Below, in pieces: positions 1 to 34,446 of a stretch of 34,446 bases of DNA. The stretch's first letter is position 1. Every line of letters starts with the position of its first letter. The notes under the pieces are model-generated. The model searched no databases. It was not told where the DNA came from and saw only the letters and a list, made by a program, of their open reading frames with translations. The DNA is from Gammaproteobacteria bacterium (GTDB lineage: Bacteria > Pseudomonadota > Gammaproteobacteria > UBA6429 > Thiohalophilaceae): NCBI GenBank assembly GCA_022712915.1, contig JAFLJQ010000272.1, positions 1 through 34,446 on the forward strand, in the 5' to 3' direction. The translations under genes were made by a program, and so were the position numbers.

Positions 1-81
1 CCGATTGGTCGCCATAGACTCGAAGGCCATATAACGGTTATCGGTGCTTCAGAAATCAACATTTATCACAGACCATTATGA
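1..81 (+). CDS. Possible C-terminal end of a gene cut by the window edge
   Basis: Frame 1 is open from the first base to a TGA at 79-81, giving 26 residues (begins PIGRHRLEGH, ends IYHRPL). It could be the tail of a gene that enters from the left, but an open stretch this short occurs often by chance. No family was recognised. The other forward frames have a stop in this segment or run into the repeat tract that follows. Confidence 0.2.
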   Translation, partial: PIGRHRLEGHITVIGASEINIYHRPL

Positions 82-91
82 GTTCATATGA

Positions 92-358
92 TGCTGGTCA
101 GGCAGGGAGGAGGTTGAGGTTGAGGTTGAGGTTGAGGTTGAGGTTGAGGTTGAGGTTGAGGTTGAGGTTGAGGTTGAGGTTGAGACTGAAAATGATGTGG
201 TAGATGGACAGAGAGAAAAAGGTAACGGTTCGATCAAGTCTGAGCTACAGCACCTTACCCTGATAATAGACCTTCCTTGGCGTGAAACTTTGGCACTATC
301 GAATGTAGGATCACTTATTTATCCAGATGATAATGATGTATCTAGATTGTTAACATAA
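92..358 (+). pseudogene. Start-less open frame containing the Glu-Val repeat (possible gene remnant)
   Basis: This frame is open from just after a TGA at 89-91 to TAA at 356-358. It encodes about a dozen Glu-Val dipeptides followed by roughly 58 residues of normal, acidic, non-repetitive composition that include DLPWRETLAL and LIYPDDNDVS. It has no ATG; the only conventional start is GTG at 197, after the repeat, without a Shine-Dalgarno. A purine-rich AGGGAGGAGG lies at 104-113 with no usable start after it. It may be the surviving 3' end of a broken gene, or chance. No family was recognised. Confidence 0.25.
110..181. repeat. (GAGGTT)12 hexanucleotide tandem repeat
   Basis: Twelve perfect copies of GAGGTT run without interruption; the next unit (182-187) diverges to GAGACT. 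In one forward frame the tract encodes alternating Glu-Val, in another Arg-Leu, and in the third it is full of TGA stops. The length is a multiple of three, so gain or loss of units keeps frame. The perfect repetition suggests recent slippage expansion. Confidence 0.95.
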
Positions 359-381
359 TAACAATGATTTACCATGGTTAA

Positions 382-1146
382 ATGTCATCTACTGAAATCA
401 TAATTTCTCCTTATTTTATTATCATCCTGTTTTTTATCGTTGCCTTTATATATTCATCCGTTGGGTTGGGTGGAGGATCATCCTACACCGCGTTGATGGC
501 GATTATGGGTTTTGGAACCCTTGCCATTCCCATGATTTCCCTTTCATTAAATCTACTGGTCACCTCGATTGGTAGCTACAACTTTATTCGTCATAAACAT
601 TTACGTATCAAACTCATTCTGCCTTTTTTAATCTCTTCCATCCCCATGGCCTATCTCGGTGGTGCCTTGCAATTGGAAAAAGAAGTTTTTTACTGGGTCT
701 TGCTTGTCTCGCTGTGTTTTGTCGCAGCACGTATTTACCTCTGGCAGAACACTCACTTCACACTGGAGTTTACCCATAAAGGTAAATTGGCTGTTTCACT
801 ACTAGCTGGCTGCATCCTTGGTTTTGTCGCCGGAGTAGCTGGCATTGGTGGTGGCATTTATCTTGTCCCCTTGATCATTATCTTAGGGCTTGGCAGCCAA
901 AAAGAAGCGGCTGCCTGCGGTGTTGTCTTTATCTGGATCAATTCCCTATTTGGCCTGATCTCACGCTTACAATATAATTCCATTGACCTAAGCGACTACA
1001 TCCCCATGCTTGTCGCAGTTTTTCTCGGCGGCATACTAGGTTCCTGGATGGGTGCTACCCGCTTTTCAGCAAAGGTGATGGAAAAGATATTAGGCATTAT
1101 CATACTACTGGCCATTGTAGCATTAAGCAAAAAATTACTATTTTAA
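382..1146 (+). CDS. TauE/SafE-family membrane permease (sulfite/organosulfonate exporter type)
   Basis: The 254-residue protein is almost wholly hydrophobic, with about eight membrane segments arranged as two homologous halves. Each half carries the family's glycine signature: VGLGGGSSY near residues 27-35 and AGIGGGIYL near 153-161. This is typical of TauE/SafE (formerly DUF81) inner-membrane carriers, some of which export sulfite or sulfoacetate; the substrate here cannot be read from sequence. No strong Shine-Dalgarno precedes ATG 382, and the two ATGs just upstream (364, 373) run quickly into stops, so this start is the only good one. It appears monocistronic. The sulfur-related cysQ lies 2 kb away but is not in the same transcript. 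Confidence 0.88.
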   Translation: MSSTEIIISPYFIIILFFIVAFIYSSVGLGGGSSYTALMAIMGFGTLAIPMISLSLNLLVTSIGSYNFIRHKHLRIKLILPFLISSIPMAYLGGALQLEKEVFYWVLLVSLCFVAARIYLWQNTHFTLEFTHKGKLAVSLLAGCILGFVAGVAGIGGGIYLVPLIIILGLGSQKEAAACGVVFIWINSLFGLISRLQYNSIDLSDYIPMLVAVFLGGILGSWMGATRFSAKVMEKILGIIILLAIVALSKKLLF

Positions 1147-1450
1147 TTAAACTCCAATATAACATGCCTTTCTGCCAAGTCATGCTGTTAAAACTCAAAA
1201 CGACATTTCATACAAAAAAATGTTTTTTTGTAGCACACTAAAAACATAATATAGAAATAATCATACTGTAAAAATTGGCGTAAAAAATCAATCACGCCAA
1301 AATATAGTTTACTCCATTTACTACTTACATCAAATATATATAAAAATTGTGCTTGTTTCATATTGTCAATCTGTTGTATTGTAGATTGTGAAATCGCAGG
1401 ACAATCCATTACCAAAGTAAACATTATAAACATACAAGGAGTTAAAGATC
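1147..1450. other. AT-rich intergenic region
   Basis: About 300 bp of AT-rich DNA lies between the permease stop and the next gene. Apart from the ribosome-binding site at its right end (AAGGAG at 1436-1441), no terminator hairpin, repeat or convincing ORF was seen. The minus-strand open frames here have biased composition and look like noise. Confidence 0.5.
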
Positions 1451-1963
1451 ATGACCGATAGCGTTATTATAACTGCAACCGCGGTTGAAAAAATAGACAT
1501 CAGAGTTAAAACACTTAGCCCATGGGGTGGAACCAAAGAGCCATTATATCTCGGAATTATTACTAATTTTGGAGGACGAGAATTTCCACTCCGATACAAT
1601 AAAGCTGGATTGACTCTTGCCGATGGGACAACTTACCAGTTCGGTATAAACTCAACCACCTTAACCGAAGACCAGCAGATTTACGGCAGTCAGGAAGACG
1701 GCCCTAACAATATACTCACGTATCCACTCAATAATGTGCAACGTGTCTATCTCAGAAAAGAACCTCTTACTGAATCAGGTGATCGCGATGATTCGGCAGG
1801 CATCTACTATATTGCCGCATTTCTCACCATGCAAGATGGTCATGTTATCGACTGGAGCAACCGTAACAGGCCGGATAGTTCGGGACCATCGCCATTTTGG
1901 CTTGGGAATGAATTTGGCCAAATTGTCTATCTGAAACCTGAAGTCGCAATGTCTCCACAATAA
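1451..1963 (+). CDS. Hypothetical protein, 170 aa, likely beta-rich
   Basis: The start is well supported: AAGGAG at 1436-1441 sits 9 nt before ATG 1451. The 170-residue product has no signal peptide or membrane segment. It is rich in alternating polar and hydrophobic residues, Gly, Asn and Asp (IDIRVKTLSPWGG, then FGGREFPLRYN), suggesting a small beta-sandwich. The segment near residues 15-65 faintly resembles PLAT/LH2-type barrels, but this is not strong enough to name. The gene stands alone between two AT-rich spacers, with a 12-bp-stem hairpin about 70 bp downstream. Function unknown. Confidence 0.75.
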   Translation: MTDSVIITATAVEKIDIRVKTLSPWGGTKEPLYLGIITNFGGREFPLRYNKAGLTLADGTTYQFGINSTTLTEDQQIYGSQEDGPNNILTYPLNNVQRVYLRKEPLTESGDRDDSAGIYYIAAFLTMQDGHVIDWSNRNRPDSSGPSPFWLGNEFGQIVYLKPEVAMSPQ

Positions 1964-2035
1964 CATTTGCAATCAAAACTTTAAGCTTATTGTAAAAACT
2001 GAATAAAGATTATAACCAATACAAAAACAATATTT

Positions 2036-2071
2036 GTTATGAGCGGCAAAAATATTCACGCCGCTCATAAC
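2036..2071. terminator. Perfect 12-bp stem hairpin downstream of the 170-aa gene
   Basis: GTTATGAGCGGC (2036-2047) and GCCGCTCATAAC (2060-2071) form a perfect 12-bp stem around a 12-nt AT-rich loop. It lies 72 bp after the stop of the preceding gene. No T-run follows on either strand, so it is not a classical rho-independent terminator. It could stabilise a 3' end or be a protein-binding palindrome. Confidence 0.45.
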
Positions 2072-2278
2072 CCAATACATATATTTTCATTAATGATGTA
2101 TTTTTACCAGCATATAGACTTTCGTTTTAAATAATAAATCATGTTGCGACACGCCATAAAAACAATAATCTAGAATCAACACCGTTTTCACTACTATAAT
2201 TCGGCTAACGACAGCATTAGCAAATCACCCGTATATACAGATTATGGTTAACTATAGGTGAACAACAAAGTAGTATTT

Positions 2279-3082
2279 ATGAACAAAAAAAAGAAAATAG
2301 ACTCCTCAAGAATAATCCTAATTGCAGGCATTGTGCTTACCATTGCATTGGGTGGCACCATTATTTTTATTGCACTCACAAAAACAAACCAAACCACCAC
2401 ACCACTTGCTTCTATACCTTCTCCTCAAGCCCCCCCAATTCCAGCACAAATTCCAATAAAACCAGCCAAACCAGCCAAACCAGCCAAAAAACTTATCGAA
2501 CAAACTCCAAGTTATGTCCAACCTAAACCAAGCAAGGCTGATAATGAATTTGTAATTCAAGGACTATTATCTACTGGTGGAGAACCCTGGACAGCAAATA
2601 TGATCATAGTAAAAATTCTCTGGCTGAAAAATACAAAACCAAACCAGTTTTTACTCGGACAAGAAACCAGTATTGTCCAGAGTACTAAAAATGGTTTTAC
2701 CTATCGTATTAGGCTTCAGCCACCATCTAGTAAATTTCTCAACTGGAATGGTGGCGTAGAAGGTAATATTGGCCGAGTAATTGCCTTTCTGGATCACAAA
2801 CGTGATCGTCAGCTGACGCAAAACAAGGACAAGATCATTGCCGTTTCAAAAGAACTGATCCGTTACCGCACAGGCCGTTATGATAAAAACATCCTCAATG
2901 AAGTCCAGCAGAAAAACATTATGCTGGGAGGAAAAGGTTATGTGATTGTACGGAACATACAGAATGGTGAAGATCAAGCTGACTGGAAAGTTGTGTCAAA
3001 TACAAGCCCAGCCAGACTGGACCTAAATGCCGAGGAAACCAGCCTGCCCAACATGTACAATACCTTTATGAAGCTACAGTGA
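2279..3082 (+). CDS. Hypothetical membrane-anchored protein with Pro/Ala/Lys linker
   Basis: The product (267 aa from ATG 2279) starts with a Lys-rich segment (MNKKKKIDSS), then one membrane helix at roughly residues 13-35, then a Pro-rich linker that includes PAK repeats, then a soluble region of about 185 residues. This is the layout of an inner-membrane-anchored periplasmic protein. A GTG at 2258 would add seven residues; ATG 2279 is preferred because it places the basic stretch directly at the N terminus, though neither start has a strong Shine-Dalgarno. The C-terminal part (GGVEGNIGRVIAFLDHKR, then RTGRYDKN) matches no family recognised here. The spacing on both sides suggests a single-gene unit. 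Confidence 0.7.
   Translation: MNKKKKIDSSRIILIAGIVLTIALGGTIIFIALTKTNQTTTPLASIPSPQAPPIPAQIPIKPAKPAKPAKKLIEQTPSYVQPKPSKADNEFVIQGLLSTGGEPWTANMIIVKILWLKNTKPNQFLLGQETSIVQSTKNGFTYRIRLQPPSSKFLNWNGGVEGNIGRVIAFLDHKRDRQLTQNKDKIIAVSKELIRYRTGRYDKNILNEVQQKNIMLGGKGYVIVRNIQNGEDQADWKVVSNTSPARLDLNAEETSLPNMYNTFMKLQ
2461..2487 (+). repeat. Three 9-bp repeats encoding Pro-Ala-Lys
   Basis: ACCAGCCAA occurs three times in direct tandem inside the linker of the membrane-anchored protein, encoding successive PAK triplets. It is in frame, so changes in copy number would only alter linker length. Confidence 0.85.
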
Positions 3083-3324
3083 CACGTTACCGCCGGCCTC
3101 TACAGATACAAGGGCACTTCTGTAAAGGCACTTTATATCCCCAGGAACACAAATCCACGATAGCAGTAACGATTTTATAATAAATTATAAGTTCATGATG
3201 AAAAAAGAAGGAATGCGTTATTTCAACTGACAAAGGCAACTCAATTTACATAAATAGAACTTAATTTGTTAGCCATACAAACCAGACCGCAATTGTCATG
3301 AATTTAAAAATGCTCTCAATTAAA

Positions 3325-4125
3325 CTAGAGATAGTTTGACCAATCCACCTGACAATCACCAAATACAAAAAAATGCGGATTTAAAAGACAGTCTTTGGTG
3401 TTATATCGTAGAGGTTGCATATTAGTGTCTGTGAACATGCCTCCAGCCTCTTCGACAATACACTGTGCTGCTGCAGTATCCCATTCTGATGTCGGGCCCA
3501 ATCGAGCGTAGATGTCGGCCACCCCTTCTGCCACCAGGCATGACTTAAGAGCGCTGCCCATACTTAGCATTTCATAGTCGCCGATATTGGCGATGAAATG
3601 GTTGAATTCATCCGATGGACGTGAATGGCTACCCGCGATCACCACCGGTTTACGATGATTTGATTTCACGTAAATTCGTTTCGGTTTTTTATCCTTGGTC
3701 TTTTTATAGGCCCCTAGTCCGCGGGTCGCAAAATAGCACTGCTTCAGCTCCGGGGCGTGTATTAGTCCCATGATTGGCTTGCCATTTTCGATCAGGGCAA
3801 TATTGACGGTGAATTCATCATTGCGGCGAATAAATTCGCGTGTCCCATCCAATGGATCCACCAGCCAGTAAAGTGGCCATTGTTGCCGTACTTCATATAG
3901 TATTTCTGGCCCTTCTTCTGAAATAACCGGCAAATCCGGCGTCAATTGCCGCAAACCTTCGTCGATGATCTCATGGGCGGCTATATCGGCCTGGGTGAGT
4001 GGGGTCTGATCGGGCTTGTGTTTCACATCGAAGCCACAATAATAAAAATCCAAAATTCGTGCACCAGCCTTAATGGCTAGTGACATTATGGGCATTTGTA
4101 GCGCCTGTAATGTTTTTTTGTCCAT
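3325..4125 (-). CDS. cysQ: 3'(2'),5'-bisphosphate nucleotidase CysQ
   Basis: CysQ hydrolyses 3'-phosphoadenosine 5'-phosphate (PAP), the by-product of PAPS reduction, to AMP. The 266-aa product carries the inositol-monophosphatase-fold metal sites: SEE near residues 69-71, DPLDGT near 90-95 and WDTAA near 215-219. These supply the Glu/Asp ligands for Mg2+ and the catalytic loop. The start is placed at ATG 4125, 4 nt after the stop of the upstream nudE remnant. An in-frame ATG at 4149 would overlap that gene by 20 nt and add eight residues not typical of the family. Pairing with nudE is conserved in gammaproteobacteria such as Pseudomonas. Confidence 0.92.
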   Translation of the reverse strand: MDKKTLQALQMPIMSLAIKAGARILDFYYCGFDVKHKPDQTPLTQADIAAHEIIDEGLRQLTPDLPVISEEGPEILYEVRQQWPLYWLVDPLDGTREFIRRNDEFTVNIALIENGKPIMGLIHAPELKQCYFATRGLGAYKKTKDKKPKRIYVKSNHRKPVVIAGSHSRPSDEFNHFIANIGDYEMLSMGSALKSCLVAEGVADIYARLGPTSEWDTAAAQCIVEEAGGMFTDTNMQPLRYNTKDCLLNPHFFVFGDCQVDWSNYL

Positions 4126-4129
4126 ATCT

Positions 4130-4366
4130 CTAGTCCGCCAGGAGGTCATGTGTCATGTACGGGGCTGTGATAGCTCTGGTCTCAGTCAGTTCCTGTTGTG
4201 CCCGTAATTCTGGTAAATCTCTCCGCACAGCATCCTGTGGTGAGCTACACATGCGTTTAAATCGTGTTTTGGTACTATTGGAAAACTGTAAATTGACCTG
4301 TTGAATATGAAACAAACGCGCCTTGGCGAGAATATAGGTAGCGAGGATTTCAGGCTGATGTTTCAT
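4130..4366 (-). pseudogene. nudE: Internally deleted NudE (Nudix box missing)
   Basis: The 78-residue product joins two ends of NudE, the ADP-ribose/NADH/Ap3A pyrophosphatase. Residues 1-47 (KARLFHIQQVNLQFSNS, then QDAV) match the N-terminal strands of E. coli NudE (RSRLFTVESVDLEFSNG, then REAV). Residues 50-78 (DLPELRAQQELTETRAI) match the family's C-terminal helix pattern. Everything between is gone in frame, about 105 residues, including the whole Nudix box (GX5EX7REUXEEXGU). NudE is normally about 186 aa, so a catalytically active protein is very unlikely. Position supports the identity: next to cysQ and divergent from yrfG. The reading frame stays intact, so a short protein could still be made, and its translation may be coupled to cysQ (4 nt gap). 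Homology is from memory of the family, not a search. Confidence 0.75.
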
Positions 4367-4625
4367 GAATCAGAAATAATGGCTTGGCCCCTTAACTAGA
4401 GTAACAGTTTAACCCAGCCATGTGACAATAGTGAAGCACGGAATAAAATCGCTTTAATATCAGTAGGTTTTGACTTTAATACTGGACACAATCTCAAATT
4501 TCACCGGTAAAATGGCATCAAAACCAATAAATGCTTCAGACAAATACATCTTAAGCCTCAGCCATTTTTTGGCTCGATTCGAGTACAATGGACATAATTA
4601 TTCAGATATATTATGCCCCTTCACA

Positions 4626-5276
4626 ATGATTGACTGGTCACAAATCAATACCGTCCTGTTGGACATGGACGGCACCTTACTAGATCTCTATTTTGATTCC
4701 TATTTTTGGCGCGAACATGTACCAATGCGCTACGCTGAAAAACATACCCTCGAACTGAATGTTGCCAAGGCGGTGTTATTTCCCAAATTCCAGCAGGTAG
4801 AGGGGACCATAAATTGGTATTGCATTGATTATTGGTCGGAACAACTGGGACTGGATATCGGTATGCTTAAAGAGGAAATTGATCACCTGATCGCAATCCA
4901 CCCCCACGTTCTGGAGTTCCTCGACCAATTGCGGCAGCACAATAAAAAAGCTGTGTTGGTAACCAATGCCCACAAAAAAAGTCTGATGCTAAAGCTGGAT
5001 CGCACCCAGATACATAGCCATCTCAATCAAATTATATGTGCCCACGATTATGGTATCCCTAAGGAAGAAACCAAATTTTGGGATAAATTGAAACAGGATG
5101 TTGATTATGAAAACGAACACACCTTGTTAGTGGATGATAGTTTGCCGGTATTACGCTCGGCACAACGCTATGGTATTCAATATCTGCTCTCAGTTCATAA
5201 GCCCGATAGCCAGAACCCAGCCAAGGATGTGGAAGAATTTGAGGCGATTCACAGTTTCCTGGATATCATGCCGTAA
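4626..5276 (+). CDS. yrfG: HAD-superfamily GMP/IMP 5'-nucleotidase YrfG
   Basis: The product is a HAD phosphatase related to E. coli YrfG, which dephosphorylates purine mononucleotides. The nucleophile motif is LLDMDGTLLD (Asp13/Asp15); motif II is VLVTNAH, the motif III lysine lies in GIPKEETKFW, and the late acidic motif is LLVDDS. WYCIDYWSEQLGLD is a YrfG signature. The frame is open back to 4470, but the family begins just before the DxD motif, so ATG 4626 (MIDWSQINTVLLDMDG) gives 216 aa, close to the roughly 222 of E. coli. The upstream 52 residues are probably untranslated. No strong Shine-Dalgarno was seen. It is divergent from nudE/cysQ, a conserved arrangement. Confidence 0.88.
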   Translation: MIDWSQINTVLLDMDGTLLDLYFDSYFWREHVPMRYAEKHTLELNVAKAVLFPKFQQVEGTINWYCIDYWSEQLGLDIGMLKEEIDHLIAIHPHVLEFLDQLRQHNKKAVLVTNAHKKSLMLKLDRTQIHSHLNQIICAHDYGIPKEETKFWDKLKQDVDYENEHTLLVDDSLPVLRSAQRYGIQYLLSVHKPDSQNPAKDVEEFEAIHSFLDIMP

Positions 5277-5296
5277 CCTTGCTCTTACATGAAAAA

Positions 5297-5450
5297 TTAT
5301 TTATCCGCAGATAACACAAGAGATAGGCGAAGAAAATATTTATTTAATATTCAAGGGTAAAAATATGAAACACCTGACTTTCACAAGTTACCACTTGATT
5401 TTGTCACAAAATAATTCCTGTGTACTTCTTGTGTTCTCGGCAGTAAAAAT
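5297..5450. repeat. Imperfect inverted-repeat element between yrfG and the YkgJ gene
   Basis: The convergent gap between yrfG and the YkgJ-type gene begins with TTTATCCGCAGATAACACAA (about 5300-5319). It ends with a segment (about 5417-5450) whose reverse complement reads TTTTTACTGCCGAGAACACAAGA. The arms share AACACAAGA exactly and are similar over about 25 bp. About 90 bp of AT-rich sequence separates them. This resembles a small palindromic or MITE-like intergenic element; no second copy is in the window and no target duplication was found. Confidence 0.4.
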
Positions 5451-5453
5451 AAA

Positions 5454-5855
5454 TTAACCAGCAAACCGTTTGTCCCAATTTTTGAATCGCTTGCGGCAAT
5501 ATTTCAGCAAGGTTTCGTAGCTATCAAAATAATGTTCGAAGTGCTTATCGGCCGGTTCATCATATTCACAAAAATCATTGCTGTAATCACGGCATACCTG
5601 AGGACGGGTATCATAAATACTGCAACCGCCGGTGGGCAGTAAAAACTGGCATTCATTATTGGCTACCAAAAACCAACCATCCTCATCCTTGTATATTTGC
5701 ATACCTTTGTGAGTCAATTGCCAGAGCATATGATCGAAGTCGTCCTTGCTGCGTGGAGCATCAATAGATTGGGTTGTATAATTGCAGCAAATTGAACCGG
5801 TGCATTTACCACACTTATTCTGATTCTCAAATGTGACCTTGGTATTGCTTGTCAT
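5454..5855 (-). CDS. YkgJ-family cysteine-cluster protein (putative Zn/Fe chelating)
   Basis: The 133-aa protein has the CxxCxxxxCC cluster of the YkgJ/UPF0153 family (Cys15, 18, 23, 24), followed by further conserved cysteines at about 69, 78, 88 and 96 within CSIYDTRPQVCRDY. These cysteines are thought to bind zinc or an iron-sulfur centre; the biochemical role of the family is not established. The start ATG 5855 puts the cluster near the N terminus, as usual. It is transcribed divergently from the hybrid histidine kinase at 5944, sharing an 88-bp promoter region. Confidence 0.85.
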   Translation of the reverse strand: MTSNTKVTFENQNKCGKCTGSICCNYTTQSIDAPRSKDDFDHMLWQLTHKGMQIYKDEDGWFLVANNECQFLLPTGGCSIYDTRPQVCRDYSNDFCEYDEPADKHFEHYFDSYETLLKYCRKRFKNWDKRFAG

Positions 5856-5919
5856 AGACCAAATCCCCCCTTATTTATCGAAAAATATATTATACTGACC
5901 CAACCATATTTGCAAAATA

Positions 5920-5929
5920 TGACCGGTCA
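5920..5929. promoter_or_regulatory. Perfect palindrome TGACCGGTCA in the YkgJ/kinase divergent promoter
   Basis: TGACCGGTCA is its own reverse complement and ends 14 nt before the kinase start codon, in the gap between two divergent genes. A TATACT hexamer at 5891-5896 could be a -10 box for the kinase. The palindrome could be an operator, but it also overlaps the ribosome-binding region (AGGA at 5929-5932), so a role in the mRNA leader is possible. Confidence 0.4.
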
Positions 5930-5943
5930 GGAAAAATTTAAAT

Positions 5944-8028
5944 ATGATTCGCTCCAGAGCAGAATTCATTTCTGAATATTATAATAATGCTGAGTTCTCC
6001 CAGGCATTGGTCCGTTTAACTATCTGGATCGTAGTCAGCGTGCATATTGGTCTGGCCATGTACACCAATTATTACCCCGCACGTTACGACATCTTTCTAT
6101 TATTTTGCACAACATTCATTGTTATCAGTATCCTGATATTGATAAATATATTGTACATACCTCACTCAAATTTACGCACCTATCTCACCATTCCAGTCGA
6201 TTTTGGATCTATCAGCTTGTCAATGTTAGTCACCGATACAGGACCTTTTAGCCCCTACTTTCTACTTTATCCCTGGGTTTTCATTGGTTATGGCGTACGT
6301 TATGGCCGTAGTCAGTTATATTCGGCCAGTGTTGCCAGCGTCATCGGCTTTTCACTGGTGCTGTGGTATTCCGACGCATGGTATTCCCACATTTTTGATG
6401 TATCGATCTACATGTTGGTACTCATCCTGCTGCCTGTTTACATCACGGTTATGATCAGCCGTATCAAACAGGCTCGCTCCGATGCCGATAAGGCAAATCG
6501 GGAGAAGAGTGAATTTCTGGCGGCCATGAGCCATGAGATTCGCACCCCCATGAGCGGTATCATTGGCATGGCTAATCTACTTGAAAAAACCAACCTGGAC
6601 GATGAGCAACAGGAGTATGTCCATGGTCTAAAGGAATCATCATCCTCTCTTCATGCCCTTATCGACGATATTCTTGACCTATCCAAGATCGAAGCAAATA
6701 AATACAAACTCAATACAGCCAAATTTAATTTGTTTGATGTCACTCATGGTGTTATTCAGATGTTTACCCCAGTAGCAAACAATAAGGGTGTTGAGCTAAC
6801 CTATTATATTGAGCCAAGCATCCCCCGTGCCCTGCTCGGCGATGCAAATCGATTACGCCAGATATTATTAAACCTGATCAGTAATGCCGTAAAATTCACT
6901 GATCACGGTAATGTGCATGCCAATATTCAATTGGCTGAACTTAATACAAAAAACAAACAGGCGACCATACGTTTTGATATTCAAGATACTGGACCCGGCA
7001 TGGCTCAGGCACAGGTAGAGAAAATCTTCGAACCCTTTTACCAGGCCGACACCGCCAAGCTCACCGAACAAACCGGAACTGGCCTGGGAACCACTATTTC
7101 ATATAACCTTGTTAAACTCATGGGGGGTGAAATTGGTGTTGATAGTCATCCAGGACAAGGCAGTACCTTCTGGCTCAAGATCACATGGGCATATATAAAC
7201 GATATTAAAGCCAAGACAGTTGCCGCCACACATGTCATTTTATTTGAACACAACCCATTTCAACAGCAGGTTTTTGCCCGTTATTGCCAACATCTTGGCG
7301 TCAATTTTGAGGCTGTCAATAAAATCGAGGCCCTGTTTCAACGGCTCGCCACATTCAAAACCAGTTCTATTCACATATTCTTAAATGAGGCAACGTGCAA
7401 GACTGAGTGTGATGTCGTCAGCCAGCGAATTAACCAGCAATGGCCCGGTAAGTTTAATATTTACCTGCTGGCACAAATCACATCAATAAGCAAAATACCA
7501 CACGACAACAAGGCTTTTAACAAGCTTATTATGCTACCTATAAAATATCACGACATTGAAACTTGCCTGAGTGAGAGTAGCTCAGACAGCCATTCTGAGC
7601 AAATTGTTGCCAGGCAAGAGCAGTCCACAAAACCATTTAAAATACTCGTAGCAGAAGACAGCGATATCAATGCCAAAGTCATAATGGTTTATCTGTCCAA
7701 AGCAGGACATCAGGTAACTCGCGTCACCAATGGGCTTGAAGCATTAAAGGCATTACAAATCAGTCCATTTGATCTGATATTAATGGATATGCGTATGCCC
7801 AAAATGGACGGCCTGGATGCAACACGTGCCTGGCGAGCACAAGAAATGGACGATCAACATATACCTATTATTGCCTTGACAGCAAATGCCACCATAGAAG
7901 ACAAGCAACGATGCATTTTAGCCGGGATGGATTATTTTCTAAGTAAACCAGTGAGCCAAAACCAACTTTTTGAACTACTCTACATGATAGAGAACAACGG
8001 CAAGGGGGCTTCAACCGATGAATGCTGA
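5944..8028 (+). CDS. Membrane hybrid histidine kinase with C-terminal receiver (RpfC-like layout)
   Basis: The 694-aa sensor begins with five or six membrane helices (about residues 24-170) and almost no periplasmic domain. A short coiled linker leads to the HisKA H-box [15 protein letters not shown] (phospho-acceptor His197). An HATPase domain follows, with the N-box NLISNAVKF and G-boxes DTGPGMA and [10 protein letters not shown] degenerate receiver-like stretch occupies about 430-540, and a complete receiver lies at about 570-680 (phospho-acceptor Asp615 in [13 protein letters not shown], Lys668 in SKP). Multi-helix input plus kinase plus receiver recalls RpfC, but no Hpt domain is present. 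It probably passes its signal to c-di-GMP metabolism, because the next gene, which overlaps it by 11 nt, encodes a GGDEF protein. AGGA 11 nt upstream is a modest ribosome-binding site. Confidence 0.9.
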
Positions 8029-9148
8029 TAGTCTCTATGACGAAAATACAAAACTGAGGCTTCAGTTAAAGGCCTATGTCGCCCAAGCAACTGAAAATGA
8101 ACAGAAATTTCTTCGCCTGAATGCCAATGTGCTGCGGCTTTTGGCCGCAAATGATCTCGCCTCACTTATTGATATTATCCTTAATCAGTATCGTGCTGCT
8201 GCACAACTGGATGTTGTTACTTTGACCTTGATTGATGCCGAATACGAGATTCGCCGCACCCTCAATAATGATGACTTCAACTTTACAAATTACCCTGGGC
8301 TAATATTTGTTGATACATGGCGAGGCCTAAGAAAATGGCTCGCAGAAGATTTTTCACCCCTATTAGGTAAGTGTGAAGACAAACAACTTGAATTTTTTTT
8401 CCCACGCTATGAACTCCTTGAACCTGTTAGCATGGCTATCCTACCGTTGATGCGTAATCGAAAATTGGTGGGGTCACTTAATCTCGGTAGTTATCAGGAA
8501 AGTCGATTTATCAAAGGTACGGCGACAAGTTTTTTTGAGCAGTTTACGTCTGTTGTGGCAATTTGTACTGAGAATGCGCTCAATCAGGAGCGGATTAAAC
8601 AACTCGGTTTAATTGATCCCCTGACGGGAGTGCACAATCGACGTTATTTTGATCAACGCCTGGATGAAGAAATAAACCGAGCTGTGCGCACTCGAAAACC
8701 AATTAGTTGTCTATTTCTGGATATTGATTATTTTAAAAAGTTCAATGATGAGCATGGGCATCAAATAGGTGATCGTGTATTGCAGGAAGTGGCGACAATC
8801 ATCAAGGCACAAATGCGCCGCAGTGATGTCATGTCTCGTTATGGTGGAGAAGAGTTCGCCGCAATATTAACCAATACAGATATCATACTGGCAACCGAAA
8901 TTGCTGAACGTATTCGCTTCATTATTGCCAATAATAAATATGAGTTAAGCAAGGAAATTTACTCAAATATCACTATTTCAGTGGGAGTAGCAACCTTGTT
9001 GCCAGAAAACAATTGTGATATTGAAGAAATAGGTCGCACCTTGATTGCTCAGGCAGACAATGCACTCTATGAAGCCAAGCACAAAGGTCGTAATCAAGTT
9101 GTATCATATGTGATTCAAAACAGAAAAATATACTCCAACGCCCGCTAG
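8018..9148 (+). CDS. Diguanylate cyclase with N-terminal coiled coil and GAF-like domain
   Basis: The 376-aa cytoplasmic protein starts with a short coiled coil (about 1-45). A GAF/DUF484-like sensor domain follows (about 45-190, including [20 protein letters not shown]). A GGDEF domain occupies about 205-370 and starts at [12 protein letters not shown]. The active-site motif is GGEEF (276-280), a functional variant, and RRSD (267-270) five residues before it is the inhibitory I-site for product feedback. It should therefore make c-di-GMP from GTP. ATG 8018 lies inside the end of the kinase gene (11-nt overlap), with AAGGGGG a few bases upstream, which implies translational coupling. Its TAG stop shares CTAG with the convergent lipoprotein gene. 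Confidence 0.92.
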
Positions 9149-9795
9149 CGGTACAGAGGTTTGACCAACTTTTCAAACTCTGCCGGTGGCACATACTGAA
9201 AAATATCCTTGCCTGCCTCGTTAATAATCAGATCCAGTCCCTTTTCTGGGTATAACCAGTGCTGTGCCTGTTCATGACTACGAATTTTTTCGGCCGGTTC
9301 ACCAAAACGACCGATGATGGTCTCTTCATTGATATTAGCATGAGGCATATAGGTCATAGCGGATATCTGCCATGATTCAATTTGACTCAAGCTGCTCTTA
9401 TCCAGGCGAGACTGCACAGCGCCACTCGGCATTTTAGTTTTTTTGTTCGCCGACTGTTTCAACCCTTGTAATTCCACCGCACTTGCCATGAGAGTCAGTA
9501 CCAACCGACCACTCAACCCGGCACGGCTAAAATCCTTATAGAAGAATTCCAATGATATTTGGCCGTCAGGATTTTCAAACAAGGCCACTTCCGGCATTGT
9601 GCCAAGCAGCTGTTTGGCCTCTCTGGCCGTCGTAACACCTAATTGAATACCAAAAATACGACTGCTGCCATCGGCCAGAATAGTGATTTGCCAGGGATAG
9701 CGATCTGCATCATTTTCTTGCGCGGGTTTCTGACAAGCTGACAAACCAACACTTATCAGCAAAATAAAAGATACATTAATGATTCGAACCCACAT
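9145..9795 (-). CDS. Hypothetical lipoprotein, last gene of the typA-pip-dtd run
   Basis: The 216-aa product has a clear lipoprotein signal: a hydrophobic stretch at about 5-19 ending in LSAC, with acylation expected at Cys21. The mature part contains IFGIQLGVTTAREAKQLLG near 47-65, a pattern seen in proteins with a SmpA/OmlA-like or beta-lactamase-inhibitor-like fold, but assignment is uncertain. A second related segment (IIGRFGEPAEKIRS) lies near 160-173, suggesting two similar modules. ATG 9795 is 4 nt after the dtd stop, so it is almost certainly co-transcribed with dtd. Its stop overlaps the convergent cyclase stop. Confidence 0.8.
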   Translation of the reverse strand: MWVRIINVSFILLISVGLSACQKPAQENDADRYPWQITILADGSSRIFGIQLGVTTAREAKQLLGTMPEVALFENPDGQISLEFFYKDFSRAGLSGRLVLTLMASAVELQGLKQSANKKTKMPSGAVQSRLDKSSLSQIESWQISAMTYMPHANINEETIIGRFGEPAEKIRSHEQAQHWLYPEKGLDLIINEAGKDIFQYVPPAEFEKLVKPLYR

Positions 9796-9799
9796 TGAT

Positions 9800-10237
9800 T
9801 TATACCTGTAACCAGAATGTCACTGGCCCATCATTGATTAAGCTAACCTGCATGTCCGCCCCAAACTTCCCGCTTGCCAGGCTAGCATGCTGAGCCTTTA
9901 TATTATTAAACAGAAGATTAAACAGCGTTAACCCCTCAGCCGGGAGGGCCGCCGAGGTAAAACTGGCCCGCTTACCCTTGCGGGTATCCGCGGCAAGGGT
10001 AAATTGCGGTACCAGTAACACATCACCATCAACATCCTGCACGCTAAGATTCATTTTATCATTGCCATCGGCGAACACACGATAACCCAATAGACGCTTT
10101 GCAAGGCGTTCCGCATGAATGGCTTCATCGCCCTTTTCCACTCCGACCAACACCAAGATGCCCCGCTCTATTTGAGCAATAAGCTCGCCATCGACCTGCA
10201 CACTGGCCTTACTGACTCGCTGTAACAAACCGATCAT
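9800..10237 (-). CDS. dtd: D-aminoacyl-tRNA deacylase
   Basis: DTD removes D-amino acids (and glycine from tRNA-Ala) from mischarged tRNA. The 145-aa length is exact for the family. Both signature motifs are visible: PQFTLAADTRKGKRASF near 78-94, corresponding to the family SQxTL site, and the cross-subunit NDGPVTFWLQV at the C terminus, which holds the Gly-cisPro chirality filter. The first motif has Pro where many family members have Ser; similar variants exist and do not by themselves suggest inactivity. The start overlaps the pip stop by 4 nt (ATGA), so translation is coupled. Confidence 0.95.
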   Translation of the reverse strand: MIGLLQRVSKASVQVDGELIAQIERGILVLVGVEKGDEAIHAERLAKRLLGYRVFADGNDKMNLSVQDVDGDVLLVPQFTLAADTRKGKRASFTSAALPAEGLTLFNLLFNNIKAQHASLASGKFGADMQVSLINDGPVTFWLQV

Positions 10238-11187
10238 TTTTTCAATTGATAAGACATAGCCCGCGAGGCCTTAACCAGAGCATGGATGATACCCGGCTCT
10301 GATGCCGCATGACCCGCATCGGCGATAATATTAAACTCCGCCTCAGGCCATGCCTGATGCAAGTCCCAGGCACTCTCCATCGGACAGATTATATCGTAAC
10401 GACCTTGCACAATCACACCAGGAATGTTTTTTAGCTTATGGACATCACGCAACAACTGGTTGTCTTCCAAAAAGGAATTATTGATAAAATAGTGACATTC
10501 AATCCGCGCCAAACTAAGGGCTGTATGAGAATGACTAAAGTGGCTTAACACAGATTTGCTTTGCTTAAGGGTGGCGGTTCGCCCTTCCCAATACGACCAA
10601 GCCTTGGCCGCAGCCATACGAGCCAGTTCATCATCACCAATCAGGCGCGCATAATACGCAGACACCATATCATGCCGTTCTGATTCAGGTATCGGTTTGA
10701 GGAATTCCTGCCAGGCATCGGGAAAAATCCGGCTCGCACCCTCTTGATAAAACCAGTCAATTTCCCGTTTACGGCACAAAAAGATGCCTCGCAGAATCAA
10801 GCCTAGCGCCCGCTCTGGGTGGGTCTCAGCATATAAAACAGCCAACGTCGATCCCCAGGAACCGCCAAATAAAACCCATTTATCAATTTTCAGATGCTCA
10901 CGGATGGCCTCCATATCGGCCACTAACGCCTGCGAGGTATTACCTTCCAATTCAGCATGAGGCGTAGACTTACCCGCGCCACGTTGATCAAAAAGAATGA
11001 TTCGATAGACCTCCGGATCAAAGAAGCGACGATGATAGCTCTCACAACCTGAACCTGGCCCGCCATGCACAAATACCACCGGCAGACCATCAGGATTTCC
11101 ACATTCTTCGATATGCAGCACATGAGGAGAATCTACGGCAAACGTATGATTGGCATAAGGCCGGATATCGGGAAACAACACTTCCAT
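10234..11187 (-). CDS. pip: Prolyl aminopeptidase (proline iminopeptidase)
   Basis: This 317-aa alpha/beta-hydrolase (peptidase family S33) releases N-terminal proline from peptides. Visible features are the oxyanion-hole loop HGGPGSGC near 40-47, DQRGAGKS near 67-74, the nucleophile elbow GGSWGSTLA near 108-116, the Asp-bearing GRYDIICP region near 265-272 and the catalytic His in DAGHAASEPG near 292-301. The length agrees with the family (about 315-320). It lies between a membrane-protein gene 6 nt upstream and dtd, which it overlaps by 4 nt. No signal peptide, so cytoplasmic. Confidence 0.95.
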   Translation of the reverse strand: MEVLFPDIRPYANHTFAVDSPHVLHIEECGNPDGLPVVFVHGGPGSGCESYHRRFFDPEVYRIILFDQRGAGKSTPHAELEGNTSQALVADMEAIREHLKIDKWVLFGGSWGSTLAVLYAETHPERALGLILRGIFLCRKREIDWFYQEGASRIFPDAWQEFLKPIPESERHDMVSAYYARLIGDDELARMAAAKAWSYWEGRTATLKQSKSVLSHFSHSHTALSLARIECHYFINNSFLEDNQLLRDVHKLKNIPGVIVQGRYDIICPMESAWDLHQAWPEAEFNIIADAGHAASEPGIIHALVKASRAMSYQLKK

Positions 11188-11193
11188 AAAAAT

Positions 11194-11745
11194 TTAGTCT
11201 TTGACCAATTGGCCTTTGAAACCAATAAATGCCGCGATACCCATCAAGAACAAACCGAGTAATACCAGCCATGGACCCACTGGCAGGAGCGTCAATGCCC
11301 AGCTTTGACCAAGATTGAGCATCAATAACATACCGGAATGTAGCACTGCCCCAAGAATGAATATCCAACTGATGATTTGTTTAAACCATGTTGCGACGGC
11401 AATAAAACACAACACCAAACCGGCGACGATGTTTAACAAGGCCTCCAGATTTCCGTGGGCGTGCGGTCCAGCTTTTATGCTATCCACAGGCATACGACTG
11501 TTGATGAGCTTATTCATAGCCAGAATGCCATCGGTGTTGGCCTGGGCAATCTGTTCGGCCGTCATTTTTTCCAGATCCTCTTCAAACTGGTTGATTTTGA
11601 GTTGCTGCAAGCGCCCTACCTTGGCTTGTTTTTCTGATTGTGCAACCCCTACATCTGGCAGCATCTTAACCACCATATAAGGGCCAAGAGAGGCCGTTAA
11701 AACAAGATAAAGAAAACCAAAAACGATATTCTTTTTGCCGATCAT
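11194..11745 (-). CDS. Hypothetical inner-membrane protein, 183 aa
   Basis: The protein has about four membrane helices: one near residues 8-28, then a soluble Gln/Glu/Lys-rich helical stretch of about 70 residues, then three helices between about 103 and 178. No catalytic motif or family was recognised. It lies between typA (87 bp upstream) and pip (6 nt downstream) and is surely in the same transcript as pip. ATG 11745 opens directly into a positively charged N terminus (MIGKKN), consistent with cytoplasmic N-in topology. Confidence 0.78.
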   Translation of the reverse strand: MIGKKNIVFGFLYLVLTASLGPYMVVKMLPDVGVAQSEKQAKVGRLQQLKINQFEEDLEKMTAEQIAQANTDGILAMNKLINSRMPVDSIKAGPHAHGNLEALLNIVAGLVLCFIAVATWFKQIISWIFILGAVLHSGMLLMLNLGQSWALTLLPVGPWLVLLGLFLMGIAAFIGFKGQLVKD

Positions 11746-11832
11746 GCAGCTTGCTCCTTATGATAACTGGGTAATTGGAAATAATGATGTCCGCTAATGA
11801 TAGCCGCCATCATATATAAGGCCAGTTTTAAA

Positions 11833-13659
11833 TCAATCCTTGCTTTGTCGCGATGATTTTTTACGTTCGTGTTCCAGCAGTTTCTTTTTACGTAAACGAA
11901 TATGGTGAGGTGTGACTTCAACCAGTTCATCGTCATCAATAAAATCAAGTGCCTGTTCGAGGCTCATGACAATAGGCGGTGTCAGGATCAAATTTTCATC
12001 GGTCCCGGCGGCACGGATGTTGTTTAGTTGCTTGGCCTTTAAGGGGTTTACCACCAGATCATTCTCGCGTGAGTGGATGCCCACCAACATACCTTCATAG
12101 ATTTCTGCGCCGTGACCCAGGAAGAGTCGGCCACGTTCCTGTAAATTAAACAGAGCATAAGCCAGGGCCTTACCCGCCGCATTGGCAATCAAAACACCAT
12201 TGGTACGTTGACCAAATTTGGTTTTTTTCATGGATCCATAATGGCTAAATACGCTGTACATCAGACCCGTGCCTTGCGTTGAGGTCATAAACTCGGTGCG
12301 AAAACCAATCAATCCGCGTGAAGGCATAATGTAATCCAGGCGCACCCGACCATGGCCATCCGGAATCATGTCTTTCAGTTCACCTGCACGGGTACCGAGG
12401 CGTTCCATCACACCACCCTGATGCTGTTCTTCCACATCAATCGTGACATTTTCGTAGGGTTCCTGCTGTTCGCCATCCACTTCTTTGAGAATGACTTCTG
12501 GCCGAGACACGCCCAGCTCATAACCTTCACGGCGCATGTTCTCGATGAGAATCGAAAGATGTAGTTCACCACGACCCGAGACGCGAAACTTATCAGGGTC
12601 ACCGGTATTATCCACACGCAGTGCGACGTTATGGATCAACTCGCGATCCAGTCGTTCACGAATCTGACGCGAAGTGACATACTTGCCGTCCTTGCCTGCG
12701 AAGGGGGAGTTATTGACCTGGAAAGTCATACTCACCGTTGGCTCATCCACCAGCAAGGGAGGCATGACCTCAGGCGTACCCGGATCACACAAAGTGTCGG
12801 AAATGTTTAGTTCATCAATCCCGGTAAAGGTAATGATGTCACCGGCCTGAGCCTCAGACATCTCAACTCGTTCCAACCCCAAAAAGCCATTGATCTGCAA
12901 CATACGGCCACTACGCTTTTTACCTTCCGTGTCTAAAATAACCACTGGGGTATTGGCCTTGATCCTGCCGCGAGTAATACGGCCAATGCCAATGACACCC
13001 ACATAACTGTTGTAGTCCAGGGCGCTGATCTGCATCTGGAAGGGGCCTTCTGCGTCCACATCCGGTGGCTGCACGTGTTTGACGACCATTTCGAACAGGG
13101 GATTCATGTCACCTTCGCGGGCCTCGGCATCATCACTGGCATAACCGGCCAGGCCAGAGGCGTAGATCACTGGAAAGTCGAGCTGCTTGTCGGATGCACC
13201 GAGCCGATCAAATAATTCAAAGGTTTGATCCAGCGCCCAATCGGGGCGTGCGCCATTACGGTCAATCTTGTTCACCACCACAATGGGGCACAGACCGTAA
13301 GCCAGTGCCTTTTGGGTCACAAAGCGTGTTTGAGGCATCGGCCCTTCAACGGCATCCACTAGCAGTAATACAGAATCCACCATAGATAAAACACGTTCCA
13401 CCTCACCGCCAAAGTCGGCATGTCCAGGGGTGTCCACAACGTTGATATGGTAGTCCTGCCACTTAATGGCTGTGTTCTTGGCAAGGATGGTGATACCGCG
13501 CTCCTTTTCCAGGTCATTCGAATCCATAACCCGTTCCTCGGCCTCGCCTCGAGTCACCAGAGTGCCCGATTGGCGCAGGAGTTGATCTACCAGTGTGGTC
13601 TTGCCATGGTCAACGTGAGCGATGATGGCGATATTACGAAGTTTATTAATGTCTGTCAC
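11833..13659 (-). CDS. typA: Ribosome-associated GTPase TypA/BipA
   Basis: BipA is a translational GTPase of the EF-G family that binds the ribosome and supports assembly and stress or cold adaptation. G1 [10 protein letters not shown]3 [10 protein letters not shown] and G4 NKID are intact, followed by the beta-barrel domain, the EF-G-like domains III and V and the BipA-specific C-terminal domain ([10 protein letters not shown], then [13 protein letters not shown]). GTG 13659 is chosen as start because it gives [18 protein letters not shown] and 608 aa, matching the roughly 607 aa of E. coli BipA. The longer frame would begin at TTG 13677. It leads a minus-strand run with the membrane protein, pip, dtd and lipoprotein genes. 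Confidence 0.96.
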
Positions 13660-13823
13660 AAGTGTGCTACCCAGCAAAAAGCGCGGATTATACCGGTGAT
13701 TGTCCTATTTTGCTCATATTTATCCTCAATAGACCACACATATTTTATGCTATAAAAGCTACAGATCAACCGATTCCGGGACGATACCCATGTATACAGA
13801 AACTAAGAGCAATAATTCAGGTA

Positions 13824-14177
13824 ATGCCCCTAATGATACGTTTACATACACAAATACCGGGTTTGCTGGTTGCCATAATCCTGGCAGGCATAGCCTATCC
13901 ACAATTCTTGCCTCATCCCGAGCCAAGTTCCAAGTCTTATCATGGGCATGCCTCACACGGTTTACGTATTTATATTGACCCAAATACTGGTGAATATGCT
14001 CGGCCACCAGAGCCAACGGTAAAAATCACACAGGAGGTATTTTCTGCTCGCGCCTTTTTAAATAGGCCCACAACAACGACTCCCATGCCCCCTAGGGAGC
14101 GGGCCTCTCCTAAATCAGATGGTGGCTATACCATTGAATTGCATGAACGATTCCGATCTAGTCGTAAAGACTCATAA
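13824..14177 (+). CDS. Small exported hypothetical protein upstream of the metalloprotease
   Basis: The likely product (117 aa from ATG 13824; ATG 13833 is also possible) has an N-terminal hydrophobic segment typical of a signal peptide (LLVAIILAGIAYPQ), then a small soluble part. This contains LRIYIDPNTGEYARPPEP, a D-P-x-T-G-E sequence of the kind seen in short secreted proteins, and a Pro/Thr-rich stretch. The open frame extends back to 13662, but those residues overlap the typA promoter region and look non-coding. The stop is 4 nt before the metalloprotease start, so the two form an operon and the proteins may act together in the envelope. Specific function unknown. Confidence 0.65.
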   Translation: MPLMIRLHTQIPGLLVAIILAGIAYPQFLPHPEPSSKSYHGHASHGLRIYIDPNTGEYARPPEPTVKITQEVFSARAFLNRPTTTTPMPPRERASPKSDGGYTIELHERFRSSRKDS

Positions 14178-14181
14178 CAAT

Positions 14182-16185
14182 ATGATGACCTGCGCAATAC
14201 GTATGCCTATGTGGCAGCTCATTTTGCTCGGCGTAAGTCTAAGTCTGGGCCTGCTATCAGGCACAACTGCTTTTGCCGCAGCTAAAATTACACTGGTCAA
14301 CACTAACCAACAGTGCGATGGCTTCAATGACGCTACACCAGCAAGCTATCATGGCGGCAACTATGGCATTACTCAGGGCCAGCAACGACTCAATGCCTTT
14401 CAGTATGCGGCCAATTTGATCGGCCAACATCTTAATACTAGTGTCGAAATCAAGGTCGATGCACAAATGAATGCCCTCGGTGGAACAAGTTATAGCGCTA
14501 CCCTCGGGCAAGCTGGCCCGATGAGCGTAGCACGAGACTTTAGCGGTGCGCCGCTAAGCAATACCTATTATCCCCTGGCGCTGGCTGAGACCTTGTATGG
14601 CGGCGACCTGAATGGTGGCAGTGACATTGTTGCCGAATTTAACAGTGACCTCGACGGCACTGAAGTGCTGGGATCCCTTACCTGGTATTACGGATTCGAT
14701 CAAAGCGGTGGTGCCAATGTCGACTATATCACCGTCATCCAGCATGAGCTTATACACGGACTGGGTTTCTTAAGTCTGCTGGGTGCAGATGGCACAAAGT
14801 TTTATGGCCGCAATGATAGTTTTCTGCTCAATCTGGAGGGGCACAGCTATAGTCCCACGGATCTGGCAGACATGACCGACAGTCAACGCGCCAATATCAT
14901 GATCGACAACGGTAATCTGCATTGGACAGGCTCACAGGTAATAGCCAATAGCGGCGCAGTATACGGTGGTATTGATGGCAGCAATCATGTTTTTATGTAT
15001 GCACCTTCAAACTATAGTGCCGGCTCCTCGATCTCCCATTTCAGTAACCTGCTCAGCCCCAATGAAGGTATGGAACCCTTTTACACCGGCCCCGACCATA
15101 CTCCTGGTCTGGCTATTTATCTGCTACAGGATATCGGCTGGCCTGTGATTACAGGTGCGGGCAGTGCCAATCTGCATCTAGCCCTGAACGATAGTGGCAA
15201 CACCACCCTGGCTGACAATAATACCTATACCCTGAGTGTAACCAATAATGGTAGCTACACCGCTGTCGGAACCATGGTGACCTACATGATCCCCCACGGA
15301 CATGGCTATATCTCAGCTTCGCCCAGCCAGGGAAGCTGCTGGCAGTCCAATCACATTATCACTTGTGAGCTAGGAAATATCGCAAGCGCAGCATCTGTGA
15401 GCGTCAATGTTGTTGCAAAAATGAATGCGGCAAGTAGCCATACCCATGCAGCCATCACCAGTAGCACCACGCCTGACTCCAATTACAGTGATAACCGTAT
15501 TTACAAAACCACGACTGTCGCTGGTTCAACTGATCTATCCGTGAGCATGGCACCACAAAATGCTACGTTCATTCGCGGTGCCAATTACACTTATACCGCC
15601 AGCATCACTAATAGCGGTGCCTCGGCCTCCACCAACATAGCCCTGCAATATGTCTTGCCCACGGGTCTATCTTTTGTGGCCGCCAGCAGCGGCAGTTGTT
15701 GCAGTGCCAGCGGTTCCACGGTCAATTGCCATGTTGCTGAACTGGGCAGTAACAGTAGCACGGATCTCAGTTTTGTCGTAAATGCCGTGAGTATTGGCCA
15801 TTACAACAGCACTTCTTTCTTATCGCAAAACCAGACAGACAGTAATCCAGGCAATGACAGTGCATCTCTATCAGTAAATATCGAACTAGCGAATGAGGAC
15901 GATGAATGTTTTATAGCAACAGCTGCCTTTGGCAGCCTACTACACAAAGAAGTGAAATGGTTACGGCAGTTCAGGGATTTATATTTGCTAAGCAATTCAC
16001 CGGGCAAGACATTTGTTAGACTTTATTATCGTTTCAGCCCACCCCTGGCCGACCGACTACGACAAAATGATACTTTACGAGCCCTGATGCGCGGTAGCCT
16101 GGGGCCTTTAGTAGCTCTGAGCCGCTGGCTAGTGAAGATAAATGGACGCCCTAAAAATGCACATTTCACCCTCAAAAAACACTAA
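14182..16185 (+). CDS. Secreted HExxH metalloprotease-like protein with two DUF11 repeats and CFI-box C terminus
   Basis: The protein is 667 aa from ATG 14182 (the frame is open to 14119, but that would overlap the preceding gene). A signal peptide spans about 1-33. The N-terminal half contains a zinc-protease motif HELIHGLGF (His188, Glu189, His192). The third ligand is not certain; His residues occur in SSISHFSNL and GPDHTPG downstream. Two DUF11-type Ig-like repeats follow (about 330-435 and 450-560). The C-terminal part begins with CFIATAAFGS (Cys576), the CFI-box found at the C terminus of many exported proteins, followed by about 90 residues rich in Arg/Leu (KEVKWLRQFRDLYLL). It is probably secreted or surface-attached; the substrate is unknown. 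Confidence 0.85.
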   Translation: MMTCAIRMPMWQLILLGVSLSLGLLSGTTAFAAAKITLVNTNQQCDGFNDATPASYHGGNYGITQGQQRLNAFQYAANLIGQHLNTSVEIKVDAQMNALGGTSYSATLGQAGPMSVARDFSGAPLSNTYYPLALAETLYGGDLNGGSDIVAEFNSDLDGTEVLGSLTWYYGFDQSGGANVDYITVIQHELIHGLGFLSLLGADGTKFYGRNDSFLLNLEGHSYSPTDLADMTDSQRANIMIDNGNLHWTGSQVIANSGAVYGGIDGSNHVFMYAPSNYSAGSSISHFSNLLSPNEGMEPFYTGPDHTPGLAIYLLQDIGWPVITGAGSANLHLALNDSGNTTLADNNTYTLSVTNNGSYTAVGTMVTYMIPHGHGYISASPSQGSCWQSNHIITCELGNIASAASVSVNVVAKMNAASSHTHAAITSSTTPDSNYSDNRIYKTTTVAGSTDLSVSMAPQNATFIRGANYTYTASITNSGASASTNIALQYVLPTGLSFVAASSGSCCSASGSTVNCHVAELGSNSSTDLSFVVNAVSIGHYNSTSFLSQNQTDSNPGNDSASLSVNIELANEDDECFIATAAFGSLLHKEVKWLRQFRDLYLLSNSPGKTFVRLYYRFSPPLADRLRQNDTLRALMRGSLGPLVALSRWLVKINGRPKNAHFTLKKH

Positions 16186-16282
16186 GATTCATGATAACGC
16201 ATCAAAGTTCCAATGGAAAAAAATTATTTGTTAGAGATGTTAAATAAGACAAACGAAAAAATTCGGTTGAGGCAAGTAAGTC

Positions 16283-16987
16283 TCAGGAGGCCTGCTTCTC
16301 CTCAACATCCACTTGTTCAAGTCGGTAGCCCTGATGATAAATGGCAGTTAGACGCCAACCTTTTTCTGGTATCAGCCCCAGTTTTTTCCGAATCCGGCTG
16401 ATGTGGGTATCCACCGTGCGAGTATTAAACTCACCTCCATGCCCCCAGACAGAAGACAAAATGTGGTTGCGTGATAACAGTCTGCCGAGATTTTTAAACA
16501 AAAAGCTTACCAATTCGAACTCCTTCTGGGTCAGCTTAACGATCTCATTACAGTAATACACCGTGTGTTTTTTGAAATCGATGCGATAGGGTTCAATTTC
16601 TATAGCCTCCTGAGTAGCCGCAGGTGAAGCACGGCGAGAGACAGCAGTAACCCTGGCCAGAAACTCTTTTTGGCGTACAGGCTTGGTAACATAATCATCT
16701 GCACCCAGCAATAACACCCTGGCCACATCATCCTCAGCCGTTTTCTGAGTAAGAAAAATTACCGGTACATCGGTAATTTCCTGTTCGTTCATCCATTTGA
16801 GAACGGCCTCACCATCCATATCAGGCATTACCCAATCGAGAATAACCAGATCGAAACTTTCCCGACGCAAACTATGGGTAAATTCTACACCACCAGGAAA
16901 ATACACACACTGGTGACCTTCGTCTTCCAGCCAAATTTTTACTAGCTCAGCTAAATGTTGATCATCATCTACTAATGCAATTCGCAC
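16283..16987 (-). CDS. OmpR/PhoB-family response regulator (orphan)
   Basis: A receiver domain (about 1-115) has the acidic pocket DDD at 7-9, phospho-acceptor Asp51 in LVILDWVMPDMDG, Thr80 and Lys102 in TKP. A winged-helix trans_reg_C domain (about 130-225) follows, with LTQKEFELVSFL and RTVDTHISRIRKKLG as the recognition region. It should bind DNA as a dimer when phosphorylated. No histidine kinase lies beside it; its neighbours are a convergent metalloprotease gene and YchJ. The partner kinase must lie elsewhere, perhaps one of the hybrid kinases in this window, which is only a guess. The length (234 aa) is standard. Confidence 0.93.
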   Translation of the reverse strand: MRIALVDDDQHLAELVKIWLEDEGHQCVYFPGGVEFTHSLRRESFDLVILDWVMPDMDGEAVLKWMNEQEITDVPVIFLTQKTAEDDVARVLLLGADDYVTKPVRQKEFLARVTAVSRRASPAATQEAIEIEPYRIDFKKHTVYYCNEIVKLTQKEFELVSFLFKNLGRLLSRNHILSSVWGHGGEFNTRTVDTHISRIRKKLGLIPEKGWRLTAIYHQGYRLEQVDVEEKQAS

Positions 16988-17390
16988 AACTCACCTCTTC
17001 CTTGTCGTTCCGTAACAATTGTTCAAGTTTAGGAAACAATTTCGTATTTAACTATGACTATCGTATGGTATACGCTTATCATCACCATGCCACCCTGCTA
17101 TATTTTGCAGTTATAATACAAAAAAATGTTACATGTTGCAGGTATAAAAAAAATATTTCGCCCTATTCACTTACTTAAACTTGGTATATAAATGCTACTA
17201 TTTACATCTAAAACAATATTTACATCAGGCACTGTTAGCTTTAGCGGCCAATGTTAGGAAATAAATATCACCCTCTTTATATGGAATTGTCGGTTAAAGC
17301 TGTTTATTCTTTGAACTGGGTCGAGTAAGTTAATCCAGTGACAATATTTAACAAAATGATAGTAGTGAAAATATCAGACATAAAAATACC
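16988..17390. other. AT-rich divergent intergenic region
   Basis: This roughly 400-bp spacer separates the minus-strand response regulator from the plus-strand YchJ gene. It is strongly AT-rich and must hold both promoters. No convincing operator palindrome, riboswitch, repeat or small gene was identified; a plus-strand frame at 16975-17178 has no coding character. Confidence 0.5.
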
Positions 17391-17870
17391 ATGCTAAATA
17401 ATTTATTCAACAATAATAAAAAAGATGGCTGCTCATGCGGTTCGGGTAAAATCTATACAAAGTGCTGTAAAGTCTATCATGATGGAGACCCCGTCCCGAC
17501 AGCCGAGGCCTTAATGCGTGCCCGCTATTCAGCCTATTGCCTTAACAATGAAAACTATTTAACCCTGACCTGGCATCCAGGATCACGCCCCAAACGGATT
17601 CATCTCGGTGATGACAATGCCATACAGTGGGTCAAATTGGACATCATTCGTATCGAACAAGGAGGCCCGAATGACAAGCTGGGTATTGTTGAATTCAAGG
17701 CTTCTTATGATATTGAAGGTAAAACAGGGCAACTACACGAAATCAGCAATTTTGTGAAAGAAGATAACCAGTGGTATTACTTCGATGGTGAAATTGAATA
17801 TCACGATGATGATGAGCAGGATGATTTCAAGAACTTTAAACCCGTGCGCCGTCTGTCAGCCGAAACCTGA
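17391..17870 (+). CDS. ychJ: YchJ-family SEC-C motif protein (UPF0225)
   Basis: The 159-aa protein begins with a cysteine cluster, CSCGSGKIYTKCC (about 14-26), a zinc-binding SEC-C-like motif. The YchJ core follows: PTAEALMRARYSAY (about 36-49), then an NTF2-like fold with the WHPGSRP and EISNFVKEDNQWYYFDG segments. The biochemical function of YchJ is not known. The C-terminal SEC-C cluster of E. coli YchJ is absent; the tail is acidic (HDDDEQDDF) instead. The stop lies 9 nt from the convergent rhomboid stop. Confidence 0.88.
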   Translation: MLNNLFNNNKKDGCSCGSGKIYTKCCKVYHDGDPVPTAEALMRARYSAYCLNNENYLTLTWHPGSRPKRIHLGDDNAIQWVKLDIIRIEQGGPNDKLGIVEFKASYDIEGKTGQLHEISNFVKEDNQWYYFDGEIEYHDDDEQDDFKNFKPVRRLSAET

Positions 17871-17879
17871 GTCAGGCTG

Positions 17880-18485
17880 TCAATGCGTTCTGTGTGATTT
17901 TATCCGCATAGCCTCCAGCCAACCCCATATCAGCCCCATTAATAATCCTGCTGTATGTGCCATATTGGCAATGGGCCCAAGCATCCCAGTCCAGCACAGG
18001 GCAAACCAGACCAACATCATGATCATGACATACTGGTTGAGAATAAGCCGCGCATAGGGATTAAATCGACCCTGCGCCCAGACATAACCTAGCAGACCAT
18101 AAACCACCCCGGACATACCTCCAAAAAGAGGGCCCGCGTGTATATATTGTGCCAGATTAGAACTAAGCCCGAGGCCAAGCACCAATGCACCCAGCTTCCA
18201 GGGTTGACTGGTGCGCTCAATCGCCCCACCCAGCTCCCATAACCAGAGTGAATTAAAAACAATATGCATCAGTCCAAAATGAATAAAGATCGGTGTAATC
18301 AAGCGCCAATACTGACCTGCTTTCACCTCGGGCAAAAACCATACGCCCTCGCCGATATATTTTGAAATTAGAAAGTTTTCGATAATTGCTCTGTTCTCAC
18401 CCAGATTACTCGCCAGTGCAATCAATGCACAAACACCAATCAGCGTGATGGTTAAAACAGGTTGTCGGGATTTGAGGTCAAACAA
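17880..18485 (-). CDS. Rhomboid-family intramembrane serine protease
   Basis: The 201-aa protein has six predicted membrane helices. The catalytic dyad is visible: Ser125 in GGMSGVVYG (GxSG, helix 4) and His177 in NMAHTAGLLMGL (helix 6). The conserved L1-loop and helix 2 region is also present (WRLITPIFIHFGLMHIVFN, about 60-78, whose second His and Asn belong to the oxyanion environment). It should cleave membrane proteins within or near the bilayer; the substrate is unknown. The length fits minimal GlpG-type rhomboids without the N-terminal cytosolic domain. It sits 21 nt downstream of the alpha/beta hydrolase gene on the same strand, so probably co-transcribed. Confidence 0.93.
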   Translation of the reverse strand: MFDLKSRQPVLTITLIGVCALIALASNLGENRAIIENFLISKYIGEGVWFLPEVKAGQYWRLITPIFIHFGLMHIVFNSLWLWELGGAIERTSQPWKLGALVLGLGLSSNLAQYIHAGPLFGGMSGVVYGLLGYVWAQGRFNPYARLILNQYVMIMMLVWFALCWTGMLGPIANMAHTAGLLMGLIWGWLEAMRIKSHRTH

Positions 18486-18506
18486 AATTTAATCAAATAT
18501 CTCTGT

Positions 18507-19382
18507 CTATAATTGTGATTCGCACCAGTCCTCAATAACCTGCCTTGCTTCATCAGGCTTTTCAGTTAATAACCAGTGATCGGCTTCGATATAGTGTATA
18601 TGACTATCAGGGATTGTCTTAATAATATTAACATTTTTATCTACATTGCTCATGGATGCGTTCTTTGATAACAGTATCAACACAGGACAAGTGATCGTTT
18701 CAATAGGGCCAGCTGGTCGAATCACCTCAAGGATATCCTGAATATAATTTGCCATGGGAATATATTTCATATCTTCCACTGGACTCATGTAAATCCCAGC
18801 TATATCTTTATGTGGATGTTCAAGCAGATACTTTCGCGTTTCAATATCTAACTCACGCAAATCTCGCGATTTAAAACGGCGCTTGCGGAAACCTAGCAAA
18901 TTAACAAACCAAACACACAGCAATATGGCCCACAGAATGTACTTGATTCGCCTTGCCTGCGCTAATTTACCAGTGAGGTTTTTATCAAAAATAGGATCGA
19001 TCAAGACCAGACCATTTACCAAATCATGATGTTGTATTGCATAATGCATGGCAACCTGCGCCCCCATACTGTGTCCGACCAAAATAACCTGCTCAAATTT
19101 TTTCGCCTTAAACACGTCATACATATCACTCGCCCACTTCTTGCGAGTGATGAAGCCATGCCAGAGTGAAGTATTATGTCCTCTCAGGTCAAAAGCCAAC
19201 AGATTCCAATTTTTTTTCAGTAACGTTTTATCAATAAGTTCATTCCAGCGCGTTTTATTACTAGCCATGCCATGGATCATGCCAATAACCCGACGAGTTG
19301 TATTATTCGCTACCAGTCGGAAGCCTATTTTTGCCCCATCTCTCAGTTTCAGTTGTTGTTCTTCTATCGGGGGATGTGCCAT
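18507..19382 (-). CDS. Alpha/beta-fold hydrolase
   Basis: The product has the alpha/beta-hydrolase order: oxyanion loop MIHGMASNKTRW, AFDLRGHNTS, nucleophile elbow VGHSMGAQVA, an inserted hydrophobic/basic lid (YILWAILLCVWFVNLLGFRKRR) that could contact the membrane, LILLSKNA and the catalytic His in EADHWLLTEKP. Substrate unknown; lipase/esterase or peroxidase-like activities are all possible. The frame is open to 19553 (GTG), with ATGs at 19490, 19442, 19430 and 19382. The last is preferred because AGGTG lies about 11 nt upstream and the preceding residues have no domain character. This gives 291 aa. The rhomboid gene follows after 21 nt. Confidence 0.8.
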   Translation of the reverse strand: MAHPPIEEQQLKLRDGAKIGFRLVANNTTRRVIGMIHGMASNKTRWNELIDKTLLKKNWNLLAFDLRGHNTSLWHGFITRKKWASDMYDVFKAKKFEQVILVGHSMGAQVAMHYAIQHHDLVNGLVLIDPIFDKNLTGKLAQARRIKYILWAILLCVWFVNLLGFRKRRFKSRDLRELDIETRKYLLEHPHKDIAGIYMSPVEDMKYIPMANYIQDILEVIRPAGPIETITCPVLILLSKNASMSNVDKNVNIIKTIPDSHIHYIEADHWLLTEKPDEARQVIEDWCESQL

Positions 19383-19876
19383 ATGTGCGATACACCTGTG
19401 ATCTTTACGATTAATTAAAAGACTCTTCATATTTAAGTGCATTTTTTTATATGCAGAGGCACAAACCCACGATAGTGACGTTAGCGCCATGCTCGAACAC
19501 TCATGTGTGTCATATACACTGCAGTTGTACGCACGGTGCTTCCTCACTCTCACAAAAAATTACTATTCATTGAAGCGCTCTAAAATGATAAATACAGTTT
19601 TGTGAAAATAACATGAAACCCACTTAATTTGTTATTACTTTAATTAAAGCCCTTAACACTATGATTTATTTCATATCTTGCAAACATCATTCAAATCGGT
19701 AGTAATAACTGCATTTGATAGGTAGTTTTAATCCGCTTATGTTTGAATAATTTAACTGCATATTTCTTGCCAAAACAAAATTACCTGACACAAATAAAAT
19801 GTATTCTTTAACAAACAAAATCGACTATGATTGTCTAGCACACAGGTGTTTTTATTTGGTGAATAAGGAGACGGCC
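19383..19876. other. AT-rich divergent intergenic region
   Basis: The spacer between the hydrolase gene and the YbaK-domain gene is AT-rich and should contain both promoters. Open frames continue from both genes into it, without coding character. A lone half-site ACCTGACAC at about 19780 resembles one arm of the 27.1/31.4-kb palindrome but lacks the second arm. Nothing else was recognised. Confidence 0.45.
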
Positions 19877-20344
19877 ATGGCTATCGCACTCACTCTACAA
19901 GAATTTCTCGACTGGGAAAAAGTCAATTATTCTATTGTCAAACATCCCTTTACCCTTTCGAGCCTCAGCACCGCCGAAGCGGCACATATTCCGGCCGACC
20001 ATCTTGCCAAGACTGTTGTATTGGTCGATGACTACGGTTTTGTGATGGTCATCGTGCCAGCCAATCAACACGTTGACCTGCCACGTTTGCGTAATATATA
20101 TAATCGTAATTTTATGCTTGCCAATGAAGATGAAATTGAAGAATTGTTTTACGACTGTGAACAGGGCGCTATCCCCGCGCTGGGTGAGGCCTACGGTTTT
20201 GAGATGTTGGTAGATGACACACTCATGCGGGAAAACGATAATATCTATGTTGAGGGAGGCGATCATCGCGCCCTTATCCGCTTGAATGGCCAGGACTTCA
20301 AACACCTCATGGCCCATGCCAATCACGGTCATTTCTGTCACTGA
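19877..20344 (+). CDS. YbaK-domain aminoacyl-tRNA deacylase-like protein
   Basis: The 155-aa protein matches the YbaK/ProX editing-domain family, which hydrolyses mischarged aminoacyl-tRNAs such as Ala- or Cys-tRNA-Pro. The supporting pattern is an N-terminal helix, SIVKHPFTLSSLSTAEAAHI, then HLAKTVVLVDDYGFVMVIVPA (with the conserved Lys), then GAIPALGEAYGFEMLVDD and a final strand near NIYVEGGDHRALIRL. ATG 19877 is chosen over 19799 because AAGGAG (19865-19870) lies 6 nt upstream and MAIALTLQEFL begins the domain. It appears monocistronic, ending in a strong terminator. The C terminus is His-rich (HANHGHFCH). Confidence 0.88.
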   Translation: MAIALTLQEFLDWEKVNYSIVKHPFTLSSLSTAEAAHIPADHLAKTVVLVDDYGFVMVIVPANQHVDLPRLRNIYNRNFMLANEDEIEELFYDCEQGAIPALGEAYGFEMLVDDTLMRENDNIYVEGGDHRALIRLNGQDFKHLMAHANHGHFCH

Positions 20345-20363
20345 TTAATCAATCTTTTCTATA

Positions 20364-20393
20364 TGCCTGAGTCACTCACTCAGGCACTTTTTT
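20364..20393 (+). terminator. Rho-independent terminator after the YbaK-domain gene
   Basis: TGCCTGAGT (20364-20372) and ACTCAGGCA (20378-20386) form a perfect 9-bp stem with a 5-nt loop. One C and six Ts follow (20388-20393). It lies 19 nt after the stop codon. Confidence 0.92.
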
Positions 20394-20497
20394 CAAATCA
20401 TCCATTATTTTGTAGGAATAAACCTACAGAAAGTTCGGTTTTATCCGACAGATTCATCAACACAGTCAAGCTAGACTGATGATCTCTTGGAGACTCT

Positions 20498-20647
20498 ATG
20501 AAAATGAACGTAACAATCAAACAGCTTATTTCGTTGCTTCTGATGACCGCCACCATGGCTCTATTTCTCTCATTCTTGCCGGAGCATCCACCTGGCTCAG
20601 TCCAAAACCAGACAACAACCCATCTGGCCAGTCAGGTTTCAAAATAA
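20498..20647 (+). CDS. Small membrane or exported peptide, 49 aa
   Basis: GGAG at 20489-20492 lies 5 nt before ATG 20498. The 49-residue product starts MKMNVTIKQLISLLLMT, forms one hydrophobic helix (about residues 9-27), then a Pro/Gln/Thr-rich polar tail ending LASQVSK. This is either a single-pass membrane peptide or a signal peptide with a very short mature part. A longer overlapping frame from ATG 20479 (60 codons) lacks this character. It sits just after a terminator, so it has its own promoter, and is convergent with aroG, whose stop is 15 nt away. No homologue recognised. Confidence 0.55.
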   Translation: MKMNVTIKQLISLLLMTATMALFLSFLPEHPPGSVQNQTTTHLASQVSK

Positions 20648-20662
20648 ATAACCCTTTCTAGA

Positions 20663-21742
20663 TTAATTTGTGCGTCGTTGCCGCACGGCCTGTGCCAACT
20701 CATCCAGCAGGGGCAAGCTTTGCTCCCAGCTAATACAGGCATCTGTAATGCTTTGACCATATTTCAATGGCTTGGCTGCTGTCACCTCCTGGCGACCTGC
20801 TTTGAGGTGACTTTCGATCATAGCACCCATAATGGCCTTATTACCCGAGGCTATCTGATTTGCCACATTGCTGCCAACGACTAACTGACGCTCATGCTGT
20901 TTACTGCTGTTGGCATGACTAAAATCCACCATGACCATTTCATCAAGACCAGCCTGACTTAACTCCTGACAAGCTTGTGTGATACTGGCCGTATCGTAAT
21001 TGGTTGAGCGTCCGCCGCGCAGGATAATATGGCAGTCATCATTCCCGGTGGTAGAAAAGATTGCTGAACGCCCAGCTTTGGTCAGTGATAAAAAGTGGTG
21101 CGGCCGATTAGCTGCGCGGATGGCATCTGTGGCAATTTTCAGCGTGCCGTCAGTGCCATTCTTGAAACCCACTGGACAGGACAGCCCTGAAGCCAGCTCA
21201 CGGTGTACCTGGCTCTCAGTTGTACGGGCGCCAATAGCTCCCCAGCTAATCAGATCGGCCACATACTGCGGTGTAACCAGATCCAGGAATTCTGTTGCGG
21301 CAGGAATACCGAGGTTATTGATATCAAGTAATAACTTACGGGCCAGACGAAGGCCCTTGTCAATCTGATAGCTATCGTCAAGATCCGGGTCATTGATCAG
21401 GCCTTTCCAGCCGACGGTGGTGCGTGGTTTTTCAAAATAAACACGCATAACGATCAGTAAATCATCTTCATATTGTTTACGTGCCGCATTTAATTTTTGA
21501 GCATATTCCATGGCCGCCACGGGATCATGGATGGAGCAGGGGCCAATAATCAGTAGCATGCGATCATCCTGATCATGCAGGATGTTATGGATAGCATTGC
21601 GTGTCTTGAAGACAGTATCAGTCGCCTCATTGGTGATTGATACCTCGTTACGCACCTGTTCCGGAGGACTGACCTCTTTAATCTCGCGAATACGTAAATC
21701 GTCGGTCTGGTATTTCATATTTTTTATAAGTGCTGGATTCAT
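20663..21742 (-). CDS. aroG: 3-deoxy-7-phosphoheptulonate (DAHP) synthase, class I (AroF/G/H type)
   Basis: The enzyme condenses phosphoenolpyruvate and erythrose 4-phosphate, the first step of aromatic amino-acid synthesis. The 359-aa sequence shows the class I signatures IGPCSIHDPVAAMEYA (metal-binding Cys), RVYFEKPRTTVGWKGLINDP, GAIGARTTESQVHRELASG, GFKNGTDG, ILRGGRSTNYD and VDFSHANSSK. E. coli AroG begins at the residue equivalent to the internal Met9 (21718; MKYQTDDLRIREIKE). The longer start at 21742 is kept because GGTAAGA lies upstream of it, but 21718 is possible. The feedback-inhibitor type (Phe, Tyr or Trp) cannot be decided here, so the symbol is for the family. Confidence 0.93.
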   Translation of the reverse strand: MNPALIKNMKYQTDDLRIREIKEVSPPEQVRNEVSITNEATDTVFKTRNAIHNILHDQDDRMLLIIGPCSIHDPVAAMEYAQKLNAARKQYEDDLLIVMRVYFEKPRTTVGWKGLINDPDLDDSYQIDKGLRLARKLLLDINNLGIPAATEFLDLVTPQYVADLISWGAIGARTTESQVHRELASGLSCPVGFKNGTDGTLKIATDAIRAANRPHHFLSLTKAGRSAIFSTTGNDDCHIILRGGRSTNYDTASITQACQELSQAGLDEMVMVDFSHANSSKQHERQLVVGSNVANQIASGNKAIMGAMIESHLKAGRQEVTAAKPLKYGQSITDACISWEQSLPLLDELAQAVRQRRTN

Positions 21743-22167
21743 TTCATCTTACCAATTACTTGAGATGTTGCCTAAAAAATTTAGCACCCGCAGGCCTATA
21801 TTCTTCAAGGCCAGATCGCCTGACGAAGGTTCATGCATTCTCTGCCCAAAAATCAAAGTCATCACCAAATATTACTTTTGTATTTGAACCATACCATCAA
21901 CCATCATACGGCGGTGGCTGGCAGTATATTTTATCCCACCTTGCCTTACTCTATCATCAAGAATGGCCCTGTTTCCCGGGGTCGCCACAGTAACGACTGG
22001 CTCCAACAACCCCTATGAATAAAATCAGGCGTGATAATGAAGTCATAACCCAATTCCAATGAGGAAATACAGAAAAACGCAATCCTAGACCAGATTCGGG
22101 GTCGATGTCTTGTTTTTCCGGTGGTTTTATCGAGAAAAATACCCGACCCTCCACCGGGTTTGGCAGA
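21743..22167. other. Non-coding region between aroG and the TRAP binding-protein gene
   Basis: About 425 bp lie between the two minus-strand genes. The sequence holds an inverted repeat CCGGTGG (22118-22124) / CCACCGG (22151-22157), 10 bp after the TRAP gene stop, with a 26-nt loop and no T-run. It may serve as a weak 3'-end structure. A minus-strand frame runs from inside the TRAP gene through much of this spacer, but its composition is not convincing. No other feature recognised. Confidence 0.45.
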
Positions 22168-23244
22168 CTAGAGCGAACGAGCCCGCATATAGGCCGCCTC
22201 TGAAATATCATGCCAGGCCTTGGCCTGATTACGAAACTTAAGGAAAGACTCATAGACCTTTTTACTGGCCTTGTCCTTACTGGCCACCTCGGCCACCACC
22301 TCATCCGACAAACCACGTAATTTTGTGATAACAGCATCTGGAAAGGGACGTAAGTTGACCTTGTGCTTGTTTATCAGGGTATGTAAGGCGGCATTGTTGC
22401 GAGCTGTATACTCCGCCAGCATATCCTGATTCACGACCTTACAGGCATTGCTAACCACGCTCTGCAGATCCTTGGGCAGGGCCAGGAAGGCCTTGCGATT
22501 AATCAACGCCTCCAAAGTGGTTCCCGGTTCATGCCAGCCAGGATAATAATAGAACTTGGCAACCTTGTATAAGCCAAAAGCCAGGTCATTGTACGGGCCA
22601 ACCCACTCTGTGGCATCAATGGCACCGGATTGCAATGAAGTGTAAATTTCACCGCCAGGCAAACTCACCGGCGTGCCACCTGCCCGTCTGAGCACCTCAC
22701 CGCCCAGACCGGGGATACGCATCTTCAGACCTTTTAAATCCTGTAGAGATTTGATCTCCTTGTTAAACCAGCCTCCCATTTGCACACCGGTATTACCTGC
22801 AGCGGCTGGAATTAGGCCAAACGGCGCATAAATCTGTTCCCAGAGTTGCATGCCACCACCATGATAGAGCCAGCCATTCATCTCCTGGGCCGTCAGACCA
22901 AAAGGCACTGCGGCAAAAAATTGTGCGGCCTCACTCTTGCCCTTCCAGTAATAGGCGGCCCCATGCCCCATCTCGGCCGTGCCGCGTGATACCGCATCGA
23001 ATACTTCAAAGGCGGGCACTAGTTCCTTGGCACCGTAGACTTTGACCTGAATTCGACCGCCACTCATTTCGGTAATTAGTTTGGCCAGATTATTGGCTCC
23101 GGTTCCCAGACCGGGGAAGTTTTTTGGCCAGGTCGTGACCATTTTCCATTTAAATTTTGATGCTGCATAGGCAAAATTAGTGGTGCCCAGACTGGTCAAC
23201 GCAGTGCCTGCGCCAACTCCCTTGATAAAGTCACGCCGTTTCAT
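22168..23244 (-). CDS. TRAP-transporter substrate-binding protein, DctP/TakP-like, Tat-exported
   Basis: The 358-aa product begins MKRRDFIKGVGAGTAL, a twin-arginine signal, with cleavage likely after AYA near residue 27. The mature protein has TRAP-SBP features: WKMVTTWPKNFPG, MRIPGLGGEVLRRAGGTPV (the conserved substrate-binding Arg) and SGAIDATEWVGPYNDLAFG, the latter typical of the TakP-like branch that binds 2-oxo or other small organic acids. ATG 23244 is preferred because GGGGA lies 8 nt upstream; 23259 and 23250 are alternatives. No DctQ/DctM permease genes are adjacent, which is unusual: TRAP genes normally sit together. Confidence 0.9.
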   Translation of the reverse strand: MKRRDFIKGVGAGTALTSLGTTNFAYAASKFKWKMVTTWPKNFPGLGTGANNLAKLITEMSGGRIQVKVYGAKELVPAFEVFDAVSRGTAEMGHGAAYYWKGKSEAAQFFAAVPFGLTAQEMNGWLYHGGGMQLWEQIYAPFGLIPAAAGNTGVQMGGWFNKEIKSLQDLKGLKMRIPGLGGEVLRRAGGTPVSLPGGEIYTSLQSGAIDATEWVGPYNDLAFGLYKVAKFYYYPGWHEPGTTLEALINRKAFLALPKDLQSVVSNACKVVNQDMLAEYTARNNAALHTLINKHKVNLRPFPDAVITKLRGLSDEVVAEVASKDKASKKVYESFLKFRNQAKAWHDISEAAYMRARSL

Positions 23245-23573
23245 TTCCATGTTCCCCATGTGGGTTGATTAAAGTCAAAAAACTTTTTAGCACATATTCG
23301 CAATATCTTTAATTTTTTTTCAGCCCCCCAAAAAAGAAAAATTCTTTTTACGTCAAACACATGAGTCCAGTCAAACATTGACCTGATATTTTTAACTGAA
23401 GCTATGCTTTTGATTTCAAACAACTTGGTCTTTTTTTAGCCAAACTGGAAAGCCTGTTTTATATTTGCCATGCTGTCTCAGACATGCACCAACGCGGCAC
23501 AACGGCACGAAATATCAACTGGCTGACTGGCAGTTCATAACAATACCAACTTTCTGTACAGGATATAATTAAG
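23245..23573. other. Divergent intergenic region
   Basis: A roughly 330-bp spacer separates the TRAP binding-protein gene from the GGDEF-EAL gene. It is AT-rich on the left and more balanced on the right. No riboswitch-like conserved core, strong palindrome or small gene was seen. AGGA at 23560-23563 is the likely ribosome-binding site of the right-hand gene. Confidence 0.45.
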
Positions 23574-26435
23574 ATGACTAAGCCCCTTCGGGACTTAACA
23601 AGGCGTTTTATACTCTTCACCGTTACGGGCTTGGTACTTACGCCTATCGTTGCTTATAGTGTCGCGCTATATTACGGCATAGTGGAAGCAAAGTCCTTCT
23701 TTCAACCCGCCCTTGGTTTGCTAGTTGTTCTCTATCTGGCTTTATGTAGCTGGGTCAGTGTTCATTTTTCCCGTTTTTTGAAGCCGATACAAAACTGGAT
23801 CAAACATAATCCGCAAGGTGGGCCATTGCCCACTCAACTAGAACAACATATTCAGGGGTTTGCTGATAACTATTGGTCATTTTATTTACTAGCGATATTT
23901 CTGTTGCCCACAGCACAGCACTGGGCCGGATTGTATGCGGCAGGCTCAAATCCGATGTATAGCCTGTTCAACATAATGTTGTTACAACTGGTTGTTTCCA
24001 TAATGGCAGGAATGCCTGGTTTTTTGATGGCACTCTCAATCCTGGGCAAGCTAGGCACCTATACAGGTACTGCACTTCAGCAATGCAGCATGAAAACAAA
24101 AATGTTCATTGTGGGTGGTTATATCCCTCTGCTTGCCACGACAATCATGCTGAAATATTACTGGTGGCGCACCCAATTTCTTTCAGGTGAAATTCTGTTG
24201 GCCTGGGTCATGTTTGGTATCGGTGCCTTTGTGATCACAGCACTGGCCATCCGTAGTCTTAGCCAGTCACTTAAACCGGTCGAGGAGATCATTTCCAGTA
24301 GCGGTGTCTCATTCTATAAAACCATGGCCGCTCGTTTACGTCCACGCTCTAACGATGAAGTTGGTTCACTAGTCGAAATGCTAGGCAAACTATTTCGCCG
24401 TCTGGGAGATCAAGAAGCCTATGTAAATGCTATTATAGACAATGCCGCCGAAGGCATTATTGTTATCAACAAGCAAGGCAGGGTCGAAACGTTTAACCCG
24501 GCCGCAGAACAGTTATTTGGTTATAAGCATGACAATATTCATCATAAACCCATCACCTGGTTATTACCCAACCTCAATATAGAACAACTCTCCCAGTATG
24601 CTGGTGAACATGAAATTACAGGCCGCCGTAAAAACGGAGATGACTTTGATGTCGCTATACGAATCAGTGAAATGTCCACCGATAACGGTCTGTTTTACAC
24701 CTGTCTGGTTGGTGATATCTCTGAACGCAAAGCAGCAGAATATAAGCTCATGGAAGCCGAATCACGTTATCGTGATCTGGTTGAAACGGCACATGATCTG
24801 GTTTGGAGCATGGATCAAAATGGCCGATGGATCTATCTGAATGATGCGAGCCAACGCATGTATGGTTATAAGCCAGAAGAAATGCTGGGACGTAATTTTA
24901 TTGAATTTCAAGCGCCAGAATCTTATGAGCGTGACAATACCGCTTTCACCCGTTTGTTAGAAGGGCAGGAACTCTTACAATATGAAACAACTCACCTCGA
25001 TAAGGAAGGCAACCTGCATTACATCTGCTTTAACGCTAAACCCCGACTCAATAAAAATGGCCAGGTAGTACGTATAAGTGGAACCGCCCGCGATGTCACG
25101 GAACAGAAGATCTTTGAACGGGAACTGACCTATCAGGCACAACACGATTCCCTCACTGGCCTGTATAACCGCAGCTATTTTCAGCAGGAATTGCAACGCC
25201 TTATCTCGCGTGTTGCACGCAGTGGTGCTGAATGTGCCTTGCTCTATCTCGACCTGGATCAGTTCAAGTATGTCAACGATACACTGGGTCATGCCGCCGG
25301 TGATCGTCTGCTGCTGGAATGCACCAATTTGTTAAAGGACAACCTTCGTGAAGGTGATTTGCTGGCCCGTTTTGGTGGTGATGAATTTACCGTGCTTTTA
25401 TATAACCTCGATAAATCTGCTACAGAGCGTGTGGCAGAAAATCTGCGTAAGTTGTTTGAAAATTATCGTTTTATGGACAGTGCCAAAACTTTCAATGTTA
25501 CCTGTAGTATTGGCATAACCTTGATTGGTAGTGAAACCACTTCGGTTGATGAGGTTCTTTCCCAGGCTGATCTTGCATGTAACATATCCAAAACTCAGGG
25601 CCGTAATTGTGTACACATGTACAAGCCTACTGATTATGAAAAATCCGGCATGGGGGAAGATATTGGTTGGGCAACACGCATGCGTGATGCTATTGACAAA
25701 AATCGCTTCCAATTAGTTTATCAACCCATTTTGTCCCTCAGTAACAACCTTGTAATGGACTATGAAGTCCTGTTAAGGATGAAAACCGATAGTGGTGATT
25801 ACATTATGCCCAGTGGTTTCATTCCTGCTGCAGAACGTTTTGGTCTGGTCAATCAGGTTGACCGCTGGACAGTAAGGCAGGCTATTCATAATCTTGTCGA
25901 ACATCATGGAAATGGCAACTTTATACACTTCGCCATAAACCTGTCTGGTCATGCCTTTAATGATCGTGAATTATTACCCATGATCAGCAGTCTGTTGCGT
26001 GACACCCGACTGGAACCATCTGCCCTAACTTTTGAAATCACTGAAACGGCCGCCATCGCCGACATGCAATCGGCTACACGTTTCATTAGTGAATTGAAAA
26101 ATATTGGCTGCCAGTTTGCACTGGATGATTTTGGTTCTGGTTTCTGTTCCTTCACCTACCTGAAACACCTGCCTGTCGATAAACTAAAGATTGATGGTTC
26201 CTTCGTACAGGGGCTCGCCCATGCCACCGTCGATCAGGCCATGGTTCGTTCCATGAACCAAATTGCCCATGCTCTGGGCAAACAGACTATCGCAGAGTTT
26301 GTCGAAAACCAGGCGACACTGGAGCTGCTCAAACAATATGGTGTTGACTATGCACAGGGTAACTACCTTGGCAAACCTTCAGCGACACTGGGCCCATACT
26401 GTGACAGCAGTTCTGCTGCCATGCAGATAAATTAA
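23574..26435 (+). CDS. Membrane PAS-PAS-GGDEF-EAL c-di-GMP signalling protein
   Basis: The 953-aa protein has about six membrane helices (residues 10-235), a HAMP-like connector (about 235-290), two PAS domains (about 290-400 and 405-520, the second ending in a PAC-like segment GTARDVTEQK), a GGDEF domain (about 530-690) and an EAL domain (about 705-945). GGDEF is intact (601-605), with an I-site REGD five residues before it. The EAL signature reads EVL (731-733, YEVLLRMK). The other catalytic positions appear present: INLSG, FEITETAA, LDDFGSGFCSF, DKLKIDGSFV, AEFVEN and AQGNYLG. It could both make and degrade c-di-GMP; the net direction cannot be told. AGGA lies 10 nt upstream of ATG. It stands alone in its own unit. 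Confidence 0.94.
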   Translation: MTKPLRDLTRRFILFTVTGLVLTPIVAYSVALYYGIVEAKSFFQPALGLLVVLYLALCSWVSVHFSRFLKPIQNWIKHNPQGGPLPTQLEQHIQGFADNYWSFYLLAIFLLPTAQHWAGLYAAGSNPMYSLFNIMLLQLVVSIMAGMPGFLMALSILGKLGTYTGTALQQCSMKTKMFIVGGYIPLLATTIMLKYYWWRTQFLSGEILLAWVMFGIGAFVITALAIRSLSQSLKPVEEIISSSGVSFYKTMAARLRPRSNDEVGSLVEMLGKLFRRLGDQEAYVNAIIDNAAEGIIVINKQGRVETFNPAAEQLFGYKHDNIHHKPITWLLPNLNIEQLSQYAGEHEITGRRKNGDDFDVAIRISEMSTDNGLFYTCLVGDISERKAAEYKLMEAESRYRDLVETAHDLVWSMDQNGRWIYLNDASQRMYGYKPEEMLGRNFIEFQAPESYERDNTAFTRLLEGQELLQYETTHLDKEGNLHYICFNAKPRLNKNGQVVRISGTARDVTEQKIFERELTYQAQHDSLTGLYNRSYFQQELQRLISRVARSGAECALLYLDLDQFKYVNDTLGHAAGDRLLLECTNLLKDNLREGDLLARFGGDEFTVLLYNLDKSATERVAENLRKLFENYRFMDSAKTFNVTCSIGITLIGSETTSVDEVLSQADLACNISKTQGRNCVHMYKPTDYEKSGMGEDIGWATRMRDAIDKNRFQLVYQPILSLSNNLVMDYEVLLRMKTDSGDYIMPSGFIPAAERFGLVNQVDRWTVRQAIHNLVEHHGNGNFIHFAINLSGHAFNDRELLPMISSLLRDTRLEPSALTFEITETAAIADMQSATRFISELKNIGCQFALDDFGSGFCSFTYLKHLPVDKLKIDGSFVQGLAHATVDQAMVRSMNQIAHALGKQTIAEFVENQATLELLKQYGVDYAQGNYLGKPSATLGPYCDSSSAAMQIN

Positions 26436-26469
26436 AAGGCTCGTCTATAAATCCGCATGTCACCCCACA

Positions 26470-26725
26470 GCTGTCCCGTTAAGTATTTAATCCCTTTTAA
26501 AGATCTAAGCCGCAAAGAGTGCAACGTTGTTTTGTTTTACATTAGAGGAAAATTAGAGCTTATCCGAAGACTTCAAGCTCATTTTTTATAAATTACCGAA
26601 TTTATTCTATCTTTGCGACCTTTGCGGTAAAATGTGTTTTATAAATAATTTTCATGTCTCATGCCCATCTCAAGCCGTTAAGTACTCAGTAGATACATGG
26701 TTTTTTAGATTATTAACGGGACAGC
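26470..26725. mobile_element. MITE-like element, copy 1 (256 bp)
   Basis: The segment begins with GCTGTCCCGTTAA (26470-26482) and ends with its exact reverse complement TTAACGGGACAGC (26713-26725). It is very similar along its length to the segment at 27927-28210, differing by substitutions and several short indels. It has no coding capacity. Inner inverted segments rich in CGCAAAG / CTTTGCG suggest a long foldback. No convincing target-site duplication was seen. The element starts 35 bp after the GGDEF-EAL stop codon. It fits a miniature inverted-repeat transposable element mobilised in trans by an unknown transposase. Confidence 0.85.
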
Positions 26726-27110
26726 AGTGAAGTCACTCACAGGGGCGCAAGTTCGCGATAGTGATGTCTAACAGCAGCAGCAAAACCATCACATATATAC
26801 CGGCCAGAATTGTGAAAATCGTAAGAAACTCAGTCATATCGGAACGCGGAAAAAATCACCTCACCTCTACAATACCGTTGCTTGGCGTTAGCTTCGCACA
26901 TTAAGATATAGGAAACAAAGTTCTCCTCACCATTGCTCTATTGGGTAGCCACATTATCATTTTTAGTACCACATACTACAAACCCTGCGCTGATAAACAG
27001 ATCCATCAAACACCAGATGCTCAGTATCCGGCGCGCTGTGGCGTATGATGGGCTACGTAAAAAAAGCCCCCTACAACTGTTCATAATGTGCTCTTGATAA
27101 ATCACTTACA
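26726..27110. other. Non-coding spacer right of MITE copy 1
   Basis: This spacer, up to the DUF2461 promoter, contains no recognised gene apart from the possible small minus-strand ORF listed separately. Further right it has no clear repeat or terminator. The sequence looks unconstrained. Confidence 0.4.
26733..26837 (-). CDS. Possible small membrane peptide, 34 aa
   Basis: From ATG 26837 a 34-codon frame encodes one hydrophobic helix with a polar, acidic start (MTEFLTIFTILAGIYVMV) and ends NLRPCE. The composition is that of a genuine single-pass peptide, but no Shine-Dalgarno lies at proper distance (AGGTGA is about 20 nt away), so expression is doubtful. Its stop is 7 bp from the MITE end, so the element may have replaced the original 3' end of a longer gene. 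Confidence 0.3.
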   Translation of the reverse strand: MTEFLTIFTILAGIYVMVLLLLLDITIANLRPCE

Positions 27111-27148
27111 TATAATACAAAAGACTCCTGACACAATACTGTCAGGAG
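27111..27148 (+). promoter_or_regulatory. Promoter -10 box and palindromic operator before the DUF2461 gene
   Basis: A perfect -10 hexamer TATAAT (27111-27116) is followed 8 nt later by CTCCTGACA (27125-27133), six bases, then TGTCAGGAG (27140-27148), a perfect 9-bp inverted repeat. This puts the palindrome over the expected transcription start, a classic repressor site. TTTT follows two bases later, so a terminator or attenuator reading is also possible. The same palindrome occurs at 31363-31386. The DUF2461 ATG is 45 nt downstream. Confidence 0.7.
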
Positions 27149-27193
27149 CCTTTTGATATCATGGGGCTATTTCACACCACAAAGGACTAAAAT

Positions 27194-27892
27194 ATGAAGG
27201 ACAAATTTCCTGGTTTTCCTAAAGAACTGTTCAAATTTCTTACCGAACTGGGTAATAACAATAACCGTGACTGGTTCAATGAGAACAAAGTTCGTTATCG
27301 CAGTAACGTAGCAGAACCAATATGTCAGTTTATTGCCCTCATGGGCCCAAGACTGTTTAAAATTTCAAAATATTATATTGCCGACCCCCGATTCCACGGC
27401 GGTTCTATGTTCCGAATTTACCGCGACACCCGTTTTAGTAAAGACAAGCGGCCCTACAAAGAACATGTCGGTTGTCACTTTCGTCATGTCGCAGGCAAGG
27501 ATGCTCATGCACCTGGTTTTTATGTCCATGTTGAACCAAAACAGCTCTTGATTGGCGGCGGTGTCTGGTTACCTCCCGGCCCGGTGCTGCACAAAATACG
27601 CACAGCCATCGCTGAAAAACCAGATGAATGGTCAAAGCTGAATACAAATAAAACCTTCAAGCAATATTTTGGACAGATCAGCGGCGATCAACTCAAACGC
27701 CCGCCTCGCGGCTTTGCAAGTGATCACCCCCAAATTGAAGATATAAAACGCAAAAGCTTTTATGTCATGCGGGCATTCGATCCTGCTCTTGGCCTAACAC
27801 CGACGTTTATCCAGGAAGTTGAGAAAGTATTCAAGGCTGCCAGTCCTATGATGGAATTTTTAACAAAGGCGGTAGAATTGAAATATAGTTAA
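27194..27892 (+). CDS. DUF2461 family protein (TIGR02453)
   Basis: The 232-aa protein matches the DUF2461/TIGR02453 family, which has no established biochemical role. Signature segments: FPKELFKFLTELGNNNNRDWF near the start, FRIYRDTRFSKDKRPYKEH near 76-94, GFYVHVEPKQLLIGGGVWLP near 109-128 and a C-terminal LKRPPRGFASDHP with a KSFYVMR strand. ATG 27194 has AAGGA 7 nt upstream. It is a single-gene unit between two copies of a MITE-like element. Its promoter palindrome is nearly identical to that of the SRPBCC-WYL-tag operon 4 kb away, so the two are probably co-regulated. Confidence 0.92.
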   Translation: MKDKFPGFPKELFKFLTELGNNNNRDWFNENKVRYRSNVAEPICQFIALMGPRLFKISKYYIADPRFHGGSMFRIYRDTRFSKDKRPYKEHVGCHFRHVAGKDAHAPGFYVHVEPKQLLIGGGVWLPPGPVLHKIRTAIAEKPDEWSKLNTNKTFKQYFGQISGDQLKRPPRGFASDHPQIEDIKRKSFYVMRAFDPALGLTPTFIQEVEKVFKAASPMMEFLTKAVELKYS

Positions 27893-27926
27893 CTTGTGAT
27901 TATAGGTGCTTATATTTTAAAGCACT

Positions 27927-28210
27927 GCTGTCCCGTTAAGCATTTAATCCATTTTAAAGATCTAAACCGCAAAGGGCGCAAAAAATCGCAACGTTATTTT
28001 GTTTTATATTAGAGGAAAATCAGAGCTTATCCGAAGACTTCAAACTCATTTTTTATACATTACCGAATTTATTTTTTCTTTGCGGCCTTTGCGACCTTTG
28101 CGGTAAAATGTGCTTTATAAACAATTTTCATGTCTCATGCTCATTCCAACCTCTTCAAGCCGTTAAGTACGCGGTAGATACATAATTTTTTAGATTATTA
28201 ACGGGACAGC
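27927..28210. mobile_element. MITE-like element, copy 2 (284 bp)
   Basis: Terminal inverted repeats GCTGTCCCGTTAA (27927-27939) and TTAACGGGACAGC (28198-28210) are perfect and identical to those of copy 1. The interior aligns with copy 1 in the same orientation, with about 28 bp of extra sequence in short indels, including an additional CTTTGCG-type unit near the centre. It begins 34 bp after the DUF2461 stop. There is no ORF and no clear target-site duplication. The two copies bracket the DUF2461 gene. Confidence 0.87.
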
Positions 28211-28575
28211 AATGATTTGTGTGTGTGCAATGCTGACACCACTATTGTGGACTTGTGCCCCTACAGGTAAAAAATGCATTTATAGAAATGCCCTACCATT
28301 AACATTGGCAAAAGAGGACAATTCATATCCGTTTTCCCACTCCTTAATTAAGCTTTTTCTAACGCCTGTTTGTTCTATTTATGTCTACCATTTATGCTCT
28401 TTTTTGTGTCATTACAGCCAGAACTGGCGGTAGCCTCAAAATAGTGACAAGTAATACCATCAAGGGTCTATCCTTTGTTTTTTCTTCAATTTTGTAAATC
28501 TTCAGCCGATACATAATTACGAGAAACATCTTCAAAAAAATAGGGGCATTATTTGCCCTGTTGTACATGTGAATA
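28211..28575. other. Spacer between MITE copy 2 and the second hybrid kinase
   Basis: About 365 bp of AT-rich DNA must contain the kinase promoter. Short open frames on both strands overlap the MITE end or the kinase start and look non-coding. No riboswitch core, terminator or repeat was recognised. Confidence 0.4.
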
Positions 28576-31197
28576 ATGCAAAAAAACGAGAAAATTAAAA
28601 TACACATCCTCGCGCCTTTGGCGCTTGGACTAGTAGTGATAACTATTACAACTATTCTGCTGATTTATAAATTTCAGTCGGAGCACGTTTTTGACACAGC
28701 AGAAATAAACATCTCCCATACTAACCGCTTGATACATCTAATCTTGACTGAAAAAACAGAACTTCTCTCTAGCCTTAACAGCGCTATAAGGCGTGACAAT
28801 AATTTACAAAATGCCTGGCTGACAAAGGATAGGCAAACTTTATTACAACATTCCTCATTACAATTCAGAGAAATGCAAGAAAAATACCGCATAACCCATT
28901 TTTATTTTATCGGGCTGGATAGAAAGGTCTTTTTGCGCGTACATCATCCACCACTCCGAGGAGACACTATCAAGCGTTCGACCCTGCAACAGTCAATACA
29001 GACAGGAAAAATGGGGAGTGGACTGGAACTGGGGCTGATGGGGGCCTTTACATTGCGCGTGGTTCACTCATGGCGAATTAATGGGCAATTAGTAGGTTAT
29101 ATTGAACTAGGCCAGGAAATTGGCCATATTATCACTGATTTGCATAAATTGATGGGCGTAGAGTTGATGCTCATGGTTAATAAAAACTTACTGGATAAAG
29201 CTAGTTGGCAGCAAACCATGCTGGATATGGGCAGGAGCAATCAGTGGAGCCAGTTTAACGATCTTGCCATGGTATCAAGCACGCTGAAAAACGCCTCCAT
29301 GTTAGAGAAGGCCGCTTATCAGAGCCAGACATTACAACATAAAAATACCATACTGCCCCATATCAGCTCTGATGATGGGCATAAATTTAGCTTCAGCTCT
29401 ATCCCTCTTCTGGATGCTGCCAAGCAAAATGTCGGCTATCTCATTATTCTATCTGATGTCACAAAGGAGCAGGCTGCAATAAATAAGCTTACCTATAGAG
29501 TCATATTCGCCCCCGTATTCATTGCTTTAATTTTGTTTTTTTCATTTTATCGGTACATCGGAAGCGTTGAAAAAAAACTGTCTATTTCCCGGAGTAGATT
29601 ACTTGAGGAGTCAATGTCCAGAGAAGCGGCCATGGCACATGCGAGAGATATTGCAGAAGAGACAACTCAATTAAAGAGCCAGTTTCTGGCCAACATGAGC
29701 CATGAATTACGCACCCCCATGAATGGGGTAATGGGTATGTTACAGTTATTGAATGAAACCCCGCTCACCGAGGAACAACAGAAATACAGCCAACTTGCGT
29801 CTCATTCCGCAGATCTACTTATAACATTGATCAACGATATCCTTGATCTATCCAAGATTGAAGCAGGCAAACTGGGACTTGAGTGTATTGTTTTTGATGT
29901 ACGCACGACACTGGAAGAAGTCGCTGAAAGTTTATCTGAAATTGCATATCAGAAAGGGCTGGAAATAACCTGCCTGATCCAGGCTGGCACACCCATCTCT
30001 GTCTTTGGTGACCCTTATCGTCTACGGCAAATTCTTAACAATCTTATTGGCAACGCCATCAAATTCACCTCTGAAGGTGAAATTATCATTCGTATGGGTC
30101 CACAAATCACAGAAGAAAATAAAAACATGCTACATTTTGAAGTGATTGATAGTGGCATCGGGATTCCATCTGATAAACAAATCTCTATTTTTGAGCCCTT
30201 CATACAGGCGGATGGCTCCACTACCCGAAATTATGGCGGGACAGGTCTTGGTCTCGCCATCAGCAAACGTATTATCAAACAGATGGGGGGGCATATTGGC
30301 GTAAATAGTACGCTAGGCAAGGGCAGCTGTTTTTATTTTAACGTACCACTTGAGTTGGTTGATGAAAATCAACAAACCGTCCTCTCCTTTACAGACATTC
30401 AGGGCTTGCGGATATTGTTGGTAAACAGCACAAACACCATTGCGGAACTGTTACAAACACTTAACCTGCATGTTGAACACCTGACCAATGGCGATGATGT
30501 AATCGATAAACTGCAAACTAGCCAGGCACAAGAAAAAACTTTTCCTGTCGTAATCTTCGATCAACTATCAGCAACGCCTGTTTTTGAGATCGCAAAGAAA
30601 ATAAAAGCGACCAACACTATCGCGCATAGCCATCTGATATTGCTCACCAGTTTTGGACATCGTGGCGATGCTCATGCAGCACATCAGGCAGGGATAGATG
30701 CCTTCCTCACCAAGCCGGTACGGCAGCAATTGCTGTATGATTGCCTGGCGAGTGTCATGGGTATAGAACAACATATAGAAAAACCACTGGTTACAAAACA
30801 CAGCCTGGCTGAACAGCAACATTCTCAAAAGGCCCATATCCTTTTAGCAGAAGATGATGAAGTAAACCAGATGATCGTTGTTGCCATGTTGAAAAAACTG
30901 GGCTATCAGGTCGATATTGCGGCCGATGGACTTAATGTACTGCTAGCATTAAAAAACAAACAATATCACTTAGTCTTGATGGATTGCCATATGCCAAACA
31001 TGGATGGCTATGAGACCAGTCAACAGATACGTAAATCTACACAGACATGGAAAGACATACCTATCGTTGCCCTTACGGCAAACACCCTCGCCACAGATAA
31101 AGAACAATGCAAGCAAGCAGGCATGAATGAATATCTGTCAAAGCCAATTAAACAAAAAGAACTTGAGAACGTATTAGCGCGTTTTTTATCTAAATAA
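28576..31197 (+). CDS. BarA-like hybrid histidine kinase with periplasmic sensor and two receiver domains
   Basis: The 873-aa protein has a membrane helix (about 11-31), a periplasmic Cache-like sensor (about 35-305, with FYFIGLDRKVFLRVHHPP), a second helix (about 312-330) and a short helical linker. The kinase core has H-box FLANMSHELRTPMNG (His376), N-box NLIGNAIKF and G-boxes DSGIGIPSD and GTGLGLAISKR. Receiver 1 (about 615-730) keeps the Asp662 position but has lost the acidic pair (LLVNSTN), so is probably not phosphorylated. Receiver 2 (about 755-870) is complete: AEDDEVNQM, Asp803 in LVLMDCHMPNMDG, and SKP. No Hpt domain or partner regulator follows. No good Shine-Dalgarno was seen before ATG 28576. 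Confidence 0.92.
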   Translation: MQKNEKIKIHILAPLALGLVVITITTILLIYKFQSEHVFDTAEINISHTNRLIHLILTEKTELLSSLNSAIRRDNNLQNAWLTKDRQTLLQHSSLQFREMQEKYRITHFYFIGLDRKVFLRVHHPPLRGDTIKRSTLQQSIQTGKMGSGLELGLMGAFTLRVVHSWRINGQLVGYIELGQEIGHIITDLHKLMGVELMLMVNKNLLDKASWQQTMLDMGRSNQWSQFNDLAMVSSTLKNASMLEKAAYQSQTLQHKNTILPHISSDDGHKFSFSSIPLLDAAKQNVGYLIILSDVTKEQAAINKLTYRVIFAPVFIALILFFSFYRYIGSVEKKLSISRSRLLEESMSREAAMAHARDIAEETTQLKSQFLANMSHELRTPMNGVMGMLQLLNETPLTEEQQKYSQLASHSADLLITLINDILDLSKIEAGKLGLECIVFDVRTTLEEVAESLSEIAYQKGLEITCLIQAGTPISVFGDPYRLRQILNNLIGNAIKFTSEGEIIIRMGPQITEENKNMLHFEVIDSGIGIPSDKQISIFEPFIQADGSTTRNYGGTGLGLAISKRIIKQMGGHIGVNSTLGKGSCFYFNVPLELVDENQQTVLSFTDIQGLRILLVNSTNTIAELLQTLNLHVEHLTNGDDVIDKLQTSQAQEKTFPVVIFDQLSATPVFEIAKKIKATNTIAHSHLILLTSFGHRGDAHAAHQAGIDAFLTKPVRQQLLYDCLASVMGIEQHIEKPLVTKHSLAEQQHSQKAHILLAEDDEVNQMIVVAMLKKLGYQVDIAADGLNVLLALKNKQYHLVLMDCHMPNMDGYETSQQIRKSTQTWKDIPIVALTANTLATDKEQCKQAGMNEYLSKPIKQKELENVLARFLSK

Positions 31198-31346
31198 AAG
31201 TTCCAAATACCTGCTTACTTTGGATGTGTTGACAACGACTATCCCGTCAGAAAAATTATAGTGAAGAATTATCTTTGGAATACACCTGCTAGTCTCGATT
31301 CAGCTTAAATTGAGTCTTAGATTGAATAAGGTATAGTAATACTGAT

Positions 31347-31386
31347 TATAAATTTCTAATTACTCCTGACACAATGCTGTCAGGAG
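31347..31386 (+). promoter_or_regulatory. Promoter -10 region and palindromic operator before the SRPBCC-WYL-tag operon
   Basis: TATAAA (31347-31352) is followed 10 nt later by CTCCTGACA (31363-31371), six bases, then TGTCAGGAG (31378-31386). Over 27 bases this matches the site at 27124-27150 with one difference, in the loop. No T-run follows, so it is not a terminator here. Location just after a -10 box, upstream of an operon containing a WYL regulator, suggests autoregulation. The operon start is 72 nt downstream. Confidence 0.72.
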
Positions 31387-31458
31387 CCATCGCTTACACT
31401 TGTTGCTACTCATTCTTAGTAAGTACCTACCAATAAAAATACATCAGGAGTAGTTCCC

Positions 31459-31851
31459 ATGCATTCAGAAACAATAACCGTTGTCATTCCAGCCCCACAA
31501 TCATCGATATTCAACTACATGGCCGATCCAACCAACATGCCTGAGTGGGCAACTGATTTTTGTCAGGAATTGAGAGAAGAAAATGGCATTTACAAGGCGG
31601 TTACCCCAATGGGTGAGATGATTATCAATATAATGGCCAATGAGGAGACAGGTGTGATTGATGTATATGCCTCGGCCGATGGTAAAACAGACTTCCCCCT
31701 TGCTACTCGGGTTTTGGCCCTGCCGGATGGTCAGACGGCATATACCGTTACCTTCTTTCAAGAATCGGGCGTTCCTGATGAAAATTTTCAGCAACAGCTT
31801 GGTTCTTTACGCAAGGAAATGGATAATGTAAAAAACCTTTTCACTCAATAG
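31459..31851 (+). CDS. SRPBCC-superfamily protein (polyketide cyclase/START-like)
   Basis: The 130-aa protein has the typical opening of the SRPBCC ligand-binding fold, ETITVVIPAPQSSIFNYMAD, followed by PTNMPEWATDFCQEL and the long C-terminal helix (QQLGSLRKEMDNVKNLF). Members bind hydrophobic ligands or act as stress-responsive accessory proteins; no substrate can be named. AGGAG (31446-31450) lies 8 nt before ATG 31459. It is the first gene of an operon with the WYL regulator (12 nt gap) and tag, preceded by the palindromic operator. Confidence 0.85.
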   Translation: MHSETITVVIPAPQSSIFNYMADPTNMPEWATDFCQELREENGIYKAVTPMGEMIINIMANEETGVIDVYASADGKTDFPLATRVLALPDGQTAYTVTFFQESGVPDENFQQQLGSLRKEMDNVKNLFTQ

Positions 31852-31863
31852 AAAAACTTATTC

Positions 31864-32571
31864 ATGCGTCGTGCCGATCGATTGTTCGAAATTATCCAGT
31901 GGCTCCGTTCGCGCCGAGTCACCACGGCCAAGTGGCTGGCGGAGAAACTGGAGGTCTCAGAGCGTACCATCTATCGTGATATCCGCGACCTGATGACCAC
32001 AGGTGTACCCATCGAGGGCGAAGCAGGTGTTGGCTATGCCCTGCGCAAGGGTTTTGACCTACCGCCCTTGATGTTTAATCAAGAAGAACTAGCGGCACTT
32101 AGTCTCGGCGCACGAATTGTCAGGAGTTGGGCCGATCCGCAACTGGCAAATGCCGCCGAACGAGTATTGAGCAAAATAGAGGTAATATTACCGGAAGAGT
32201 TGAAAAACAAAATTGAACGTACCAATCTTTACTCTCCGATGGTACGCCTCAATCCCGAGGTAGCAAAGGTGTTAGCGACATTGCGACTCTCTATTGATCA
32301 ACAACACCAGATAAGTTTTGATTATCAGCGAGAAGACGGTGAGCGGTCACACCGTACAGTCTGGCCACTGGGCCTGTTTTTCTGGGGGACGGTGTGGACT
32401 CTGGGTGGCTGGTGTGAACTGCGTGGCCATTTTCGCAATTTTCGGCTGGATCGGATGAGCCATGTGCAGCCATCAGGCAAAAAATATCCTCTTGTGGATG
32501 GCCGCAGCCTTAACGACATGATCAAGGAGTTTTGTGAATACGAGGACAAAACTAATGCAACAGCGCTGTGA
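31864..32571 (+). CDS. YafY-type HTH-WYL transcriptional regulator
   Basis: The 235-aa protein has an N-terminal HTH_11/DeoR-type helix-turn-helix (about 1-60: RRVTTAKWLAEKLEVSERTI, then YRDIRDLMTTG). The connecting segment contains LRKGFDLPPLMFNQEELAAL. The C-terminal WYL domain (about 135-215) includes DYQREDGERSHRTVWPLGLF and WTLGGWCELRGHFRNFRLDR; the eponymous W-Y-L reads W-T-L. WYL regulators often respond to small ligands or nucleic acids. Position between SRPBCC and tag, and the palindrome upstream, suggest it controls this operon and the DUF2461 gene. It overlaps tag by 17 nt. Confidence 0.92.
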   Translation: MRRADRLFEIIQWLRSRRVTTAKWLAEKLEVSERTIYRDIRDLMTTGVPIEGEAGVGYALRKGFDLPPLMFNQEELAALSLGARIVRSWADPQLANAAERVLSKIEVILPEELKNKIERTNLYSPMVRLNPEVAKVLATLRLSIDQQHQISFDYQREDGERSHRTVWPLGLFFWGTVWTLGGWCELRGHFRNFRLDRMSHVQPSGKKYPLVDGRSLNDMIKEFCEYEDKTNATAL

Positions 32572-33121
32572 ATGGTGTGGTGATAACCCTCTCTATGTAA
32601 AGTACCATGATCAGGAGTGGGGAGTGCCCGTATTTAATGAGCGAAAATTATTTGAAATGTTAACGCTTGAAGGCGCTCAGGCGGGACTAAGTTGGATCAC
32701 CGTCCTGAAAAAACGTGCACAGTATAAAAAAGCATTTGATCATTTCGATCCAAACAAAATTGTCCATTACAACAAACACAAAGTTGAAAGTCTGTTAAAA
32801 GACCCGGGCATAATACGAAACCGCCTGAAAATAGAATCCACCATTGGCAATGCCAGGGCCTGGTTGGAGTTACAACAACAAAAAATTAAACCAGTGGATT
32901 ATTTATGGCAGTTTGTCGAAGGCGAGCCAATACAGAATCAGTGGGCCTCACTTAAACAGGTGCCCGCTACGACAAGGCAATCCGAAGACATGAGTAAGGC
33001 GTTAAAAAAACGCGGCTTCAAATTTGTCGGCCCCACTATTTGTTATGCCTTTATGCAGGCAGTAGGGATGGTCAACGACCACACCACGAATTGTCATCGC
33101 CATTCTCAACTCAAGCCATAG
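32555..33121 (+). CDS. tag: DNA-3-methyladenine glycosylase I
   Basis: Tag excises 3-methyladenine from alkylated DNA. The 188-aa product begins MQQRCEWCGDNPLYVKYHDQ, aligned with the start of E. coli Tag, and continues with GVPVFNERKLFEMLTLEGAQ, GLSWITVLKKR and KALKKRGFKFVGPTICYAFM. Zinc ligands are visible: an N-terminal Cys and His (Cys5, His18) and the C-terminal NDHTTNCHRH cluster. ATG 32555 is preferred over 32534 because family members start there and GAGGA lies 8 nt upstream. It overlaps the WYL gene by 17 nt, so is translationally linked. Unlike E. coli tag, it sits under a WYL-linked promoter. Confidence 0.94.
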   Translation: MQQRCEWCGDNPLYVKYHDQEWGVPVFNERKLFEMLTLEGAQAGLSWITVLKKRAQYKKAFDHFDPNKIVHYNKHKVESLLKDPGIIRNRLKIESTIGNARAWLELQQQKIKPVDYLWQFVEGEPIQNQWASLKQVPATTRQSEDMSKALKKRGFKFVGPTICYAFMQAVGMVNDHTTNCHRHSQLKP

Positions 33122-33299
33122 GGGAGCTGATGCAAATCATCTTGTCCGTTTTGAAATCGGTATGTTTTAAGGCGTAGGCCAGTAACATACAGCCAAATGA
33201 ATGGACGATAACGGCCTTGATTGAGCAGACATTTTTTATGTCCGCATGCAGTGCATCACTCATTTTAAAAAGTAAGTAGCTAGACACCTTCCGGAACAA
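33111..33299 (-). pseudogene. Remnant of an alpha/beta hydrolase gene
   Basis: This 62-codon frame starts at a TTG without ribosome-binding site and ends in TGA inside the 3' end of tag. Its centre encodes AVIVHSFGCMLLAYALKH followed by KMICISSPM, which is the nucleophile elbow (HSFG, Ser) and following helix and strand of an alpha/beta hydrolase. The oxyanion loop before it and the lid, Asp and His regions after it are absent. It looks like the middle of a decayed hydrolase gene that lost both ends. Homology is by pattern only. Confidence 0.5.
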
Positions 33300-33368
33300 A
33301 ACTACAAATCAACATGTCACCCGTTGTTTTTAAGACTATTATAGGCATTTATTACGATGGGTGTCCGG

Positions 33369-33528
33369 CTAATAATACTTCCTGACAAACTCCATACCAA
33401 GTTCATCTTTTATTTCAGGTTTTTTTCTTAACTTACGAACAGTCACTTGTCCGAAAAAAAACAAAGAAAATCATGACCACAAATGTTACAGAGGCAACTA
33501 TTGCAAGTAGTGTTGAAAATAAACTCAT
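33369..33528 (-). pseudogene. Frameshifted small membrane-protein gene
   Basis: From ATG 33528 the first frame encodes a hydrophobic helix (MSLFSTLLAIVASVTFVVMI) and stops after 31 residues at 33433-33435, just past an 8-T run (33454-33461 on this strand). Changing frame in that run joins it to a second open frame with ordinary basic/acidic composition (GQVTVRKLRKKPEIKDELG, then MEFVRKYY), ending in TAG at 33369-33371. The combined product would be about 52 residues: one transmembrane helix and a charged tail. A homopolymer slip (mutation or sequencing error) is the simplest explanation. Confidence 0.45.
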
Positions 33529-33552
33529 CTGCTTTGAATTCCTGCCATCATA

Positions 33553-34329
33553 TCAACCACCACTATTATTCTTAACAGCATAATTCATATCGATAGAGGC
33601 CGCTGCGGCACCCACAACAACAGCACCGCCGACAACCAAAGCAACCCACCCAGCAGGTGTTGCCACGAGAAGAAAAGCAATACCGGCATTGACGATAGCA
33701 GCACCCAATGCAAAACTACTCGAATCAATAAGCAACGCCCGTTCCCGGTAATCACTTGCTTTATAAGTATTGTGGATACGGTCTACTCTTGAACCAAAAT
33801 CGATCACCGCTAATCCGTTGCCTAAAAATTTAGCCTATTTACTGTAGTTCACCAGATTGCTGGCCTGTCCCTGACTGGTAATATTGAGTTTGGCGATGTT
33901 GCGGCTGTTGCGAGCAATGTTAGTGGCTCGGGAGGGATGACCCAGAGGGATACCTTTTCTTGCCTTTGATGCGGCGGTGACAGAAGCCAGTTCATACCGG
34001 AATTGTAGTTGCATTTGTTGAAAGGCAGAAACGGCCTTTTGCTTGGCCAGAACTCGTGCTGCCGGATTGGTCTTCATCACCTTGCGGTATTCCATCAGGG
34101 CATCCTGATATTTTTTCACCGCCAGACCGAAGCCCTGCACACGATTGGCATACATACTGGTCGTTGCGCCTATCATGCCAATTTGCTGTTCCTTTAATTT
34201 GGCCATAATATCCGCAAGGGCCAAGGTATTATCTTCCCCAAAAGACAGGCTCAGGTTCGTCAGATTCTGTACTGTTGGCCCCGCCCCCAATTGACCCAGT
34301 AGATTGGGTGTAACTCTCACACTGATCAT
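33553..34329 (-). pseudogene. Unknown protein gene interrupted by an in-frame TAG stop (164 + 93 codons)
   Basis: From ATG 34329 a 164-residue helical, Gln/Ala/Lys-rich segment (e.g. YANRVQGFGLAVKKYQDALM) is read to TAG at 33837-33835. The same frame then continues without another stop for 93 codons: AKFLGNGLAVIDFGSRVDRI, a polar stretch, then two strongly hydrophobic Gly/Ala/Val segments (FALGAAIVNAGIAFLLVATP and ALVVGGAVVVGAAAA), ending NNSGG. The second part alone could start only at GTG 33807 or later. Continuity of frame, composition and spacing suggests one 258-codon gene with a nonsense mutation or rare readthrough. Coiled N part plus glycine-zipper C part suggests a membrane-inserting protein; no family was recognised. 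The start overlaps the upstream gene's stop (ATGA). Confidence 0.6.
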
Positions 34330-34446
34330 TTTCGTTGAAATTTCACCACATTATTCGGTAATAGAATCGGTTTAAGGTAAAAATTTTTGACTTCCTCCCA
34401 AGCCTTATCAAATTGCTGACTGAGAAGAATCGAGCGAAAAGTTAGC
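34326..34446 (-). CDS. C-terminal end of an unidentified gene (cut by window edge)
   Basis: The minus-strand frame entering from the right edge is open for 39 codons (LTFRSILLSQQFDKAWEEVK, then LPNNVVKFQRK) and stops at TGA 34328-34326. That stop overlaps the next gene's ATG as ATGA, implying translational coupling with the amber-split gene. The residue composition is normal for coding sequence. Identity cannot be determined from this tail. Confidence 0.6.
   Translation of the reverse strand, partial: LTFRSILLSQQFDKAWEEVKNFYLKPILLPNNVVKFQRK

What the first reader, a model, noticed from the sequence alone, without database searches (positions are those of the whole stretch)
33553..34329. In-frame amber codon splits a putative membrane-inserting protein gene
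The 164-codon and 93-codon open stretches are in the same frame, separated only by TAG at 33835-33837. The second half has a glycine-zipper-like hydrophobic pair and no ATG start. The 27 nt directly after TAG also reads as plausible protein (AKFLGNGLA). A coiled N-terminal part followed by a Gly/Ala-rich membrane part is reminiscent of pore-forming or secreted effector architecture, which is only a suggestion. TAG is an ordinary stop elsewhere in the window, so nonsense mutation is more likely than recoding.
Basis: partly seen in the sequence, partly recalled or inferred. Interest (0 to 1): 0.62.

Follow-up and report, generated by a model that had tools for sequence, protein, structure and literature searches.

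The report
Decayed antibacterial toxin–immunity gene pair
The stop codon sits in the wreck of a gene for a probable bacterium-killing, membrane-inserting toxin: its front end was replaced by a jumping element, its protecting gene next door is also broken, and an intact copy survives elsewhere in the same genome, so this is ordinary gene decay and not a special reading of the code.

Summary
In detail: one frame on the minus strand, open on both sides of TAG 33835-33837. Searches with the two pieces kept apart found an intact 324-aa paralogue in the same genome (G000:C252) and nine further full-length relatives in other genomes and on one plasmid. All are open at the TAG position. The decay is much wider than a single stop. 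The "164-codon ORF" takes its ATG and first 8 codons from the right end of an ISKra4-like insertion element, which replaced residues 1-56. A second premature stop (33553-33555) removes a conserved tail. The downstream partner gene (33384-33528) is frameshifted and truncated beside a MITE-like repeat and a hydrolase-gene fragment. Intact relatives pair with a small membrane protein (presumed immunity), and their genomes mostly encode a type VI secretion system (9 of 10 carriers, against 61 of 359 others). Best reading: a dead copy of a T6SS-type, pore-forming-like effector/immunity pair from a family without a Pfam or NCBIfam model. Toxicity, delivery and pore formation are inferred, not shown.

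The parts
34306..34446 (-). Right end of an ISKra4-like insertion element (C-terminal end of the transposase gene plus terminal inverted repeat), running off the contig end; it supplies the ATG (34329-34327) and first 8 codons of the apparent 164-aa ORF
   Evidence: 98.6% identical to three other places in the genome: C263:2068-2207, C232:1-139, C166:24441-24579. The C263 copy encodes a 494-aa transposase matching NF033572 ISKra4 at E=5e-46 but below that model's cut-off. A terminal inverted repeat was found at the left end.
33838..34305 (-). Effector pseudogene, part 1: matches residues 57-212 of the intact 324-aa paralogue G000:C252:2968-3942
   Evidence: 88% aa identity; homology begins exactly where the IS repeat ends
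33835..33837 (-). Premature TAG; sense codons at this position in all intact relatives
   Evidence: several different residues found there in relatives, so the position is not conserved
33556..33834 (-). Effector pseudogene, part 2: matches residues 214 to about 312; hydrophobic Gly/Ala-rich helical pair
   Evidence: single-sequence model: three helices, mean pLDDT 67.5
33553..33555 (-). Second premature stop (TGA), upstream of the conserved YDxIM-type tail of the family
   Evidence: intact relatives continue 10-12 residues past this point
33384..33528 (-). Remnant of the partner (putative immunity) gene: 25 codons, a frame change near 33454, 24 further codons, then loss of homology
   Evidence: 56% and 75-79% aa identity for the two stretches to intact relatives of about 124 aa
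33278..33378 (.). MITE-like dispersed repeat of about 100 bp with inverted ends, next to the truncated end of the partner gene
   Evidence: related copies on contigs C128, C60, C77, C267 and others
33121..33271 (-). Fragment of an alpha/beta-hydrolase-like gene whose full 337-aa copy is at G000:C198
   Evidence: 88% nt identity over 151 bp

Best explanation
This is a pseudogene: a degenerate second copy of an effector/immunity gene pair. The intact family members most likely work as antibacterial toxins. An N-terminal part (about 57 residues, or a LysM domain in a distant subgroup) would dock the protein to the type VI secretion spike. A coiled middle and a C-terminal Gly/Ala-rich hydrophobic helical pair would then insert into the inner membrane of a rival cell and depolarise it. 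The small membrane protein encoded immediately downstream would protect the producer. In the window copy an ISKra4-like element replaced the start of the gene, including the presumed delivery part. TAG and TGA stops break the frame, and the partner gene is frameshifted and truncated. Shown here: homology, intact copies, the lesions, the IS junction, adjacency of the partner gene and co-occurrence with T6SS. Inferred: toxicity, delivery route, pore formation and immunity function.
For: An intact 324-aa paralogue followed by a 124-aa membrane protein lies in the same genome. Full-length relatives open through the TAG position occur in G030, G008, G221, G232 (two copies), G108 (two copies), G238 and a Pseudoalteromonas plasmid. 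The IS repeat ends where effector homology starts, 34305/34306. The N-terminal 56 residues occur only at C252. Second stop and broken partner gene. Repeat and gene-fragment debris next door. dN/dS of 0.15 before and 0.25 after the stop means both sides were once one selected coding sequence. T6SS: TssB/VipA genes in this genome; 9 of 10 carrier genomes against 61 of 359 non-carriers in the class sample, Fisher p about 2e-6. A distant LysM-bearing subgroup shares the C-terminal membrane region, and LysM links T6SS toxins to VgrG in PMC10673891.
Against: Reads were not available, so TAG alone could be a base-call error; the IS junction and the partner gene's 3' truncation could not. Two carrier genomes lack TssB (G232, 99% complete; G027, 82% complete). 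Most loci do not sit beside T6SS genes. No sequence match to a named T6SS effector family above cut-off and none to a solved structure.
Confidence: 0.86

Rival explanations
1. TAG is read through (recoding or a suppressor tRNA) and a working longer protein is made.
For: Same frame on both sides and low dN/dS on both sides.
Against: TAG is an ordinary stop nearby. A second stop (TGA) follows before the conserved tail, the true N-terminus is gone, and the partner gene is broken. Intact relatives have no TAG there.
Confidence: 0.02
2. The TAG is a sequencing or assembly error in an otherwise working gene.
For: Draft genome of 274 contigs with the lesion near a contig end; reads not available.
Against: Independent lesions on both sides: IS junction, second stop, partner-gene frameshift and truncation. 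An error at one base would not explain these.
Confidence: 0.04
3. The two halves are separate working proteins: the 84-aa GTG-start ORF is a short membrane toxin of its own and the 164-aa ORF another protein.
For: C-terminal-only open frames of 77-138 aa occur beside partner genes in G027 and G236, and G214 and G163 carry partial copies.
Against: Those pieces lie in arrays beside fuller copies or partner genes and look like displaced remnants, some with stops of their own. Ten uninterrupted full-length copies exist. The 164-aa ORF's start is IS sequence.
Confidence: 0.04
4. The locus is a pseudogene, but the family is not an antibacterial T6SS effector; it is some other membrane protein pair, for example a toxin-antitoxin or abortive-infection type module.
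For: Loci are mostly away from T6SS genes; two carriers lack TssB.
Against: Strong T6SS co-occurrence, partner-gene arrays like T6SS immunity arrays (PMC5361080), LysM N-terminus in the distant subgroup, and one locus (G008) near a lipase, a DUF6795 protein and an Rhs gene. Ssp4-like T6SS effectors are also often distant from T6SS genes (PMC12669606).
Confidence: 0.2

Closest known systems
Ssp4/Sip4 pore-forming T6SS effector family (PMC12669606)
   Same: Membrane-helix-bearing cargo effector often encoded away from T6SS genes with a small membrane immunity protein directly downstream; marine members reported
Ssp6/Sip6 and its 'silent' homologue SMDB11_0810 (PMC6889166)
   Same: Pore-forming T6SS effector plus membrane immunity protein, and a second silent copy in the same genome
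   Different: The silent Ssp6 homologue kept residual activity and a working immunity protein; the window copy is broken in both genes. Sequence relation not tested
BTH_I2691 / VasX / Tke5 pore-forming T6SS effectors (NF041559)
   Same: Faint similarity of the C-terminal membrane region in two distant relatives (E=0.002 and 0.033, far below the cut-off)
   Different: No match for the closest paralogue; much shorter protein (about 324 residues against 858 model positions)
T6SS effector-immunity arrays with displaced effector remnants in Vibrio cholerae (PMC5361080)
   Same: Full module followed by partner genes and effector 3' pieces in relatives (G027, G214, G236, G163, G232, G108)
   Different: In the window copy the partner gene is broken too, and an IS element is involved

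Membership tests
Pseudogene (nonsense/IS-inactivated copy) | Uninterrupted homologues with sense codons at the stop | tested here: met
Pseudogene (nonsense/IS-inactivated copy) | Further independent disabling lesions | tested here: met
   IS-replaced 5' end, second stop, frameshifted and truncated partner gene
T6SS antibacterial effector-immunity pair | Small gene immediately downstream encoding a conserved protein with membrane segments | tested here: met
   for the intact relatives; in the window only a broken remnant
T6SS antibacterial effector-immunity pair | Carrier genomes encode a T6SS | tested here: met
   9 of 10 carriers against 61 of 359 non-carriers, p about 2e-6; exceptions G232 and G027
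T6SS antibacterial effector-immunity pair | T6SS-dependent secretion and toxicity relieved by the partner | not testable with these tools
   needs experiments
Pore-forming T6SS effectors (Ssp4, Ssp6, TpeV) | Sequence homology to the characterised members | not testable with these tools
   their sequences are not in the collections that could be searched; no NCBIfam or Pfam model matched
Pore-forming T6SS effectors (general) | Transmembrane helical segments in the toxin part | tested here: met
   hydropathy; low-to-moderate confidence helical model
BTH_I2691/VasX family (NF041559) | Score over the model cut-off of 150 bits | tested here: not met
   16.7 and 12.7 bits in two distant relatives, none for the closest paralogue
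ISKra4 insertion sequence (the 5' lesion) | ISKra4 transposase over the model cut-off | tested here: inconclusive
   157.6 bits against a cut-off of 205, E=5e-46; terminal inverted repeats present

The most novel reading that the evidence does not exclude
Broken copies of this family are a recurrent reservoir: C-terminal toxin pieces and partner genes kept as displaced or silent modules are exchanged with the active copy. In the two within-genome pairs compared (G000 and G108) the middle is more alike than the C-terminal part, although across the family the C-terminal part is the more conserved one; in the G000 pair synonymous divergence also roughly doubles after the stop.
Probability: 0.12. 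Interest if true: 0.4.

Novelty: new member of a known kind. Interest (0 to 1): 0.2.

Why it matters
As a stop-codon puzzle it is ordinary decay. The by-product is a small, widely scattered effector/immunity family with no Pfam or NCBIfam model. It has a strong statistical link to the type VI secretion system, and an intact pair in this genome (G000:C252:2600-3942) that can be tested directly.

Tried and rejected
Pfam and NCBIfam scans of both pieces and of the paralogue gave only sub-threshold hits. PDB sequence search: none. Phage collection: no hit; plasmids: one distant hit, whose annotated neighbours are not T6SS genes. The IS end was not found on plasmids. The genome-contig scan returned only a 134-bp contig-end match in a Pseudodesulfovibrio MAG. 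A single-sequence fold of the 93-residue piece was too weak for a fold search. A decay-only reading of the asymmetric divergence after the stop was set aside, because dS also rises there (0.82 against 0.44), which fits an older divergent C-terminal type.

Full report
Observation. On the minus strand the frame runs from ATG 34329 to TAG 33837-33835 (164 codons), and the same frame then stays open for 93 codons to TGA 33555-33553. TAG is an ordinary stop in this genome: the adjacent DNA-3-methyladenine glycosylase gene (Pfam match over nearly its whole length) ends in TAG at 33119-33121, as do 5 of 19 mechanical ORFs of at least 200 aa.

Intact relatives. The two pieces were kept apart. The first finds a paralogue in the same 4.24-Mb draft genome at C252 with no internal stop. 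That paralogue is a 324-aa protein whose gene overlaps a downstream 124-aa membrane-protein gene by a few bases. Both window pieces align to it collinearly, 88% identical before the stop and 67% after it. Full-length relatives occur in G030 and G008 of the same family, in G221, G232, G108 and G238 of the same class, and on a Pseudoalteromonas plasmid. All have sense codons at the TAG position, where several different residues occur.

The 5' end is an insertion element. The last 141 bases of the window are repeated at 98.6% identity at three other places in the genome, two of them contig ends. At C263 they are the right end of an element with a 494-aa ISKra4-like transposase and terminal inverted repeats. 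Effector homology begins at 34305 and the repeat begins at 34306, so the ATG and first 8 codons of the 164-aa ORF are element sequence, and residues 1-56 of the effector are missing. They occur nowhere else in the assembly except in the C252 copy. The contig ends about 140 bases into the element, as expected when a repeat breaks an assembly.

Further lesions. TGA 33555-33553 stops the frame before the conserved tail found in intact relatives. The partner gene starts at 33528, changes frame near 33454 and loses homology at 33384. Directly next to it lie a roughly 100-bp dispersed repeat with inverted ends (33278-33378) and a 151-bp fragment of a hydrolase gene whose full copy is at C198. The stretch from 33121 to the contig end is therefore a patch of broken genes and mobile-element ends.

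Timing. dN/dS against the paralogue is 0.15 before the stop and 0.25 after it. Most of the divergence therefore built up while the gene was under selection, as one protein across the present TAG. Inactivation is comparatively recent. Divergence is higher after the stop, but dS rises too (0.82 against 0.44), and the G108 pair shows the same protein-level pattern (83% against 69% identity). An older difference in C-terminal type explains this better than neutral decay alone.

Function of the family (inferred). The C-terminal part carries adjacent Gly/Ala-rich hydrophobic segments, and a single-sequence model gives helices at low-to-moderate confidence. Every intact relative with sequence downstream is followed by a small membrane protein, conserved in most (the plasmid copy's partner matches only weakly), and several genomes hold extra partner genes and C-terminal effector pieces in arrays. 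The T6SS sheath gene tssB/vipA is present in 9 of 10 carrier genomes and 61 of 359 non-carriers of the same sample (Fisher p about 2e-6; p about 4e-5 without the window genome and G008). A distant subgroup shares the membrane region and has an N-terminal LysM domain; in other bacteria LysM links toxins to VgrG (PMC10673891). These fit an antibacterial, membrane-targeting T6SS cargo effector with an immunity partner, comparable in kind to Ssp4 and Ssp6 (PMC12669606, PMC6889166). No named family model matches above its cut-off, direct comparison with Ssp4, Ssp6 or TpeV was not possible, and two carriers lack tssB. Toxicity, delivery, pore formation and immunity remain untested.

Verdict. The finding is correct as seen, and its favoured interpretation is supported. 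It is ordinary gene decay in a duplicate toxin module. The effector family itself is a plausible, uncharacterised member of a known kind.

Noticed in passing
L017 (JAFLJW010000346.1), 3483-3616: The last 134 bases of a contig filed under a Pseudodesulfovibrio MAG are 98.5% identical to the start of the C252 effector locus, while the rest of that contig does not match C252: a chimeric contig, a transfer, or the same sample.
   Followed up: partly
L015 5107-7994; L059 7702-9817; L062 6460-8584; L063 5585-6484; L056 5894-7797: Arrays of partner (immunity-like) genes with full or partial effector copies in several genomes, like displaced effector-immunity modules.
   Followed up: partly
L016 6368-7734 and L065 6262-7643: Distant relatives with an N-terminal LysM domain, each followed by a 136-aa membrane protein unlike the main partner family.
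   Followed up: partly
L014 7247-13110: The G008 copy lies near a class-3 lipase gene, a DUF6795 protein and an Rhs gene: a possible effector island.
   Followed up: no
window 33278-33378: A roughly 100-bp MITE-like repeat with inverted ends (AGCTxGACACC...GGGTGTCCGGCT) scattered over several contigs of this genome.
   Followed up: partly
L023 2-2208: At C263 the ISKra4-like element appears inserted into or beside an ISL3 transposase gene.
   Followed up: no
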